A stretch of DNA of 64,000 bases, from contig NZ_JACHOU010000002.1 in the NCBI RefSeq assembly GCF_014206975.1, positions 372,001 through 436,000 of the forward strand, read 5' to 3'. This DNA is from Aminobacter aganoensis. Lineage in GTDB: Bacteria; Pseudomonadota; Alphaproteobacteria; Rhizobiales; Rhizobiaceae. The notes under the pieces were generated by a model that was not told where the DNA came from, made no database searches, and was given only the letters and a program-made list of their open reading frames with translations. Below, in pieces: positions 1 through 64,000 of the stretch; positions within the stretch are counted from its first letter, which is position 1, and each line of letters begins with the position of its first letter. The translations under genes and the position numbers were made by a program.

Positions 1-3000
1 CTGAGGTGAACGGGAGAAAGCGGCATCAGCGCGCGCTTGCCGCCTGTCTCCGTCGACGCAGCGAAACTGGCGCTGGAGAAATCCGCGCCAAGCGGGCCGA
101 CGCGCCAATTGAGTTGCAAGCCGGCTTCGCCGGCCAACAGACCCGCGGACACCACGCCTTCGTCGAGGACGACAAGGTCTGCGCCGAGCGCGGCGCCGGC
201 GGATGCGGCATCGCCAGTCCCGAACTGCCCGCGCAACAATCCGCGCAATCGCCATATCTCGGGTGCAATTTCCTCCGCCGTCTCGAACTGCAGCACTTCC
301 CATGCCCCGATGGCAGACCGCACAGCCACGAGGTTCGCGCCGTTGAGCAGTTGCAGTCGGCTGACACTTGCCAGTTCGCCTTCGTAAAGCTCGGCGGTCA
401 CGGTAGCCGCCCGATCGAGCCTGCCTTCCATCCCCGGCGCCAGCGCAGCGGTGAGCACGCCCATGTCGGCACGACGGCCGACCGAGCCGCGCAGCGCAAA
501 GCCGGTCTCCTCCGGCGATACGAACAGCGCCTGGCTTTTCCACGGCGTCTGCGTCACCGCTACACGAAATTGCAGATGCGGATTTGCCGTAGTCCCATCC
601 ATCATCGGCAGGTCGAGGAACACGGCGTGAGGCTGTCCGGCAACCACCGGAGCGGTGGCTGCAACACCAGGATTCGATGACCGCCATGGCGTTGGCACCG
701 ATCGCGCCATCTGCCGCGCGGCAACCTTGCGCACCAGCCCCTGTTCGATCTCGGTGACGAGGAATTCAGACGTGCTGCCGGAAGCTGGAAGCTTGATGAT
801 CGTGCCAGGCTCGACATCGGCCCGCGGCTCGGCAAGGGCGAAGCTGACAATCTCGCGCTCTTGCCAGGCCCTTCGCATCCAGTCATCGGCAAGCATGCGC
901 GCCTGTCCTGCGTCCAGAACGCCGGGAAAAGACAGGAGATGCTGGCGGCTGCCCGTCGCAGCAAATCTCCTGCTCCTGACCGATGCCGATTGATAGTCGG
1001 CAACCGGGTCGCGGAATCCGAGTATCGCCTCCGCCGGCAGGTCGTGATCGGGGCTGCGTGCAGTCTCGGTCACGGCGTTCTCGCCGTCGAATGCCAAGTC
1101 AGTCAGCTCGATTGCGGTGGCGTTCGATGTCGTTGCGCGCCTGAATGCCAGTCCCTCCGGTCGCTGGCTGGCGGAAATGCCAAACATGTCGATAAGCGGT
1201 TCGAGCGAGCCCCGTGCCGAGGCCGGGTCGGCGATCACATAGCCGGTCACCGTTCCGTCGACGCCGTCCACATCGGCCGGAGGCAGTCCGTGATCGTGCA
1301 GGATGGCATTGACGAGATCGGCCACCGTCGGACTGCCGAATCGGCCGTTCAGCCAGTGGCCGCGATGCCAGCCGGCACCATCCGACCAGACCCGCGACTG
1401 CAGCGGGAAGACCGGATAGGGACGCGCGTCCCACGCCCAGACATAGCTGCGCGCCGCGTCGACCATGCGACCGCCATAGACCGGCGACAGCGGATTGTGC
1501 GCCCCTTCGAAGCCGGCGGCGGCCGGATCCCAATGCATGGCGTGTGCCTCGAGCAAGCGGCGCTGTGCAATATCCGACCGGCCGCCGTTGGAAAAATGGG
1601 GCGTTCCATTCTCGGACGATTTGACGTCCGGAAACATGTTGGGCTGGTTGGGGCCCTTGTCGATCGCCGGGCCTCCCAACTCGGTGAACCAGATCGGCTT
1701 GCTGCGCGGCACCCACGCCGTCGGGGTCGCCGCTTCCACGCCGCCGGGGCGATTGTGGTGCTGATTGCTCCACCAGCCGACCAGGTCCTTGTATCGAAAC
1801 ACCCAAGGCTTGCCATGGGTGCCATCGCTGATCGGCGTTCTCGATCGCGACAGCCTGGCCGCGAAGTCCGCATAATACCAGTCGAAGCCCTCGCCGCCGG
1901 CGATCATCGCACCCAGCGCCGCCGGATCGTAGGGCGAAGCAAATCCGTCTGGATTTCCGCCGGCATAGTCGGCGTCGCGCCAGTCCGACAGCGGCATGTA
2001 GTTGTCGATGCCGACCGCGTCGATCGCCGGATGCGCCCAAAGCTGATCGAGATGGAAGTAGACGTCGCCACTGCCGTCGCCGGGCTGGTGGCCGTAATAT
2101 TCGCTCCAATCGGCGCCATAGGTGATACGGCATGCCGGTCCCAGCACCGCGCGAGCATCAGCAGCCAGAGTGCAAAGCTCCTCGACGAACGGAAACGCGT
2201 TGCCGCCATCGCGCAATGTCGTCAGGCCCCGCAACTCGGTGCCGATGAGGAACGCATCGACCCCACCCGCAACCGCTGCGAGGTGTGCGTAATGCAGGAT
2301 GAAACGCCGGTAGCCCCAGTCGTTCGGGTTGCCCCAGTAGGCGATCGTGTCGGCGGCAGCGGCAAACTGGGTCCGCAGTGCGGCTCCCGCGAAGGCATCT
2401 ACCTGGCTCCGCGCCGCCGCCGTGCGATCCACGGTGCCGGGGAGCAAAGGCGCCGGGGTGCAGGTGATGCGCCCGCGCCACGGATAGCTTGGCTGGCTGG
2501 CATGGCCATAAGGATCGGGCAGGCTGTTGCCCTCGGCAATGTCCATCATCACGAACGGATAGACCGTCACCTTCAGGCCGCGTGCCTTGATCTCGGCGAT
2601 CGCCTCCCTGACGCTCTTGTCAGATGGCGTCCCGCCATAGGCCGGGCCGCCGTCGTGGCTCGACACCACCAAGGCTTGCGGACGGGTCACGCCGGAAACC
2701 AGCCAGTCCGACGACAGGCCGGATGGCGATGATTGCGTGACGCCGGGCCGGATCAGGCATTGCCCTGCCCGCAGATCGGTGCCGAACCAGGCGACGACAA
2801 GCGCCACGTTCTCCAAGTTTGGGCACAGCATCTGCAGTTCGTCGAGCGAAGCGGCAATGTCGGTGCCGGCGTAGAGCACGTGGCGATTGACCGCCTCGGT
2901 GTCGCCGGGCCGCCTCTGGCGCCGGACCAGGCTTGTCGACAGGCCATATTCGGTGGCCCCCGGTATCAGCGAGATCGCGCGCACTTGATTGCGCAATTGG

Positions 3001-3593
3001 CCGATCGGACGGATCACCTCGAACTGCATCTGGGGAATGCGGTTGCCGTATTCGCCGATGTCCAGGTTCTCGACCACGGCATAGGCCACGCCGCGATAGG
3101 CTGGCGCGTTGCCGGTGCCCTGCTTGGCCGCAATCAGCGGATCGACGACCTGGTTTTCAGCGCCAAGGTGGATGCGCAGTTCGATCGTGTTGCGGTCGAT
3201 CTCGCGGCCGTCGGCCCAGACCCGGCGAACTCCGGCGATCTCGCCTTCGCAAAGCGCAAAGGCGGCATTGCCGTAATAGGCATACTCGGTAACCTTGGGG
3301 CCCATCTTGCCCTGGCGCCGCGTCGTACGCGTCTCCCGGAAGCGCGTCACCCAGATCAGCGTGCCTCCGACACGCGCCGTGCCGTAGATCCGCGGAAGCG
3401 AGGCGCCCTCTTCGGCTGTGAACGGCCGCGCTCCCGCAAGGCGCGGACCTTCGATGCGCCTCGTGCCGTCGATCAGCGCGCGGTCGACGACATAACCCGC
3501 CAGCGCGCCCGCGGCCGTGCCGATGGCGGTGCCGATCGGCCCGAGCATGCCGCCGAGAAATGCCCCGGCAGCCTGCAATAGAATGGTCGCCAT
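1..3593 (-). CDS. GTA TIM-barrel/host-specificity megaprotein (g15-like), 3' truncated by window edge
   Basis: My own translation gives an open frame of 1197 codons from the ATG at 3593 to the window edge with no stop, so the C-terminus is missing. The N-terminus (ATILLQAAGAFLGGMLGPIG) is hydrophobic and Gly-rich. Residues about 330-640 look like the GTA TIM-barrel-like domain, with WGNPNDWGYRRFILHYAHL and FTELGGPAIDKGPNQPN as recognisable stretches. The following few hundred residues fit the phage-tail_3 tail-tip domain. In GTAs and siphoviruses this is the largest base-plate protein, forming the tail tip and receptor-contacting hub. It is the last visible gene of the minus-strand cluster and starts 20 bp after the NlpC/P60 gene. 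No frameshift or internal stop was seen, which argues for a maintained gene. Confidence 0.9.
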   Translation of the reverse strand, partial: MATILLQAAGAFLGGMLGPIGTAIGTAAGALAGYVVDRALIDGTRRIEGPRLAGARPFTAEEGASLPRIYGTARVGGTLIWVTRFRETRTTRRQGKMGPKVTEYAYYGNAAFALCEGEIAGVRRVWADGREIDRNTIELRIHLGAENQVVDPLIAAKQGTGNAPAYRGVAYAVVENLDIGEYGNRIPQMQFEVIRPIGQLRNQVRAISLIPGATEYGLSTSLVRRQRRPGDTEAVNRHVLYAGTDIAASLDELQMLCPNLENVALVVAWFGTDLRAGQCLIRPGVTQSSPSGLSSDWLVSGVTRPQALVVSSHDGGPAYGGTPSDKSVREAIAEIKARGLKVTVYPFVMMDIAEGNSLPDPYGHASQPSYPWRGRITCTPAPLLPGTVDRTAAARSQVDAFAGAALRTQFAAAADTIAYWGNPNDWGYRRFILHYAHLAAVAGGVDAFLIGTELRGLTTLRDGGNAFPFVEELCTLAADARAVLGPACRITYGADWSEYYGHQPGDGSGDVYFHLDQLWAHPAIDAVGIDNYMPLSDWRDADYAGGNPDGFASPYDPAALGAMIAGGEGFDWYYADFAARLSRSRTPISDGTHGKPWVFRYKDLVGWWSNQHHNRPGGVEAATPTAWVPRSKPIWFTELGGPAIDKGPNQPNMFPDVKSSENGTPHFSNGGRSDIAQRRLLEAHAMHWDPAAAGFEGAHNPLSPVYGGRMVDAARSYVWAWDARPYPVFPLQSRVWSDGAGWHRGHWLNGRFGSPTVADLVNAILHDHGLPPADVDGVDGTVTGYVIADPASARGSLEPLIDMFGISASQRPEGLAFRRATTSNATAIELTDLAFDGENAVTETARSPDHDLPAEAILGFRDPVADYQSASVRSRRFAATGSRQHLLSFPGVLDAGQARMLADDWMRRAWQEREIVSFALAEPRADVEPGTIIKLPASGSTSEFLVTEIEQGLVRKVAARQMARSVPTPWRSSNPGVAATAPVVAGQPHAVFLDLPMMDGTTANPHLQFRVAVTQTPWKSQALFVSPEETGFALRGSVGRRADMGVLTAALAPGMEGRLDRAATVTAELYEGELASVSRLQLLNGANLVAVRSAIGAWEVLQFETAEEIAPEIWRLRGLLRGQFGTGDAASAGAALGADLVVLDEGVVSAGLLAGEAGLQLNWRVGPLGADFSSASFAASTETGGKRALMPLSPVHL

Positions 3594-3613
3594 CGGCGGT
3601 CTCCGCTAATCGG

Positions 3614-4066
3614 CTATGTCAGACATGGAAAGGCAAAGGCAGCGGCGATGCGGCGGCGCCACTGCGGCACCAGCCGTGTCAGCGTCACGCCGTGGTCCTG
3701 ATAGGCATGCACGAAGTTATCCGGTTCGATCAGGATCGCCGCGTGCTTGGCCGGCAGATGCGGCCGCCAGCGGAACACGATGAGATCGCCGGCAGCCATG
3801 GCCGAGATCGGCTTGTCCTCGAAATGCCGGCGCAAGCCCTCGAGCAAGCGCTCCTGTCCGGTGGCTTCGGCCCAGTCGGGCGCATAAGGTCCCGGCGGCT
3901 CCAGTTCGCGCCCGTAGATGTCACGCCACACGCCCTGCACCAGTCCCAGGCAATCGCAGGCCACGCCCTTGCGGCTGCCCTGATGCCTGTAGGGCGTGCC
4001 GACCCATTCCAACGCCGCCGAAACGACAGACGCGGCAATACGGTCCCTGCCAGCATTCCCGCTCAT
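3614..4066 (-). CDS. GTA/phage NlpC/P60 cell-wall peptidase (g14-like)
   Basis: The protein has 150 residues and the NlpC/P60 fold signature: the candidate catalytic Cys in CDCLGLVQGVW and the candidate His in HAAILIEPDNFVHAY. In GTA tails this protein is a tail-tip peptidoglycan hydrolase that helps the particle cross the recipient wall. Its ATG overlaps the stop of the upstream g13-like gene by 4 bp, so translation is probably coupled. The length matches the phage NlpC/P60 family of about 140-150 residues. The neighbours g13 and g15 confirm the assignment. Confidence 0.92.
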   Translation of the reverse strand: MSGNAGRDRIAASVVSAALEWVGTPYRHQGSRKGVACDCLGLVQGVWRDIYGRELEPPGPYAPDWAEATGQERLLEGLRRHFEDKPISAMAAGDLIVFRWRPHLPAKHAAILIEPDNFVHAYQDHGVTLTRLVPQWRRRIAAAFAFPCLT

Positions 4067-4950
4067 GACACGACCGGCCCGCCATCGAAATTGCCGCCCT
4101 CCGTGACGTAGGCATAACCGGCATCATTGCCAGGCAGATGCGGAAACCCGCGGAAACTCAGCGCGTTGGAGAATTTCGCCTTGCAGGTCGCGAACGTCTT
4201 GTCGCAACCGGCGCGAACCGAGAAGCCATCTCCCGCCGACGCCGGGGAACCGGCATGCGACCCCATGACGAGCGTCACGCCCAAACCATCCCGACGATGG
4301 TCGACGATCCTTTCGCTGCGGCCGGCTCTGGTCCCGCTGGTCCAGGTCAACGTGCCGTGCCCGAACCATCCCGGCGCAAAACCATTCAATCCCGAAACGG
4401 TCAGCATGTCCGGCTCGGCAGCGGCCAAGACCGTCCCGCTGCCCGAAAACTGAGGCTGGTTCAGCGCCACGCCGCAGCGCTGGTCGCCTAATTCGGCGTC
4501 GCATGAGCGGCTGACATAGCGCCCCCGCACCTGGTCGACCGCGTGCGTGGCGCTCTCCAGTTCGGCAACGAAGCGCTGGTCGCTCCGGGTGATCTTGCCC
4601 ACGGTCGCCGTCCGCAGCAGTGCAAATTGCCCGGGGGCTATCCAGTTGACCAGGAACGTCTCGACGGTCGCGCTGTCGTACAGTCCGGCTGCGATGTCAT
4701 CATCGCGGATCCGGTCCGAACTCAGTGCGCCCTCGACATCGACCGTGTCGACCGCAAGGCCGAGTGAGCTGCGCGCTTCGCTGGCGCTCAACCCGGATCC
4801 AGGCTCAAAGGTCGTGCCGTCGAATGCAAGCGGCCGATCGTGGTCGGTGTAACCGCTGACGACACCATCTTTCCTGGTCAGTCGCCAACAATGGCAGACG
4901 CTGGTCACGGCTCGGCCGAGATGATCGGCCAGTTCCACGGGCATGGTCAC
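4063..4950 (-). CDS. GTA base-plate protein, DUF2163 family (g13-like)
   Basis: The protein has 295 residues and matches the DUF2163/phage BR0599-like family. The C-terminal stretch CKAKFSNALSFRGFPHLPG is characteristic, with several cysteines nearby (CDAELGDQRCG and GCDKTFATC) that may bind metal or form disulphides. In GTA particles this is a hub/base-plate component next to g12. Its first four bases overlap the end of the g12-like gene, and its stop overlaps the start of g14. This is the tight packing expected of one late transcript. Confidence 0.92.
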   Translation of the reverse strand: MTMPVELADHLGRAVTSVCHCWRLTRKDGVVSGYTDHDRPLAFDGTTFEPGSGLSASEARSSLGLAVDTVDVEGALSSDRIRDDDIAAGLYDSATVETFLVNWIAPGQFALLRTATVGKITRSDQRFVAELESATHAVDQVRGRYVSRSCDAELGDQRCGVALNQPQFSGSGTVLAAAEPDMLTVSGLNGFAPGWFGHGTLTWTSGTRAGRSERIVDHRRDGLGVTLVMGSHAGSPASAGDGFSVRAGCDKTFATCKAKFSNALSFRGFPHLPGNDAGYAYVTEGGNFDGGPVVS

Positions 4951-5594
4951 AGGCGCACCTCCACCAGCGGGATCGACGGGATCTGCCCTGCCTTGAAAGC
5001 CGTCAGGCTCAGCGACAAACGCTCGACATCGAAGCGCACGGGCACATGGAATTCGAAACCTGCCGTGACCAGGGTGCCGGTGCCCGGGATGGATCCAGGC
5101 GAAAACACGACATCACCGGTCGCGCCATCGAACGAGAACTCAGGCGAAAATCGTTCGACGCCCGCGACAGCGACACGAAGACTGGCCAGGACCGGTTTGG
5201 CGATAAGGCGCTTGTACGCATCGACGCCGGAACCGTAGGCTTTCACCAGGCCGAAGCGTGCCCTGGTTCCGTCTCCCGAACCAAGCAACTGGTCGAGCAT
5301 GGTCGGCTGGTCTCCAGGCCGGCACGACTTCATGTCGAAGGGATCGCGGAAACGAAATGCATGCAGCGATCCGCGCCGCGCCTCGAAAAACGACAGCACG
5401 TCGTGCAGATCGTCCAGCGACTTCACGCCGCTGCCGACGTCGTAGTGATGGCGCGACTGCGAAAGACGCAGGTTGCGCTTCTCCCGCCCCGAGGTCAGCG
5501 AAACGATCTCGTTGCGCCGCTCGGGTCCGCCTGTCGCGCCGAAAGACACGGCGAGCGGAAAGATCTCATCATGAAAACTGGCCAGTTCCGACAC
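4947..5594 (-). CDS. GTA distal tail protein, DUF2460 family (g12-like)
   Basis: The protein has 215 residues from a GTG start at 5594. I chose this start because GGGAGGGA lies a few bases upstream and the family begins with F/HDEIFPLAVSFGATGGPER. Longer readings of this frame run back into the tape-measure gene. DUF2460 proteins form the distal tail ring joining tail tube and base plate. The gene starts 10 bp after the stop of the tape-measure gene and overlaps the next gene by 4 bp. Confidence 0.9.
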   Translation of the reverse strand: MSELASFHDEIFPLAVSFGATGGPERRNEIVSLTSGREKRNLRLSQSRHHYDVGSGVKSLDDLHDVLSFFEARRGSLHAFRFRDPFDMKSCRPGDQPTMLDQLLGSGDGTRARFGLVKAYGSGVDAYKRLIAKPVLASLRVAVAGVERFSPEFSFDGATGDVVFSPGSIPGTGTLVTAGFEFHVPVRFDVERLSLSLTAFKAGQIPSIPLVEVRL

Positions 5595-5604
5595 GATCCC
5601 TCCC

Positions 5605-6180
5605 TCAGAACGTTCTCGCGCCGCGCGAAACAGCCCGCGCCAGCATGCCTGTGATCTGTGCTTCGGATTTGCGGAACGATGCAGCGTCCTGCGCCGTGAC
5701 GTTGAAGACGACGTTGACGGCGCCACCGCCGCCGGGTGCCGCGACGCCGAGGCTGCCGTCAGCCCCCCGGCGCAGCGGCAGGATGGCCTCGGGACCAGCT
5801 TCGCCCATCAGTCCGATGTTCCTGCCGGCCGGAAAATAGGTAGGCGATGACACCACCCCGCCGGAGGCAAACGGCGTCACGCCGCCAGTCACCCCGCCTT
5901 TCGCGAAGGGAAGAACGTTTTGCAGGCCTTTCAACAAGTTCTCGAACAGAGACGCGCCCTGTGCCTGAAGCGGCTTCAGGCCGTGCCCCAACGCCATGCC
6001 AGCGAGATTCATTCCCAGGTTTCGCAGCACGTCCTCGAGTTCGCGGCCGCCGACGGTTGCCATCCTCAGCGCGCTGGTAAGATGAGCACCAAAGCTGTCG
6101 GATAGCTTTTCCAGCGACTTCAACGTCTCCACGAACGAACTGTCGTCCGCCTCTATCCTGACCTCGACCTTCTCAGCCAA
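5605..6180 (-). CDS. Short tail tape measure protein (g11-like)
   Basis: The protein has 191 residues from a TTG start at 6180. The upstream chaperone frame ends 8 bp inside this gene. The C-terminal half has the repetitive Gly-rich motif FAKGGVTGGVTPFASGGVV and then GPEAILPLRRG, typical of lambda-type tape-measure C-termini. About 190 residues is far shorter than phage tape measures but normal for GTA g11, which sets a tail about 50 nm long. The TTG start suggests modest, coupled translation. Confidence 0.88.
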   Translation of the reverse strand: MAEKVEVRIEADDSSFVETLKSLEKLSDSFGAHLTSALRMATVGGRELEDVLRNLGMNLAGMALGHGLKPLQAQGASLFENLLKGLQNVLPFAKGGVTGGVTPFASGGVVSSPTYFPAGRNIGLMGEAGPEAILPLRRGADGSLGVAAPGGGGAVNVVFNVTAQDAASFRKSEAQITGMLARAVSRGARTF

Positions 6181-6352
6181 TTTGGCTCTCCGTTTGATCC
6201 GGAAACCGGTTCATCAATTCAATCAGTTGCGCCTTGCCCGGCGCTCCGGTTCTGGCTGTCGCGATAGTGCTCATCGCCCGCTCCAGTTCGCGCGGCGTCA
6301 TTGCCCAAAAATCTTTCGGCGATAGCCGCAGCAGGCCGAACCCCGTGGCCAT
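6173..6352 (-). CDS. Tail assembly chaperone, second frame (GTA rcc01693/TIGR02216-like); probable -1 frameshift product
   Basis: From the first in-frame ATG (6352) this encodes 59 residues with the family core GFGLLRLSPKDFWAMTPREL. Conserved-looking residues (AAEFPWDRA) precede that ATG in the same frame. I found no ATG, GTG or TTG upstream in this frame as far back as I translated by hand, well into the g10-like gene. The frame is reached from g10 by a -1 slip at A AAC CCT (6406-6400), just before the g10 stop. The functional product is therefore plausibly a g10-chaperone fusion, as for lambda G/GT. Its stop overlaps the tape-measure gene by 8 bp. The fusion is inference; the family match is strong. 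Confidence 0.8.
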   Translation of the reverse strand: MATGFGLLRLSPKDFWAMTPRELERAMSTIATARTGAPGKAQLIELMNRFPDQTESQIG

Positions 6353-6396
6353 CGCGCGGTCCCAGGGAAATTCGGCAGCTGTGCCCGCTGCGGCGG

Positions 6397-6738
6397 CTAA
6401 GGGTTTGGACCATCCTCGGCCTTGGGCGCAGCGCCGAAGGTCGTGGTCAGGAGGTCCGAAACGATCGCGGCAAAGCCGGCGACGCCACCTTCGGCCCGCA
6501 TGCTGCCCACCTCGTCGTCGGAAAGCTGATGTCCGGCACCGCGCAAGCCGGCGCCGATGATACGGATCATGTCGGTGGCGGACAGCCTGCCGGAGGAAAA
6601 GCGCTGCACCAGCGCAGTCAAATCATCGGCGGCATAGCTCGCCTCGAGCTCGGCCAGGGCGCCCAGTGTCAGGCACAGCCGGTGGCTCTTGCCGTCCAGT
6701 TCGGCGGCAATCTCGCCGCGTCGCCTGTTCACCGTCAT
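6397..6738 (-). CDS. GTA tail assembly chaperone, first frame (g10-like)
   Basis: The protein has 113 residues starting at the ATG at 6738, which overlaps the stop of the tail-tube gene by 4 bp. It begins TVNRRRGEIAAELDGKSHRL and resembles the GTA g10/gam transfer-associated family (a beta-rich N-terminus followed by helices). It lies between the major tail protein and the tape measure, exactly where tailed phages encode chaperones that coat the tape measure. The last codons read CCA AAC CCT TAG and contain a candidate slippery heptamer. Longer upstream readings of this frame are shadows of the tail-tube gene. Confidence 0.88.
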   Translation of the reverse strand: MTVNRRRGEIAAELDGKSHRLCLTLGALAELEASYAADDLTALVQRFSSGRLSATDMIRIIGAGLRGAGHQLSDDEVGSMRAEGGVAGFAAIVSDLLTTTFGAAPKAEDGPNP

Positions 6739-7151
6739 GGCGCCACCGTGAAGCCAACGACGCCGGCAGACTCCAGCGCTACCTCGAACGTCACCTCGCC
6801 GTCGTGGTTGCCGGTGTATTCCAGCGCGGTGATCTGGAACGGCCCGTCGACGACGCCGAAATCCGGCACGGCCAATTGCCACCTCACGATCTCACTGCCA
6901 AAGAAGCAGGTGCGGATCCTGGCATCGGACTGCTGGTCCTTGAAGATGCCCGAGCCGCTCACCGCCGCCCGCTGCACGCCGCTCCCGGCCAGCAGTTCGC
7001 GCCAGCGCCCGGCCGACTCGGCATCGGTGATGTCGACCGTCTCGCTATTGAAGGCGATGCGTTTTGAGCGCAGCCCAGCAACGGTGACGAAGCTGCCAAG
7101 ACCGTTGGTGTCGATCTTGAGCAGAAGGTCCTTGCCCTTCTGTGCGACCAT
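6735..7151 (-). CDS. Major tail (tube) protein, GTA g9-like
   Basis: The protein has 138 residues starting MVAQKGKDLLLKIDTNGLGS, the N-terminus typical of the TP901-1/GTA major tail protein family. The pattern of alternating strands ending in TFEVALESAGVVGFTV fits the tube-forming beta sandwich. It should form stacked hexameric rings around the tape measure. It follows the g8-like gene after a 49-bp gap and precedes the chaperone frames, the standard order. Confidence 0.93.
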   Translation of the reverse strand: MVAQKGKDLLLKIDTNGLGSFVTVAGLRSKRIAFNSETVDITDAESAGRWRELLAGSGVQRAAVSGSGIFKDQQSDARIRTCFFGSEIVRWQLAVPDFGVVDGPFQITALEYTGNHDGEVTFEVALESAGVVGFTVAP

Positions 7152-7200
7152 TCGTTGGTCTCCTGAAATGTCTTGAGAAAGATACTGGAGAGGCCGCGCG

Positions 7201-7614
7201 TCAGGCAGCCACCGGCTCGGTCACGGCGCGAAAGCGCAACAGGCCGTGCTGCACCGACAGCCGGTCGTCGAACCGGGCCTCGGAGAATTCGAGCCGCATG
7301 CTGACCAGATGCTGCGTGCCCAGGTTGAGCGTCGCGTCGTCGAGCAGGCCACGCACCGCTTCCATGATGTCGAGCGCTTCGCGCTTGCCTTGCGACTTCG
7401 ACCAGACATGGACCGAAAACAGCTGTTCGGTGCCGCTTTCGGTGTCGGTGCTCCAGTCGTAGACGCTCGTCCGCCCGAAGGTCAGGTAGGGAAAGCCGAC
7501 ATTGGCGGGCGCCTGATCGTGTATCTTCGGGCCGCCCAGGAGCGCCACCAGCGCGGCGTTGCCGCGGAGCGCCGCAAACACCGCCTTCTGCAACTCAGCG
7601 GCCGGGGCGGTCAT
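7201..7614 (-). CDS. Tail terminator/neck protein, DUF3168 family (g8-like)
   Basis: The protein has 137 residues from the ATG at 7614. Typical DUF3168 features are the N-terminal helix ELQKAVFAALRGNAALVALL, then PKIHDQAPANVGFPYLTFG, and the core TEQLFSVHVWSKSQGKREAL. The family includes tail-terminator proteins that cap the tail tube and join it to the head. Its first 20 bp overlap the end of the small upstream gene. Upstream in-frame extension would run through that gene and is not supported. Confidence 0.9.
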   Translation of the reverse strand: MTAPAAELQKAVFAALRGNAALVALLGGPKIHDQAPANVGFPYLTFGRTSVYDWSTDTESGTEQLFSVHVWSKSQGKREALDIMEAVRGLLDDATLNLGTQHLVSMRLEFSEARFDDRLSVQHGLLRFRAVTEPVAA

Positions 7615-7786
7615 CGTTTCGCTCCCTCTTGCTTCTCGCTCGTGCCCGCAAGGACGGCACATCGGCCAGCCTTTTGGCGGGCGTTGCGTCACGGTAGCCC
7701 TGTTCGGCGTTCTCCGCCAGTTCATGCGCCTTCCAGCGCAACGCCCGCTTCAGCCCATCCAGCGTCAGCTTCATCGTCACGTTCAT
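7595..7786 (-). CDS. Small basic protein between g7 and g8 of the GTA cluster
   Basis: This encodes 63 residues from the ATG at 7786, which overlaps the stop of the g7-like gene by 4 bp. The sequence MNVTMKLTLDGLKRALRWKA is followed by a strongly basic tail (LRARARSKRERND). A short gene at this position is common in rhizobial GTA-like clusters, where an HK97 gp10-like protein sits in phages. I cannot assign a fold. It could be a shortened neck protein. Confidence 0.65.
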   Translation of the reverse strand: MNVTMKLTLDGLKRALRWKAHELAENAEQGYRDATPAKRLADVPSLRARARSKRERNDDRPGR

Positions 7787-8118
7787 GCACCTTGCTCCCT
7801 TGTGCGGCAAACGAGGTAACGCTGTGTTTCGTCGGGGTCGTGCACGGTCACGATGTCCAGCACGCGCGTGCCCCGGCGCAGGCGCATCCCGCTTTTCAAG
7901 CCGACCCGCCACCGCACCGTCACTCGATGCGTCGCCGTCTCCAGCGATTGGTCGGCGCCGAACAGGCTGTGCGCCGAAACCGGCTCGACCCGCGCAAACA
8001 GGGTCGCCAGTTCGACCCAGCTTTCCGCATGGCCGCCCATGCTATCCGGCGTCGTCACGCATTCTTCGAGCGCAAACTCGCTGCGCAGCGCGCCGGGGTC
8101 GATGAAGCTCGCGCGCAT
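7783..8118 (-). CDS. Head-tail adaptor/head closure protein (g7-like)
   Basis: The protein has 111 residues of the phage head-tail adaptor (SPP1 gp16-like) family, ending in the signature RVLDIVTVHDPDETQRYLVC. It stacks under the connector to close the head. The ATG overlaps the final base of the upstream connector gene, and its own stop overlaps the next gene's start. Confidence 0.9.
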   Translation of the reverse strand: MRASFIDPGALRSEFALEECVTTPDSMGGHAESWVELATLFARVEPVSAHSLFGADQSLETATHRVTVRWRVGLKSGMRLRRGTRVLDIVTVHDPDETQRYLVCRTREQGA

Positions 8119-8687
8119 CAGAGCCTCCGGGCCCGATAGCCGGACAGCAGCCGGTCATATCCACCGGGGTAGGAAACCGGCTGGTCGACAGGACCGAAGC
8201 TGCTGCGGAACTCGTAACAGTGCGCCACGAGCAGGAGCATCGCCCGTTTGAGCAGATCGGGCACGTCGGTCCCCGCCTCGCCGAAACCGGTGCGAAAATC
8301 GATCTCGACGCCATTCATCGTGCGCAACCGCTGCGGTGCGCGCTCGAAGTGGATGCGCGCCGGCCGCGACAGCGTGTCCAGTTGGTAGTCGCCGGGATTG
8401 ACGACCGACGCCTCGCCCTCGCTGCCGAAGGTCGTCACCGAAATCACCTGGCGCACCGGGTGCCGCGTCAGCATCACGAAGTTGTCGGCCGGCCAGCGAT
8501 CGAGCACCAGCCGCCAGGTCTGGTCGATCAGGGCCATACCCGTCGTGCGCTCGACATCCTCGCGCGCGGCGCGGATCAGGCCGCTCATCAGCGCGTCCTC
8601 GCTGGTGTGCGATATGCGCAGATGTGACTTGGCGTCGACCAGCGTCACGGGCTCGACCGCCGGCGCGACGGTTCTGATCAAGGTCAT
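8118..8687 (-). CDS. Head-tail connector protein (g6-like, gp6/HK97 type)
   Basis: The protein has 189 residues. The N-terminal half, EPVTLVDAKSHLRISHTSED followed by LIRAAREDVERTTGMALIDQ, is the characteristic DNA-packaging/connector (gp6-like) domain. The C-terminal part (PDLLKRAMLLLVAHCYEFR) is the usual helix. It forms the ring below the portal. It is separated from the capsid gene by about 110 bp containing a strong stem-loop, the largest gap in the structural part of the cluster. Confidence 0.92.
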   Translation of the reverse strand: MTLIRTVAPAVEPVTLVDAKSHLRISHTSEDALMSGLIRAAREDVERTTGMALIDQTWRLVLDRWPADNFVMLTRHPVRQVISVTTFGSEGEASVVNPGDYQLDTLSRPARIHFERAPQRLRTMNGVEIDFRTGFGEAGTDVPDLLKRAMLLLVAHCYEFRSSFGPVDQPVSYPGGYDRLLSGYRARRL

Positions 8688-8716
8688 TCATCACCTGTGT
8701 CTGGCATGGAAAGGGA

Positions 8717-8750
8717 GCGGCCCCGGAGCGGGGTGGGACACCGGGGCCGC
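8717..8750 (-). promoter_or_regulatory. Strong stem-loop between capsid and connector genes
   Basis: A perfect 10-bp inverted repeat has arms GCGGCCCCGG (8717-8726) and CCGGGGCCGC (8741-8750) with a 14-base loop. It lies in the non-coding gap downstream of the capsid gene. No clear U-tract follows on the coding strand, so attenuation or mRNA end stabilisation is more likely than full termination. Confidence 0.55.
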
Positions 8751-8796
8751 AACGGCACTGAGCGGTCGACGCGAGGGATATCCCGGTCTGGCCGGC

Positions 8797-10053
8797 TTAC
8801 GCGGTGCCGTATTTGAGCAGCTTGATCGCGCTGAAGTCCTGGACGCCGCCGCCGACGCGCTTGGTCGTGTAGAAAAGCACGTAGGGCTTGGCGGAATAGG
8901 GATCGCGCAGCACGCGCACGCCAGTGCGGTCGACGACCAGATAGCCGCGCCCGAAATCACCAAAGGCGATCGGCGTCGCGTTAGCCGCCGCATCCGGCAT
9001 GTCTTCGGCCTCGACAAGCGGGAAGCCCATCAGCATGGCCCGCTGTCCGGGTGCCGAAGGCGGCTGCCAGAGATAGTTGCCGTCGGCATCCTTCAGCTTG
9101 CGGATCGATGCCTGGGTCTTGCGGTTCATCACCCAGCTGCCGTTCTGCCGGTACCCTGCCTTCAGCGTGTAGACGAGGTCGATCAGGATGTCCGAAGGGC
9201 TCGACGCGGGTAGCGCGCCCGATACGCCGGTCACCAGGTAGCCGATATCGCCCCAGGCCCAGCTCGCCTCGGCCACCTTGTTGTAGTCGAGGAAACCCTT
9301 GGGCCTGTTGACGCCGTTGCCATTGACGAATGCGGTGCCTTCCTGCTCGGCAAAGGCCGTCTCCACCTCGGAGGCGATCCACTGGTCGAGATCGACGACG
9401 CTGTCTTCGAGCAGCGACGCCGTGGCCGCCGGCATGGCGTAGAGCTCCATCGTTGGGAACTGCAGCTCGGCCAGGACAGGCGTCGCCGTCTGCGGCCGCG
9501 CAGCCGTCTCGGCAACCCAGCCGACGGCCGGTCCCGTGGTGGTGAACGGCTTTTTCAGCACGGCGGCCGAAACCTGCCTCACCGAGGCGATCGAACGCAG
9601 CGGCGACAATGTCGAGAGCCGGCGGCCGATCTCGGTTTCCGTCTCGTTCGGCACCAGATAGCCGCCGTCCTGGCCGGAGCCATACGACATCGCCTTGGTG
9701 TCGAGGGCGCGTAGCTGACGGTCGTCGCCGTTGCGCATGTAGGCATCGAATGCATCCTTGTGCTCGCTCGGCATCGACCGGCCATCGCGCCCAAGTGCCG
9801 GCCGCAGCCGCTTCAGCGACAAGCCGTCGAGCGTGCGCTTCTGTTCCTCGAGCGCACGCGAGATGCGATCGACCTTGTCGCTGGTCACCACGTCGGCGCC
9901 GAGCTTGCCTTCCAGCTGCGCCAGGCGCTCATCATTGCTGTCCTTGAAGGCTTCGAAAGTGGTCATGAACTCGCCGAAGGCATCCTTCAGGTCGAGGTTG
10001 TCGCCGGCAGCCGTCTTGATTTCGGGGGCGCGCGGCGCGTTGGTCTCGTTCAT
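8797..10053 (-). CDS. HK97-type major capsid protein (g5-like)
   Basis: The protein has 418 residues. The first about 110 form a charged, coiled-coil-like delta domain (EFMTTFEAFKDSNDERLAQL) that a prohead protease would remove. The rest is the HK97 fold, with SIASVRQVSAAVLKKPF, the E-loop region and the C-terminal GRGYLVVDRTGVRVLRDPYS, all typical. It is the building block of the GTA head. The start overlaps the stop of the protease gene by 4 bp. Confidence 0.95.
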   Translation of the reverse strand: MNETNAPRAPEIKTAAGDNLDLKDAFGEFMTTFEAFKDSNDERLAQLEGKLGADVVTSDKVDRISRALEEQKRTLDGLSLKRLRPALGRDGRSMPSEHKDAFDAYMRNGDDRQLRALDTKAMSYGSGQDGGYLVPNETETEIGRRLSTLSPLRSIASVRQVSAAVLKKPFTTTGPAVGWVAETAARPQTATPVLAELQFPTMELYAMPAATASLLEDSVVDLDQWIASEVETAFAEQEGTAFVNGNGVNRPKGFLDYNKVAEASWAWGDIGYLVTGVSGALPASSPSDILIDLVYTLKAGYRQNGSWVMNRKTQASIRKLKDADGNYLWQPPSAPGQRAMLMGFPLVEAEDMPDAAANATPIAFGDFGRGYLVVDRTGVRVLRDPYSAKPYVLFYTTKRVGGGVQDFSAIKLLKYGTA

Positions 10054-10739
10054 ACGCTGCTTCCTTTTTGCTTGATCATGCGCGTGGCCTCGCGGATGCG
10101 TTCGGCGAGGCCGCTCTCAGGTCCCCATGCGGCGTCCCGCTTGCGCACGAGGCTGGCAAAACCCTCGGCGATGACCGCCCGGGCGTCGCTCCTGGTCAGC
10201 CCCGCATCCCGCGTGAGCCAGCCTTCGAATTGTCGAGTGGTGGGCAGCCGCCCCCTGCCCTTGACCGTGTCGATGCGCGCTTCGGGCAGCATCGGGAAGG
10301 TGACGATCGAGATCTCCCAAAGATCCGCCTCGAGGATATGGCGGACACCGCTCGCCTGTTCCTTTCGTGCCTTCACGGCGCGAAAACCGATCGACAGGCC
10401 GTCGAGCGCACCGCCGCGCAGCAGGTTGTGCACGTCGCGGGCCCGCGCCACGTCCTTGGCCAGCCGGCCACGCACGAACAGACCGCGGCTGTCTTCCTTC
10501 AGCTCGGTCCAGGTGCCGATCGGCTGGTTGGGATCATGCTGAAACAGCATTCGGATGCCCGCCGCGCCGCGTGTCCGAAGCGATTTGGCGAAGGCGCCGC
10601 GCTCGACAACGTCCTTGCCGAGATCAACCCGCCCAAACAGGCTGGCATAGCCCGAGAAATTGCCGTCGACGGCGACTTCGTCGAGCACCAGGTCGACGAG
10701 CTTCCGCTCGCCGTGCCGCATTGCTGCCTCATGCACCAT
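10050..10739 (-). CDS. HK97 family prohead protease (g4-like)
   Basis: The protein has 229 residues from the ATG at 10739, inside the last codons of the upstream membrane gene. It contains NFSGYASLFGRVDLGKDVVE, the catalytic-His region IRMLFQHDPNQPIG and the catalytic-Ser region LDGLSIGF, as in the U35 prohead protease family. It matures the capsid by removing the delta domain. An upstream in-frame extension to 10832 lies within the preceding gene and is unlikely. Confidence 0.92.
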   Translation of the reverse strand: MVHEAAMRHGERKLVDLVLDEVAVDGNFSGYASLFGRVDLGKDVVERGAFAKSLRTRGAAGIRMLFQHDPNQPIGTWTELKEDSRGLFVRGRLAKDVARARDVHNLLRGGALDGLSIGFRAVKARKEQASGVRHILEADLWEISIVTFPMLPEARIDTVKGRGRLPTTRQFEGWLTRDAGLTRSDARAVIAEGFASLVRKRDAAWGPESGLAERIREATRMIKQKGSSV

Positions 10740-11085
10740 CAGCGCCGTTCCTCTTCCGTCGGTCGTCGAGCCACCGGCCGACGCGGTTGCCTTCAAAGGC
10801 GCGCATGACAAAGCCGAGCGCCCACCAGGCACACAGGCTTGCGGCTGCTGCTCCCATCATCGTCATCTCGGTCGGGCTGATCAGTTCTTCGATGCCCAGT
10901 TCGGCGGCGATCTTCAGGCCGACGGTACCGCCGAACACCAGGCCGCAGACCACGCCCACGGCAAAGCGCGCCGCGGCCTCGCGCCGGCCTTGCGGCAGAA
11001 TGTAGGCAAGCGAGATCGCCGAACCGGCAATCGCGCCACCGCCCTTGGCCAGCCACAGCCAGCCGGGGTTGGATATGTCGGTCAT
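10729..11085 (-). CDS. Conserved membrane protein of rhizobial GTA clusters (DUF6107-like)
   Basis: The protein has 118 residues with about three hydrophobic segments: GGGAIAGSAISLAYILP, FAVGVVCGLVFGGTVGLKIA and MMGAAAASLCAWWALGFVM. The C-terminus is basic. Its position between portal and protease matches an orf3.5-type gene in GTA-like clusters. The family name is from memory and moderately certain. No enzymatic motif is visible, and a membrane or assembly role is only a guess. Confidence 0.75.
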   Translation of the reverse strand: MTDISNPGWLWLAKGGGAIAGSAISLAYILPQGRREAAARFAVGVVCGLVFGGTVGLKIAAELGIEELISPTEMTMMGAAAASLCAWWALGFVMRAFEGNRVGRWLDDRRKRNGADGA

Positions 11086-11104
11086 CGTTCAGGTCCCAGA
11101 TTGT

Positions 11105-12280
11105 TCAGCCGCGCGGCGGATAACCCACCGCCTCGCGCTTTTCGTCCTCGCTGAGGAAATCGGCGGCCCTGAGCCGGGTCCACAGGGCATCGCGCTCTCC
11201 AGCGAGCCCCTCGACCTGATCGGCGTCGTACCAAAGCCGCAGGCCGCTGCCGAAGGCCGGCGCCAGCCATGCCGACAGGTCCTTCGCCGTCCGTGCCACC
11301 AGCGGCAGCACCGTCAAGCGATAGAAGGCGCGGTTCGCCTCCTGGTAGTTCGCATAGGTGTTGTCACCCGGGATGCCGAGCAGCATCGGCGGCACGCCGA
11401 AGGCGAGCGCGATGTCGCGGCTCGCCGAGTGCTTCGCCTCGATGAAATCCATGTCCTTCGGCGTCAGCCCCATCGCCTTCCAGTCAAGACCGCCCTCGAG
11501 CAGAAGCGGCCGGCCGGCGCGGGTCGCTCCGGAATAGCCCTCTTCCAGCTCGGCCTTCAGCCGGTCGAACTGGTCGTCGCTCAGGTTGCCGCCGTCCTTA
11601 GGCGCATAGACCAGCGCCCCGGATGGTCGCGCCGAATTGTCGAGTAGCGCCTTGTTCCAGCGCCCGGCCGCGTTGTGCGTGTCGAGGGCGATCAGCGCCG
11701 CTTCGAGCGGCGGGAAGCCGTAATGATCGTCGAGCGGATGAAACAGCGTCAGATGTGCAGCGCCACCCTGGTCCGACAGGCCGAGCGCGATGCGTCGGCG
11801 CGCGCCACCTTCGCGATAGTCCAAGGCCGTCGGCCAACCGCTTGCGTCGCTTGCCACGGCGACCCGGTCGGGCCGCAGCAGATGCAGTTCACGCGCACCG
11901 CCACCGGCCTCGACCATTTCGACATAGGCGTTTCCCGACAGCAGCAGGTGACCATAAAGCGCTTCCATGAAACTGCCGCCGGCCTGGCGCTCGTTCGGCC
12001 GCTCGAACAGGTCGAGCAAGGCGTGGTCGCCCAGTTCGGTGGCGCCCTCGTAGAGCAGCCAGGGTATCGCCGACGCCGTTTCCGAGATCAGGCGCACCGA
12101 ACGATGCACGATCGGATTGCGCATGAAACCTTCACGCGCCAGCCCGGCATAGTCGCGCCGTGTCCAGCGCGCCTCGCCCTGGGCATGGAGGGCGACAAAC
12201 CCGGTCGGTCCGCCGCTCTTGCGTTCGGGCACGACGCTTCCCTTCCCGGTCCGCCAGAACCAAGGCCAAGTCACAGCCAT
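11105..12280 (-). CDS. HK97-type portal protein (g3-like)
   Basis: The protein has 391 residues and the expected family landmarks: NPIVHRSVRLISETASAIPW, LLLSGNAYVEMVEAGG, then DFIEAKHSASRDIALAFGVP and PPMLLGIPGDNTYANYQEAN. It forms the dodecameric portal through which DNA is packaged. It begins 12 bp after the end of the terminase gene. The length is normal for GTA portals. Confidence 0.95.
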   Translation of the reverse strand: MAVTWPWFWRTGKGSVVPERKSGGPTGFVALHAQGEARWTRRDYAGLAREGFMRNPIVHRSVRLISETASAIPWLLYEGATELGDHALLDLFERPNERQAGGSFMEALYGHLLLSGNAYVEMVEAGGGARELHLLRPDRVAVASDASGWPTALDYREGGARRRIALGLSDQGGAAHLTLFHPLDDHYGFPPLEAALIALDTHNAAGRWNKALLDNSARPSGALVYAPKDGGNLSDDQFDRLKAELEEGYSGATRAGRPLLLEGGLDWKAMGLTPKDMDFIEAKHSASRDIALAFGVPPMLLGIPGDNTYANYQEANRAFYRLTVLPLVARTAKDLSAWLAPAFGSGLRLWYDADQVEGLAGERDALWTRLRAADFLSEDEKREAVGYPPRG

Positions 12281-12292
12281 ATCGCTTCCTGT

Positions 12293-13573
12293 TCAGAGAA
12301 AATCGCGGATTCGCGGTTCGGTCGACCAGTCCGGCATCAGTTCGCCGATCGCCCAGACCAGCGCATCGACGCGGTCGGGAGAGCGGCCATTCGACAGCCC
12401 GTTCGGGCCGAAGTCGCACATTTCGTCTTCCAGGGCCGGAAAACGCCCTGCATGCAAGACCTTGCCTTGCGGATAGAGCGCAGCGATCGGTTCGGCGCGC
12501 AGCCATTTCGACCGCTTCGCCCGCACCGCCTTTACCGGCACCGCCGGATCGACGGTTCGGATCACCGCCGTCACCATCTCGCCGCCCTGGTTGGTCTCGG
12601 CGACGATGCAGTCAGCCTCCAGCCGATGAAACAGCCGTACTGCCGCGCCGGCCCAATCCTGCGGTTTCGCTGCCTGGACCGTGGCATCCGCCAGGACCAC
12701 TGCCCGGCCGGCCGCATCGAGCCCGACCGCGACGATGCCGCAGGCATCCGATGTCTTGCGCGAACTCGCCGGCGGGTCGACCGCCACCACGATACGACGC
12801 AAGTCGGCGGCTTCCGCGACGAAGGCCGCTTCGAGCATGTCGCGCGACCACAACGCGTCGGCGCGGTCCTCGATCAGTTCGCCATCCAGTTCCTGCCGTC
12901 CGAGCACACTGCCGCCATAGCGGCCGCGGATCGCGCCCAGAAAACCCGGCGCCAGGTTAGCGATGTTGTCGTCCGACCGCATGCGCGTTACCGCAACACC
13001 AGGATCGGCGAGCAGACGCTTCAGCAGCGGTACGGGTCGCGGCGTCGTGGTGATGACCTGGCGCGGCCTGTCGCCGAGCCTCAGCCCGAACTGCAGCATG
13101 TCGAAACAGGCATCGGCATGTTTCCACTTCGCGAGCTCGTCGCACCATGCCGCCTCGAACTGAGGCCCACGCAGGCTGTCGGGATCTTCGGAAGAAAATA
13201 TCTGCGCCACCGCGCCACTGTCCCAGACCAGCCTCTTGCGGCTCGGTTCGAAACGGGGCCTGTCATGGCGCGAAATCGTTGCGATGCCCGACGGCCCTTC
13301 GATCATCACCTCGCGCACGTCGGCAAGGGTTTCGCCGACCAGGGCTATCTGCGAATGCCGCCTCGATGCAAAGGGAGAAAAACCGCGCACCAGGCTGTTG
13401 ACCCATTCCGCCCCGAGCCGGGTCTTGCCGGCGCCGCGTCCCCCCATCACCAGCCAGGTCGCCGGTTCGGCCTCGAGCAGGTATTGCTGGATCCGCGCCG
13501 ACCTAAACCACTCCTTCGCGATCAACCTGCCTTGGCGCAGGGTCAGTCCCTGCTGCGCAAAGCACTCGCGCAT
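12293..13573 (-). CDS. Terminase large subunit (g2-like packaging ATPase/nuclease)
   Basis: The protein has 426 residues from the ATG at 13573; an upstream ATG at 13636 is possible but overlaps the g1-like gene more. Walker A is GGRGAGKTRLGAEW. A Walker B-like stretch is RGPQFEAAWCDELAKW. The nuclease domain follows with RRIVVAVDPPAS and DRVDALVWAIGELM. It pumps DNA into the head and cuts it. In GTAs it packages host DNA nearly at random by headful. No inactivating change was seen. Confidence 0.94.
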   Translation of the reverse strand: MRECFAQQGLTLRQGRLIAKEWFRSARIQQYLLEAEPATWLVMGGRGAGKTRLGAEWVNSLVRGFSPFASRRHSQIALVGETLADVREVMIEGPSGIATISRHDRPRFEPSRKRLVWDSGAVAQIFSSEDPDSLRGPQFEAAWCDELAKWKHADACFDMLQFGLRLGDRPRQVITTTPRPVPLLKRLLADPGVAVTRMRSDDNIANLAPGFLGAIRGRYGGSVLGRQELDGELIEDRADALWSRDMLEAAFVAEAADLRRIVVAVDPPASSRKTSDACGIVAVGLDAAGRAVVLADATVQAAKPQDWAGAAVRLFHRLEADCIVAETNQGGEMVTAVIRTVDPAVPVKAVRAKRSKWLRAEPIAALYPQGKVLHAGRFPALEDEMCDFGPNGLSNGRSPDRVDALVWAIGELMPDWSTEPRIRDFL

Positions 13574-14000
13574 AGTCTCTGGCAAGTTCGACGATGCGTT
13601 GGTCGATCCTTGCGAGCACGTCTGCCATTTCTGCATCTCTGTCCGTCTGGCTCACTTTCGCTGCCTCGCCTCCCCGCATCAATTCGGTAATCTTCTCGAC
13701 CGTCCTGATGATCGAACCCACCATCTCCACCTGCGCCTTGTCGAAACCGTCCTCGTTCTCCAGGCGCAATGTCTCGACCTGAGCGACAAGTGAATCGGCC
13801 AGCCGTGCCAACCGCTCGGCGAAGTCGCCCGGGGCGGCAGCAATCCAGCCTTCCCGCGCCGACCGCCTTTCGATCGAAGCGACCGCATAGCCGCTTGCCA
13901 CCGAGAGGAGTTCGACGTCCGCCGTCGCACCCTCATGGAGCGCGCGCAGCGCCCGCCATCGCTCGTCCGCTATCGCGACCAACGAAACCTCCAGCTTCAT
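13503..14000 (-). CDS. GTA g1-like protein, candidate terminase small subunit
   Basis: The protein has 165 residues and is helical. Its N-terminal half (WRALRALHEGATADVELLSV, then SIERRSAREGWI) resembles the helix-turn-helix DNA-binding part of small terminase-like proteins. The rest (FDKAQVEMVGSIIRTVEKI) looks coiled-coil. It is the first gene of the cluster and overlaps terminase by about 70 bp. The assignment rests on position and fold impression. Confidence 0.75.
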   Translation of the reverse strand: MKLEVSLVAIADERWRALRALHEGATADVELLSVASGYAVASIERRSAREGWIAAAPGDFAERLARLADSLVAQVETLRLENEDGFDKAQVEMVGSIIRTVEKITELMRGGEAAKVSQTDRDAEMADVLARIDQRIVELARDYARVLCAAGTDPAPRQVDREGVV

Positions 14001-14058
14001 GATTGGGAAAACCGCCCGCCGTGTGCCCGTTTGGCTACACTTCTTTGACGATATCCGG

Positions 14059-14087
14059 ACACTATCAAAGCACCGTCACGCTGTCAA
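14059..14087 (-). promoter_or_regulatory. Candidate sigma-70-type promoter of the GTA operon
   Basis: On the minus strand a perfect TTGACA -35 hexamer (14087-14082) is followed after 17 bp by TAGTGT (14064-14059) as the -10. It lies about 60 bp upstream of the first GTA gene, in the 260-bp gap separating it from the divergent penicillin-binding protein gene. No second promoter is obvious in the cluster. Confidence 0.45.
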
Positions 14088-14260
14088 GAATATATTCCTA
14101 TGTCGATGCTTTTTCTCTTCCCGGGATGCTGTCCGCCACCCTCTTGTCGCGGCGTCGAAAATCGGGGACAAGTCAGTCATGGGCCGAGGGACGCGCGCCC
14201 TGAATTCGCCAGCAATCCCATTTTGATATAAGCTGCAGTCACGCGCCGGACCCGTCTCGA

Positions 14261-16417
14261 ATGGAAAATCCCGTAGAACCACGCAAGAAAAGAGGCCGCC
14301 TGGCTGCGGGCCTGCTCGCCCTCGATGCCTGGCTCGACTCCTCGCTCTACGAACTGCGTTTCCGCGCGCAGCAATTCTGGGAAAACGCCACGATTTTCTT
14401 CCGCCGCTTCCGCGTCAAGGGCTGGCGCCGCGGCATCATCGAGGTCCTGAGCGAAGGGTTCACCATGGCCGCCGGCGGCTCGGTGGTGATGCTCGCGCTC
14501 GCCATGCCGGCCTTCCAGGAGACAACCGGCAACTGGCGCAACCAGGACGACTTCGCAGTCACCTTCCTCGACCGCTACGGCAACGAAATCGGCCAGCGCG
14601 GCATCATCCAGCGCGACTCGGTTCCCGTCGACGAAATGCCCGACCACGTCATCAAGGCCGTGCTGGCGACCGAAGATCGGCGCTTCTTCGACCATTACGG
14701 CATCGATTTCCTCGGCCTGATCCGCGCCATGTCGGAAAACGTGCGCGCCAACTCGGTCGTCCAGGGCGGATCGAGCCTCACCCAGCAGCTCGCCAAGAAC
14801 CTGTTCCTCACCAACGAGCGCACGGTCGAGCGCAAGGTCAAGGAAGCGTTCCTGTCGCTCTGGCTCGAATCGAACCTGTCGAAGAAAGAGATCCTGCAGC
14901 TCTACCTCGACCGCGCCTATATGGGCGGCGGCACGTTCGGCATCGCGGCCGCAGCCGATTTCTATTTCGACAAGCAGGTCAAGGACCTCAACCTCGCCGA
15001 GGCGGCGATGCTGGCCGGCCTGTTCAAGGCCCCGACCAAATACGCCCCGCACATCAACCTTCCGGCCGCCCGCGCCCGTGCCAACGTCGTTCTCAGCAAC
15101 CTCGTGCAGGCAGGGTTCATGACCGAGGGCCAGGTGCTGTCGGCGCGGCTGCGTCCCGCAGACATCGTCGACCGCGGCGACCGCAAGAGCCCCGACTATT
15201 TCCTCGACTGGGCCTTCGACGAGGTCAAGAAGATCGCGGCCAAATCGGGCATCCATTCGCTCGTCGCGCGTACCACGATAGACATGAACATCCAGAAGGC
15301 GGCGGAAGAATCCGTCGAATTCCATCTCCGCCAGTTCGGCAAGGAGTACCACGTCACCGAAGGTGCAGTCGTGGTGATCGAGACCAACGGCGCCGTGCGC
15401 GCCATCGTCGGCGGCCGCGACTACGGCGCCAGCCAGTTCAACCGCGCCACACGGGCGCAGCGCCAGACCGGTTCGTCCTTCAAGCCCTATGTCTACGCCA
15501 CCGCTATGGAAAACGGCTTCACGCCGGAATCGGTCATCTCGGACGGCCCGATCAGCTGGGGCGCCTGGTCGCCCAAGAACTACACGCGCGGCTATTCCGG
15601 CCGCATGTCGCTGACGACCGCGCTGGTCAAGTCGATCAACACCGTGCCGGTGCGCCTCGCCAAGGATCATTTGTCGATACCGCCGATCAAGGCGATGACC
15701 GAGGCGATGGGCGTCGAGTCTCCCGTCAGCTCGCACAAGACCATGGTGCTCGGCACGTCGGGCCTGACGGTCATGGACCAGGCGACCGGCTACAGCGTGC
15801 TTGCCCAGGACGGCATCGTCGGCACCCGCCACGGCATCACCCAGCTGGTCACGCATTCCGGCCAGCTCATCTACGACTACAGCAAGGACGCCCCGCCGCC
15901 CCACCGGGTGCTGTCCGAGCAGGCGGTGGCGTCGATGAACTCGATTATGGTGCAGATCCCCGAGGTCGGCACGGCCCGCCGGGCCGCACTTCCCAACATC
16001 CGCTCCGCCGGCAAGACCGGAACCACCCAGTCCTATCGCGACGCCTGGTATGTCGGCTACACCGGCAACTATACGGCCGCCGTCTGGCTCGGAAACGACG
16101 ACTTCTCGCCGACCAACAACATGACCGGCGGTTCGCTGCCGGCCATGGTCTGGCAGCGTTTCATGGCCTACGCCCACCAGAACATCGACCTGAAGCCCAT
16201 CCCCGGCATCAAGAACCCCTTCGTCGATCCGGCGACCATCGCCAAGGCCGAGGAAGCGGCCAAGAGTGGAACCCAGCAGCCGGCAGCCGACACCGTCGAC
16301 AGGCCTCCGGTCCTGTCGAGCACGACGACGCGGGCATTGCGTGCGATCGCGGACGTCTTCCGTCAGGCGCCCGCCATCTCCCCGCCGGCCGAACCCGAGA
16401 CGCTTTCAGCGCTGTGA
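14261..16417 (+). CDS. Penicillin-binding protein 1A family, bifunctional transglycosylase/transpeptidase
   Basis: The protein has 718 residues. A cationic cytoplasmic N-terminus is followed by one membrane anchor near residues 70-85. The GT51 domain has the catalytic Glu in ATEDRRFFDHYGID (about residue 138) and GGSSLTQQLAKNLFL. The transpeptidase domain has the SxxK motif in TGSSFKPYVYATA (about 405), SIN, and KTGTT (about 585). It polymerises and crosslinks peptidoglycan in the periplasm. The C-terminus is Pro/Ala-rich. It is monocistronic and divergent from the GTA cluster, so it marks the cluster's chromosomal border. Confidence 0.95.
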   Translation: MENPVEPRKKRGRLAAGLLALDAWLDSSLYELRFRAQQFWENATIFFRRFRVKGWRRGIIEVLSEGFTMAAGGSVVMLALAMPAFQETTGNWRNQDDFAVTFLDRYGNEIGQRGIIQRDSVPVDEMPDHVIKAVLATEDRRFFDHYGIDFLGLIRAMSENVRANSVVQGGSSLTQQLAKNLFLTNERTVERKVKEAFLSLWLESNLSKKEILQLYLDRAYMGGGTFGIAAAADFYFDKQVKDLNLAEAAMLAGLFKAPTKYAPHINLPAARARANVVLSNLVQAGFMTEGQVLSARLRPADIVDRGDRKSPDYFLDWAFDEVKKIAAKSGIHSLVARTTIDMNIQKAAEESVEFHLRQFGKEYHVTEGAVVVIETNGAVRAIVGGRDYGASQFNRATRAQRQTGSSFKPYVYATAMENGFTPESVISDGPISWGAWSPKNYTRGYSGRMSLTTALVKSINTVPVRLAKDHLSIPPIKAMTEAMGVESPVSSHKTMVLGTSGLTVMDQATGYSVLAQDGIVGTRHGITQLVTHSGQLIYDYSKDAPPPHRVLSEQAVASMNSIMVQIPEVGTARRAALPNIRSAGKTGTTQSYRDAWYVGYTGNYTAAVWLGNDDFSPTNNMTGGSLPAMVWQRFMAYAHQNIDLKPIPGIKNPFVDPATIAKAEEAAKSGTQQPAADTVDRPPVLSSTTTRALRAIADVFRQAPAISPPAEPETLSAL

Positions 16418-16531
16418 TTGCTTGAAATTGACGGGTCAGCGATCATTCCCGCACCGGCTGCAGCCCTTCCCGGCTTGCCTTCGGGTCGCATGGCGGGATA
16501 TTCCTCCGCCAACTCCATCCTGCGGCGGCTC

Positions 16532-17116
16532 ATGCTGAAACAATCGCTCCTGATAGTTATCGCCCTCGCGGTTGCGGTCGGCGGCGGTGCCGCCAGCGTG
16601 GCGATGGTGCTCGATTCGCAGGAAGGCATCGGCGCCGTCGCGGTCGGCCCATGGACCGCCTTTCCCGACATAGGCACCCCTGACGCAGATCCCTATTCGA
16701 AAGCCCGTGTCGCGCGCGATGGCATGCTTGCGCTGGGCCGCGCCGAGGGCCTCAGTTTCGTCGCGGACCGGGACTCGGGCGGGGTCACCTTGAGAAGCGA
16801 ATGCAGCTATCGCGTCGAGGGATCGTTGCCGGTTGCCAGGTTCTGGACCTTCTACGCAACCGACAAGGCGCAGATGACGCTCAAGTCGGGGATGCGCCGT
16901 GATCCGTCGATGCATTCTCTTGAAATTCTGCACCAACCCGACAATTCCATCGAGATTGCGGTCGGCGCGCGGCCGCACCCCGGCAACTGGCTGCCGGTAT
17001 CGGGCGCCGGCGAAATGAACCTGGTGCTGACCCTCTACGACACGCCCGTCGCCAGCAGCACCGGCCTGTCGGGCATCGAGATGCCACGCATCGTCAGGGT
17101 CCAGTGCAATGCGTAG
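16532..17116 (+). CDS. DUF1214 domain membrane-anchored protein
   Basis: This encodes 194 residues from the ATG at 16532, where an N-terminal anchor (LKQSLLIVIALAVAVGGG) begins. In-frame ATG (16490) and TTG (16418) codons further upstream are possible. The body has the DUF1214 pattern: AVGPWTAFPDIGTPDADPYS, then SLEILHQPDNSIEIAVG and PGNWLPVSGAGEMNLVLTLY. Such proteins are periplasmic and of unknown function, and are usually paired with DUF1254. Here the DUF1254 gene overlaps by 8 bp. Confidence 0.88.
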   Translation: MLKQSLLIVIALAVAVGGGAASVAMVLDSQEGIGAVAVGPWTAFPDIGTPDADPYSKARVARDGMLALGRAEGLSFVADRDSGGVTLRSECSYRVEGSLPVARFWTFYATDKAQMTLKSGMRRDPSMHSLEILHQPDNSIEIAVGARPHPGNWLPVSGAGEMNLVLTLYDTPVASSTGLSGIEMPRIVRVQCNA

Positions 17117-17651
17117 GCTGTTCCACGCCCTCGCCATCGGGCTGGTCGGCGCCGGCATCGCCCATATCGCCATTCTGCTGCTGGTTCCCAGCTTTTCCGA
17201 ACGGGATGCCTGGTCGCGCCTGGCCATGGTCGCCGGTCCCAACAAGGTTGTCCGCCTCGACCAGGAAATTGGCGGCGCACCGGTGGTGAAATCGCTCGAT
17301 CCGTCTTTCTACGAAGCCGCCTGCCGCTTCGATCTGGGCGAAGGCGTCGTCCGCATCGACAACGCCGGCAGGGTCCCCTACTGGTCGGCTTCGGTCTATG
17401 ATCGCAGCGGCCAGAACATCTACAGCTTCAACGATCGCACCGCGACTGACGGCAATCTCGACTTCGTCGTGCTCACGCCGGCGCAGATGATCGACCTGCG
17501 CAAGGAGCTGCCGCCTGAGTTCGAAAAATCGATCTTCGTGGAAACGCCGATCGACGAAGGCATTGTCGTCGTGCGCGCATTTGTTCCCGACGACAGCTGG
17601 AAACCGATCGTGTCGCGCTTCCTCGACGGCGTCAGTTGTGAAATCCAGTAG
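17109..17651 (+). CDS. DUF1254 domain protein
   Basis: The protein has 180 residues with an N-terminal membrane segment (GLVGAGIAHIAILLLVP). It then shows the DUF1254 features DPSFYEAACRFDLGEGVVRI and YWSASVYDRSGQNIYSFNDR. It overlaps the DUF1214 gene by 8 bp, so the two are translationally coupled. In larger proteins these two domains are fused, which suggests a physical complex. The biochemical function is unknown. Confidence 0.88.
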   Translation: MRRLFHALAIGLVGAGIAHIAILLLVPSFSERDAWSRLAMVAGPNKVVRLDQEIGGAPVVKSLDPSFYEAACRFDLGEGVVRIDNAGRVPYWSASVYDRSGQNIYSFNDRTATDGNLDFVVLTPAQMIDLRKELPPEFEKSIFVETPIDEGIVVVRAFVPDDSWKPIVSRFLDGVSCEIQ

Positions 17652-17707
17652 ACGCGCAGCCCGTCGGAAGCGTCAACCACGTTGCCTGTGACCGGTTCGG
17701 CTCCGCG

Positions 17708-17896
17708 TCAATGCCGCGGCAACGGATCCTTGCGGCGATTGCTGCCTTCCGCCCGGTGTCCAGGCGGCGAAGCCGTGTCGACGGTGCGCTCATAGCGCAC
17801 GCCGGGGAAGATGATGATGGATGCCGATGTATCCGCCGTATGTTGGGACCGGCGGGTGGCCGCTGGACGCGGCATGAATGAAACTATGCTGCCCAT
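17708..17896 (-). CDS. Small conserved rhizobial hypothetical protein (IIIFPGVRYER motif)
   Basis: This encodes 62 residues from the ATG at 17896. The core SASIIIFPGVRYERTVD resembles a short family that I recall in many Hyphomicrobiales genomes next to membrane or cell-envelope genes. It has no signal peptide and no known function. A longer in-frame start (17947) exists, but GSIVSFMPRP looks like the family N-terminus. It is convergent with the DUF1254 gene. Confidence 0.65.
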   Translation of the reverse strand: MGSIVSFMPRPAATRRSQHTADTSASIIIFPGVRYERTVDTASPPGHRAEGSNRRKDPLPRH

Positions 17897-18177
17897 GGTT
17901 CGCGATTCCCTCTCGGTTGAACCGGAGTAAGCACGCAACGCCTCCATCTCGATAAGGCCAGTAGAGGGTTAACAGCCGGTTACTTCATTGCATTTGCTTC
18001 AATTGAGGACTGCCGTTTCGCTTTCGACAGTGCATTCATACCCATGCGGCGTGAGCGGTCTGTGAATGCAGCAGCATTGCCACGTCACGGATGCCCGGCT
18101 GAAAACGGGCAATTCGGACCTTGCGTCACGATTTGACTATAAGCCTTTGTTAATACACGACTTCCTTAACGCCAAAG

Positions 18178-18193
18178 TTAACAGTCCGCTAAC
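18178..18193 (+). promoter_or_regulatory. Candidate CtrA-like site upstream of the DUF2336 gene
   Basis: TTAA (18178-18181), a 7-bp gap and CTAAC (18189-18193) differ by one base from the CtrA consensus TTAA-N7-TTAAC. Two further TTAA tetramers lie just upstream. The rest of the gap 17897-18210 holds no gene that I can support. Confidence 0.3.
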
Positions 18194-18210
18194 AAATCTT
18201 CGCTAAGTTT

Positions 18211-19305
18211 ATGTTCACCTTCGGGAGCACGGATGCAGCAGCGTTCGCATCCCAGGGCAGTGCAAGGTTGTGTCAGGCGTATCCGTTCGTGTCAGCATCG
18301 GACTTCAGGCAAATCGCCATCGGTCGCGAAACCGGAAAGCCCGAGCGGCTCTTCCGGGCAGCGGTTTCCGCCTTCTGCGCGCTGCCCCGCCCCTCGCGCC
18401 GCGAAATCGCACAACTTGAAGACCTCACCCTTCCACTTTTCGACAAGGTGTCGGTGGAGGCGCGCCGCTATGTCTCCGCTGCGCTTTCAGAAACCGAATA
18501 TGCGCCGCCCGGCCTCGTTCGCCGCCTGAGCGACGAAAGCGTCGATATTGCCGCGCCGCTGCTGATCCGTTCGCCCATGTTGTCGGATGTCGCACTCATC
18601 GCGTTGATCGGGCGCCACGGCCTGCCGCATGCGCGCGCGATTGCCCGTCGCCCCAGCCTCAACCAGACGATCGCCGACCTGATCCGCGTGCTCGAACGGC
18701 CACGACTGGTGTACCCCGAGATGACGGAACAGGATCAAGCATCGGCCACTGCGGCAACCGCTCCGACGACAATCGAGGCGGCACAGGACGCGTCGAACAT
18801 CCCAGCCCCGGGCGAACTGGCCGAGAACGTACGCCGCCGCCTTCGCTCGATGATGGCCCCTAACACAGCGCACCAATCGGCGCCGGGCGAAGGACAGACG
18901 CGTGGGCCGGCCTACGAACGGCTCAAGTCGACTGCCCTTACCGGCAACGGCACCTTCTTCCAGACCGCCCTCGCCGACGCGCTGGAGATCGACTTCCAGA
19001 CGGCCCGTGCGATCACGGAAAAGTCGGGCTACTCCTCGCTTATCGATGCGCTCAAGGCGCTCGACCTGTCGGAAGAACAGGCCTTCCTGCTGGCGGCGAC
19101 GACGTTTCCCAGCCAGTTCGCCCATGCCGAAGCCGTCAGGCTTTTCCTTGAGCGCTATCGTCTGTTGCATCGCGACGTAGCGCTCGACCGGGTGCGCGAC
19201 TGGAAGGCAGCCGCAGTTGGCGCCAGCATCCGCGGCAATGCCGAGAGACTTCAGCCGAAGTCAGGGGCAGCCGGATCAAAGAGCGACCAGCTCAGGGCGT
19301 CGTAA
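18211..19305 (+). CDS. DUF2336 domain-containing protein
   Basis: The protein has 364 residues and is alpha-helical, with HEAT-like repeats: FRAAVSAFCALPRPSRREIA, then LFDKVSVEARRYVSAALSE and DVALIALIGRHGLPHARAIA. These match the alphaproteobacterial DUF2336 family. The C-terminal region FFQTALADALEIDFQTARAI is the second conserved part. The start is uncertain: ATG 18211 or GTG 18289. The function is unknown; family members often lie near cell-cycle or motility genes. It ends with a 14-bp tail-to-tail overlap with the DUF1491 gene. Confidence 0.85.
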   Translation: MFTFGSTDAAAFASQGSARLCQAYPFVSASDFRQIAIGRETGKPERLFRAAVSAFCALPRPSRREIAQLEDLTLPLFDKVSVEARRYVSAALSETEYAPPGLVRRLSDESVDIAAPLLIRSPMLSDVALIALIGRHGLPHARAIARRPSLNQTIADLIRVLERPRLVYPEMTEQDQASATAATAPTTIEAAQDASNIPAPGELAENVRRRLRSMMAPNTAHQSAPGEGQTRGPAYERLKSTALTGNGTFFQTALADALEIDFQTARAITEKSGYSSLIDALKALDLSEEQAFLLAATTFPSQFAHAEAVRLFLERYRLLHRDVALDRVRDWKAAAVGASIRGNAERLQPKSGAAGSKSDQLRAS

Positions 19306-19639
19306 GCGACACCAGATCCTTGATCTCGGTCTGGCCCGGCTCGATCTCGACCACCCAAATGTCCGGATCGAACCGCCGCTCGCGCTCGAGCCGCTTGTCG
19401 ATCGCCGCTCCGTCGTCGTCGCTTTCAAGCAGGCTGAACTGGCGCTCATCAGGCCGCGCCATGTCGTAGCTGGTCTGCGGCGCGGGTCCGTACAGGCTGG
19501 TGCGGCCGAAACGATCGCGGGTCAGGATGAAGACGGCGCCGGCTTCTAGTGCGCCCCGGCTGAGGATCGCGCCAAAGCCGCCTTCGCCGAAAATCCGGCG
19601 CAGCAGGGCAGATACCCAGAAATCAGTGGTTACGCGCAT
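19292..19639 (-). CDS. DUF1491 family protein
   Basis: This encodes 115 residues from the ATG at 19639. It begins RVTTDFWVSALLRRIFGEGG and ends DPDIWVVEIEPGQTEIKDLV, both hallmarks of the short DUF1491 family of alphaproteobacteria. The function is unknown. Upstream in-frame extension to 19705 is not supported by the family N-terminus. Confidence 0.88.
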   Translation of the reverse strand: MRVTTDFWVSALLRRIFGEGGFGAILSRGALEAGAVFILTRDRFGRTSLYGPAPQTSYDMARPDERQFSLLESDDDGAAIDKRLERERRFDPDIWVVEIEPGQTEIKDLVSLTTP

Positions 19640-19721
19640 TGCCCGGCCCGATCGCAATTTCGATCCGGCCTCTATAGCGGCTAGTTCGGAAGGCGCACAG
19701 GCCAAACGATACCGGTCAGGC

Positions 19722-20516
19722 TCAGTTGGTCAGGCCGATCTCACGCATCTTGACGTAGACGGCGGGGTCGGGCTCGCCCGTTTCAGGCAGGCCGAACAAA
19801 GCCTGGAACTCGCGGATGGCCGCCTTGGTCCTGGCGCCTGGAACGCCATCGATGTCGATGCCGTCGTTGCCGAAGGCCTTCAGTCCGGCCTGGATCTTCA
19901 TGATGCGCGCGCTGGGATCGGCGTTGACCGCAGGTTCGGCGCGCACAGGTGCAGGCGTGGCCGCGCCGGTGCGCGGGCTCGACGCCGGCGTCGCCTGCGC
20001 ACGCGGCGTCGGTGTCGGCGCAATTCCGGCGGTGGTTTCGGAAGCGCCAAGCTGTTCAAGCAGCGCGCCGTCGACATCGCCCGTGGCCGTCAGTCCTACC
20101 TTCTTCTGATAAGCCTGGATGGCACTGCGCGTCGCCGGTCCGTTCAGCCCGTCGACCGCGCCGTCATAAAAGGCAAGATCCTTCAGGATGCTCTGTATCT
20201 GTTCGATCTGCGGGTCGCCGCTGGGGCGCACGACTTCGGCCTGCGGCCGCTCGATCTTGATCGTGGTTTCTGCCTCGCTCTCGCCCATGTCGGGGAACTC
20301 GACTGCCTCGCGAGTGGAGAAGAAGGCACCCTTGTGCGCATATGGCTGATACCACAACGCATTCGCGGAGACGTAGAACAGCGCCACCAGAAAGGCGGTC
20401 GAACCGCCGACCAGCATCGGATTGCGAGCAATCATCCCGCCGAGCGCCACCGCGCCATCCTGCAGCGGGCTGCGCTCTTCGACGACCCGCTTAGCTTGCT
20501 TTGCGGAGCGGGCCAT
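19722..20516 (-). CDS. Membrane-anchored protein with two peptidoglycan-binding domains
   Basis: The protein has 264 residues with one transmembrane segment (PMLVGGSTAFLVALFYVSAN, about 34-53). Two PG_binding_1 domains follow: SILKDLAFYDGAVDGLNGPA (about 109-150) and KAFGNDGIDIDGVPGARTKA at the C-terminus. A Pro/Ala/Thr-rich linker separates them. The topology suggests a periplasmic wall-binding protein. It overlaps the end of the histidine kinase gene by 26 bp, so co-expression is likely. Confidence 0.88.
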   Translation of the reverse strand: MARSAKQAKRVVEERSPLQDGAVALGGMIARNPMLVGGSTAFLVALFYVSANALWYQPYAHKGAFFSTREAVEFPDMGESEAETTIKIERPQAEVVRPSGDPQIEQIQSILKDLAFYDGAVDGLNGPATRSAIQAYQKKVGLTATGDVDGALLEQLGASETTAGIAPTPTPRAQATPASSPRTGAATPAPVRAEPAVNADPSARIMKIQAGLKAFGNDGIDIDGVPGARTKAAIREFQALFGLPETGEPDPAVYVKMREIGLTN

Positions 20517-22263
20517 TGCGCATCTCCCTGATCCTGTCCGCCGGCAGTCGCATCACTTCGCCCTTCGTAGGCTCCGGACGGAATGCCGGTCCTTCTATCG
20601 GCAGGCTGATGGTAACCGTGGTCCCCTCGCCCGGCGCGCTCTCGATCGACATCGTGCCGTCGTGCAACGCGACCAGTCCCTTGACCAGCGAGAGCCCAAG
20701 GCCCGTGCCTTCGAAACGTCGGGTGTAATCGTTCTGGATCTGCGTGAATGGCGTGCCCAGCCGCGACAAATCTTCCTGGGCAATGCCGATGCCGGTGTCC
20801 GACACCCAGAAATGCAGCCGCGAGCCAAGACGCTTGGCACCGATCTCGACCCGACCACCGTCGGGGGTGAACTTTGCCGCATTGGACAGAAGGTTGATCA
20901 GCATCTGCTGCACCGCGCGACGGTCGGCCTTGACCTCGCCCGTGCCGGCTGCAACTTCGACAGCCAGATCAAGCGCCTTGGCCTCGATCTGCAGCGCCAT
21001 CATCGAAGCGCACATGTCCACCGCCTCGCGGAACCTGAACGGCTCCGGATTGATCGCATAGCAGCCCGACTCGATCTTGGTGACATCGAGGATCGAGTTC
21101 ACCACATCGAGCAGGTGCTGGCCGGACTCGCGGACGATGCCGACATATTCCTTCTGGCGTGGCTCCTGGAACTTGCCGAACATCTCGTGCAGCAGCATGT
21201 CGGAAAAGCCGATGATCGCGTTGAGCGGCGTCCTGAGTTCATGGCTCACCGCTGCCAGGAAATTGCTCTTGGCGAGTTCCGCGCTCTTCACGGCGTCCGT
21301 GGCCTTGGCCAGTTCGCTGCGCAGTTCGGCGACGGTGTCGTTGTTGCGGACGATCGCAATGAACTCGACACCGGTCCTGATGAATTCGAGTGCGAAGGGC
21401 CGGAAGTTGTCGCCCGCGTCGTTCTCGGTCTGCCTGGGCAGGCGCAGAAGCAGCTCGACCTGACGCGATTCGGCTCCATCGCGCATGTCTGCCAGCGCGC
21501 AGAGATAACCGACACGGTCGGCGACGTGGATGCGCTCGAACAGGGCAGTGCCCAGGAGCAATTCCGGCTGCAGGCGCAACAGCGTCCGCGCCTGCTCGGA
21601 GACATCGACGACATCGCCATTCTGCGCGACGCGCAGCACGACAGCCTTGAGAACCTGCTCCAGCGGAGCGGCCGGCAGAGCCGCCTGTTCGGCGCCATGG
21701 CTGGCAAATTGCACCGCACGAACGACGAAGGTCGCCAGCCAGGCGACAGGCAGCAACCAATGCCATGCCGATGCAGTCGCATTTTCGGCAAATGGCATGA
21801 CGCCGAGTAAACCTTGCAGCAGCAGTGCAGCAACGGCGGCGATCGCGCCGAACATGGCCGCCTTCCGCGTCCGCCAGACCCACAGCGCCTCGAGCGGAAG
21901 GGCTGCTGCGAGAAGCGCAGCCGGCGAGGTCAGGCCGCCTGCGGCAGCAATGATGGCGCCAGCCGTGGCGGCGCCGACGCCAAGCGATGCGACACCGATC
22001 AACGCGCCCCTGCCGGTCGCGGCAACCAGCAGCGCCGCCAGCCAGCTCAGGCTGAAGGCGGCGAAGATGACGGCAAAGGTCGGAGCCGCGCCAAGATTGG
22101 CCGACACGAGAACCACACCAGCACCGGCAACGAGGAAAGGTGCCGCCAGCATCAGGCCGACGAGGCGCCGTTGGCGCGACCGTTCGGAACCATCGATCGA
22201 CGGATGGACCAGCCGGTCACAGCCGCCGGCGACCGCGCCGGAAAACTCACCGTATCTGGTCAT
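20491..22263 (-). CDS. Membrane sensor histidine kinase with PAS-like domain
   Basis: This encodes 590 residues from the ATG at 22263. About six hydrophobic segments in the first 200 residues form a membrane sensor. A PAS-like region follows (VAQNGDVVDVSEQARTLLRL). HisKA holds the phospho-acceptor His in AVSHELRTPLNAIIGFSDML. The ATPase domain has the N box LLSNAAKFTPDGG, G1 VSDTGIGIAQEDL and G2 FEGTGLGLSLVKG. It resembles PleC/DivJ-type cell-cycle kinases of alphaproteobacteria. No response regulator is adjacent, so it is an orphan. Confidence 0.92.
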   Translation of the reverse strand: MTRYGEFSGAVAGGCDRLVHPSIDGSERSRQRRLVGLMLAAPFLVAGAGVVLVSANLGAAPTFAVIFAAFSLSWLAALLVAATGRGALIGVASLGVGAATAGAIIAAAGGLTSPAALLAAALPLEALWVWRTRKAAMFGAIAAVAALLLQGLLGVMPFAENATASAWHWLLPVAWLATFVVRAVQFASHGAEQAALPAAPLEQVLKAVVLRVAQNGDVVDVSEQARTLLRLQPELLLGTALFERIHVADRVGYLCALADMRDGAESRQVELLLRLPRQTENDAGDNFRPFALEFIRTGVEFIAIVRNNDTVAELRSELAKATDAVKSAELAKSNFLAAVSHELRTPLNAIIGFSDMLLHEMFGKFQEPRQKEYVGIVRESGQHLLDVVNSILDVTKIESGCYAINPEPFRFREAVDMCASMMALQIEAKALDLAVEVAAGTGEVKADRRAVQQMLINLLSNAAKFTPDGGRVEIGAKRLGSRLHFWVSDTGIGIAQEDLSRLGTPFTQIQNDYTRRFEGTGLGLSLVKGLVALHDGTMSIESAPGEGTTVTISLPIEGPAFRPEPTKGEVMRLPADRIREMRNGPLRKAS

Positions 22264-22714
22264 GACAAAACTCAACGCTACGCACTCTTCCGTGGCTCGC
22301 TTTGCGGCTCTTCTCTGGTTGGTCTCCAAACTCGCACCGAGCCTTTAATGAAGGAATAAAGCCAGCCGACCGAAACCCCGGCTCATGGCGAATATCGGGA
22401 TCGCGGCGCCGACATTCGACAACAGTTCTCGCCATGGTAAATGGAGAGTTATTTGCCTACTTCGGCTGCCCGAATCTGCGCGAAATGCGCGATCTCGCAG
22501 TTTCGCAATTTAAATCAATTGCTTACGAGTTTCGTGAGAGATTGCCTCTGCGCACCGGCCCGCAAGCCGGACCAGTCGGTTAAACTTTGGTGAAAAGCCT
22601 TCGCGAAATGCCACCTTTTGCAGCAAGCGCTCCTTTGCTCGTTCATGCCATTGTCGGCCTGGCAAGATACGTGGCCGCATAAATTCGGCCGCGACAGACC
22701 ACACGAGGCTTCCC
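22264..22714. other. Intergenic region with no supported gene
   Basis: This 451-bp gap lies between the divergent kinase gene and the DUF5330 gene. Only short overlapping frames are present, on both strands, and none has a convincing ribosome binding site or family signature. The middle (about 22500-22530) is AT-rich and could hold promoters. I saw no clear terminator or RNA gene. Confidence 0.5.
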
Positions 22715-23053
22715 ATGGGCTTTCTCTTCAGAACCGCTTTCTGGTTCTCACTCGTCCTGCTCCTCCTGCCGCTCGGCACGGGTCCCGACGGCGAGAACAG
22801 CGTGAGCCCGCTGCAGGCCATTTTTGCCGCGCGCGAGGCCGTTGGCGACCTCGCCGGCATCTGCGAACGCAAGCCCGATGTTTGCGAAACCGGCAAGGCG
22901 GCGATGCAGACCATCGGTGTCAGGGCGCGCGAGAGCGCCCGTATCGCCTATGAGGCGCTCGACCAGCAGTTCGGGCAGCCCGACACGGCGACCCAGACCG
23001 GCAGCGTTCCCGCAACGGACGACGAACCGGCCGTCGAGGCCCCGGCACACTGA
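22715..23053 (+). CDS. DUF5330 family exported protein
   Basis: The protein has 112 residues with an N-terminal signal or anchor (FLFRTAFWFSLVLLLLPLG). The rhizobial DUF5330 core follows: SPLQAIFAAREAVGDLAGIC, ERKPDVCETGKAAM. Two conserved cysteines may form a disulphide. The function is unknown. It lies about 110 bp upstream of sufE on the same strand. Confidence 0.85.
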   Translation: MGFLFRTAFWFSLVLLLLPLGTGPDGENSVSPLQAIFAAREAVGDLAGICERKPDVCETGKAAMQTIGVRARESARIAYEALDQQFGQPDTATQTGSVPATDDEPAVEAPAH

Positions 23054-23165
23054 TTGCGACTTTCGGGCAGATACCAATGCCCCGCCGCAGAGCCCGCCTC
23101 CGGCACCTGCGGCGTATTTCTTTTTTCGTGACGGGCCGCAGCGCTGGCACTATATCCAGATCACC

Positions 23166-23594
23166 ATGACGACCTCGATAGACACCATCCGCGACGACTT
23201 CTCCTTCCTTGACGAGTGGGAGGACCGCTACCGCTATGTCATCGAGTTGGGCGAGGCACTTCCCAGCTTCCCGGAGAGCGCGCAGACCGACACCAACAAG
23301 GTGCAGGGTTGCGTCAGCCAGGTCTGGCTCGTTACCCACAAGGACGAAGGCGCCGATCCGGTCATCCGCTTCGAGGGCTATTCCGACGCCCATATCGTCC
23401 GCGGGCTCGTCGCCATCATGCTCGCCCTGTTTTCGGGTCATCGCGCCAGCGAGATCATGGCGACCGATGCCGAAGCCACGCTCAAGTCGCTGGGCCTCAA
23501 CGAGCACCTTTCGCCGCAACGCGCCAATGGCTTGCGCTCGATGGTCAAGCGCATCAAGCGCGACGCCGAAGCTGCCCTGCATCAGGTCGCCTGA
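23166..23594 (+). CDS. sufE: SufE family Fe-S assembly sulfur-transfer protein
   Basis: This encodes 142 residues from the ATG at 23166. It shows WEDRYRYVIELGEALPSFPE and the sulfur-accepting Cys in NKVQGCVSQVWL, then LFSGHRASEIMA, all diagnostic for SufE. SufE takes persulfide from the cysteine desulfurase SufS and passes it to the SufBCD scaffold. It is encoded away from a suf operon, which is common in rhizobia. The longer in-frame upstream reading runs through the DUF5330 gene and is a shadow. It ends in a 13-bp tail-to-tail overlap with the DUF6456 gene. Confidence 0.93.
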   Translation: MTTSIDTIRDDFSFLDEWEDRYRYVIELGEALPSFPESAQTDTNKVQGCVSQVWLVTHKDEGADPVIRFEGYSDAHIVRGLVAIMLALFSGHRASEIMATDAEATLKSLGLNEHLSPQRANGLRSMVKRIKRDAEAALHQVA

Positions 23595-24394
23595 GTTCCG
23601 CTCATGCGCGGACGATAATCCTCGGCCCCCCAATGCAGGACCTTGCGGCCAGCGGAAGCGGGGTGAGGATTGTAGTGCCTGGCCAGCACGCCAAGTGCCG
23701 ACTTGAGCATGACCTTGGCCGACCGCACCGGCCAGCCGCGCTCGGTTTCGACACGTTCCAGCCCCTTAAGGAAGCAGCAGACGTCGATCAGGACGCCGGA
23801 GAGTTCCGGCCCGACCGCATCGATGGCCCTGTTGACGCGCTGCCGTGCGGCGAGCGCCGCATCCGTCAGTTCAGCCACGCCGCCGCCGGCACTGCGCTTG
23901 CCACAAGAGACGCTTGCCACCCAGTTGGCGCCCATGCGCGGCATGATCTGGCCGCGCGTATAGTCGGAACGCAGCCGCTCGCCAGCCACGAACTCGCTAT
24001 TGTTCAGGAACGGCTGGCCCGCCTTGCTCTTGCGTCGGGCGAGTTGGCCGAGTGGCGACTCCGAAAGATTGATCAGCGCGGCTTGTCGCCCGGTAGCGGT
24101 GTCGACCATCGCCGTGTCGAGGTCGCGGTGCTGGCTCTGGAACGGATCGGTCGGGCTCTCCTGTCGGCGCGCGGCGGCTTGTCCGTCCGGCGTCAGCCGC
24201 AACGTGCGGCCAGCGCAAACGACAAGCCCTTGCCGGGATAGCACCGCAAGCACGTCGGCGCCGACAGCGATCCTGTCACTCCTGTCGTTCTCCAGCACCA
24301 TCTTGCCGCCGGTCGCGGCCGGTTCGCATTCTGCAGCGCCCTTGGCCAGCAGTGCGAGCACGCGTTTCTGTGCCTTTTCGCCATCGATGCTCAT
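23582..24394 (-). CDS. DUF6456 domain-containing protein
   Basis: This encodes 270 residues from the ATG at 24394, chosen for the strong GGAGGG ribosome binding site 6 bp upstream. The C-terminal half (RQRVNRAIDAVGPELSGVLI, DVCCFLKGLERVETERGWP) matches the rhizobial DUF6456 domain. This resembles dsDNA-phage and replication-associated domains with a helical DNA-binding look. The N-terminus is winged-helix-like (ADVLAVLSRQGLVV). It follows the DnaA-domain gene by 1 bp, so the pair is an operon. The function is unknown. Confidence 0.85.
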   Translation of the reverse strand: MSIDGEKAQKRVLALLAKGAAECEPAATGGKMVLENDRSDRIAVGADVLAVLSRQGLVVCAGRTLRLTPDGQAAARRQESPTDPFQSQHRDLDTAMVDTATGRQAALINLSESPLGQLARRKSKAGQPFLNNSEFVAGERLRSDYTRGQIMPRMGANWVASVSCGKRSAGGGVAELTDAALAARQRVNRAIDAVGPELSGVLIDVCCFLKGLERVETERGWPVRSAKVMLKSALGVLARHYNPHPASAGRKVLHWGAEDYRPRMSGTQAT

Positions 24395-24395
24395 G

Positions 24396-24818
24396 TCATC
24401 CCTCCAGCCGGTCGCGAAATGCTGCGATAGCCACCCGCTCCGCCAGCGCCACGATCCGGTCGAACTCGGCGTCGTCGCGCAGGTCCTCGACAGTATGGCA
24501 GGCGTAAAGCACCGTGGTCCGGTCGCGCCCGAAACCACGGCCGACCTCGCGCATGCTGAGGCGAAACACGACATGGGCGACATACATGGCAATCTGCCGG
24601 AGCCGGCTGATGTCGTTGCCGGTTCGGCCAACGCGGCGAATCTCCCTGCTCGGCACGCCGAAAAGCGCCGCCATGAGGTCGATCATCGCATCGCAACGCT
24701 CCACCACCTGGTCACGACGCCGGCCGGCGATCAGCTCTTCAGCGGATCGCTCTTCCCTGGCGGCAGCGGCGCGCGCCTCCTTCTGCCGTTTAACCAATGT
24801 TGCCGACGTGGATCCCAC
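24396..24818 (-). CDS. DnaA C-terminal-like helix-turn-helix protein
   Basis: The protein has 140 residues from a GTG start with an upstream GGGGAAG. Residues about 45-135 resemble the DnaA domain IV: LRQIAMYVAHVVFRLSMREV, then the signature-like GRDRTTVLYACHTVEDL. No AAA+ domain is present, so it can bind DNA but not initiate alone. Such stand-alone domain IV proteins occur in rhizobia, with unknown role. The gene lies next to a LexA-type box, and the downstream DUF6456 gene is coupled. Confidence 0.88.
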   Translation of the reverse strand: MGSTSATLVKRQKEARAAAAREERSAEELIAGRRRDQVVERCDAMIDLMAALFGVPSREIRRVGRTGNDISRLRQIAMYVAHVVFRLSMREVGRGFGRDRTTVLYACHTVEDLRDDAEFDRIVALAERVAIAAFRDRLEG

Positions 24819-24877
24819 CGAACTCTTCCCCTCTCAATATAGGAATAAGTTCTTATATCCGCCGTGCCGCAGGGTGT

Positions 24878-24892
24878 GAACAAAAAAAGAAC
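24878..24892 (-). promoter_or_regulatory. LexA (SOS) box, GAAC-N7-GAAC
   Basis: The sequence GAAC, seven A, GAAC is an exact match to the alphaproteobacterial LexA box (GTTC-N7-GTTC on the minus strand). It lies 60 bp upstream of the DnaA-domain gene. Its proximal half coincides with a possible -35 (TTGTTC) followed after 18 bp by GATATA. It is also about 140 bp upstream of the divergent gene at 25035. Confidence 0.6.
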
Positions 24893-25034
24893 AAGCGAAT
24901 GAAGGGGAAAACTTCAACACGCTGTAATCATTGTTTTATTTATTCCGCCCTGATGAATTCTTGGCGCAGTTTCTCCCCACCCCTCGAGGTGGCTGCATCA
25001 TCGCACGATCACAGTCACATCAGGCAGGATCGCG

Positions 25035-25391
25035 ATGCGGGATTTTTCGAATGAGATTGCAGCCTTCAAGCAGAACAAGCTGTCCGAGTTCACCGACGCC
25101 CGGCAACGGGCAGCGCTGCAAATCTGTTGCGGGATCGAGCTTTCACATGCGTTGTCCGCCGAGCCGACATCGACATTGGCGCTGCTCAAACGCCTCGAAC
25201 GGGCGATCGAGCGTGAACGGCTCAGGGGCGTCAACCGCCACTGGAGCTACGATCTCAACCGCCACATCGCGCTCAAGCAGGTGCGCGACCGGCTGAAAGG
25301 CGTCTTCCCCGACCAGCCTGGGCGACTGTCGCTCAGGCCGCGCCGGCGTCGGCCCAAAAGCAATACGGCGCCCGAAGGCGCCGCTCGCTGA
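25035..25391 (+). CDS. Conserved rhizobial hypothetical protein (basic, cytoplasmic)
   Basis: The protein has 118 residues and no signal peptide. The first 55 are helical (DFSNEIAAFKQNKLSEFTDA). The rest is rich in Arg and Lys, ending LRPRRRRPKSN, which suggests nucleic-acid contact. I recognise it only as a conserved small protein of this order. The LexA box upstream could also serve it. It is convergent with mucR, 19 bp apart, with a GGCGCC dyad at the end of the frame. Confidence 0.65.
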   Translation: MRDFSNEIAAFKQNKLSEFTDARQRAALQICCGIELSHALSAEPTSTLALLKRLERAIERERLRGVNRHWSYDLNRHIALKQVRDRLKGVFPDQPGRLSLRPRRRRPKSNTAPEGAAR

Positions 25392-25410
25392 ACGTCTGTC
25401 AAAGGGAGTA

Positions 25411-25836
25411 TTACTTGCCCTTGCGCTTGCGGCCCAGGCCCATTTTCTTGGCCAGTTGCGAGCGAGCTGCCGCATAGTTGGGCGCGACCATCGGATAGCT
25501 GGCGTCGAGGCCCCACTTCTCGCGATACTGGTCGGGCGTCATGTTGTAGTGCGTCATCAGGTGACGCTTGAGCGATTTGAACTTCTTACCGTCTTCCAGG
25601 CAGATGATGTAGTCGTCATGTACCGAGCGCTTCGGATTGACGGCTGGCTTCTGCTTGTCGGCGGGCGGTGTGTCGGCGACGTTGCCGACGCGGCCGAGGG
25701 CGGCGTGAACGTCGGCGATAAGCCCCGGAAGTTCTCCCACCGGGACCGGATTGTTGCTGACATAAGCGGCCACCACGTCGGCGGTCAGCTCGATCAGCGT
25801 TTCGCTATTTGATGCAGGCGTTTCGGAAGTATCCAT
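25411..25836 (-). CDS. mucR: MucR/Ros family zinc-finger transcriptional regulator
   Basis: The protein has 141 residues. The Ros/MucR pattern is clear: a helical N-terminal oligomerisation part ([16 protein letters not shown]), then the zinc finger [20 protein letters not shown] and [20 protein letters not shown]. The basic C-terminus [12 protein letters not shown] is typical. The first zinc ligand pair is Cys...Asp/Glu-like, as in several MucR proteins. It is a global silencer of exopolysaccharide, motility and symbiosis genes and binds AT-rich promoters. The 180 bp upstream are unusually AT-rich, compatible with autoregulation. Confidence 0.93.
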
Positions 25837-26612
25837 ATGCTTCAGGCCCCAATGTGACTGGTTGTTTTTTGCCCGATATTGCGACCGGGATGCGGCGCGA
25901 TCTTGTATCGTAATTTGCCATTACGAGTCGCGTTCCATCACTTTAATGAGCCTGCAGCGATAACAAGTCAATTCACTATTCTTTGCAACTTCAAGAACAA
26001 TGCATTCATCACTTCTCTAACAAATGAGCGTTTTTGACAGGGCAATGTCATCACACGAGATTAAGTTACACAACGCTAAAAGCTTCTCATCGGGGTCATT
26101 GTCGGCGTTAGGTGGCGATATCGCGGTTGTTCTTGTCCCCCGCCACAGTTTCAGGAGAATCGTCGCCGGGTTTCCCCTGCCACGGCGAAATCCGGCCGAA
26201 TAAGTCGCGCTGGCAAGAAAATCGACCGAAATCGGCGCCGTCAGCACCAATAACGCTGCTTCGACCAGCCTCGCAGTGCCGTGGAAAGTTCGCCGACATA
26301 CGTGGCAAGAACGAATGACGTGAGCCATGAATCAGGTGTCAGATATCGCGCAGGTGCAGCAGTCCCGAAGGCCGCTCAAGGCAAGCAACGCACCCGTCGC
26401 GATCAGGCCTCCAGCAAGATAATCACCAGCACGGCCGTTCACGACAGGTCTTCTTCAGTCTCTTGCTCGGGAATGGAAGCCGCCGCCGGTCAAAAGAGAG
26501 GGAAGGCAACAAGAGCGAGAAAGCCGACGAGCAACGCGCCGTAGCCTCAATCATCACCAGGCAATCGAGGTCGAGCCTGAACCGATACGACGTGACGGGC
26601 AGTATCGCTCGT
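25837..26612. other. Long intergenic region: mucR promoter and possible repeat element
   Basis: This 776-bp stretch has no gene I would defend. The part nearest mucR (25837-26060) is AT-rich and probably carries its promoter and MucR sites. From about 26105 to 26320 the sequence is more GC-rich and open on both strands, without ribosome binding sites. Its translated peptides look like recurrent junk frames of Mesorhizobium intergenic repeats, an impression I cannot verify. 26330-26612 shows nothing recognisable. Confidence 0.4.
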
Positions 26613-26981
26613 TCAATACGGCGTGATGTACTTGCCGTAGACCCAACCGGTGGCAAATTGCCCGTTCTGGGCCGGATCATGCCAGACCTGGCACCAGCGA
26701 TAGCGCACACGCTGTGCCTGCTTCCATTCCGGCAAATGCGTAATGTCGAACAGATCGAGCCCGCCAGTGCATTTTCCCGTCATCTGCAGCACGGTGCCAT
26801 TGGGATAGGCAGCCTGCTTCTGCGACCCGCTGGACGGATACTTGCGGATGTTCAGCGTGTCGCCGAACGGCACATCGCTCACCTGCCAGGCAGCAAAGGC
26901 AGATGCCTGGACCTGACCGGCGAACACCGCAACGGTCGAGGCGACAGCGAGGGCGGCGGCAGTCTTCAACAACGTACTCAT
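26613..26981 (-). CDS. Secreted SH3-like domain protein
   Basis: This encodes 122 residues from the ATG at 26981, preceded by GGAGGAG. A signal peptide (TLLKTAAALAVASTVAVFAG) precedes an SH3b-like region: VPFGDTLNIRKYPSSGSQKQ, then GTVLQMTGKCTGGLDL and WCQVWHDPAQNGQFATGWVY. Such modules bind peptidoglycan or proteins in the periplasm. A Cys pair may form a disulphide. It is divergent from oligopeptidase B. Confidence 0.8.
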   Translation of the reverse strand: MSTLLKTAAALAVASTVAVFAGQVQASAFAAWQVSDVPFGDTLNIRKYPSSGSQKQAAYPNGTVLQMTGKCTGGLDLFDITHLPEWKQAQRVRYRWCQVWHDPAQNGQFATGWVYGKYITPY

Positions 26982-27100
26982 TTCTCTCCTCCGGGCTCGC
27001 CGGTCATTCGGAACGTTGACGCACAATGCAACTCAGCCCTTGAACCCGCCCTGATCGCCGTGTTCATTCGCCATTCAAGATTCACGCCCTGCGAGACCCA

Positions 27101-29200
27101 ATGACCCGACCTGCCATTTTCGCCGACATCGCCCCGCCGTCGACCGAGCGTCGCCCCGTTTCCGACACCCGGCACGGCATCACCCGCATCGACGAATATG
27201 CCTGGCTGCGCGCCGACAACTGGCAGGAGGTCGTCCGCGACCCGAGCCTGCTCGATCCGGTAATCCGCACGCATCTCGAAGCAGAGAACAGCTACCAGGC
27301 CGAACTGATGGCCGGCACGGCAGACCTGCGCAAGAAACTGTTCGATGAAATGAAGGGACGCATCAAGGAAGACGATTCCTCGGTGCCGATGAAGGACGGC
27401 CCCTTCGCCTACGGCTCGTCCTACAAGAAGGGCGGCGAGCAGCCGCGCTATTTCCGCCTGCCGAGCGAAGGCGGCGCGGAAGAGATCATCCTCGACGGCG
27501 ACAAGGAAGCCGAGGGTCACGCCTATTTCCGTCTCGGTGGCATCGACCACTCCTCCGATCATGCCCGCCTGATCTGGGCGTTCGATGACAAGGGATCGGA
27601 GTTCTACACCTTGCGCGTCCGCGACCTGGCAAGCGGTGCCGAGCTCGCCGACATCGTCGGCGATACTGGCGGCTCGGGCGAGTGGGATGCGGCCAATGCC
27701 GGCTTCTTCTACACCCGCCTCGACCCCAACCACCGGCCCTCGAAGGTGTTCTACCATGCGCTCGGCAGCGACGTTTCGGCCGACCGCCTGATCTACGAGG
27801 AGACCGATCCCGGCTTCTTCATGAGCGTCGGCGGCACCCGCAGCAATGACTGGATCATGATCTCGATCAGCGACCATGAGACCTCGGAGTACCGGCTGCT
27901 TCCCGCCAGCAATCCCCTCGCCTCGCCGGCTCTCGTTGCGGCGCGCGAAACCGGCCTGCAATACGACCTCGAGGAAGGCGGCGACATCTTCTTCGTACTG
28001 ACCAATGCCGACGGCGCCAAGGACTTCAAGATCATGACCACGCCCGCGGCAAATCCGGAGCGCGCCAACTGGAAGGAACTGGTCGCGCACGAGCCAGGCC
28101 GGCTGATCCTGTCGGTCATCGGCTTCAGGGATTTCATGGTTCGCCTGGAACGCAAGGAAGGCCTGCCGCGCATCGTCGTGCACGAACGGTCCACCGGTGC
28201 GGAGCATGTCATCTCCTTTCCGGAAGAAGCATTTTCGCTCGGCCTGTCGGGATCTTATGAATACGACACCGAAACCATGCGGTTTTCCTATTCGTCGATG
28301 ACGACACCGACGCAGCTGTTCGACTACAACATGCGCACGCGCGACCGCGTCCTGCTCAAGACGCAGGAGGTTCCCTCCGGCCACAATGCCGAGGACTACG
28401 TCACGCGGCGGCTGATGGCGCCGGCGCCCGATGGCGAACTGGTGCCGATCTCGCTGATCCACCATCGCGACACCCCGTTGGACGGCACGGCACCATGCCT
28501 GCTCTATGGCTATGGCTCCTATGGCATGACCATTCCGGCCTCGTTCAACACCAACTGCCTGTCACTGGTCGATCGCGGTTTCGTCTATGCCATCGCCCAC
28601 ATCCGTGGCGGCAAGGACAAGGGCTACGCCTGGTATGACGACGGCAAGCGCACGGCGAAGACCAACACTTTCACCGATTTCATCGCCTGCGCCCACCATC
28701 TCGTCGCCGAGCGCTACACGGCGCATGACCGCATCGTTGCCCAAGGCGGCTCGGCCGGCGGCATGCTGATGGGCGCCATCGCCAACATGGCGCCGGAAGC
28801 CTTTGCCGGCATCATCGCCGAAGTGCCTTTCGTCGATGTCTTGACCACGATGCTCGACGACGCCCTGCCGCTGACGCCGCCAGAATGGCCGGAATGGGGC
28901 AACCCGATCGCCTCGGAAGACGATTACAAGACCATCGCCGCCTATTCGCCCTACGACAATGTGGCGGCGCTCGACTATCCGCCAATCCTGGCCGTGGCCG
29001 GACTGACCGATCCGCGCGTCACCTACTGGGAGCCGGCCAAATGGGCCGCGCGCCTGCGCGACCGCAAGTCGGGCAGCAGTCCGGTGCTGTTCAAGATCAA
29101 CATGGATTCGGGCCACGCCGGCGCCTCGGGCCGCTTCTCCAGGCTGGAGGAGATCGCCTTCAACTACGCCTTCGCATTGAAGGTTGCCGGGCGCGCTTGA
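27101..29200 (+). CDS. Oligopeptidase B (S9 family serine peptidase)
   Basis: The protein has 699 residues, the usual length for protease II. An N-terminal beta-propeller precedes a C-terminal alpha/beta hydrolase, with the nucleophile motif AQGGSAGGMLMG, the Asp region AVAGLTDPRVTYWEPAKW and the His region MDSGHAGASGRFSRLEE. It cleaves short peptides after basic residues in the cytoplasm. It is a single gene followed by a strong hairpin. Confidence 0.95.
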   Translation: MTRPAIFADIAPPSTERRPVSDTRHGITRIDEYAWLRADNWQEVVRDPSLLDPVIRTHLEAENSYQAELMAGTADLRKKLFDEMKGRIKEDDSSVPMKDGPFAYGSSYKKGGEQPRYFRLPSEGGAEEIILDGDKEAEGHAYFRLGGIDHSSDHARLIWAFDDKGSEFYTLRVRDLASGAELADIVGDTGGSGEWDAANAGFFYTRLDPNHRPSKVFYHALGSDVSADRLIYEETDPGFFMSVGGTRSNDWIMISISDHETSEYRLLPASNPLASPALVAARETGLQYDLEEGGDIFFVLTNADGAKDFKIMTTPAANPERANWKELVAHEPGRLILSVIGFRDFMVRLERKEGLPRIVVHERSTGAEHVISFPEEAFSLGLSGSYEYDTETMRFSYSSMTTPTQLFDYNMRTRDRVLLKTQEVPSGHNAEDYVTRRLMAPAPDGELVPISLIHHRDTPLDGTAPCLLYGYGSYGMTIPASFNTNCLSLVDRGFVYAIAHIRGGKDKGYAWYDDGKRTAKTNTFTDFIACAHHLVAERYTAHDRIVAQGGSAGGMLMGAIANMAPEAFAGIIAEVPFVDVLTTMLDDALPLTPPEWPEWGNPIASEDDYKTIAAYSPYDNVAALDYPPILAVAGLTDPRVTYWEPAKWAARLRDRKSGSSPVLFKINMDSGHAGASGRFSRLEEIAFNYAFALKVAGRA

Positions 29201-29209
29201 CCGCCACAG

Positions 29210-29235
29210 ACCGGCGGCCATTGGCCGCCGGTTTC
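29210..29235 (+). terminator. Rho-independent-like terminator after oligopeptidase B
   Basis: A perfect inverted repeat, ACCGGCGGCCA / TTGGCCGCCGGT (29210-29232), is followed by TTTCC. It lies between convergent genes and could serve both strands. The T-tract is short. Confidence 0.6.
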
Positions 29236-29236
29236 C

Positions 29237-30190
29237 TCAACCAGCCGGCTTGGGCTGTGGCGCGGGGTAGCCGTTGGGATGGGGCGGCGTTGCCTTGAGA
29301 TAGGCGGCAATCGCCTCGCGGTCTTCGGCGCTCAGCCGTGCCATGTTCTTCTGCACCTCGACCATGGTGCCGCCGACAGAATCGAACTCCGGCGTAAAGC
29401 CGGTTTCGAGGTAGCTGGCGATGTCGCTCTCCGACCAGCCGCTGATCCCGCTGCCTTCCGGCGTGATGTTGGGCACGATGCCTTGGCCCTCGGCGGCCGC
29501 GGCCCCGGCAAGCCACCGGGTCCTGTCGGCCCCGCCCGCAGGGCTGCGCGGCGTGTGGCATTCGCCACAATGCCCTGCCCCTTCCACGAGGTCACGACCG
29601 CGCAGGACCTTGTCCGGCGTGCCGTCGGCAAAGGCGACCACGGGCTGGTCGCTCAGGTAGAGCAGCTTCCACAGCCCAACGCCCGACCGGATGCTGACCG
29701 GAAATGGCAGCGTGTGGTCTGGCGCACTGCCCGCGACAGACGGCAGCGTTTTCATGAAGGCGTAGAGATCAGCGACCTCCGCGGGCTTCATGCGGGCATA
29801 GGAGGCGTAGGGAAACGCCGGGTAGAGGTGCTGTCCCTCTCGCGACACGCCCCTGAGCATGGCATTGGCGAAGTCTTCCAACGACCATGCGCCGATGCCG
29901 TCGTTCGGGTCGGTGGAAATGTTCGGCGCCACGAAGGTACCGAACCCTGTCTTCAGTTCAACGCCGCCGGCAAGCAGAAGCCGGGCTTCGCCATCGGATT
30001 TCGGCTTGGCGTGGCAGGAGGCACAACCGCCGGCGTCGAAGATGCGCTGTCCCCGTGCCGCGTCGCCGGTTCCCAGGGCAGCCACGGCATTAGGGCTCAG
30101 CCGTTCCGGCAGCGCCAGCCACCAGAGAGCCGCGGCTCCGGCGCCGCCAAGCGCCAGAGCCGCCACTGCGAACTTTTTGAAAGCTCCCAT
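29237..30190 (-). CDS. Membrane-anchored diheme c-type cytochrome
   Basis: The protein has 317 residues. An N-terminal hydrophobic segment (FAVAALALGGAGAAALWWLA) anchors it in the periplasm. Two heme motifs are present: CASCHAKPKS (about 57) and GHCGECHTPR (about 195). Axial Met candidates include PYASYARMKPAEVADLYAFM. It resembles the cytochrome subunits of alcohol or aldehyde dehydrogenases and passes electrons to terminal oxidases. It lies 9 bp after the cytochrome c' gene in one operon. No dehydrogenase catalytic subunit is adjacent. Confidence 0.9.
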   Translation of the reverse strand: MGAFKKFAVAALALGGAGAAALWWLALPERLSPNAVAALGTGDAARGQRIFDAGGCASCHAKPKSDGEARLLLAGGVELKTGFGTFVAPNISTDPNDGIGAWSLEDFANAMLRGVSREGQHLYPAFPYASYARMKPAEVADLYAFMKTLPSVAGSAPDHTLPFPVSIRSGVGLWKLLYLSDQPVVAFADGTPDKVLRGRDLVEGAGHCGECHTPRSPAGGADRTRWLAGAAAAEGQGIVPNITPEGSGISGWSESDIASYLETGFTPEFDSVGGTMVEVQKNMARLSAEDREAIAAYLKATPPHPNGYPAPQPKPAG

Positions 30191-30199
30191 GCGAAGGGA

Positions 30200-30637
30200 T
30201 CAGCCCTTCTTGACGCGGAACGCCTCATGGCAGGTGCCGCACGTCTGCCCGATGGTGCCGACCTGCGCCTTCAAGGCATCCAGGTCCTGGGCCGGGGCAG
30301 CGACTGCGGAAGCCGTCACCGCCTTGAACTTGTCGACCTCAGCCTGGAACCCGGCGGCGTCCTCCCAGATCTTGGGCGAAGCGGTGGTGTCGCCCTGGTC
30401 ACTTCCGGCAGGGAAGGATGCGGCAACGTCGATCTTCTGGACATTGTCATTGAGTGCCGTCAGAGCCGCTAGGACAGCGGCAGCGTCGAAAGCAGATTCG
30501 CCCTTGACCATCTTGACGAGTGTTCCGACTTGCCTTGCGTTCTCCTTCATTACCGCCTGACGGTCGGTAATCACATCGGCGAATGCCGCAGTGGTAGCGA
30601 GTGCGATCGCTGCGACGGCGAGTACAAACTTTCTCAT
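30200..30637 (-). CDS. Cytochrome c' (c-556-like), periplasmic
   Basis: This encodes 145 residues from the ATG at 30637, with a clear signal peptide ending AFADV. The heme site is at the C-terminus (GQTCGTCHEAFRVKKG), as in cytochrome c'/c-556. The rest is a four-helix bundle (RQAVMKENARQVGTLVKMVK). Members bind NO or act as electron carriers. It is first in an operon with the diheme cytochrome. An upstream in-frame extension to 30880 is not supported. Confidence 0.92.
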   Translation of the reverse strand: MRKFVLAVAAIALATTAAFADVITDRQAVMKENARQVGTLVKMVKGESAFDAAAVLAALTALNDNVQKIDVAASFPAGSDQGDTTASPKIWEDAAGFQAEVDKFKAVTASAVAAPAQDLDALKAQVGTIGQTCGTCHEAFRVKKG

Positions 30638-30760
30638 CAGGTCTCCTCTCGGTTGCAATAAGCTGCCTAGCGCGAACGGCGAAACTGGCCCAATTCGTCC
30701 CGGAATTCTCTTCACGCTTGCGTGACTGTTAGTCTTTTTCAAACATTGCCACGCAAATGC

Positions 30761-30785
30761 AAAAACCCCGGCCATGGCCGGGGTT
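30761..30785 (-). terminator. Rho-independent terminator of sodB
   Basis: The perfect 22-bp dyad at 30764-30785 (arms AACCCCGGCCA/TGGCCGGGGTT) is followed by a run of T on the minus strand. It lies about 65 bp downstream of the sodB stop. Confidence 0.8.
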
Positions 30786-30851
30786 CCTGGAAAAGTCGCG
30801 TTGTTGCCGCGCGCTGCATCGGGAGATGCGGCCGGCCACGATTGATGGGGC

Positions 30852-31448
30852 TCAGGCCTTTTCGTAGAGCTCGAGCACATAGTCCCAGTTGATCAGGCTG
30901 TCGACGAACGCCTCGAGATACTTCGGACGGGCGTTGCGGTAGTCGATGTAATAGGAGTGCTCCCAGACGTCGACGCCGAGGATCGGGGTTGCGCCGTGAA
31001 CCAGCGGGTTCTCGCCGTTCGGGGTCTTGGAGATGGCGAGCTTGCCATCCTTGACCGACAGCCAGGCCCAGCCCGAGCCGAACTGCGTCGTGCCGGCGGC
31101 GATGAAATCGGCCTTGAACTTGTCGTAGCCGCCCAGGTCGGCATCGATTGCCTTCTGCAGCGCACCCGGCAGCTTGTTGCCGCCGCCGCCCTTCTTCATC
31201 CACTTCCAGAAGTGGACGTGGTTGTAGTGCTGGGCCGCGTTGTTGAACAGGCCGGCGTTCTTGCCGAACGACTGCTTCACAACCTCTTCCAGCGACAGCT
31301 TGTCCATGCCCGCTTCCGCAGCCAGCTTGTTGCCGTTGTCGACATAGGCCTTGTGGTGCTTGTCGTGATGATACTCGAGCGTCTCCTTCGACATGAAGGG
31401 CTGCAGCGCCTCGTAGTCGTAGGGCAATTCGGGCAATTCAAAAGCCAT
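30852..31448 (-). CDS. sodB: Iron superoxide dismutase
   Basis: The protein has 198 residues. Metal ligands are visible: His in LEYHHDKHHKAYVDNG, His in NNAAQHYNHVHFWKWM, and Asp/His in GVDVWEHSYYIDYRNARPKY. The GG/TQFGSGWAWL context suggests Fe rather than Mn preference, although cambialistic enzymes occur. It converts superoxide to peroxide and oxygen in the cytoplasm. It is followed by its own terminator. Confidence 0.96.
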   Translation of the reverse strand: MAFELPELPYDYEALQPFMSKETLEYHHDKHHKAYVDNGNKLAAEAGMDKLSLEEVVKQSFGKNAGLFNNAAQHYNHVHFWKWMKKGGGGNKLPGALQKAIDADLGGYDKFKADFIAAGTTQFGSGWAWLSVKDGKLAISKTPNGENPLVHGATPILGVDVWEHSYYIDYRNARPKYLEAFVDSLINWDYVLELYEKA

Positions 31449-31556
31449 GGATCATACTCCCTTGCTGGCAATTTCGCGGCATGACTATGCCGTCTACAGA
31501 TAGGTCGTCATCATCGTGTGACAACAGACGAAAGACGCTGTTTTTCTTCGCTACAC

Positions 31557-32435
31557 TCAAGCCTTGCCGGTCGAGTGCGCCCACTCCCAATATAGCTCGC
31601 GAGACTTTTTTGCTACCGGTCCCGGCTGCAGAATTCGATCCTCGATGCGGGTGACCGGAACAACCTTGGAATGGTTGCCGGTGGAGAAGATTTCATCGGC
31701 CTCCAGGAACTCGCGCACCGAAAGCGTCTTCTCGACGACTGACATGCCGCTTTCGGCAAGAAGCGAGATCGTGCGGCTTCGGGTGATCCCGGAAAGGAAC
31801 GTTCCATTGGCAGCCGGGGTATACACCTGCCCATTCTTGACCAGGAAGATGTTGGACGAAGCGGTTTCGGCAACGTTGCCCAGCATGTCGAGCACCAGGG
31901 CGTTGTCGAACCCGCGCATCTTGGCTTCGAGAATGGCCCTGCCATTGTTTGGATACAGGCAGCCGGCCTTGGCATTGGTGGGCATGGTTTCGAGGGTTGG
32001 CCGGCGGAACGGTGACAATCCGATCGAAAAGCCGGTGGGCGGAAGCATCGGTGATTCGTAGAGGCACAGGCAGAACCGGGTCGATGCCGGGTCGGCCGGC
32101 ACACCCATGTAGCCCCCGTGCTCGGCCCAATACATTGGGCGGATATAGACCGCCGTCTTGCCGTCAAACTTCTTGAGCCCGTCCCAGGTCAGCCCAACGA
32201 TCTGCTCGGGACTCATGGTCGGCTTCATGCCCAATGCGATGGCCGAGGAATTGACCCGGCGCGAATGCGCCTCGAGGTCGGGGGCGACGCCTTCGAACCA
32301 GCGGCCGCCATCGAAGACGGTCGAGCCGAGCCACATGGCATGGCTTCGCGGGCCAATGATCGCAACGTTGCCCTCGTGCCAGTCGCCATCGACAAAGCTC
32401 CAGGTCGTGGATTGTGCAGCCGCCGCGAGCGTCAT
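31557..32435 (-). CDS. Branched-chain amino acid aminotransferase (class IV PLP)
   Basis: This encodes 292 residues from the ATG at 32435, which has GGGAA 5 bp upstream; an ATG 12 bp earlier (32447) is also possible. The PLP lysine lies in TNAKAGCLYPNNGRAILEAK. The class IV signature LGNVAETASSNIFLVKNGQV follows, then GITRSRTISLLAESG. It transfers amino groups between Leu/Ile/Val and 2-oxoglutarate. A related role in D-amino acid or ADC-lyase chemistry is possible, since class IV members are similar. It is 108 bp upstream of sodB but probably separately transcribed. Confidence 0.9.
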   Translation of the reverse strand: MTLAAAAQSTTWSFVDGDWHEGNVAIIGPRSHAMWLGSTVFDGGRWFEGVAPDLEAHSRRVNSSAIALGMKPTMSPEQIVGLTWDGLKKFDGKTAVYIRPMYWAEHGGYMGVPADPASTRFCLCLYESPMLPPTGFSIGLSPFRRPTLETMPTNAKAGCLYPNNGRAILEAKMRGFDNALVLDMLGNVAETASSNIFLVKNGQVYTPAANGTFLSGITRSRTISLLAESGMSVVEKTLSVREFLEADEIFSTGNHSKVVPVTRIEDRILQPGPVAKKSRELYWEWAHSTGKA

Positions 32436-32574
32436 GGTGTTTCCCATCCATCTTGTTGATCGCCGGTATGGAAGAGGCTTTGGCGCGCCCCGTCAATCGG
32501 CAGCACGGCGAAATGTTGGAGCCAGCCGATAGTTGCGCTTGCGCTCGGCGCCAAGCCGTTGGAAAACCACAGGC

Positions 32575-33237
32575 ATGCGCCACGCCGCCTACATATTCGA
32601 CGCCTATGGCACGCTATTCGACGTCCATGCGGCCGTCCGCCGCCATTCGGCCGACATCGGCCCCGAAGGCCAGCTTCTGTCCGAGATCTGGCGGGCCAAG
32701 CAGCTCGAATATTCCTGGGTGCGGACGCTCATGGGCTCCTATGCCGACTTCTGGCAACTGACCGAGCAGGCGCTGGACTTTGCCTTCCGCAAGGTGCCTT
32801 CGGTCGATCCCGCGATACGCAGCAAGCTGCTCGACGCCTATTGGCGTCTCGACTGCTATCCCGAGGTTCCGGGGGTGCTGCGCAACCTGAAAGAAAACGG
32901 CGCCCGGCTCGCCATTCTCTCCAACGGCTCTCCAGCCATGCTGGAAGCAGCCGTACGTTCGGCCGGGCTGGACCTTATCCTCGACGAAGTGTTTTCGGTC
33001 GACAGCGTCCGCCGTTTCAAGACGGACCAGTCGGTGTACGACCTCGTCGCCAGCAGTTGGCGGCTTTATCCGGAAGCGATGTCGTTTCAGTCGTCCAATC
33101 GGTGGGACATTGCAGGGGCGGCGAAATTCGGCTGCCGCACCGTCTGGATCAACCGCAGCGACCAGCCGGACGAGTATCGCGATTTGCCGCCATCGCTCAT
33201 CCTGCCGTCGCTGGAAGGTTTAGTTACAATTGGTTAG
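32575..33237 (+). CDS. Type II 2-haloacid dehalogenase (HAD superfamily)
   Basis: This encodes 220 residues from the ATG at 32575. The HAD motifs are complete: the nucleophile Asp in YIFDAYGTLFDVHAA, motif II ILSNGSPAML, a Lys in SVRRFKTDQSVY, and SSNRWDIAGAAKFG, the S-S-N-x-W-D variant typical of L-2-haloacid dehalogenases. It should hydrolyse (S)-2-haloacids to (R)-2-hydroxyacids, although the natural substrate is unknown. It is monocistronic and divergent from the aminotransferase. Confidence 0.93.
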   Translation: MRHAAYIFDAYGTLFDVHAAVRRHSADIGPEGQLLSEIWRAKQLEYSWVRTLMGSYADFWQLTEQALDFAFRKVPSVDPAIRSKLLDAYWRLDCYPEVPGVLRNLKENGARLAILSNGSPAMLEAAVRSAGLDLILDEVFSVDSVRRFKTDQSVYDLVASSWRLYPEAMSFQSSNRWDIAGAAKFGCRTVWINRSDQPDEYRDLPPSLILPSLEGLVTIG

Positions 33238-33419
33238 CTATCCTTGGGTCAGTATTGTTGCCATAACGCAACAGTGATTGGCCTGTCACAGCTTCGCCAT
33301 GCTTTGTCCACCCTAAGGTCTGAATTTGACCCGCCTATCTCCGCGAGCGTTAAGGGGCGACGCAGTTCGTTTCCTCTCAATTCACCATTTCTTTCGAACT
33401 GGAACTCTAGATCGCAGTC

Positions 33420-34157
33420 ATGTCCACATTCACAGAATCACGTCCGCTCAGCCGTCGCGGCTTCTTGAACCTGGCGGCAGCGGGCGCCGCGTCGGCAGCG
33501 CTTTCTGCCTGCTCTACCGTTGGCGGAGGCGGTCAGATCGTCGATGCCCGCCCGATCGCGCCGCCGCCGGTCAGCGTAGATCCCGCCTTCGGCGACTTTG
33601 CTAACATGTATGCCCCCGTCACAGACGAGGGTTATGAAATCCCCGGCATCCCGCTCAAGAAGGTGAAGCCGCAGTTCCTGCGCCAGATCGTCCGCGATCC
33701 CACCGGCGAGCGGCCCGGCACCGTGGTCGTCGACACCTCGACGCACTTCCTCTATCTCGTCCGCGAAAACGGCGAAGCGATGCGCTATGGCGTCGGCCTC
33801 GGCCGCGCCGGATTTGCCTGGCAGGGCCGTGCTGTCATCCAGTGGAAGCGCAAGTGGCCCAAGTGGACCCCGCCGGACGAAATGATCGGCCGCCAGCCCG
33901 AACTCGAAAAATACAGCGTCAGGAATGGCGGCATGGCACCGGGCCTCAACAACCCGCTCGGCGCGCGCGCCCTCTACATCTTCCAGAACAACGAGGACAC
34001 GCTCTATCGCGTCCACGGTTCGCCGGAATGGTGGACGATCGGCAAGTCGGTTTCGTCGGGCTGCGTGCGCCTGATGAACCAGGACATCATCGACCTCTAC
34101 GATCGCGTCCCCGGCAAGACACCGATCCTGGTCACCAGCGGTCTCGGCACGGCCTGA
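33420..34157 (+). CDS. L,D-transpeptidase (YkuD) with Tat-like lipoprotein signal
   Basis: The protein has 245 residues. The N-terminus has twin arginines and a lipobox-like end: LSRRGFLNLAAAGAA then ALSAC. The YkuD domain has the conserved IYRVHG-like His (LYRVHGSPEWW) and the catalytic Cys in VSSGCVRLMNQDI. It crosslinks peptidoglycan 3-3 or attaches proteins to the wall in the periplasm, and complements the PBP1A gene functionally. A perfect hairpin terminator follows. Confidence 0.94.
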   Translation: MSTFTESRPLSRRGFLNLAAAGAASAALSACSTVGGGGQIVDARPIAPPPVSVDPAFGDFANMYAPVTDEGYEIPGIPLKKVKPQFLRQIVRDPTGERPGTVVVDTSTHFLYLVRENGEAMRYGVGLGRAGFAWQGRAVIQWKRKWPKWTPPDEMIGRQPELEKYSVRNGGMAPGLNNPLGARALYIFQNNEDTLYRVHGSPEWWTIGKSVSSGCVRLMNQDIIDLYDRVPGKTPILVTSGLGTA

Positions 34158-34177
34158 CCCTGAGCTTGGTCACCAAC

Positions 34178-34210
34178 GAAAAACGGCGCGTCGATGACGC
34201 GCCGTTTTTC
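34178..34210 (+). terminator. Bidirectional rho-independent terminator
   Basis: The inverted repeat GAAAAACGGCGCGTC / GACGCGCCGTTTTTC has a 3-base loop. It carries T-tracts on both strands and lies between convergent genes (L,D-transpeptidase and HerA-like ATPase). Confidence 0.85.
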
Positions 34211-34231
34211 GTATTGCCATGGCTTTCCTGT

Positions 34232-35791
34232 TCAGAAGCCTTTCTTCAGGCTCCCGAGAATTCCGCGCACCAGCGCGCGGCCGACCGACGATCCCACGGA
34301 GCGCACGACCGACTTCAGTGCCGCTTCGGTCACAGTCTGCCGGTTTGAAGTTCGCGGCCTCGGCGCGTTGCCGGTGTTGCGGCCGCCCGAAGCCGGCGGC
34401 GCATCATTGCCAAAGCCCGGAATGGTCCAACCGCCGCCACCGCCACCGGTGTTCGCCTGCTGGGCCTGCTCCTGTGCCTTCTGTGCTTCGAGCGCCTTCT
34501 TCTGCAGCATTTCGAACGCCGATTCGCGGTCGACCGTCTCATCGTACTGCCCGGCGACCGGACTCTCGTTAATCAGCTTCTGGCGCTCCTGCGGCGTGAT
34601 CGGGCCAAGCCGCGAGGCCGGCGGGCGTATCAGCGTCCGCTGCACCATCGACGGAACGCCCTTGGCTTCGAGCGTCGAGACCAGCGCCTCGCCGGTTCCG
34701 AGCTGGGTGATGGCCTTGGCGCAATCGAAATCGGGATTGGGGCGGAAGGTATCGGCTGCCGTCTTGACCGCCTTCTGCTCGCGCGGGGTGTATGCCCGCA
34801 GGGCATGCTGGACGCGGTTGCCGAGTTGGGCCAGCACGGTTTCCGGGACGTCGAGCGGGTTCTGGGTGACGAAATAGACGCCGACGCCCTTGGAGCGGAT
34901 CAGGCGCACGACCTGCTCGACCCGGTCGACGACGATCTTCGGCGCCTCGTCGAACAGCAGATGCGCCTCGTCGAAGAAGAACACCAGCTTGGGCTTGTCC
35001 GGGTCGCCGACCTCGGGCAGCACCTCGAACAGCTCCGACAGCAGCCAGAGCAGGAACGTCGCGTAAAGCCTGGGGTTCATCATCAGCTTGTCGGCGGCGA
35101 GCACGTTGATGGCGCCGCGACCGTCGCGCGTGGTGCGCATGATGTCGGCAATCTTCAGCGCGGGCTCGCCGAAGAAGTTGTTGCCGCCCTGCTGCTCCAG
35201 AACCAGAAGCGAGCGCTGGATGGCGCCCACCGACGGCTTGGTGACATTGCCGTAGCGCGCACCGATCTCGTCGGCCCGCTCGGCGACATTGGCCAGCAAT
35301 GCCTGCAGGTCCTTCATGTCGAGGAGCAGCATTCCTTCTTCGTCAGCGATGCGGAAGGCGATGTTGAGCACGCCTTCCTGCGCCTCGCTGAGGTTCATCA
35401 GCCGCGACAGCAGCAGCGGTCCCATTTCCGAGATGGTCGCGCGGATCGGATGGCCCTGTTCTCCGAACAGATCCCAGAAGATGACCGGGAATTCCTGGAA
35501 GTCGTACGGGTCGAGCTTGATCGCCTCGGCACGGGCAGTGAGAAAATCCTTGGCCTCACCCATCATCGCGATGCCGGACAGGTCGCCCTTGATGTCGGCG
35601 CAGAACACCGGCACGCCAGCATTCGAGAAGCCCTCGGCGAGTATCTGCAGCGTCACCGTCTTGCCGGTACCGGTGGCGCCGGTGACGAGACCGTGGCGGT
35701 TGCCGTATTTCAACAGCAGTTCCTCGGGCCTTTGGTAACTGTCGTCGGGCTTGCGGCTGGCACCAATGAAAATGCTGTCGTCCTGCGCCAT
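34232..35791 (-). CDS. HerA/VirB4-like ATPase, DUF853 family
   Basis: This encodes 519 residues from the ATG at 35791. Walker A is [14 protein letters not shown] (about residues 35-48). Walker B is [16 protein letters not shown]. Further helicase-like motifs are [20 protein letters not shown] and the C-terminal Pro/Gly-rich linker [11 protein letters not shown]. The DUF853 family resembles HerA DNA-translocating ATPases, but its role in bacteria is unknown. The C-terminus has hydrophobic helices with basic residues. No NurA-like nuclease is adjacent, so a repair role is unproven. Confidence 0.92.
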
Positions 35792-35893
35792 GGGCGTTGT
35801 CTCCGGCAATGCTATTTCCCGACCGCGACGCGGCCACCTGCAAGGTATAGTGGCCGCCCGCCCGAGCGACAATGGCTTGGTTCGAGCGTCGGC

Positions 35894-35920
35894 CCATGTT
35901 ATACATGAGTTATAACATGG
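35894..35920 (+). promoter_or_regulatory. Operator-like perfect inverted repeat upstream of abrB-doc
   Basis: CCATGTTATA (35894-35903) and TATAACATGG (35911-35920) form a perfect 10-bp dyad with a 7-bp spacer. It begins 37 bp before the AbrB start and includes a TATAAC -10-like element. AbrB-type antitoxins bind such dyads to autoregulate. Confidence 0.65.
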
Positions 35921-35930
35921 AGACTGGGCC

Positions 35931-36152
35931 ATGAATGTGACGGTTCGCAAGATCGGAAATTCGGAAGGCGTAATCCTGCCGAAGGAAGTGCTCGACCGCC
36001 ATAATCTGCGGGCTGGAGATACGCTGGAGATTGTCGAGACCAAGGACGGTTTGACACTGAAGCCAACCGACGACGTGTTCGAGCGGCAAATGGAAGCCGC
36101 CAGCAAATTCATGGACAAGTACAAGGTAGCGCTTCAGAAGCTGGCCGAATGA
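35931..36152 (+). CDS. AbrB/MazE-like antitoxin of a Doc toxin
   Basis: The protein has 73 residues. The N-terminal SpoVT/AbrB fold is clear ([20 protein letters not shown], then [18 protein letters not shown]). The C-terminal helix [20 protein letters not shown] would bind and neutralise the toxin. It overlaps the toxin gene by 4 bp. It probably autoregulates from the palindrome just upstream. Confidence 0.92.
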
Positions 36153-36538
36153 GCGCGCTCTTCCTGTCCCGGCGTGTTGTCGAAGCGATGCACGCCGAGC
36201 AGCTCAGACGCCATGGCGGCGCCCAAGGGCTTCGCGACGAAAATGCGCTTGAGTCGGCCTTGGCACGAGCAGAGAACAAGGCCGCCTACGGCGAGCCCAC
36301 GATCATCGAACTCGCCGCGGCATATCTCTTCGGCATTGCCCGCAACCATGCCTTCGTCGATGGCAACAAACGGACGGCCATCGTAGCTGCCGGCACCTTC
36401 CTCGCCGTCAATGGCTACGAATTGACCGCCGACGATGGCGCGCTCTACCTATTTGTCATGGGTATCGCCGCAGGCGAAATCGATGAAGCAGGTGCGGCCG
36501 CGTTCTTCCGCGACCACACGGTTGCCGTTGAAGACTAG
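36149..36538 (+). CDS. doc: Doc (death-on-curing) Fic-domain toxin
   Basis: The protein has 129 residues. The Fic/Doc motif is intact in GIARNHAFVDGNKRTAIVAA (HxFxDGNK). Doc phosphorylates elongation factor Tu and blocks translation; the paired antitoxin covers the active site. The gene overlaps the antitoxin by 4 bp and ends tail-to-tail with the GreA/B-like gene, overlapping it by 4 bp. Base composition resembles the neighbours, so it does not look newly acquired. Confidence 0.94.
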   Translation: MSALFLSRRVVEAMHAEQLRRHGGAQGLRDENALESALARAENKAAYGEPTIIELAAAYLFGIARNHAFVDGNKRTAIVAAGTFLAVNGYELTADDGALYLFVMGIAAGEIDEAGAAAFFRDHTVAVED

Positions 36539-37005
36539 ACCTGGATTTCGACGATTTCCCAGTCGCGGCCGTTGACGGTGGCGACTTCGCCGACCGCCTT
36601 GCCGAACATGGCCTGGGCCATGGGCGAGACATGCGAAATGCTGCCCTTGGCCGCGTTGGCCTCGTCCTCGCCGACGATGCGCCAGGCGTGACGCTTGCCG
36701 TCATCGTCCTCGATGCTCACCTTCATGCCAAAACGGACGACCGACGTGTCGGGTTCGGGCACCGAAACCTCGGCGTTTTCGCGCCGTGCCTGCCAATAGC
36801 GCAGGTCGCGCGATACAGTCGCGATCCGTTCGCGGTCGGCATCGGCCTCGGCCTTTGCCAGATCCTCGCGCAGGTTCGCGAGTTGGGCTTCGATATGGAC
36901 GAGGCCTTGTTCGGTCACGAGATTTCGCGACGAACTGACCGGCCGCTCGCCGATATCGGCAATGACGTTTTCGCTGTCATCTTCGCGGGTGAAAGCTCTG
37001 CTCAT
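36535..37005 (-). CDS. GreA/GreB family transcription elongation factor
   Basis: The protein has 156 residues. The N-terminal coiled coil is visible (LVHIEAQLANLREDLAKAEA, DADRERIATVSRDLRYWQAR). The C-terminal FKBP-like domain has GKRHAWRIVGEDEANAAKGS and ISHVSPMAQAMFGKAVGEVA. It rescues backtracked RNA polymerase by stimulating transcript cleavage through the secondary channel. The tip acidic residues could not be checked by alignment. It is monocistronic. Confidence 0.9.
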   Translation of the reverse strand: MSRAFTREDDSENVIADIGERPVSSSRNLVTEQGLVHIEAQLANLREDLAKAEADADRERIATVSRDLRYWQARRENAEVSVPEPDTSVVRFGMKVSIEDDDGKRHAWRIVGEDEANAAKGSISHVSPMAQAMFGKAVGEVATVNGRDWEIVEIQV

Positions 37006-37069
37006 GAATTGAACCTAGGTGTTCATAGCTCCGATAACAAGCCAGCCAAACTGACCGACCATTTATGCT

Positions 37070-38074
37070 TCAGGCAAACGCAGAAGTGGGGCGAAGCGAT
37101 GCGACTTCGATCCCGTTCCAGTTCTTCAGCACCGGCCTCGCCGCCTTGGCCAGGGTCGAGGACAACGCCTCGTCGCCAGCCAAAAGCCTGGCAAGGACCG
37201 CCGCGATCATAGCCTCGGCAGCCCTGCCCGCGCCGTCGTCGCATTTGAGCGCGATGCCGAGCCCAAGTTCCGGCACAGCCGCGCAGAAAACGCCTTCGGC
37301 GCCGACCTTGACGAAGATTCGTCCTGGTGCAGCCTGCATCAACTCCGTGTCTGCCCTGTCGGTTCCAGCGACCTGGAAAGGTTCTGCCATGCAGGCCGAC
37401 ATCAGCCGCCGCGCAGCCTTGGCCCTTTCCGCATCCAGGCCATTGCCGGTGACCATGCGCGCAAAGCCCCGCGCCAGGTTCTGCAACGGCACGGCAAAGG
37501 TCGGGATGGAGCAGCCGTCGGTTCCCCGGTTCGTTTCATTGTGGGGCGCACCGGTGACGGCTTCCATCGTCTCGCGGATCATTTGCTGGAAGCGGTGCTC
37601 CGGCCTGACGTAGCCGAGATGGGCGATGCCGAGGTGACGGCAGGTACAGACAAAGGCCGAGTGCTTGCCCGAACAATTGTTGTGCAAGGCGCTCGGCGAT
37701 GCGCCGCTGCGCGCGAGCGCTATCGTGGCCGCATGGTTGGAAGGCCAGTGAGCTCCGCACTCCAGCGCGTCCGGCCCGAGGCCGGCCCTGGCAAGCATTG
37801 CATTCGCCAGTTCGGCATGAGCCGGCTCGCCCGAATGCGAGGCGCAGGCGAGGGCCAGTTCCCGATCGCCGAAGCCATAGGCATCGGCCGCACCGCTTTC
37901 GACGAAGGGCAACGCCTGGATCGCCTTGACCGCCGAGCGCGGAAATACCGGCTGGTCGGCATCGCCGGCGGCAAAAACGGTCTTGCCATCGCCATCGACA
38001 ACGATGACTGCGCCACGATGTGCGCTTTCAACGAGGTCGCCGCGCAGCACCTCGACCAGAACCGGATTCGTCAT
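37070..38074 (-). CDS. ansA: Rhizobial-type L-asparaginase II
   Basis: The protein has 334 residues of the pfam06089 asparaginase family first studied in Rhizobium etli. Landmarks are VFPRSAVKAIQALPFVESGA, LACASHSGEPAHAELANAML and HNNCSGKHSAFVCTCRHLGI, where the Ser-Lys and Cys residues line the active site. It hydrolyses asparagine to aspartate and ammonia. It is the third gene of a thiolase-SDR-asparaginase set divergent from betI, with a 60-bp gap to the SDR gene. The symbol follows rhizobial usage. Confidence 0.93.
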   Translation of the reverse strand: MTNPVLVEVLRGDLVESAHRGAVIVVDGDGKTVFAAGDADQPVFPRSAVKAIQALPFVESGAADAYGFGDRELALACASHSGEPAHAELANAMLARAGLGPDALECGAHWPSNHAATIALARSGASPSALHNNCSGKHSAFVCTCRHLGIAHLGYVRPEHRFQQMIRETMEAVTGAPHNETNRGTDGCSIPTFAVPLQNLARGFARMVTGNGLDAERAKAARRLMSACMAEPFQVAGTDRADTELMQAAPGRIFVKVGAEGVFCAAVPELGLGIALKCDDGAGRAAEAMIAAVLARLLAGDEALSSTLAKAARPVLKNWNGIEVASLRPTSAFA

Positions 38075-38134
38075 TGTTTGCGTGCCTTCTTGCGAATCGA
38101 GGTTGGGCCACGTCCGCCACCAGTCAGCCAGGCG

Positions 38135-38863
38135 TCATGACCTGTCCCCCGATAACCCACCGGCGAGAAATCCGCCATCCACGGCGAGCGTGTGGCCATT
38201 GATGTAGCTGGCTTCCGGCGACAGCAAGAAAGCGGCGGCGGCGGCAATCTCATCCGGCTCGGCACCGCGGCCTTGCGGCACATGATGCCGTGCGATGCCG
38301 CCATTGCCTGCAACGTCCATATCCGCAGGCCCAGCGGCGATGGCGTTCACGCGCACCCCGCGGCCGGCATATTCCAGCGCCAGCACTTCCGACATGAGCT
38401 TGAGCCCTGCCTGCGACGCGGCGACGGCCAATTGCCCGTGATGGGCCCGAAGCCCGGCCACCGTGCCGATGCTGACGATCGAGAGCGAGGCGCCCATCCG
38501 CTCGAGCGCTGCCCGTGCCGCGATGAAGGGGGCAACGAGGTTGACGTCGAGCGCCTCCCGCAGCATTTCGGCGCTGGTGTCCTCGATGGCAGCACTGCGG
38601 GCGAAACCCGCCATCGAGACAAGCCCGCCAACGAGGCCAAGCCTGTCGACCACTTGGTCGAACGCCTCGGCGATGTCGTCCTCGTCGGTCGGGTCGGCTT
38701 CGATGAAGACGACGTCGTCGTTGTCGATCTGGTCCTCGGCCGCTTCGAGAGCGCCGCCGTCGTCATCGATCACCGCCACCGGCCATCCGTCCGCTATCAG
38801 GCGCTCGGCCACTGCAAGGCCGACGCCCGACGCGCCGCCGATGACCACGGCGGAATGCCTCAT
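38135..38863 (-). CDS. SDR family protein lacking the catalytic Tyr-Lys pair
   Basis: The protein has 242 residues with a Rossmann fold. The N-terminal nucleotide-binding motif is VVIGGASGVGLAVAERL, and NNAG is replaced by SMAG. The canonical YxxSK active site reads VAASQ in GQLAVAASQAGLKLM, so Tyr is Val and Lys is Gln. The family's C-terminal INGHTLAVDGGF is normal. It probably does not work as a classical dehydrogenase and may bind cofactor or a partner. Its start overlaps the stop of the upstream thiolase gene by 4 bp. Confidence 0.88.
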   Translation of the reverse strand: MRHSAVVIGGASGVGLAVAERLIADGWPVAVIDDDGGALEAAEDQIDNDDVVFIEADPTDEDDIAEAFDQVVDRLGLVGGLVSMAGFARSAAIEDTSAEMLREALDVNLVAPFIAARAALERMGASLSIVSIGTVAGLRAHHGQLAVAASQAGLKLMSEVLALEYAGRGVRVNAIAAGPADMDVAGNGGIARHHVPQGRGAEPDEIAAAAAFLLSPEASYINGHTLAVDGGFLAGGLSGDRS

Positions 38864-40023
38864 CTGATGCGATCCAGGATCGAGACATAGTTGGCGACAG
38901 CCGCGCCGCCCATGTTGAAGATGCCACCGAGCTTGGCATCCTTGACCTGGATGCCGCCCGCCTCGCCGGCAAGCTGCATGGCGGTCAACACGTGCATCGA
39001 CACGCCGGTGGCGCCGATCGGATGGCCCTTTGACTTGAGGCCACCGGAGGGGTTGACCGGCAGGCGGCCGCCCTTGGCGGTGATGCCCTCCATGGCGAGG
39101 CGGGCGCCCTCGCCGCGCGGCGCAAGGCCCATCGCTTCATATTCGATCAGTTCAGCGATGGTGAAGCAGTCATGCGTCTCGACGAAGGACAGGTCGTCGA
39201 GCGCAACGCCCGCCGATCTCAGCGCCTGGTTCCATGCCAACTCGCACCCTTCGAACTGGAGGATGTCGCGCTTGGACATCGGCAGGAAGTCCTGCACATG
39301 CTCGTTGGCACGGAAGGCGATCGCACGGCGCATCCTCAGCGCGGTCCTGCTGTCGGTCAAGACGAGCGCCGCAGCCCCATCCGACACCAGCGAGCAGTCG
39401 GTCCGCTTCAGCGGGCCGGCGACAAACGGGTTCTTCTCGCTTTCCTGGCGGCAGAAGTCGAAGCCGAAATCCTTGCGCATTTGGGCGTAGGGATTGTCGA
39501 CGCCGTTCTTGTGGTTCTTGGCGGCGATCATCGCCAGCGCGTCCGACTGGTCGCCATAACGCTGGAAATAGGCCTGGGCGATCTTGCCGAACACGCCGGC
39601 AAACCCCGCCGGGGTGTCGCCATCCTCAGGCAGGTAGGAGGCGCGGAGCAGGTTTTTACCTATTTCCGGCCCCGGCGTCGTGGTCATCTGCTCGGCACCG
39701 ACCACCAGCACGATGCGCTGTCCGGCGTTGACTGCGCGAATGCCCTGGCGCACCGCAGCCGAACCCGTCGCGCAGGCATTCTCGACACGCGTCGCCGGCT
39801 TGAAACGCAGGCGGTCGTCGGCCTGCAGGACCAGGCTCGCAGTAAAATCCTGGGCGGAAAAACCGGCGTTGAAATGGCCGAGCACGATTTCGTCGACATC
39901 GTCGGGCCCGATGCCGGCATGCGCCAGCGCCTCGGTGGCAACCTGCGTGATCAGGCTTTCCAGCGTCTCGCCTTCCAGCTTGCCGAAGCGCGAATGCGCC
40001 CAGCCCACGATGCATGCGGTCAT
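38860..40023 (-). CDS. Thiolase family protein (SCPx/acetyl-CoA acetyltransferase type)
   Basis: This encodes 387 residues from the ATG at 40023, which has GGAGACGAAG just upstream. Active-site regions are the nucleophile Cys in [16 protein letters not shown] (about 85-100), [20 protein letters not shown] and [17 protein letters not shown]. The HDCF form of the NEAF motif resembles SCP-2/SCPx thiolases that act on long or branched acyl-CoA. It is the first gene of the set divergent from betI. Partner genes are an unusual SDR and an asparaginase. Confidence 0.92.
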
Positions 40024-40150
40024 CTTCGTCTCCATCGCCATTGGCATGTTGCGCCATTTGCCGGGCGATTCCAACGCCCTTCAATTCCGTTCAAATATGA
40101 ACAATTACCGGCCACTTTCAATGGCGCATTCGAGACGAAATGCGCCGTGT

Positions 40151-40179
40151 TTTTTATTGATTGATGCGTCAATTAAAAA
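40151..40179 (+). promoter_or_regulatory. Candidate BetI operator in the betI/thiolase divergent region
   Basis: TTTTTATTGA (40151-40160) and TCAATTAAAAA (40169-40179) form an imperfect dyad around TTGATGCG. It lies 26 bp upstream of betI. The TTGA...TCAA core and AT-rich flanks resemble BetI operators of other proteobacteria. It sits in the only gap between the divergent gene sets, so it could control both. Confidence 0.5.
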
Positions 40180-40204
40180 TACCCTGAACATTGGAGGAGC
40201 TTGC

Positions 40205-40798
40205 ATGCCCAAGGTCGGAATGGAGCCGTTGCGCCGCAAGGCGCTGATCGACGCGACGATCTCGGCGATCGGCGAACGCGGCAGCCTTGACGTGACCATG
40301 TCGGAAATCGCCGGCCGTGCTGGCGTGTCTTCCGCCCTCGCCCACCACTATTTCGGCGCCAAGGAAGACCTGCTCGCCGCCACCATGCGACATCTCCTGT
40401 CCGAACTGCTGATCGACACGACTGCGGCACTGCGCGTTGCCGAGACCCCGCGTGCGCGCGTTTCGGCCGTCATCTCGGTCAATTTCTCCGAAAAGCAGTT
40501 CCGCGCCGAGACCATCGCCGCCTGGCTTGCCTTCTATGTCGAGGCGCAGAAGTCGCCGGCCCTGCGCCGCCTGCTGCGGATCTACGCCCACCGCCTGCAA
40601 TCGAACCTGATGAGCGGGCTGACACGGCTGCTGCCCCGCACGGACGCCGAACACGTCGCCGAGGCGACAGCCGCGCTGATCGACGGGCTCTACATTCGCC
40701 GGGCCCTGCGCGACGGCATCCCCAACGCCGCGTCTGCGATCGCACTGGTCGAGGACTATCTGGAAACCAAGCTCTCGCAGGCGGCCCGCGCACGATGA
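40205..40798 (+). CDS. betI: BetI, TetR-family choline-responsive repressor
   Basis: This encodes 197 residues from the ATG at 40205, preceded by GGAGGAG. The HTH is typical BetI ([20 protein letters not shown] then [14 protein letters not shown]). The C-terminal ligand domain ends [20 protein letters not shown]. BetI represses the bet genes and is released by choline. It overlaps betC by 4 bp as the first gene of the operon. Longer upstream readings of the frame are unsupported. Confidence 0.95.
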
Positions 40799-42321
40799 CC
40801 AGGAAGCCCAACATTCTCATCGTCATGGTCGACCAACTGGCCGGAACCTTCTTCCCCGACGGTCCCGCCGGCTTCCTGCATGCCCCGCACCTCAAGGCGC
40901 TGGCGGCGCGGGCGGCACGGTTCAGGAACAACTACACCGCCTCGCCGCTCTGCGCGCCAGGCCGCGCCGCCTTCATGAGCGGACAGCTGCCGTCGCGCAC
41001 CGGGGTCTACGACAACGCCGCCGAATTCACGTCATCGGTCCCGACCTTCGCCCACCATTTGCGCGCCGCCGGCTATCACACCGTGCTGTCGGGCAAGATG
41101 CATTTCGTCGGGCCGGACCAGATGCACGGCTTCGAGGAGCGGCTGACGACGGACATCTACCCCGCCGATTTCGGCTGGACGCCCGACTACCGCAAGCCGG
41201 GCGAGCGCATCGACTGGTGGTACCACAATCTCGGCTCGGTCACCGGCGCCGGCACGGCCGAGATTTCCAACCAGATGGAGTATGACGACGAGGTTGCCTT
41301 CCTGGCCACCCAGAAGCTCTACGACTTCGCCCGCGTCTCCGATCAGGCCGAGCCTCGCCCGTGGTGCCTCACCGTCTCCTTCACCCACCCGCACGACCCC
41401 TATGTCGCGCGCCGCCAGTACTGGGACCTCTACGAGGATTGCCCTGCCCTCGAACCGGAGATCGGCTTCATCCCCGAAGACAAGCAGGACCCGCATTCGC
41501 AGCGGCTGTACCTCGCCAGCGACTACGCCAGCTTCGACATCACGCCCGAGCAGGTGCGCCGCTCGCGCCGAGGCTACTTCGCCAACATCACCTACATGGA
41601 CGACAAGGTCGGCGAGCTTCTGTCGGTGCTCGAGCGCACCAACATGCTCGACGACACCGTCATCCTGTTCTGTTCCGACCACGGCGACATGCTCGGCGAG
41701 CGCGGCCTGTGGTTCAAGATGTGCTTCTACGAGGGCTCCGCGCGGGTGCCCCTCATGGTCGCCGGCAAGGGGGTCACGGCTGGATTGATCGAGGCGCCGA
41801 CGTCCAATCTCGACGTTCTGCCGACGCTGTGCGACCTCGCCGGCATCGACCTCTCGGCCATTGCACCCTGGACCGACGGCCAGTCGCTGCTGCCGCTGGC
41901 GCGCGGCGAACAGCGTACCGCTCCGGTGCTGATGGAATACGCAGCCGAAGGTTCCTACGCACCGCTGGTCGCCATCCGCGACGGCCGCTTCAAGTTCGTC
42001 CATTGCGAGATCGACCCGCTGCAACTGTTTGATCTGGAATCGGATCCCCGCGAACTCGACAACCTCGCCGCAGATCCCGCTCACGCCGATCTTGTGGCCG
42101 GCTTCATGGCCAAGGTCCGCGCCCGCTGGGACATGGCGGCGTTCGACGCTGCCGTGCGCGAAAGCCAGGCGCGCCGCTGGGTGATCTATCCCGCGCTGCG
42201 CAACGGCGCCTACTACCCGTGGGATTTCCAGCCGCTGCAAAAAGCATCCGAACGCTACATGCGCAACCACATGGACCTGAACGTGCTCGAAGAGAGCAAG
42301 CGTTTCCCGAGAGGCGAATGA
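40795..42321 (+). CDS. betC: Choline-sulfatase
   Basis: The protein has 508 residues of the type I sulfatase family. The Cys that becomes formylglycine lies in [18 protein letters not shown] (CxPxR). Metal ligands are MVDQL near the N-terminus and [14 protein letters not shown]. The C-terminal [17 protein letters not shown] is typical of choline-sulfatase. It hydrolyses choline-O-sulfate to choline and sulfate, feeding BetA and BetB. It overlaps betI and the next gene by 4 bp, giving a coupled operon. Confidence 0.95.
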
Positions 42322-43319
42322 TGACCACCACAGTTCCGAGCCTGGACAGGCTGCGCCAGGCCTATGCCGAAACATCGCGCGCGACGCAGCTGACGCCGCT
42401 GCTCGAATCCGCCGCGCTCGCCCGCGAGACGGGTGCTGCGCGCGTCTTCGTCAAGGCCGAGTCGCTGCAATGGGCAGGCTCCTTCAAGGCGCGCGGCGCC
42501 TATTGGCGGCTGAAGCAGCTCACGCCTGACGAAGCGCAGCGCGGCGTGGTCGCCTACTCCTCCGGCAACTTCGCCCAGGGCCTTGCCGCCGCCGGCCAGG
42601 CGCTGGGCATTCCCGTCACCATCGTCATGCCCATCGACGCTCCCGCAGCCAAGCGCGAGGCGACCAAGGGCTACGGCGCCCGCGTCGTGCTGACCGACCA
42701 TGGCGAGCGCGCCCGAGAAGAAGTCGCCGCCGCAAAGGCACGAGAGATCTCGGAGACCGAAGGCCTCGCCTTGCTCCATCCGTTCGACGATCCGGAGATC
42801 GTCGCCGGCCAGGCCGGTGCAGGCCTCGAAGCACTCGACCAGCTGGCGGCAAAGGGCGTTGCCGCCGACGTCGTGCTCTGCCCGGTCGGCGGCGGCGGGC
42901 TCATCGGCGGCGTGGCGCTGGCCTTCCACTACCTCTCGCCATCGACGCAGGTGTTCGCGGTGGAACCGCAAGGCTTCAACGGGATGGGCTCGTCGCTGGC
43001 CCATGGCGCGATCGAAACCATGCCGCTGGGTCCGAAGTCGATCTGCGACGGCCTGATGGCACGCAAGCCGGGCGAAGCGCCCTATGCCGCGGTCACGACG
43101 ACCAATGTGCGCGGGTTGACGGTCGAGGACGCAGCCGTCCGCGGCGCGATGAAGGTGGCCTTCGAGCGCCTGAAGCTCGTGCTCGAGCCATCGGGTGCCT
43201 CGTCGCTCGCGGCACTTCTGGGAGGAAAGGTCGACGTGGCCGGCAAAACCGTGCTCGTCGTCGCAACCGGCGGCAATGTCTCGCTCGCCGATTTCATGGT
43301 CCATGTGAACAATGCTTGA
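42318..43319 (+). CDS. Serine/threonine dehydratase-like PLP enzyme within the bet operon
   Basis: This encodes 333 residues from the ATG at 42318 that overlaps betC. The PLP lysine lies in [16 protein letters not shown], the Gly-rich loop is [15 protein letters not shown], and [17 protein letters not shown] is the Ser/Asn loop. The family deaminates serine or threonine to 2-oxo acids. Its place between betC and betA is unusual for rhizobial bet operons. It may recycle serine formed when betaine is broken down to glycine, which is inference. It overlaps betA by 8 bp. Confidence 0.9.
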
Positions 43320-44964
43320 AGCAGATTTCGTAATCGTCGGCTCCGGCTCCGCCGGCTCGGCCATGGCCTATCGCCTGTCGGAAGACGGCAAAAACTCGGT
43401 GATCGTCATCGAATATGGCGGCACCGACTTCGGCCCGCTGATCCAGATGCCGTCGGCGCTATCGATCCCACTCAACATGAGCCGCTACGACTGGGGCTAT
43501 TCGAGCGAACCCGAACCGCATCTCGGCGGCCGCGTGCTCGCCACCCCGCGCGGCAAGGTGCTCGGCGGCTCGTCGTCGATCAATGGCATGGTCTATGTCC
43601 GCGGCCATGCCCACGACTTCGACCATTGGGCCGAACAGGGTGCCACCGGCTGGGGTTATGCCGACGTGCTGCCCTACTTCAAGCGCATGGAGCATTCGAA
43701 CGGCGGCGAGGACGGCTGGCGTGGCACTTCGGGTCCGCTCAATGTGCAGCGCGGCCCGCGCAGGAACCCGCTCTACCAGGCCTTCGTCGAGGCGGGCCAT
43801 CAGGCCGGCTTCGAACTGACCGACGACTACAACGGCTCCAAGCAGGAAGGCTTCGGCGCCATGGAGCAGACCATCCATGGCGGGCGCCGCTGGTCGGTCG
43901 CCAACGCCTATCTGCGGCCGGCGCTGAAGCGCGGAAATGTCCGAGTCGTCAATGGCTTCGCCCGGCGCGTGGTGATCGAGAATCAACGCGCCGTCGGCGT
44001 CGAGATCGAAGCCCGCAAGAAGATCCAGGTCGTCAAGGCACGACGCGAGGTGATCGTTGCCGCGTCCTCGATCAACTCGCCCAAGCTGCTGATGCTGTCG
44101 GGCATCGGCCCCGCCGAACACCTGAAGCAGCACGGCATATCAGTCGTGGCCGACCGGCGCGGCGTCGGCCAGAACCTGCAAGACCATATGGAGCTCTACA
44201 TCCAGCAGGAGGCGACCCAGCCGATCACCCTGCATTCGGTCTTCAATCCGTTCTCCAAGGCGCTGATCGGTGCCGAATGGCTGCTGTTCAAGACCGGCCT
44301 CGGCGCCACCAATCATTTCGAGGCGGCAGCCTTCGTCCGCTCGAAAGCCGGTGTCGACTATCCGGACATCCAGTTCCACTTCCTGCCCGCCGCCGTGCGC
44401 TACGACGGCAAGGCAGCCGCCAAGTCGCATGGCTTCCAGGCGCATGTCGGGCCGATGCGCTCGAAGTCGCGCGGCACGATCACGCTGCGGTCGAACGACC
44501 CGTGGGCCAAGCCGGAGATACGTTTCAATTACATGTCGCATCCCGACGACTGGGAGGATTTCCGCCACTGCATCCGCCTCACCCGCGAGATCTTCGGCCA
44601 GTCCGCCTTCGATCCGTTCCGCGGCAGCGAGATTTCGCCCGGCAGCCACGTGCAGTCCGACGACGAGTTCGACGCGTTCATCCGCGAACATTCGGAGAGC
44701 GCCTACCACCCCTGCGGCACCTGCCGCATGGGCCGCGCCGACGACCCGACAAGCGTGGTCGATCCGGAATGCCGGGTGATCGGCGTCGAGGGCCTGCGCG
44801 TCGCCGACTCCTCGATCTTCCCGCGCGTGACCAACGGCAACCTCAACGGCCCGTCGATCATGACCGGCGAGAAAGCCGCCGACCACATTCTGGGCCGGAC
44901 GCCACTCGCGCCGTCGAACCAGGAGCCGTGGATCAATCCGCGCTGGCAGGTCTCCGACAGATAG
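43312..44964 (+). CDS. betA: Choline dehydrogenase (GMC oxidoreductase)
   Basis: The protein has 550 residues. The FAD motif is [23 protein letters not shown] signatures are [20 protein letters not shown] and [20 protein letters not shown]. The C-terminal catalytic His region is [12 protein letters not shown], with [19 protein letters not shown] after it. It oxidises choline to betaine aldehyde at the inner membrane and can continue to betaine. It follows the dehydratase-like gene with an 8-bp overlap. Confidence 0.95.
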
Positions 44965-45016
44965 AGCATCATCCGGCCACCCGTCCGGACACTGAAAATA
45001 CAACTGGAGCAAACGC

Positions 45017-46480
45017 ATGCGCGCCCAGCCAAAAGCCTCGCATTATGTCAACGGCCGCTACATCGACGACGATCGCGGAGCCCTGATCCCCGTCATCTAT
45101 CCGGCGACGGGCGAAGCTATCGCCGAGTTGCGGTCGGCAACGCAGAACATCGTCGAGTTGGCGATCGAGGCCGCGCGCGAGGCGCAGCCGGCCTGGGCGC
45201 GGCTGAAGCCCATCGAGCGCGGCCGCATACTGCGCCGTGCCTCGGACATCCTGCGCGCCCGCAACGAGGAGCTGTCGCGGCTGGAAACCCTCGACACCGG
45301 CAAGGCGATCCAGGAGACGCTGGTGGCGGACGCGGCTTCGGCCGCCGACTGCCTCGAATTCTTCGCCGGCGCGATTGCCGCCTTCAACGGCGACTATGTC
45401 GATCTCGGCGGCCCCTTTGCCTACACCAAGCGCGAGGCGCTCGGTGTTTGCGTCGGCATCGGCGCTTGGAATTATCCGATCCAGATCGCCGGCTGGAAGT
45501 CGGCACCCGCGCTCGCCATGGGCAACGCCATGGTATTCAAGCCCTCGGAGAACACGCCGCTGTCGGCGCTGGCGCTGGCAGAAATCTACACCGAGGCTGG
45601 CCTGCCGGACGGGCTGTTCAACGTCGTCCAGGGTTACGGCGACGTGGGGGCGGCACTCGCCTCGCATCCGGTGGTCGACAAGATCTCGCTCACCGGGTCG
45701 GTGCCCACCGGCAAGAAGGTGCTGGCGCTCGCTGGCTCGCACATGAAGCACGCGACGATGGAGCTCGGCGGCAAGTCGCCGATCATCGTCTTCGACGACG
45801 CCGACCTCGAAAATGCCGTCGGCGGCGCCATGCTCGGCAATTTCTACTCGACCGGCCAGGTCTGTTCCAACGGCACCCGCGTCTTCGTCCAGAATGGCCT
45901 GCACGACCGCTTCGTCGAACGGCTGGTCGAACGCACCAAGTCGATCCGCATCGGCGATCCGCTCGACCCCGAGACGCAGATGGGCCCGCTGGTCAGCAAG
46001 GCCCAGCACGACAAGGTCCTGGACTACATTTCCATTGGCATGAACGAAGGCGCAGAATTGCGTTGCGGTGGTGGGGTGCCGTCGCTGCAGGGCTTCGAAG
46101 GCGGCTCCTTCGTCGAGCCGACTGTCTTCACCGGCGTGACCGACAACATGCGCATCGCCCGCGAGGAGATATTTGGCCCGGTGATGAGCGTGCTCTCCTT
46201 CGACAGCGAGGACGAGGTCATTGCCCGTGCCAACGACACCGAATTCGGCCTTGCTGCCGGCGTGTTCACCAACGACATCATGCGGGGCCATCGCGTCATC
46301 GGCGAACTCAAGGCCGGCACCTGCTGGATCAACGCCTACAATCTGACGCCTGTCGAAATCCCCTTCGGCGGCGCCAGGCAGTCTGGCATCGGCCGCGAGA
46401 ACTCGCTTGCCGCCCTGTCGCACTACTCGCAGCTCAAGACGGTTTATGTCGAGACAGGCGACGTCGCCAGCCCCTACTGA
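45017..46480 (+). CDS. betB: Betaine aldehyde dehydrogenase
   Basis: The protein has 487 residues of the ALDH superfamily. The catalytic Glu is in [17 protein letters not shown] and the Cys in [15 protein letters not shown]. The NAD-site region [20 protein letters not shown] and C-terminal [15 protein letters not shown] are typical BetB. It makes glycine betaine, an osmoprotectant and nutrient. It is the last gene of the operon, 52 bp after betA, and is followed by a strong terminator. Confidence 0.96.
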
Positions 46481-46498
46481 CTGCGCACAGCCTGAAGA

Positions 46499-46525
46499 GA
46501 AAAGCCGGCCAATTGGCCGGCTTTT
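46499..46525 (+). terminator. Bidirectional terminator between betB and the GDP-mannose genes
   Basis: A perfect 24-bp palindrome (AAAGCCGGCCAA/TTGGCCGGCTTT at 46501-46524) is followed by a T on the plus strand, with an A-rich flank that gives T on the minus strand. It separates convergent genes 19 and 14 bp from their stops. Confidence 0.85.
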
Positions 46526-46538
46526 CGTTGGTTCGGAG

Positions 46539-48785
46539 TTAGTGCGCGACGTCCTCTGTCTTGTCGAGATACTGCGTCAGTGCAGTCACAAGATGATAGA
46601 AGATGCTGGCCGGCACTTCCTTGGCCAGCGAGCGGCCGCGCTCGTCGATCTGGTCGATCCACAAGCCCTCCGGCGCGGGGTCGATGTGCCAGCGGAACAG
46701 CCGCCCGACACGCGCCTCGATCTCCGGCTTGAGGTCCGGACCGCCGGTTCCGTCGAGCGCGACAGCTGCCTTGACGGCTTCTGTCTGCGGCCAGCTGCGC
46801 GAGATGCGGTCGAGTGGCAGGCCGTGCCGCGAGACTGCACCGTAGGCCAGCCCCGTTGCACGGTTGAGCCCGTTGGCCACCGCCGAGGCATAGAGCTTGC
46901 GCCCGAAGGCAACGAGGTCCTTCTGGCCGCTCTTGTCGGCGAAGTCGACCAGCAACGACGCCCATTCGAAATGATGTCCCGGCTCGGTCCATTGCCCTTT
47001 ATCGTCGGGCGCTGGATGCCAGTCGCGGTCGAAGAATTCGCCCAGCGTCCAGCTGTCGACCTCGAAGAAATGACTGCGGAACAGGTCGATGATGCGGGCG
47101 GCACGGCGCAGGTAGGTCCGGTCGCCCGTCACCGCGTGCCAGGCCAGAAACGCCTCCAGGAGGTGCATGTGCGGATTGGACCGCCGCACGCCCTCGACAC
47201 CGGGGCTTTCCATGAAGCCGGTCATGCGCTCGTCCTCGAGATGCTTGTCGAGGAAGGCGAAGGTCTCTTCGGCAAGGCCCAGCGCTTCGACATTGCCGAC
47301 GCGATGGGCATGCGCCAGCGCCAACAGCACGCAGGCGTGGTCGTAGGCATCCTCGACCGGGTCGACGACGCTGCCATCCGGGTTCAGCGCCCGGACCCAG
47401 CCGCCACGGTCGGTGCGGCCCTTGTCGGCCATGAAACGGATGCCGTGATCGATCAGCCGGTCGGCACTGCCGTCCCAGCCGCGCTGCTTGGCAACCGCAA
47501 AGGCATAGATCTGGCGCGCCATGGTGCGCATGCGCTTGGGTTTGGCGAGCGGCCGCGCATCGAATCCCAGCGCCTCGTGGAAACCGCCGAACTGCTCGTC
47601 CACACCTGCCGTGGACCACAGCGGCAATGTCTCTTCCATCAACCAGTGCTGCACCCGCCGGCGCCAGGCGCCATTGGCGAGAACACGGCCATGCGCCGGC
47701 GTGAACTTGGTCTCCAGACGCCCGCTCTTTTCGAGCTGCTCTACGATCTTCTTGACGTTCTGGCTGTGGCTGACAGGCGCCACGAACGTCGCGTCCGAGG
47801 TCGAGACGATGGCGACGTCCTTGAGGCCGATGGCGGAAAGCAGCCGCCCCTCGCCTCGCAAGTAGGAGTTCTCGCAGTCGATGGCGACGACGTCGCCGAC
47901 GATAACGTTACCGTCCTTGTCGGAATGGCTGACATCAAGCAGCGACTGCCAAGAGCCGAGGTCGTTCCAGCGGAAACTCGCCGGTACCATGGCAATGCCG
48001 TCGACACGCTCCATGATGGCATAGTCGATCGAATTGGACGGAATGGCCTGGTAGAGCTCCAGGGGCATGTAGACGCCCGAGAGGTCTCTGGTAGCCACCT
48101 TGAATGCAGACTCTGCCTTCTGCCAGATTTCCGGCTGGTGCTTCATGAAGGCGTCGCGCATGGCGCTCGCCTTGAACAGGAAGATGCCGGCGTTCCAGAA
48201 GAAGTTGCCGGCGGCGAGATAGCCCTCAGCCTTCTTGAGATCCGGCTTCTCGACAAAGCGCGTCACGTCGGAAATACCGCCAGTCTCGGCACCGGCCTCG
48301 ATATAGCCGTAACCCGTCTCAGGCGCGGTTGGGCGGATGCCGAACACCACCATGCGGTCGGCCTTGGCCGCAGGCACGCCGCGTTCGACGGTTTCCCAGA
48401 ACTGGCGCTGCGTCGAAATCTCGTGATCCGACGGCACCACCAGCACGATGCCGTCGCCATAGGCCTTGATCGTCTGCAGTGCGGCGATCGCCACAGCCGC
48501 GGCCGTGTTGCGGCCGGTCGGCTCGAAGATCGCGCCGCCGCCTGCGAGATCGATCGTGGCCAGATCGGCGCGCACGCGTTCGGCATGGCGCTCCGACGCG
48601 ATCAGGTAGATCGGTGTTTCGCCCTCGTCGCGCGCGGCAAGCCGCTTCAGCGTCTTGACCAGCATCGAGCCGTCGCCCGACAGATCGTGGAACTGCTTGG
48701 GGTTGTCCTCGCGCGACAGCGGCCAGAGCCGCGAGCCCACGCCGCCGCTCATGACAAAACTGACGATCCTCTCGGCCATGCCCAT
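46539..48785 (-). CDS. Mannose-1-phosphate guanylyltransferase fused to an AGE-family epimerase/isomerase
   Basis: The protein has 748 residues in two enzymes. Residues 1-360 are a GDP-mannose pyrophosphorylase: VMSGGVGSRLWPLSREDNPK, VVPSDHEI, FVEKPDLKKAEGY, FFWNAGIFLFKA. Residues about 385-740 form an AGE (alpha/alpha-barrel) domain: ARQIYAFAVAKQRGW, EDAYDHACVLLALAHAHR, NPHMHLLEAFLAWH, and catalytic-type His in PGHHFEWASLLVDFA. The AGE part probably acts as mannose-6-phosphate isomerase in place of the usual cupin-type domain. With the phosphomannomutase upstream it gives the whole fructose-6-phosphate to GDP-mannose path. The 5' neighbour is 5 bp away. Confidence 0.92.
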   Translation of the reverse strand: MGMAERIVSFVMSGGVGSRLWPLSREDNPKQFHDLSGDGSMLVKTLKRLAARDEGETPIYLIASERHAERVRADLATIDLAGGGAIFEPTGRNTAAAVAIAALQTIKAYGDGIVLVVPSDHEISTQRQFWETVERGVPAAKADRMVVFGIRPTAPETGYGYIEAGAETGGISDVTRFVEKPDLKKAEGYLAAGNFFWNAGIFLFKASAMRDAFMKHQPEIWQKAESAFKVATRDLSGVYMPLELYQAIPSNSIDYAIMERVDGIAMVPASFRWNDLGSWQSLLDVSHSDKDGNVIVGDVVAIDCENSYLRGEGRLLSAIGLKDVAIVSTSDATFVAPVSHSQNVKKIVEQLEKSGRLETKFTPAHGRVLANGAWRRRVQHWLMEETLPLWSTAGVDEQFGGFHEALGFDARPLAKPKRMRTMARQIYAFAVAKQRGWDGSADRLIDHGIRFMADKGRTDRGGWVRALNPDGSVVDPVEDAYDHACVLLALAHAHRVGNVEALGLAEETFAFLDKHLEDERMTGFMESPGVEGVRRSNPHMHLLEAFLAWHAVTGDRTYLRRAARIIDLFRSHFFEVDSWTLGEFFDRDWHPAPDDKGQWTEPGHHFEWASLLVDFADKSGQKDLVAFGRKLYASAVANGLNRATGLAYGAVSRHGLPLDRISRSWPQTEAVKAAVALDGTGGPDLKPEIEARVGRLFRWHIDPAPEGLWIDQIDERGRSLAKEVPASIFYHLVTALTQYLDKTEDVAH

Positions 48786-48790
48786 GCCCC

Positions 48791-50311
48791 TCAGAAGGTC
48801 TGGTTATAAGCGCCAACGGATGGATTGCGCCTCAACACTTCGTCAACCGCCTCGAACATCTCGCGTCGTCGTTCGGATGATACCGGGCTTTCGACCACCA
48901 CGACCAGTTCCGGCTTGTTGGAGGAAGCCCGGACCAGACCCCAGGTGCCGTCCTCGGCAACGACACGCACGCCATTGACGGTCACCAGATCGACGATCTT
49001 CTGGCCGGCGAAGACCTCGCCATTGCGCTTCATCGCCTCAAAGTCGGCAACCACCTTGTCGACGACGCCATATTTCAGCTCGTCGTCGCAATGCGGCGAC
49101 ATGGTCGGCGTGCCATAGGTCAGCGGCAGGTCGCGATAGAGGTCAGCCATCGACTTCCCAGGGCTGCGGTCGAGCATCTGGCAAACGGCGATGGCCGTAA
49201 CGATGCCATCGTCATAACCCCGGCCGATCGGCGGGTTGAAGAAGAAATGGCCGGACTTCTCGAAGCCGGCGATGGCCCCGAGTTCGGCGACCCGCCGCTT
49301 GAGATAGGAGTGGCCGGTCTTCCAGTAGTCGGTCCTCGCACCGTTGGCAGCCAACACCTTGTCGGTATTGAACAGGCCCGTCGACTTCACGTCGACGACG
49401 AAGGTCGAGTCCGGGTAGAGCGCGGAGATGTCTCGCGCGAGCATGACGCCCACCTTGTCGGCGAAGATCTCGTTGCCTTCATTATCCACCACGCCGCAGC
49501 GGTCGCCGTCGCCGTCGAAGCCAAGCCCGACATCGGCGCCGGTTTCCAGCACCTTGTCCCGGATGGCATGCAGCATCTGCATGTCCTCGGGGTTGGGGTT
49601 GTAGCGCGGAAACGAGTGGTCGAGCTCGACGTCGAGCGGGATGACCTCGCAGCCGATGCGCTCCAGTGCTTCCGGCGCAAAGGCCCCCGCGGTGCCGTTG
49701 CCACAGGCCGCAACGACGCGCAGCTTGCGGGCAATGCGCTTTTCCGCCACCAGATCGTCGAGATAGGTCTTGCGGAAATCCGGCACGAAATCGTAGGAGC
49801 CGCCGCCGATCAGATCGAAGTCGCCGTTGAGAACGATCTCCCTCAGCGCCGACATCTCATCAGGCCCGAAGGTCAGCGGCCGCTGCGCGCCCATCTTCAC
49901 GCCGGTCCAGCCGTTTTCATTGTGCGAGGCCGTCACCATGGCGACCGACGGCGTGTCGAGCGCGAACTGGGCGAAATAGGCCATCGGCGATAGCGCAAGA
50001 CCGATATCCTTGACGCGTGCGCCCGCCGCCAGCATGCCCGACACCAACGCCAGCTTGATGGACAGCGAATAGGAGCGGAAATCGTGGCCGGTGACGATAT
50101 CGGGGCCGGCGCCGAGACGGCGAATCAACGTGCCGATGCCCATGCCGAGCGCCTGCACGCCGATCAGGTTCAGCTCCGGCTCCTTGTCCGAACTCGGATG
50201 GCCAAACCACCAGCGCGCGTCGTATTCGCGAAAACCGGTAGGCTTTACCAGCGCGCGCGTCTCGAATTCGAACGTATTGGGCGAGAGATGCCCGACTGGC
50301 TTAATGTTCAC
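48791..50311 (-). CDS. Phosphomannomutase (phosphohexomutase family)
   Basis: The protein has 506 residues. The phosphoserine loop is VTASHNENGWTGVKMG. The metal site is LGFDGDGDRCGVVDNEG. Sugar specificity and phosphate loops are FEKSGHFFFNPPIGRGYDDG and GTWGLVRASSNKPELVVVVE. It interconverts mannose-6- and mannose-1-phosphate. It precedes the guanylyltransferase/AGE fusion by 5 bp, so the two form a GDP-mannose operon for exopolysaccharide or LPS; related NoeK-like proteins serve Nod-factor fucosylation, but no nod genes are nearby. Confidence 0.92.
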   Translation of the reverse strand: MNIKPVGHLSPNTFEFETRALVKPTGFREYDARWWFGHPSSDKEPELNLIGVQALGMGIGTLIRRLGAGPDIVTGHDFRSYSLSIKLALVSGMLAAGARVKDIGLALSPMAYFAQFALDTPSVAMVTASHNENGWTGVKMGAQRPLTFGPDEMSALREIVLNGDFDLIGGGSYDFVPDFRKTYLDDLVAEKRIARKLRVVAACGNGTAGAFAPEALERIGCEVIPLDVELDHSFPRYNPNPEDMQMLHAIRDKVLETGADVGLGFDGDGDRCGVVDNEGNEIFADKVGVMLARDISALYPDSTFVVDVKSTGLFNTDKVLAANGARTDYWKTGHSYLKRRVAELGAIAGFEKSGHFFFNPPIGRGYDDGIVTAIAVCQMLDRSPGKSMADLYRDLPLTYGTPTMSPHCDDELKYGVVDKVVADFEAMKRNGEVFAGQKIVDLVTVNGVRVVAEDGTWGLVRASSNKPELVVVVESPVSSERRREMFEAVDEVLRRNPSVGAYNQTF

Positions 50312-50515
50312 AACGTCACTCCGAGCATTCGCAAGATGGCGAACCGATGGCTTTCGAACGGTCTATCGCAAGTTCGGAGCGGTGTCCTCAGCCGCAGCAC
50401 AGGAACAAAGCCGAAAAAGCTCAATAAGATAACTCACTTGCGAAAAATTACGCCAGCCAATCCTTTGCCGCTTGCAGGAAGCGGAAGTGGCGGCTATAAG
50501 CCCGCCGACTGGTCA

Positions 50516-50592
50516 CGGAGTGTAGCGCAGCCTGGTAGCGCACATCGTTCGGGACGATGGGGTCGCAGGTTCAAATCCTGCCACTCCGACCA
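50516..50592 (+). tRNA. tRNA-Pro (anticodon CGG)
   Basis: The sequence folds as a cloverleaf of 77 nt including an encoded CCA: acceptor CGGAGTG/CACTCCG, D-arm GCGC/GCGC, anticodon stem CATCG/CGATG with loop TTCGGGA, and T-arm with GGTTCAAATCC. The anticodon CGG reads CCG proline codons. The accessory and prophage region starts directly after its 3' end, a common phage attachment position. Confidence 0.95.
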
Positions 50593-50662
50593 GTGAAATC
50601 AAAGGCTTGAGCAGCAAGCCAATCCCGAACCCCACAGATTTCCCCACAGATTGAGTCGGTGT

Positions 50663-50932
50663 CTACCGCCGCCCATTCGCATTGTTCTTGAACGGGTTCG
50701 GCTGATCCTTCGGTGTACCGTGGCTGAGCGTCAGACCGATATCCTTGCCAGCGCATTTCTCACACTTGAGCTTCGGCACGAGGTCGTTGTGCAGGGTGGA
50801 ATGATCGAAGCCCAGCCGCTCGCCTAGCTTCTGCAGGTCCAGCACAGTGTGATGCCGGCAGCCGTTGCAGTGCGCCCGCAGCGTGTGCGGGTGATCGATC
50901 AGGGCTTGGATATGGTCGAGGCTGATGGTCAT
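50663..50932 (-). CDS. Small zinc-ribbon-like protein at the left edge of the accessory region
   Basis: The protein has 89 residues with two Cys pairs, in RAHCNGCRHHTVLDLQKLGE and LKCEKCAGKDIGLT, plus clustered His. This fits a small zinc-binding fold, perhaps DNA-associated. The gene lies 70 bp after the tRNA and is divergent from the ligase gene. No family is recognised. It may belong to the prophage or be a host gene at the junction. Confidence 0.65.
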   Translation of the reverse strand: MTISLDHIQALIDHPHTLRAHCNGCRHHTVLDLQKLGERLGFDHSTLHNDLVPKLKCEKCAGKDIGLTLSHGTPKDQPNPFKNNANGRR

Positions 50933-51007
50933 GAGAACGGACTAAGAACAAACGCACAGCCCGTCAAATCACATTGACGCCCCGCCGGGCTGTGCCACGC
51001 TAGGGCC

Positions 51008-51886
51008 ATGGGCCAGTTCATCCCACCATGCATCCCCACGCTGACCGACAAGCCACCCGAAGGCGATGCCTGGACGCACGAGATCAAATACGACGGCTAC
51101 CGCACCCAGATCCATCTCAGCGCCGGCAAGGTGCGGGCGTTCACCCGCAACGGGCACGACTGGTCAAAGAAGTACCTGTCTGTGCTCTCCGACGCGCGCG
51201 ACCTGATCAGCCGCGATGCCATCCTCGATGGCGAGATGGTCGTGCAGGACGAAACCGGCCGCTCCGATTTCAAGAAGCTTGCGAGCGCTATCCGGTGGGA
51301 AGGTGCCAGCCTGGTCTTCTATGCCTTCGACCTTCTAGGGCTCGATGGCAATGACCTCCGCCGGCAGCGCTGCGACGACCGCCGGCAGCGCCTGCGTGAT
51401 CTACTGGGCGATCCCAAGCTCTCGTCGCGCATTCAGTTCAGCGAGGAATTCGAAGGTTCGGGCGCCGAGTTCTTTGCCGCGGTCGAGAAGATGGACCTTG
51501 AGGGGATCGTGTCTAAGCGGCGTGCCAGCCTCTATCGGGGTGGAGACAGCAAGGACTGGCTGAAAACCAAAGCCTATATCTCGGGCGAATTCGTCGTGAT
51601 CGGCTACGAGCGCAAGAAGGGTGCGGCTCCTTCCCTTTTGCTTGCCGAGGAGACTGACGCCAGCCTGCGCTATGTCGGCCGGGCAATTCCGGCGGTGCCA
51701 GGCGAGCAACGAGAAGAACTGTGGCAGGCGCTGGAGTTCCTGCACGCCGGCACCTGGGCCGCGAATGTCGGCCCGGGGAACAAGGCAGCGGTTCCCGTCC
51801 AGCCGATCCTCCGCGTCATAGCCAAGCACCTGCGAGGCGAGGAGAAGCTACGCCACGCGACCGTGACAGCGATCCTCGCCCCTTGA
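51008..51886 (+). CDS. Minimal ATP-dependent DNA ligase
   Basis: The protein has 292 residues. The adenylation motif I is HEIKYDGYRTQIH (nucleophile Lys27). Motif III-like FYAFDLLGLDG, motif IV EGIVSKRRASLYRGG and motif V DWLKTKAYISGEFVVIGYE follow. The C-terminal OB part is present (SLRYVGRAI). It lacks polymerase or nuclease domains of LigD, so it is a stand-alone LigC/LigD-core-like nick sealer. It starts the plus-strand accessory genes. The catalytic residues appear intact. Confidence 0.93.
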   Translation: MGQFIPPCIPTLTDKPPEGDAWTHEIKYDGYRTQIHLSAGKVRAFTRNGHDWSKKYLSVLSDARDLISRDAILDGEMVVQDETGRSDFKKLASAIRWEGASLVFYAFDLLGLDGNDLRRQRCDDRRQRLRDLLGDPKLSSRIQFSEEFEGSGAEFFAAVEKMDLEGIVSKRRASLYRGGDSKDWLKTKAYISGEFVVIGYERKKGAAPSLLLAEETDASLRYVGRAIPAVPGEQREELWQALEFLHAGTWAANVGPGNKAAVPVQPILRVIAKHLRGEEKLRHATVTAILAP

Positions 51887-51917
51887 AATGCTCGTCTGTG
51901 GGGCTACGCTGCCACGC

Positions 51918-52211
51918 ATGACAACGCGCATCGACTTCGCCGAGGAACTGGAGAGCGCTTCTGATCGGATCGCCGACATCAGCCGGCCCGATCTGCAGAT
52001 CATGCTTCGAAGGGCCGCCCTCCGGCTGCGCAACACCGAAGGCATCGTGCTTGAGCCCGACGTCGACGAGGCCATTGACGCGCTGGCGGCCGATCTCAAG
52101 ATGAACCGGAAAGACCTGTTGCGCGTCATCATCCGCGAATGGCTGGAGAAAGGCGCCTATCTGCCGGTGCGGATGCTTGAGGAAGGCGACGAGACTGACG
52201 GCAGCGCTTAG
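51918..52211 (+). CDS. RHH-like small acidic protein downstream of the ligase
   Basis: This encodes 97 residues from the ATG at 51918. The C-terminal half (EPDVDEAIDALAADLKMNRK, DLLRVIIREWLEKGAYLP) looks like a ribbon-helix-helix domain, so DNA binding is plausible. The N-terminus is acidic and helical. It lies 31 bp after the ligase gene. The function is unknown, and a transcription regulator or antitoxin-like role is possible. Confidence 0.7.
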   Translation: MTTRIDFAEELESASDRIADISRPDLQIMLRRAALRLRNTEGIVLEPDVDEAIDALAADLKMNRKDLLRVIIREWLEKGAYLPVRMLEEGDETDGSA

Positions 52212-52415
52212 AGGCGCGCCATGGATTTGAAAATAAATTTTTGAGCTTTGGCGGCCTCTAGAGGTAAGTGCCATGCACAGAGGCACGCGCCTCGTAGCAC
52301 CATTTTTCCAAAAAATCAATACCTCACCTGGCTAATTGACACCCTGTCAAGAAAAAATAGATATGAATGGTACCTGATGAGTACCTTGCAAAACCCAAAC
52401 AGGAAAGGAGACGAT

Positions 52416-52619
52416 ATGAGCATCAAATCCTCAGCATTCGGCGGCGTCACCTTGACCGGCAAGGACGCAAAAAAGTTTGTGGCGCAAGTGCAGAAGGGAA
52501 AGCCCAATTCCGCGGCTGCTCCCGCTGTTGCACGTGGCGTTAAGATGGCCAAGGCCTACGCCGCTACAGGTGTTGTAAAAATCCGCATGAAGGACGGCAA
52601 GTTCGTTCATGCCGAATGA
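52416..52619 (+). CDS. Small basic protein coupled to a GNAT gene (candidate antitoxin)
   Basis: This encodes 67 residues from the ATG at 52416 with AGGAAAGGAG just upstream. The N-terminus SIKSSAFGGVTLTGKDAKKF is followed by a basic, Ala-rich helix (VARGVKMAKAYAATG). I recall short SAFG...LTG...DAKKF proteins beside GNAT genes, but cannot name a family. It overlaps the GNAT gene by 11 bp and differs from the usual DUF1778 antitoxins. Confidence 0.75.
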   Translation: MSIKSSAFGGVTLTGKDAKKFVAQVQKGKPNSAAAPAVARGVKMAKAYAATGVVKIRMKDGKFVHAE

Positions 52620-53148
52620 CGATCCTGAGGAGGTAGTCATTCGCAGTATCGAGCCCGGGGATAACCTCCCCGGGTTTGTTTTGGCCGGGAAAACCAATCG
52701 ACCCTTAAAAAGCTTTCTCAGGAAGGAAGCTATCCCCTATGAAAATTTTAGCCTTGCCCGAACTTGGGTAGCGGCTCTTGCCGGCAGCCCCGATCTATTG
52801 GGCTTCATCACCATAGTTTCCGGAGAGGTGAGCGTTCAGAAAACGGCCGTCCCCAATGACGACGGAACTCGAAAGTTTCGGTACCCATATTACCCTGCCA
52901 TCAAGGTTGCTCGCCTCGCAGTAGACGACCGACATGGAGGTAAGAAACTTGGGTTGGCCTTGGTAGACTTCGCCCTGGGCGTTGCCAAAGCGCAAATTTG
53001 CCCAATGGTAGGGTGCAGATTTGCAATCGTAGACTCCAAAACCCAATCGATTGGGTTTTATGAGAAGTGCGGCTTCACGCTTCTCGACACCCCAGAGAAT
53101 CGCGGTTTAGAGCATCCTTTCATGTATCTGGATCTCCACTGGCACTGA
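52609..53148 (+). CDS. GNAT family N-acetyltransferase, TacT/AtaT-like
   Basis: The protein has 179 residues. The acetyl-CoA-binding core is KVARLAVDDRHGGKKLGLAL (Q/RxxGxG/A-like, here DRHGGKKLG). The C-terminal VDSKTQSIGFYEKCGFTLLD is typical of toxin-type GNATs that acetylate aminoacyl-tRNA. The catalytic Tyr is probably in IGFYEKCGF. It is the downstream partner of the small basic protein. A toxin role is suggested by gene arrangement only. Base composition is lower in GC than the host genes. Confidence 0.88.
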   Translation: MPNDDPEEVVIRSIEPGDNLPGFVLAGKTNRPLKSFLRKEAIPYENFSLARTWVAALAGSPDLLGFITIVSGEVSVQKTAVPNDDGTRKFRYPYYPAIKVARLAVDDRHGGKKLGLALVDFALGVAKAQICPMVGCRFAIVDSKTQSIGFYEKCGFTLLDTPENRGLEHPFMYLDLHWH

Positions 53149-53231
53149 GAATCCGGCCAATGATCGGATGGATCGTTGCCGCCGGGGCCAACATCGCGGC
53201 GATGTGGCTGATGTGGCCGAGCCTCTAAACG

Positions 53232-53263
53232 AAAAAAGCCCCGCTAGCCGAAGCCAGCGGGGC
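53232..53263 (-). terminator. Terminator of the minus-strand prophage lysis operon
   Basis: GCCCCGCT (53238-53245) and AGCGGGGC (53256-53263) form a perfect 8-bp stem. Six A (53232-53237) give T6 after the stem on the minus strand. It lies about 70 bp beyond the last lysis gene. A second perfect hairpin, TTTATAGC/GCTATAAA (53275-53298), sits between the two. Confidence 0.8.
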
Positions 53264-53330
53264 GATCTTATGGGTTTATAGCCGAAATCAGCTATAAATG
53301 ATCAGGGCAGCTTGAAGCCTCCGCCCATCG

Positions 53331-53582
53331 CTAGGTCGGCGGCGGTTTAAACCATCCCAGGATTTTCAGCACCGATTCCCATAGCAGAACGAAACCGAAG
53401 AGCAGGCCGGCGAAAGTGATCGTGAGCCATTTCGTCACTTTTCCGAAGCCGATCACCATCCTAATGATCGGGAGCCCGCTCTTGATGGTCGCGATATCCT
53501 CCGGGCTTAGGTCCGAAAGGAATTCGCGTGTCTTCGGCGGCAATTCCGCCATGCGTTCGGCTGGCTGGGATTGCTCACTCAA
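53331..53582 (-). CDS. Holin-like phage membrane protein
   Basis: The protein has 83 residues; TTG at 53582 overlaps the stop of the upstream 33-residue gene, and a GTG follows 4 bases into it. It has an acidic N-terminus (ELPPKTREFLSDLSPEDIAT) and a hydrophobic region FGKVTKWLTITFAGLLFGFV ending LWESVLKILGWFKPPPT, so one or two membrane segments. It is the last gene of the lysis cassette. Sequence alone does not prove a holin. Confidence 0.7.
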   Translation of the reverse strand: MSEQSQPAERMAELPPKTREFLSDLSPEDIATIKSGLPIIRMVIGFGKVTKWLTITFAGLLFGFVLLWESVLKILGWFKPPPT

Positions 53583-53680
53583 CGAAACGCCCTCCCCAGC
53601 AAGAAGCCAAGGATAGCCACCACGATGGCCACTTGAACCGTGGACATCGGGACGATGATCGCCGCCGCAGTTTCAGTCAT
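53579..53680 (-). CDS. 33-residue single-span membrane peptide of the lysis cassette
   Basis: This runs from the ATG at 53680, overlapping the o-spanin stop by 8 bp, to TGA at 53579. It reads TETAAAIIVPMSTVQVAIVV followed by AILGFLLGRAFR, one membrane helix and a basic tail. Overlap with both neighbours suggests coupled translation. It is easily missed because of its length. It may be a holin-like or pinholin-like peptide, which is inference. Confidence 0.6.
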   Translation of the reverse strand: MTETAAAIIVPMSTVQVAIVVAILGFLLGRAFR

Positions 53681-54005
53681 TGCCCAAGCCCTTTCGATAG
53701 GTTTCGTCCCATGCCCAACAGCGGGCAATTCGTGCATTCGCGCGGCTGAGCGCGCGATCGGTCTTCACGAGCGCTATATCGAGGCGGTCGTTCAGCTTGA
53801 CCCCGGATCGCTCGGTTGAGCGGCAATCGGCCGGTTTGTCCGGAACCTTGGCGGCTTCCTGCAGCGCATTTCGCGTGGCTTGGGCCGTCGCTTCGGCTTG
53901 TTTGGCGGCGGACAGACGCGCCCGGTCACCGGTTGCGCAGCCGGTCAAAGAGAGGCTGATCAACAGCAGTGCCAGGTACCTTGGACCGGAGTTCTTCGAG
54001 ATCAT
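53673..54005 (-). CDS. Outer-membrane lipoprotein spanin (Rz1-like o-spanin)
   Basis: This encodes 110 residues from the ATG at 54005. The signal peptide ends in a lipobox, LLLISLSLTGCATG, with Cys23. The mature part is short, charged and helical. The first 80 bp lie inside the 3' end of the i-spanin gene in another frame, the classic nested Rz/Rz1 arrangement. With the i-spanin it would fuse the two membranes at the end of lysis. Confidence 0.88.
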   Translation of the reverse strand: MISKNSGPRYLALLLISLSLTGCATGDRARLSAAKQAEATAQATRNALQEAAKVPDKPADCRSTERSGVKLNDRLDIALVKTDRALSRANARIARCWAWDETYRKGLGND

Positions 54006-54327
54006 CGGATAGCCCCTCGTTTGCTCGCTCGGCGGCAATGCGAGCGTCTTCGAACCGTTGATTTGCCTCAGCCAGGGAAGCAGCCTTCCCTTCCATGAAG
54101 GCCCGAGCGGTCTTCTCCGCAGCCAGTTGCGCCTCGAGCGCATCGATCTCGGCGCCGGCCACGAGTTCCGTGACGGCCTTGTCGACCGCCTTTCGGACTG
54201 CCGATGACTTGTCGAAATGGACCCAGATGCCGACGGCGACGATCAGCGCCAGTGGAATCGGGATCATGATGGTGAGCACCCGCCAAGCGGCGAGCGCGAA
54301 TGGCTTCAGGGCAAGCCAGGCCATCAC
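53926..54327 (-). CDS. Inner-membrane spanin (Rz-like i-spanin)
   Basis: The protein has 133 residues. One N-terminal membrane segment (TIMIPIPLALIVAVGIWVHF, about 19-38) is followed by a long coiled coil (VTELVAGAEIDALEAQLAAE then AKAASLAEANQRF-like repeats). This is the Rz topology. The gene overlaps the endolysin by 4 bp and contains the start of the o-spanin gene. Confidence 0.87.
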   Translation of the reverse strand: MMAWLALKPFALAAWRVLTIMIPIPLALIVAVGIWVHFDKSSAVRKAVDKAVTELVAGAEIDALEAQLAAEKTARAFMEGKAASLAEANQRFEDARIAAERANEGLSDDLEELRSKVPGTAVDQPLFDRLRNR

Positions 54328-55178
54328 AGGCCCTCATGCTTCGCGATGAACAGCCGATCTCGGAAGATGTAGACGAGCAGCACGAACACCGCGACGAGAA
54401 GAACCAGAGTGAAGAGGCTGATCCCAAGCGATGTCGAAATCGATTGACCGCTCTCGATCGCACTGGAGACCTCATATAGCTGACTGCCGATGCCGGAAGA
54501 CGCCAGACCACCAGCGAACAGGCTGGCTTTGCCGATGTTCGAACGTGACGCAGGTTTTCCGATTTCCGAGACCTCGCCCTCGCCCCAGATCGCGACAGCG
54601 CGGCGGAAGGCGGCGCGGCGGTCAGCCAGACCGTTGTATCCGCCGTTGACCTTGCGGGTGACGCCGCGGATGTCGTTTCGGTCGGCCGGCGCGTTGCAGC
54701 CGTTCATCACCCAAAAGGCAATGGCGGCGCGGACCCCGTTCTTCGGGTCGAGCAGCAGGTCGGGGTCGCCTTCGAGATCGAGCCCCATTTCCCGGCCGAT
54801 GGCGCGGTAATTGTCGCGTCCGGTGATCTGCTTCGGGCCGCGGCCCCGATAGCGCCAGCCGTCGCCAGGCTTCTCGTTGCCCATGCGACCGCCGTAGACC
54901 TTGTTGGCCAACGCCTGCGGGTTGTTGGCGAAGGGTTCGGCCGATTGCAAGGTCGGGAACCGCTTCGGCCAGACCGCGCACAGCCGGGAAGCCGAGTACC
55001 TGAGATTTTCCTCAGCCACCCGAAGCCCGCCGCTCTCGACGAATATCTGCGCCATGAAATGGCTGATGCGCAGCGGCGTATCGATGCCAGCAGCTTCCAT
55101 TGCCGGCCAGGCATCGGCCAGCGCCTTGATGAGCGCCGGCTTGCCGCCGGGCGCGAACGCCTTCAGCTTGTTCAGCAT
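54324..55178 (-). CDS. Glycoside hydrolase family 19 endolysin with C-terminal membrane anchor
   Basis: The protein has 284 residues. Residues 1-205 match phage GH19 endolysins: RISHFMAQIFVESGGLRVAE (catalytic Glu about 48), RYRGRGPKQITGRDNYRAI and VTRKVNGGYNGLADRRAAF. Residues 245-275 are a strongly hydrophobic helix (LFTLVLLVAVFVLLVYIF) followed by a basic tail, which would tether the enzyme to the inner membrane. There is no N-terminal signal peptide. It is the first gene of the lysis cassette. Confidence 0.9.
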   Translation of the reverse strand: MLNKLKAFAPGGKPALIKALADAWPAMEAAGIDTPLRISHFMAQIFVESGGLRVAEENLRYSASRLCAVWPKRFPTLQSAEPFANNPQALANKVYGGRMGNEKPGDGWRYRGRGPKQITGRDNYRAIGREMGLDLEGDPDLLLDPKNGVRAAIAFWVMNGCNAPADRNDIRGVTRKVNGGYNGLADRRAAFRRAVAIWGEGEVSEIGKPASRSNIGKASLFAGGLASSGIGSQLYEVSSAIESGQSISTSLGISLFTLVLLVAVFVLLVYIFRDRLFIAKHEGL

Positions 55179-55238
55179 GTCAAAATCCTGATTGGTGGGG
55201 AAAGGCGGCCGCTTTCGGCGCGGCGCGAATTCGGCTAT

Positions 55239-55562
55239 ATGTCAGCTCTCATGGCTGAGCGCGATTTCGACAAGCAATTCGACCTTGAACCTTCCGAGTT
55301 TCGCCGGGAGGATCAGCCCGAGCCGTTTTTTGGCTTCGGCGCGCCGGACTGGTCAGTTCTCGTGATCCAGATCGGGATCGGAATTTATGTCGCCAGGTGG
55401 TCGCACTGGCTTGTCGATACGCTAACCGACAAACACGGGCTGTTGGTTGGACTCGCTATTTTCGGCGTGATCGCTTGCGCCGGGATTTACGCGCTCAAGC
55501 TCATCGGCGATCTGATAATCTTTCTCGTACCCGCTCCTCGGCCGCCACGCCCCCCGCAATAA
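55239..55562 (+). CDS. Plus-strand membrane protein at the edge of the virion gene block
   Basis: This encodes 107 residues from the ATG at 55239; another ATG is at 55251. Two hydrophobic segments are visible: WSVLVIQIGIGIYVARW and LVGLAIFGVIACAGIYALKL. It ends with a Pro-rich tail (PAPRPPRPPQ). It is divergent from the endolysin and overlaps the end of the next minus-strand gene by 62 bp. This orientation suggests a moron. The function is unknown; the overlap lowers confidence. Confidence 0.6.
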   Translation: MSALMAERDFDKQFDLEPSEFRREDQPEPFFGFGAPDWSVLVIQIGIGIYVARWSHWLVDTLTDKHGLLVGLAIFGVIACAGIYALKLIGDLIIFLVPAPRPPRPPQ

Positions 55563-57210
55563 ACGGTCGGGCATGATTTGGTAGCGCCGGCGCGGTCGCG
55601 GTACTCCCGCCGGTCACAACACCATCACGCAGTCGCTCGACAGCCGTCAGGGCGGCACGATCCTTCGCTGCCCCCGCTGCGGCGCCGGCCAGCGGAACCA
55701 CGATGTTGCCACCCGGGAACATGCTGCCGACAAGCTGCCCAAGCGTGATGCTGACCGGGCCACGCGGCGCGAACTTCGACAATGCATTGACGACCTTGGA
55801 CGGCGAGCCACCCTTGGCCATCTGCCGGATCAGGGAGACCTCGGCGTCGGAAAAGCCTTTGACCTTTCCCTTCTGGATCTGGGTGTAGAGCGATTCCATC
55901 TCGGACCGCACCGCATTGGCAAAGCCGGATTGGGTGTACTTGCCGGAGCCCTTGCGCTCGGCGTTGTCGAGGATGTTCTCGACGATCTCGGTCTTTTTCG
56001 CCTGAGCCCAGGTTTCGCGGGCTTTCTTCAAGAGCTTGATGCCGTTGCCATCACCGGTGAAGTCCGTCGATCTGGCGTTGTCGGCGAAGTCGTCCAGAAC
56101 CCGCTTCATCGCGCCAAGTGTGCGGGCATCGTTTGCGCTGGCGCCCTTGATCTCCTTGCCGAGCACCTGGCGGAATTCCTCGAAATCTTCGAGCGACATC
56201 TTGCCGGTGAAAAGGTCATCCATTTCGTCAAGGTAGCCGGCCGTCTTCGGCCGCAGCTTTTCGTTGGGCTTGCCGACAGCAAGCTTGAGACGCTTCCCGA
56301 GCCGTTCGACTGCGGTATCGTTGAAATCCACCCCGGCCATTTCCGAGGCGGCAAACTGGTCGCTGGCGGCATCCTTGAGCTCGCGCGACGTCGTCGCAGC
56401 AGTCGAAGCCGGCGCGTTCTTCTTCGCCAGAAGCTGCGAAATCTTGCTGCCAACAACTTCCATGGTTCCCCCTGTCGCCGCGCCAAAGGCAGCACCAGCC
56501 AGCCCGCCAGAAATCCGCTCTCCGGGGTCGGCTTCACCGGAACCGTAGAGCGCGCCGTAGCCGGCACCCTCAAGCGCGGCCGCGCCGGTCTTGCCAACCA
56601 AGGGCAAATCCTTTCCGGCGACGGTGACGCCGCTTTTCGCCAGCGTGCCCCCGAGTGCCAAGCCGCCGGCAGTCTCACCTACGCCCGATGCTACCGGGAA
56701 GGCATCCCGGCGAGCGTCCTTCCGGTCGTCTAGCTGTTCCTGCTTCCTGGTATAGGCGCGGCCCATATCGAAGCCCTCGCCTTTCACAGCGTCTATCGCA
56801 GCGTCGATCGGCGACAGAAGGGCCGCGGTGATCTCGTCGTCGTAACCGCCGAAAACGCCGGCATGCGAGCCCTCAGTGACAGCATCGAAGCGCGAGCCTC
56901 CGTAGGCATCGGCTTTCGCCTTGTGAGATGCCTCGGCCTGTTCGCGCGCGGCCCTGATCTTGGCGCCGGCGCCCGCCATCCATTCGGTCTCGAAATCCCG
57001 TTTCCCTCCATCGACCAGTGCCTTGCCGGTCTCGATGAGGCTATCCGGGATGGGCGACTGGCGATCTTCGTCCGAGAGACCTGCTGAACCGCCGCCATAC
57101 TTCTCCCACGGCTTGCCTGCGCCACCGGTGGCCAAGGGCATAGCATCCGATCCAGTCTGGTCGGCCGTTTCACCGCCCGTCTTGGCGTACTTGTCCCAAG
57201 GTCCGGCCAT
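55501..57210 (-). CDS. Large phage virion protein with PW(D/E)KY repeats, possible ejected protein
   Basis: This encodes 569 residues from the ATG at 57210, whose A is the last base of the previous stop (TGATG). The N-terminus carries two copies of PWDKYAK/PWEKYGG (about 4 and 37). Long Ala/Gly-rich stretches follow (VGETAGGLALGGTLA, GAGYGALYGS). A helical C-terminal half (LGKRLKLAVGKPNEKLRPKT) ends in AAAGAAKDRAALTAVERL. The layout resembles internal proteins of podovirus-like phages ejected with DNA. There is no database family I can name. Confidence 0.75.
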   Translation of the reverse strand: MAGPWDKYAKTGGETADQTGSDAMPLATGGAGKPWEKYGGGSAGLSDEDRQSPIPDSLIETGKALVDGGKRDFETEWMAGAGAKIRAAREQAEASHKAKADAYGGSRFDAVTEGSHAGVFGGYDDEITAALLSPIDAAIDAVKGEGFDMGRAYTRKQEQLDDRKDARRDAFPVASGVGETAGGLALGGTLAKSGVTVAGKDLPLVGKTGAAALEGAGYGALYGSGEADPGERISGGLAGAAFGAATGGTMEVVGSKISQLLAKKNAPASTAATTSRELKDAASDQFAASEMAGVDFNDTAVERLGKRLKLAVGKPNEKLRPKTAGYLDEMDDLFTGKMSLEDFEEFRQVLGKEIKGASANDARTLGAMKRVLDDFADNARSTDFTGDGNGIKLLKKARETWAQAKKTEIVENILDNAERKGSGKYTQSGFANAVRSEMESLYTQIQKGKVKGFSDAEVSLIRQMAKGGSPSKVVNALSKFAPRGPVSITLGQLVGSMFPGGNIVVPLAGAAAGAAKDRAALTAVERLRDGVVTGGSTATAPALPNHARPFIAGGVAAEERVRERLSDRR

Positions 57211-58283
57211 CAGCGCGCGATCTCCCAATTGTTCTGGTCAGCCGGGTCGCCGCCCTTGAAGCGATAGCCGCCATCGATCGTGCCGACCTTCGGAGCGCCG
57301 GCTGTCGCCACCGAGGGGAACAGCGGGTTCTGCTCGCTCCACGATGCCAGTTCTTCATCGAACCCGGCGTCGATCCGGCCCTCGTTGCCCTTGGCGTAGT
57401 CGCGGGCCAGCTTTGCGATCTGGATCTTGCGCTGGGCGATCTTCTTCTGCACCTCGATCAAAGCACGATTACCCTGAGGGGTATTGCCCAACGTCGGCAC
57501 CTGGTCGGTGACGAAATCGCGGTCGGCGTTCGAAAAGCCCGACCCAAGCGACCCACCCATGCTGTCGAGCGCTGCCTGCTTGGCCATGGCGTTGAAGGTT
57601 TCGGTTGACGAAACCGATTCCGGGTCAGCACCCATGGCGACCGCAGCCCGCTTCAGTTTGGTGACGATCTCGGCGCCGCTTCCCGAGTAGAAGTTCGGGT
57701 CTTCCATGGACTTCGCCATGACATTGAGGGCAGTAATGGTGCGATTGGCCGCCTTCTCGTCATCCTGGGATGCCATGAAGCGCTTGCCGTATTCTTCGCC
57801 GACGGTCTTGTCGTAACCGCGCTCGCCGCCGACATTGACCGTGGTCCCCTCGCCGCCGACCGCCGAAATCTTGCCTTTGGTCTCGCCGGATTCATCGATC
57901 TGGTATGCCTTGCCGGCATCGAGACCGGCGGCCTTCTTCTCCTCGGCGGTGAGGAGCCGAAATCCAGCCTTCGGTGCCACGGTGACAGCCTTGCCGCTCG
58001 CGTCGGTCAATTCTTCGACGCGCGAGCCTTTCCTGACACCATACTTGCCGCCACCCATGTCGATCAGGTCGCCCTGGGCATTTTCGCGCTGGAACGCTCT
58101 GGTTTTTTCGTTCTCTTCAGCGTCGAAACGTCGGGCGGTGGCGGCTTCGTCCGAGCGGAATTTCATCTCCCGCTGGGCGCGCACCTCTTCAAGCGCAGCC
58201 TCGCGCTGAGCCTTGGCCTGTTCCAGTTGAGCGGAACCATAGCCCTGCATGGCGCCGCCGGCGATCATGGCAAACCCGACCAT
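57210..58283 (-). CDS. Phage structural protein, coiled-coil N-terminus
   Basis: The protein has 357 residues. Residues 15-75 form a charged coiled coil (QLEQAKAQREAALEEVRAQR, KFRSDEAATARRFDAEENEK). The middle has Gly-rich turns (GGEGTTVNVGGERGYDKTV). The C-terminal part (SNADRDFVTDQVPTLGNTPQ) recalls phage internal or adaptor proteins. Stop and start overlap with both neighbours, so it is part of one late transcript. The function is inferred from context only. Confidence 0.75.
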   Translation of the reverse strand: MVGFAMIAGGAMQGYGSAQLEQAKAQREAALEEVRAQREMKFRSDEAATARRFDAEENEKTRAFQRENAQGDLIDMGGGKYGVRKGSRVEELTDASGKAVTVAPKAGFRLLTAEEKKAAGLDAGKAYQIDESGETKGKISAVGGEGTTVNVGGERGYDKTVGEEYGKRFMASQDDEKAANRTITALNVMAKSMEDPNFYSGSGAEIVTKLKRAAVAMGADPESVSSTETFNAMAKQAALDSMGGSLGSGFSNADRDFVTDQVPTLGNTPQGNRALIEVQKKIAQRKIQIAKLARDYAKGNEGRIDAGFDEELASWSEQNPLFPSVATAGAPKVGTIDGGYRFKGGDPADQNNWEIAR

Positions 58284-58912
58284 TACTGCATGCCCTCCAT
58301 GAGGCCGCCATGCGGCGCGTTCGTTCCCGGATCGGCCTGTACTTCGCGGGGCTCGTCGCCGGCCGCATCTTCTTCTGACAGGCGACGGAACATCGCCTCG
58401 AGCTGTCCGTCCTGGTCAGCCCTCATGAGCTGATCCAGGTCCTGCGCAACAGCGGCTTCGTCGAGTTGACCGGATTGCTGCAGCATCTCGCGGTAGAGGT
58501 CGAGCGCCTTGAAATACGCACCTTCCAGCCCGTCGCGATCCTCGCCGAAGTCATGAATTCCCGCCTCGGAAGCGAGATTGGCGAGGTCTTCGAACACAGC
58601 CGTACCGGCGTGAAGCAGGACGTCGCCGGAAAGTTTGGTGCCGGCCTGCTGAGCCGCGCCAGCCACTCGCCCGATGATCATCGTTGCGGCGCGCGCCAGC
58701 CCTTCCTTCGGGTCGCCTTCGCCCTGTAGAAGACCAAGCACCTGCGGGAGCATTTGCTGGTTGTAGATCAGTTCGAATGCGCGCCCGATGAACCGTTCGT
58801 AGTCTGCCTGTTCTTCGGGGCTGGCTTGCACGGATTCGCCGAGCCCGCCCTGTACCGGCTGGGCACCATCAGGCATCGGCGCTGGCGCGTTAGCCATGTC
58901 TTGCTGATCCAT
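58283..58912 (-). CDS. Phage virion-associated protein, acidic and helical
   Basis: The protein has 209 residues, acidic, with helices (RFIGRAFELIYNQQMLPQVL, LARAATMIIGRVAGAAQQAG). It lacks a signal peptide and known motifs. It sits between coiled-coil and muralytic virion genes, with start and stop overlapping the next gene by one base. A structural or chaperone role is likely from context alone. Confidence 0.7.
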   Translation of the reverse strand: MDQQDMANAPAPMPDGAQPVQGGLGESVQASPEEQADYERFIGRAFELIYNQQMLPQVLGLLQGEGDPKEGLARAATMIIGRVAGAAQQAGTKLSGDVLLHAGTAVFEDLANLASEAGIHDFGEDRDGLEGAYFKALDLYREMLQQSGQLDEAAVAQDLDQLMRADQDGQLEAMFRRLSEEDAAGDEPREVQADPGTNAPHGGLMEGMQ

Positions 58913-58958
58913 GTCGGCAGTCCTTTCAGATCAACTGATTTCGATGTATTTTGGAGCG

Positions 58959-59282
58959 ATGAAGATGCTTCTCGCCTCGATTGCCTTGCTTACCAGCGCC
59001 GCATCGGCCTCTGCCGGTTGCGCCAACTATGAGGACGGGTCGACCGACGGCCCGGCTCCGCGAGCAACGATCTGCATCGGAGCGGCTTGCGAAGAGACAA
59101 CCGTCACGTTCCAGTGTGGCAACATCAACGGCGCCCAGTATGGTTTTGCCAACGGGCTGCAAGTCGATTTCGACAAGGACGGGAAGGCCTCGGCGTCGCG
59201 CCAAACATCGCCCGTCGATCCGGCGTCCCTGAAATGCACCGAAATCGACCCCGACGCCTGCTTCCCTGCCATCAAAGGCTAG
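58959..59282 (+). CDS. Secreted small protein encoded as a moron on the opposite strand
   Basis: This encodes 107 residues from the ATG at 58959 with TTGGAGCG just upstream. The signal peptide KMLLASIALLTSAASASA is cut before GCANYEDGSTDG. The mature protein has six Cys (GCANYE, ICIGAACEE, FQCGN, LKCTEID, DACF), which suggests disulphides in the periplasm. It lies between two minus-strand virion genes and overlaps one by 4 bp at the tail. This is the hallmark of a moron expressed in the lysogen. The function is unknown. Confidence 0.8.
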   Translation: MKMLLASIALLTSAASASAGCANYEDGSTDGPAPRATICIGAACEETTVTFQCGNINGAQYGFANGLQVDFDKDGKASASRQTSPVDPASLKCTEIDPDACFPAIKG

Positions 59283-60997
59283 GACTGCCCTGACACACTG
59301 AAACCGGCGCCCCATTTTTCGGCCGGCGTCGGACGCTTCACCGGGTCCACGAATGCGAGGTAGGTTTCCTCGAACCTTTCAGGCGTCGGCGGCGTCACCT
59401 TCTGGTCATCCTTTGGCTTCTTGACACGGTCTGGCCGGTCGCTTCCGCCTGATCCCATCAGGACCGAGCCATTCTTGCCGCCACCATTCGCGAAATCGTC
59501 GGCGATCCGCTGTCCGATTGTACGGTTGCCGGTGAGTGCCAGGCCAGCATTCAGAACGGTTGCCGCGGTCCCAACTCCAGGGAGCATGCCGGCCAAGACA
59601 TCGATGCCATTCGCCAGAATAGGCGATCCGGGCTTCTGGACCGGGTCTGGGACGGGCATTGCGTCACCAACGACAGGGCCAGTGCCGCCGCCGGTGGCCG
59701 CACGGTTGGGGGCAGACACTGGTGCTGGCCGCGGCACGGTTTCAGCGACGCGCGTCACAGGATTGATCGGCGCGAAACCCCGGTTTAATCCGTAGTCTTC
59801 ATAGGCCGCGACCTGTTTCGGCGAAAGGCCACCACTTGCCTTCGATCCGCCGAGGTAGCTTTCGGCGAACCGGTCTGCTGATGGCCGCGCCGACGGAAGG
59901 CTCGCGACCGTCGAAGGAAGATCAGGCGACGACCGGCCGTTGGTCCGAACGGACACGATACCATGGTCAACAAGGTCCTTCGCCATACCCCTGACGGTCG
60001 CGTAGTCAACGCCCGCCTTGTCGATGCCGTTCCTGTCGTAGTAGCTCTTCCCATCCTTGGTCGCGAGGGATGCCCACTCCCTGGCGAGCTCATTCGCGAA
60101 CGCATCGACGTCGATCTGGCCGTTGACCGTGGCGCGGTCGGCGCGCTGTTGGAAGAGCTCCTGAGCGAGCTTGTCCTGCATTTCCGGAGTGAACTTTTCA
60201 TCGAGCACCCCGAGTTTCGTTGCGGCGTTGGCAAGAGTTGTGTTCTTGAACTGATACCCGCCAAGCACATTCGAGAGGTGGCCTTGCGCTTTGAGGCCGC
60301 CAGCCATCGCAATGGCCTCCCGAACCGTCAGGCTCGTGAGGTCCGCATAATCGTTCGGGCCGCCGCCAACGAGGCGATTATAGGGGTTGGTGACGCCTGC
60401 CTCGGCACTTCGAATGGTCGCCAGCGCGCTTTCGCGAGCCAGATCCGCCATCGACTTGTTTTCAGCAGCACGTGCCCTCGAAGCCAGGTCCGTTGCCCGA
60501 TACTGGCCATAGTCCTGCATCGACTTGATTTCAGATGCCCTCGCAGAGGTCATCAGCCCGCCGGTAGGTGTTGCGGGCGTCGTCCTGGCGCCAAGCGACC
60601 TGTCGATCTCGCGTTCCGTGGCATGACCGCCTATCGTCGGCGAAAACCCCGTGGCTGTCGTGGTCCTGTTGGACGACGACATCGGGCCGGCACCAGTGGC
60701 GCGGTTGCCGGCCGAATTCAGGCCAGTGCTACGCTCCGAACCAACCGAGCGTTCGCTGAGCGATCGGTCGATTTCGCGTCGATCGGAGCCGACAGACGAC
60801 GTTGACGCCCGGTCGGGCCGATCACTGCTCGCCGAACTCGACCGGGAGGTCGTCGAGCGGCTTCCTGTCGACCTGTCGATCTCGCGTTCCGAAGCATGGT
60901 TGCTGGTGCCGCCACCGCTGGATTTGGTGCCAGATGACGACGATTTGCTCGTCGACTTGCTAGACCTGTTCGCGTTTTCCGCGTCGAGCATACCCAT
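59279..60997 (-). CDS. Virion-associated muralytic protein with Ser-rich REIDRS repeats
   Basis: The protein has 572 residues. The first 150 are very Ser/Thr-rich and carry three REIDRS repeats (about residues 38, 74 and 128). Residues about 195-305 resemble the lysozyme-like fold of phage muramidases: RSAEAGVTNPYNRLVGGGPN, then LGGYQFKNTTLANAATKLGV and MQDKLAQELFQQRAD, where the first Glu could be catalytic. The C-terminal third is Pro/Ala/Gly-rich. It likely opens peptidoglycan during DNA entry. Its stop overlaps the moron gene. Confidence 0.75.
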   Translation of the reverse strand: MGMLDAENANRSSKSTSKSSSSGTKSSGGGTSNHASEREIDRSTGSRSTTSRSSSASSDRPDRASTSSVGSDRREIDRSLSERSVGSERSTGLNSAGNRATGAGPMSSSNRTTTATGFSPTIGGHATEREIDRSLGARTTPATPTGGLMTSARASEIKSMQDYGQYRATDLASRARAAENKSMADLARESALATIRSAEAGVTNPYNRLVGGGPNDYADLTSLTVREAIAMAGGLKAQGHLSNVLGGYQFKNTTLANAATKLGVLDEKFTPEMQDKLAQELFQQRADRATVNGQIDVDAFANELAREWASLATKDGKSYYDRNGIDKAGVDYATVRGMAKDLVDHGIVSVRTNGRSSPDLPSTVASLPSARPSADRFAESYLGGSKASGGLSPKQVAAYEDYGLNRGFAPINPVTRVAETVPRPAPVSAPNRAATGGGTGPVVGDAMPVPDPVQKPGSPILANGIDVLAGMLPGVGTAATVLNAGLALTGNRTIGQRIADDFANGGGKNGSVLMGSGGSDRPDRVKKPKDDQKVTPPTPERFEETYLAFVDPVKRPTPAEKWGAGFSVSGQS

Positions 60998-61638
60998 CAG
61001 CCGGCCACCCTTACGATGCGCTTCGACTGCGGATCGTAGTCATAGCGGAAGCGCTGGGATGCGGCCTTCGGCGCGCCTGGCATTGCCTGTGCTGCAGGCT
61101 GCTGTGGTGCCGTTGCAGCCGGCGGCGGGGTGGTGTTGCCGGCAAAGGCTGCATCCGGCACGTTGTAGGAGTCCGTGATCCTCTGTTCCTTGGCGCGCAG
61201 GAACCCGCGGTCTTTTTCCTGCTCTTCGGAATAGGCGTCGAGCTTGGCCTTCTCCATCAGACCTCCGCCGATTCCGGAAATCAATCCGGCTCCGGTTTCC
61301 GATTTCAGGAAGTCGAGCAAGCCACCCCCAGCCTTGCCAAGCGGCGAAAGCCCCGTGGCAGTCGCGGCCGGCGCGAGCCCTGCAGATGAGAACAATCCGC
61401 CTGCCGCCTGAGCCATGCCAGGCGGACCGAACAGATTGCCGGCGATCTTCGAGGCACCACTCAGGATATTGCCAAGCACCCCGCCGCCGCTGGCGATGCT
61501 GCCGAGCCCGCCGGCACCTGCCGCAGCGCCACCGGTGAAGACGGATGCACCCACGCCAAGAACCGCCTTTCCGACCTTGGCCACGCCGGAAACGACGGAG
61601 GTGAAAGCCTTTCCGATTGATGAAACCACACCGCTCAT
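60997..61638 (-). CDS. Gly/Ala-rich phage protein, membrane-active N-terminus
   Basis: The protein has 213 residues. The N-terminal 130 residues are hydrophobic and Gly-rich (VSGVAKVGKAVLGVGASVFT, GGAAAGAGGLGSIASGGGVL), resembling phage proteins that insert into membranes. A charged helix (AKLDAYSEEQEKDRGFLRAK) and a Pro/Ala-rich linker follow, then a basic C-terminus. It overlaps the start of the muralytic gene by one base. An internal or ejected virion role is inferred. Confidence 0.7.
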   Translation of the reverse strand: MSGVVSSIGKAFTSVVSGVAKVGKAVLGVGASVFTGGAAAGAGGLGSIASGGGVLGNILSGASKIAGNLFGPPGMAQAAGGLFSSAGLAPAATATGLSPLGKAGGGLLDFLKSETGAGLISGIGGGLMEKAKLDAYSEEQEKDRGFLRAKEQRITDSYNVPDAAFAGNTTPPPAATAPQQPAAQAMPGAPKAASQRFRYDYDPQSKRIVRVAG

Positions 61639-61651
61639 TCTCTATCCCTAC

Positions 61652-62242
61652 CTATTCTAGCCATCGCCAAGTCTTGCGATACATAATGTCCCCGATAGTC
61701 GCCCGGTTGACGCCATAGCGCGCACCGATTTTGGCGAATGACATGGTGCCCCTCATTGTTCGAATCTCTCTGACAGAATCGCTCGTGAGCACGGCATTCC
61801 ATACTTTCTCGCCGCGAACCTCTGTCCCATGCACCAGCCTATCGGCCATGTTTTCCGTTTGGGTAGCCCACCGCGTATGCAATGGTGCACAACAGCCGTC
61901 TCGGCCTTTCCCGCAGTTATGTGCGGCTAGATGATCAGGGGTTGGTGGAGGCCCGTTTACAACTTCGCACGCCATCCGATGAACTGGTCGATCCTTTGAC
62001 TTGCCGTCCCAGATAAAGCCGTAGCCGTGCGTGTTTCTTTGGAACGGCCAAATCAGGCATTCATCGCCGACATACGGGACAACCACTTCCCTGAAAAAAC
62101 GCTGTGATGCGCCCTTCTCAGTCCCCGTGAATTGCAGCGGATCGCCGTGCGTCCTCCATCGACCATAGTGGAGGCGACACCATCCACGAGAAAGATGTCG
62201 CTTGCCGCAACCGGGAATCGAGCATATTCGGGAATTAGCCAT
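61652..62242 (-). CDS. Zinc-finger HNH-like endonuclease, copy A
   Basis: This encodes 196 residues from the ATG at 62242. The N-terminus holds a Cys/His cluster (SRICSIPGCGKRHLSRGWC, then RLHYGRWRTHGDPL). The HNH-like part lies around residues 88-140, with HRMACEVVNGPPPTPDHLAA, HNCGKGRDGCCAPLHTRWAT and ENMADRLVHGT. The C-terminal KIGARYGVNRATIGDIMYRK is a helix-turn-helix typical of homing endonucleases. It lies free between virion genes. A related copy in inverted orientation starts at 63753. Confidence 0.85.
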   Translation of the reverse strand: MANSRICSIPGCGKRHLSRGWCRLHYGRWRTHGDPLQFTGTEKGASQRFFREVVVPYVGDECLIWPFQRNTHGYGFIWDGKSKDRPVHRMACEVVNGPPPTPDHLAAHNCGKGRDGCCAPLHTRWATQTENMADRLVHGTEVRGEKVWNAVLTSDSVREIRTMRGTMSFAKIGARYGVNRATIGDIMYRKTWRWLE

Positions 62243-62338
62243 CTGACACCTCATTCGTGTTGGCTTGGTTAGGGCTGAGGCGGTGTTGCAAGCACCAAAT
62301 CAGCCCGCTATTGATAGCATTTTCAGTGTTTTTTTCAA

Positions 62339-62827
62339 TCACTTACGCAGTTCGAGCCGGCTGATCAGGCCGTACTGCTTGAAGCCGATCTGCGCCAAAA
62401 GACGCGACGTGACGGCCGGGTCATCGGCAATAATCGCCGTGGTGCCGCAATGGACCTCGACAACGGCAGGATTGGCTTCGGCCCATCCGACCATGCCCTT
62501 CATGAGGCCTATCGCATCGCGCGGGTCCGCATGTTCATTGACCAGCCAGAACAGGTCGGTTGCCATCAGCCTGTTGCCGATCGAGTACACGCGGGTCAGT
62601 GTGCCAAGGATCAGCCCGTCAATGCTGGCGCCGCTATCGACAACACAGACCCAACATGCGCCGCCGTGCTTCTGGCCGTGGCGCTGGATCGAGGCCAGGA
62701 GAAGCCGCTTCGCTTCGGGCTCATCGATCTCGGCGATGCCGGTACGAGCGTAATGCGTCTTCATGTACGATTGCTGCAAAAGACGCACGATTGCCGGAAT
62801 ATCAGAGAATGTCGCCGGTCTGATCAT
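62339..62827 (-). CDS. Phage-encoded GNAT acetyltransferase
   Basis: This encodes 162 residues from the ATG at 62827. It begins IRPATFSDIPAIVRLLQQSY, a typical GNAT start, and continues LILGTLTRVYSIGNRLMATD and DLFWLVNEHADPRDAIGLMK. The acetyl-CoA loop is not perfectly canonical. GNATs of this kind are sometimes found among virion genes of podovirus-like phages, with unknown targets. It lies 4 bp after the upstream structural gene, between the inverted HNH copies. Confidence 0.82.
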   Translation of the reverse strand: MIRPATFSDIPAIVRLLQQSYMKTHYARTGIAEIDEPEAKRLLLASIQRHGQKHGGACWVCVVDSGASIDGLILGTLTRVYSIGNRLMATDLFWLVNEHADPRDAIGLMKGMVGWAEANPAVVEVHCGTTAIIADDPAVTSRLLAQIGFKQYGLISRLELRK

Positions 62828-62831
62828 AGTA

Positions 62832-63656
62832 TTACCATTTAATATCGATGTCATACATCTGTTCGACGAACGACAATTGCTTGTCTCGAAGCGCCTTTGC
62901 CGCATTGAGTTGCTGCGTCCTCTGCGTCGCGTCGAGAGCTGTATTTGCCATTATTGACTGCTGCGACCTGTTGAACATGTCCTCCATCGAAGTTAAAAAC
63001 TGCGCCGCCGCGTTGCGATCCGACGAGTTGAGGTTGAGCGTCGCGATCCTCTGCTGCAGATCGCGGTCAAGCTTGTTCTCGGCGGTTCGAAAGCCGATGT
63101 CCTTGTCGACCAGCATGGTCTGAAGCGCGCGGTCGGCGGCGGCGAGACCCTCACGGGATGCGATGTCGCGGATCTGCTGGCTTTCCGCCGCGGTGATCGA
63201 CGATGCCTGCATCTCGCGCTGCAGTGTCCGGTCGAGGCCTGCCTGGGTACCAGCGAAGGCCTGCGCATCGTTCTGCGCTGCCATCGAGTATTCGAAGTTC
63301 CGGGCGTTTTCGTTGCGGGCAAAATCCTGCGAGGCATCCTGAGACGCGATCGGCAGCACGTTCTTGATCACGGCATCCTGCGCGGCGCCGACGGCCATGG
63401 ACGAGTTCAGCAGGCCGCGCCGGTTGGCCGATTTGAGGCCTTCGGTGCGCGCCATTTGGTTGAGCTTCGAGTCCTGCGACGACAGAGCCGTCACCTTGTC
63501 GGCAACGCTGTCATTGACCTGCTGAGGGGCAATCGACGGCATGGCCTCGCTGTCGCCCTTGGCAGCGTTCCACTGGTCGAAGGTCTGCCCGCCCGCCTTG
63601 GCGGCGTCGAACAGCCCGGGAGCCTTGATCGGTTTGGCCATCAATAGTGCTGCCAT
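62832..63656 (-). CDS. Helical phage virion protein, possible internal protein
   Basis: This encodes 274 residues from the ATG at 63656 with AGGAGGT 5 bp upstream. It is almost entirely alpha-helical and Gln/Ala-rich (QNDAQAFAGTQAGLDRTLQR, AAESQQIRDIASREGLAAAD). It ends QLSFVEQMYDIDIKW. There is no enzyme motif. Context and composition suggest an internal or tail-associated virion protein. An earlier in-frame ATG (63683) has a weaker ribosome binding site. Confidence 0.75.
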   Translation of the reverse strand: MAALLMAKPIKAPGLFDAAKAGGQTFDQWNAAKGDSEAMPSIAPQQVNDSVADKVTALSSQDSKLNQMARTEGLKSANRRGLLNSSMAVGAAQDAVIKNVLPIASQDASQDFARNENARNFEYSMAAQNDAQAFAGTQAGLDRTLQREMQASSITAAESQQIRDIASREGLAAADRALQTMLVDKDIGFRTAENKLDRDLQQRIATLNLNSSDRNAAAQFLTSMEDMFNRSQQSIMANTALDATQRTQQLNAAKALRDKQLSFVEQMYDIDIKW

Positions 63657-63752
63657 CGCAACCTCCTGATCTTTGTGGTACAAATAGCGAACCCGCCGAG
63701 CGTTGGCGCGCTGCGACGGGTTCTAACCAAGCCAACCTGTCATGAGGTCGAA

Positions 63753-64000
63753 ATGGCTAATTCCCGAATATGCTCGATTGCAGGGTGCGGCAAGCCGCAT
63801 AACGCTCGCGGATGGTGTCAGGCGCACTACCGCCGATGGCAGCACCATGGGGATCCGCTAGGGGGCGGCACGCCCAACGGCGCGCCTATGCGCTACTTCC
63901 GCGAGGTCGTCCTACCCTATGTGGGTGATGACTGCTTGATATGGCCGTATTACCGAGACGCCGCCGGCTACGCTCAAGTCAACGTTCAATTCGCCGATGA
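63753..64000 (+). CDS. HNH-like endonuclease, copy B (3' truncated by window edge)
   Basis: An open frame of 82 complete codons runs from the ATG at 63753 to the edge. It begins ANSRICSIAGCGKPHNARGW, aligning with copy A, and then HYRRWQHHGDP, FREVVLPYVGDDCLIWP. The first 27 bases after and including the ATG are identical to copy A, and the tag TAACCAAGCCAAC lies 16 bp upstream in both. It is on the opposite strand to the structural genes. The HNH part lies beyond the window. Confidence 0.85.
   Translation, partial: MANSRICSIAGCGKPHNARGWCQAHYRRWQHHGDPLGGGTPNGAPMRYFREVVLPYVGDDCLIWPYYRDAAGYAQVNVQFAD

Follow-up and report, generated by a model that had tools for sequence, protein, structure and literature searches.

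Ribosomal frameshifting in tail chaperone genes is a well-known phage mechanism, and the lambda heptamer, GGGAAAG, is also used by some of the loci described here. Known -1 signals of the dnaX type combine an SD-like element upstream, a slippery site and a downstream stem at about 5 nt. In lambda, the tail assembly chaperones are produced by a -1 frameshift of the G/GT type, the short form coating the tape measure and the fusion recruiting the tail tube (PMC5009743). Frameshifts in tail chaperones are also described in Rhodobacter capsulatus phages (PMC8601537), that is, in the same kind of gene and in alphaproteobacterial hosts; these are phages, however, and the excerpt reports none for RcGTA itself, whose g10 and g10.5 are described as tail chaperones 1 and 2 (PMC11409702). 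A +1 frameshift has been proposed in the hydrolase of a putative GTA of Wolbachia (PMC10299305). Among the matches listed from the open-licence literature, judged by title and the opening of the abstract, we found no description of a -1 frameshift in an RcGTA-type cluster, and subscription papers may say more; in the excerpts of PMC8601537, PMC11409702, PMC3610622, PMC10783043, PMC7296036 and PMC9632790 no passage concerns a GTA frameshift.

Here we analyse a 64,000-nt stretch of the Aminobacter aganoensis genome (contig NZ_JACHOU010000002.1, positions 372,001 to 436,000; hereafter the window). A programmed -1 ribosomal frameshift between the two tail chaperone frames of its GTA cluster is, with high confidence, the best explanation of what we found, the slippage and the fusion protein being what we infer from sequence. 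The locus shares with lambda G/GT a pair of overlapping frames that lie between the tail tube and tape measure genes and stand in -1 relation, with a slippery heptamer closing the first. It differs in lying in a chromosomal GTA cluster and in its AAACCCT site, or, in relatives, a C_CCY without a matching P site; relatives also have a covarying stem with the 3' arm in the second gene, and many use a start codon instead. With dnaX-type signals it shares the three-part layout, but the gene is unrelated, and the stem of the window closes over about 46 nt with its 3' arm in conserved codons.

Materials and methods

Loci were collected by searches with PF11836 and PF09550 in relatives, in the family, the order and the class, in further families and in a few plasmid and phage records, including one scan of named genomes (best 80 of 575). 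From a total of 442 loci, 18 were dropped, leaving 424 with adjacent chaperone frames, 382 that are non-identical and 306 representatives at 80% clustering. Some counts come from an earlier set, where 16 of 356 rows were dropped (11 with a weak or absent partner, five not adjacent) and the remaining 340 came to 313 after removal of identical junctions; of its first 250 representatives, 228 have the second frame at -1. The loci are the top-scoring matches of each search, so that the set leans to close relatives. The loci of family f74 are the best tail-tube matches among 184 genomes with a match (30 taken, one unusable, plus L088), and the family was labelled Rhodobacteraceae-like on account of a best tail tube with 92% identity to Rcc01691.

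An extra check set of 80 IMG/VR loci, 16 of them identical to earlier ones, gave 64 new non-identical junctions under the same rules. Many of its contigs are about 14 kb long and resemble GTA clusters binned as viruses, and for this reason the check set is not independent in lineage. Many of these 'viral' contigs (L443-L522) are apparently GTA clusters that have been classed as viral, and on our reading of their numbers several come from isolate genomes.

The downstream stem was found from base conservation at +12 to +19, counted from the heptamer start, and from the reverse complement downstream, not from fold energy. Codon and pair tallies of the stem use the 95 rows that already pair at 10/14 or more; means, slides, swaps, the register scan and covariation are unfiltered. 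The 36 equal-length junctions are the slip-site representatives with a linker length of 36, out of 137, and were not chosen for pairing. In anti-SD profiles, failed duplexes were set to zero.

Results

The window locus

The cluster is co-directional, in the order HK97 portal, protease, capsid, TIGR02215, TIGR01563, tail tube, PF11836, TIGR02216, RcGTA_tape, TIGR02217, TIGR02218 and TIGR02219; the neighbours include a head-tail connector and a head closure protein. The terminase match is weak (0.003) and the RcGTA_tape match lies below its cut-off. The gene order is RcGTA-type, and both chaperone frames sit between the tail tube and tape measure genes (Table 1). The pair is homologous to that of RcGTA (PF11836 and TIGR02216, 'rcc01693 family') and stands in the same order; the second RcGTA gene also goes by the name g10.1.

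Table 1. Features at the chaperone junction, in window coordinates
Feature	Coordinates	Strand	Evidence and remarks
Tail tube protein (g9 homologue), directly upstream	6735..7151	-	PF06199 2e-44; PDB 6tba Rcc01691 4.5e-50
g10-like first tail chaperone ORF (zero frame)	6397..6738	-	PF11836 Phage_TAC_11 (GTA-gp10) 5.8e-31; ATG start; 113 aa; C-terminus ...GPNP*
SD-like element GAGGATGG, candidate stimulator	6410..6417	-	GAGG ends 7 nt and the 8-mer 3 nt before the heptamer
Slippery heptamer A_AAC_CCT	6400..6406	-	Sequence; kept in relatives
Zero-frame stop TAG, directly 3' of the heptamer	6397..6399	-	
Stem, 5' arm GCCGCAGCGGGC	6383..6394	-	Begins 5 nt after the heptamer; +12 to +23 from heptamer start
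Stem, 3' arm GCCTGCTGCGGC	6325..6336	-	Within GLLRL codons of the second chaperone
-1 frame from slip site to TGA stop, second tail chaperone	6173..6406	-	PF09550 Phage_TAC_6 1.1e-16; TIGR02216 2.1e-15
Predicted g10-TAC fusion, 188 aa	slip into -1 frame	-	TGA stop at 6175-6173
Short tape measure ORF (RcGTA-type), directly downstream	5605..6180	-	NF058675 1.4e-48, 165.5 bits, below the curated cut-off of 220

The original prediction, made from this sequence alone, described a g10-like frame ending CCA AAC CCT TAG, with AAACCCT directly before the stop, and a TIGR02216-like second frame in which no ATG, GTG or TTG precedes the conserved residues. We recovered the heptamer at 6406-6400 in the phase A_AAC_CCT, and the profile match bears out the identity of the second frame. 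The absence of a start, noted at the time for the translated part, extends to the whole of the frame, which reads ...KPLAAAAGTAAEFPWDRAM... and is open from 6622 to its stop on the minus strand: no ATG, GTG or TTG, and no CTG, ATT, ATC or ATA, is found before the conserved FPW codons at 6370, the earliest ATG/GTG/TTG being the ATG at 6352. X_XXY_YYZ occurs in 9 of 3043 in-frame codon pairs of the 13 ORFs of the cluster, AAACCCT in only one of them, and the 64 kb of the window hold AAACCCT five times on both strands. As sequence evidence a lone heptamer is weak; its conservation across relatives is not what chance would leave.

The AlphaFold model of the 100-aa g10 domain has a mean pLDDT of 90, and a Foldseek search with it found no solved relative (best match E 2.5, unrelated). 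An Rfam search of 6280-6450 gave no match. The same genome carries a second PF11836 copy (L029, G000:C28:27613-27897) without an adjacent PF09550 partner, probably a prophage relative.

Slippery sites across relatives

The alignment of junctions that the original prediction had proposed supports it, both in the conservation of the heptamer and in the constraint on synonymous codons. An X_XXY_YYZ lies in phase in the overlap in 135 of the 228 -1-frame representatives (80% clustering) vs 11 and 9 in the other two phases. Since TTTCCC can arise simply from the conserved FP codons of FPW, heptamers touching FPW were left out in a recount, which gave 117/228 in phase against the same 11 and 9. The linker KP codons are AAACCC in 80/100, vs 2/16 elsewhere, and CCT encodes the Pro that precedes the g10 stop in 69/95, although it makes up 154 of 1658 Pro codons in these genes. 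Over all 306 representatives, 202 have a slip site in phase, namely 152 heptamers and 50 C_CCY tetramers only. The tetramer loci (G_GAC_CCT, C_CGC_CCT, G_CGC_CCT) keep C_CCY without a P site that re-pairs well; the tetramer is a weak criterion, being in phase in 10 of 79 -1-frame representatives that have ATG/GTG and lack a heptamer. The 64 new IMG/VR junctions comprise 43 with a heptamer (1 and 3 in the other phases), 17 with a tetramer and four with a start.

Differing lineages have differing heptamers: AAACCC, GGGAAAG, CCCTTT and GGGCCC. Where g10 runs through FPW, the junction PF codons are CCCTTT in 40 of 50 non-identical loci, compared with 30 of 99 among the rest (Fisher 1.1e-8, with relatedness ignored). 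CCCTTT[CTG] is found at the PF codons in family f56 (L357-L365, L368-L373, L089, L094) and family f61 (L104, L111, L406, L408), where g10 mostly extends 16-40 nt past FPW; a heptamer of this type is present in 17/20 f56 loci, all but L362 without a second-frame start. Judged by its sequence, this arrangement is another form of the frameshift, without the rhizobial stem. In L103, three in-phase GGGAAAG heptamers stand at the g10 end, ahead of the second chaperone.

Downstream stem and upstream SD-like element

Counted from the first base of the heptamer, positions +12 to +19 read GCCGCAGC with strong conservation and pair with second-gene codons at FPW+34 to +47. In the window this stem has 12 bp and is present in the minimum-energy fold. 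Mean pairing of a locus with its own partner is 10.76/14 in 87 AAACCC/GGGCCC representatives and 10.36/14 in 50 tetramer representatives, vs 4.45-7.44 of 14 in registers slid by 1-6 and 6.17 in start-codon loci. When partners were swapped among loci, the heptamer class fell to 9.57 (sd 0.15, maximum 9.90) and the tetramer class to 9.11 (sd 0.23). The same diagonal fills the top eight places of the register scan; in 50 CCCTTT representatives the scan found no such stem (best 0.15 pairs over swaps), and start loci gave nothing comparable either. Among the 36 equal-length junctions, 85.9% of cells are paired vs 82.6 (sd 0.8) in shuffles and at most 55.0 when slid, and the covariation score is 0.173 vs 0.123 (sd 0.011), reached in 0 of 500 shuffles. 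Pairs changed on both sides number 5 vs 3.3 in these junctions (51/500 shuffles, not significant), and the RNAalifold covariation term is only -0.46.

Codon choice follows the pairing arms: in the stem rows, the 5' arm has GCA at +15 in 74/95, a codon that accounts for 243 of 2534 Ala codons in these genes; in the 3' arm, CGG stands at FPW+42 in 93/95. The stem falls below 10/14 in 42 of 137 slip-site representatives; 11 of 15 GGACCCT tetramer loci have it. In the IMG/VR check, 45 scored stems average 11.98/14 (41/45 at 10 or more) vs 11.08 (sd 0.12) when swapped. Fold energy compared with shuffles showed no greater stability in the stem region of the window (z -0.73) and no clear excess over the 55 nt from 5 nt past the heptamer (window z +0.55, class mean z -0.59). 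The case for the stem is one of covariation and register in the aligned sequences, not of stability. A short hairpin directly after the heptamer was set aside by eye. Transcriptional slippage was discounted, the site having no long homopolymer run.

Upstream, the best anti-SD-pairing 8-mers of the window end 4-6 nt before the heptamer (-5.9). Averaged over 82 AAACCC representatives, pairing peaks with 8-mers whose end lies 7 nt upstream of the heptamer (-5.0 kcal/mol), the background 60-105 nt upstream being about -1.4 to -2.7 kcal/mol. The peak is -4.5 at 7 nt in the tetramer class, -5.4 at 13 nt, and broad, in the CCCTTT class, and -5.6 at 10 nt in nine GGGAAA loci; start-codon loci have a weaker peak (-2.9), 2-6 nt before the start.

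Slip site or start codon

A slip site is lacking in 104 of the 306 representatives, and in 97 of these 104 an ATG/GTG lies no more than 45 nt ahead of the second domain; among the 202 with a slip site, such a start is absent in 168 and present in 34 (either-or, Fisher 3.7e-41, with relatedness ignored). A FastTree tree requires no fewer than 31 changes of state. Over 10 independent pairs on supported branches, an average of 7.3 pairs had slip site and start changing in opposite ways and 0.0 had both changing alike (median p 0.016, range 0.008-0.125); counting heptamers only, 15 independent pairs gave 7.1 opposite vs 0.5 same (median p 0.031).

Start-type loci have ATG or GTG a few codons ahead of [FLI]DW and no heptamer. 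The original prediction held that homologues in which the second frame has its own start, and which lack a slippery sequence, would speak against frameshifting. Such homologues exist in the Rhodobacteraceae-like family f74, the RcGTA group, where among the best tail-tube matches 29/30 have an ATG/GTG start, one (L423) has TTG, and 0/30 have a slip site; in family f1, that of the window, slip sites prevail (80 heptamer, 31 tetramer and 19 start only among 130 non-identical loci). By this test the prediction stands for the family of the window and not for the Rhodobacteraceae-like loci. Both states occur in family f61 (5 heptamer, 13 start). In L017 the second frame is at +1 with its own ATG and AAACCCT still alongside, possibly the relic of a lost frameshift.

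Discussion

The frameshift of the original prediction fits with the conserved heptamer, the synonymous constraint, the SD-like element and the covarying stem downstream; to it our study adds the stem, the SD-like element, the variants with C_CCY only, the other heptamers and the repeated exchange with separate starts. The product would be the fusion predicted in Table 1.

The two chaperones could instead be separate chains, the second made by termination-reinitiation where its start codon overlaps the stop of g10 (NTGA type, TTGA among them), as happens in Rhodobacteraceae-like and other loci with ATG/GTG and no heptamer. A TTG start is possible wherever TGA follows the slip site, which is the case after AAACCCT in 33 of 42 representatives and after the CCCT of tetramer-only loci in 22 of 24. 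In the window, however, TAG directly follows the heptamer, so that a TTGA overlap is impossible, and the open frame has no start codon before FPW. Across the 53 representatives with a stop right after AAACCCT or AAACCCC the stops are mixed (TGA 40, TAG 11, TAA 2), and therefore a TTG overlapping TGA cannot be the conserved feature; TAG or TAA follows in 13/53, and seven more read CCC TGA, giving no TTG. The stem (10/14 or more) is similarly common without and with a TTG (34/50 vs 29/37 in the heptamer class, 16/23 vs 16/27 in the tetramer class), and the would-be TTG lies about 13 nt beyond the end of the SD-like element vs 2-6 nt in true start loci. We consider reinitiation very unlikely here.

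Less probable again is that the second frame begins at the internal ATG at 6352, downstream of FPW, with the slippery site incidental. This ATG is the first start codon of the frame, and the phage record MW091529 has the gene annotated from an ATG after FPW, but the FPW region upstream of it is conserved, and the heptamer, the linker codons and the stem are under constraint. We give hardly any credence to a chance heptamer, an annotation or sequencing artefact, or a decayed cluster. In-frame heptamers are not rare in the cluster, as the codon-pair count showed; against chance or artefact stand the phase excess, the synonymous constraint and the covariation over hundreds of genomes, and against decay the intact neighbour genes.

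For the programmed frameshift, we propose that the majority of ribosomes would end at the TAG at 6399-6397 and release the 113-aa first chaperone. A minority, with Asn-tRNA on AAC and Pro-tRNA on CCT, would slip one base back onto AAA CCC and continue through TTA GCC GCC ..., so that the 188-aa fusion would carry ...EDGPNPLAAAAG... (...GPNPLAAAAG...) across the junction. In the simplest form, the A-site Pro-tRNA would move from CCT to CCC while the Asn-tRNA re-pairs on AAA. The SD-like sequence and the 12-bp stem probably stall the ribosome and set the frequency of slipping. By analogy with lambda, the fusion would be the counterpart of gpG-T and recruit the tail tube, leaving the short form to coat the tape measure. 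In this model, where the tRNAs stand, how efficiently they slip and what the fusion does for tail assembly are all inferred.

We also lean, somewhat cautiously, towards a wider view. Outside Rhodobacteraceae, most alphaproteobacterial clusters of RcGTA type would depend on a -1 frameshift, in rhizobia by a three-part signal of an SD-like element, a C_CCY-centred slip and a long-range stem into the second gene. In about one third of the AAACCC/GGGCCC-plus-tetramer loci (50/137) the A-site tRNA would drive the slip and the P site would re-pair little. Exchange of the frameshift with a separate start would have happened some 30 times, which would make the chaperone fusion dispensable for GTA tails, and RcGTA would be the exception, having lost the frameshift or never had it. 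The tetramer loci, which keep C_CCY with a poor P site, fit a report that in E. coli A-site re-pairing matters and C_CC.Y tetramers slip (PMC4066793). Counting against the frameshift, the same report describes C_CC.U and C_CC.C tetramers as only moderately shifty, and A_AA.C_CC.A as below threshold.

Where no start exists, the second chaperone can be missed or mis-started in annotation, as in MW091529. Two metagenomic records deposited as phages, L391 (MW091529.1) and L392 (MW462191.1), have the same junction, AAACCCT followed by TGA, and the same gene order, and by sequence they resemble GTA clusters of rhizobia; in both, the annotation places the start of the second chaperone over 40 nt beyond the g10 stop.

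Since the sampled loci of its group are without the frameshift, experiments in RcGTA are unlikely to show one. Related clusters would make both proteins either as a pair like G/G-T or as separate chains, and may thus offer a natural experiment on why long-tailed phages conserve the frameshift. Bacteria are believed to retain GTA clusters for purposes of their own, and a conserved recoding signal within these clusters argues that correct tail assembly is still under selection.
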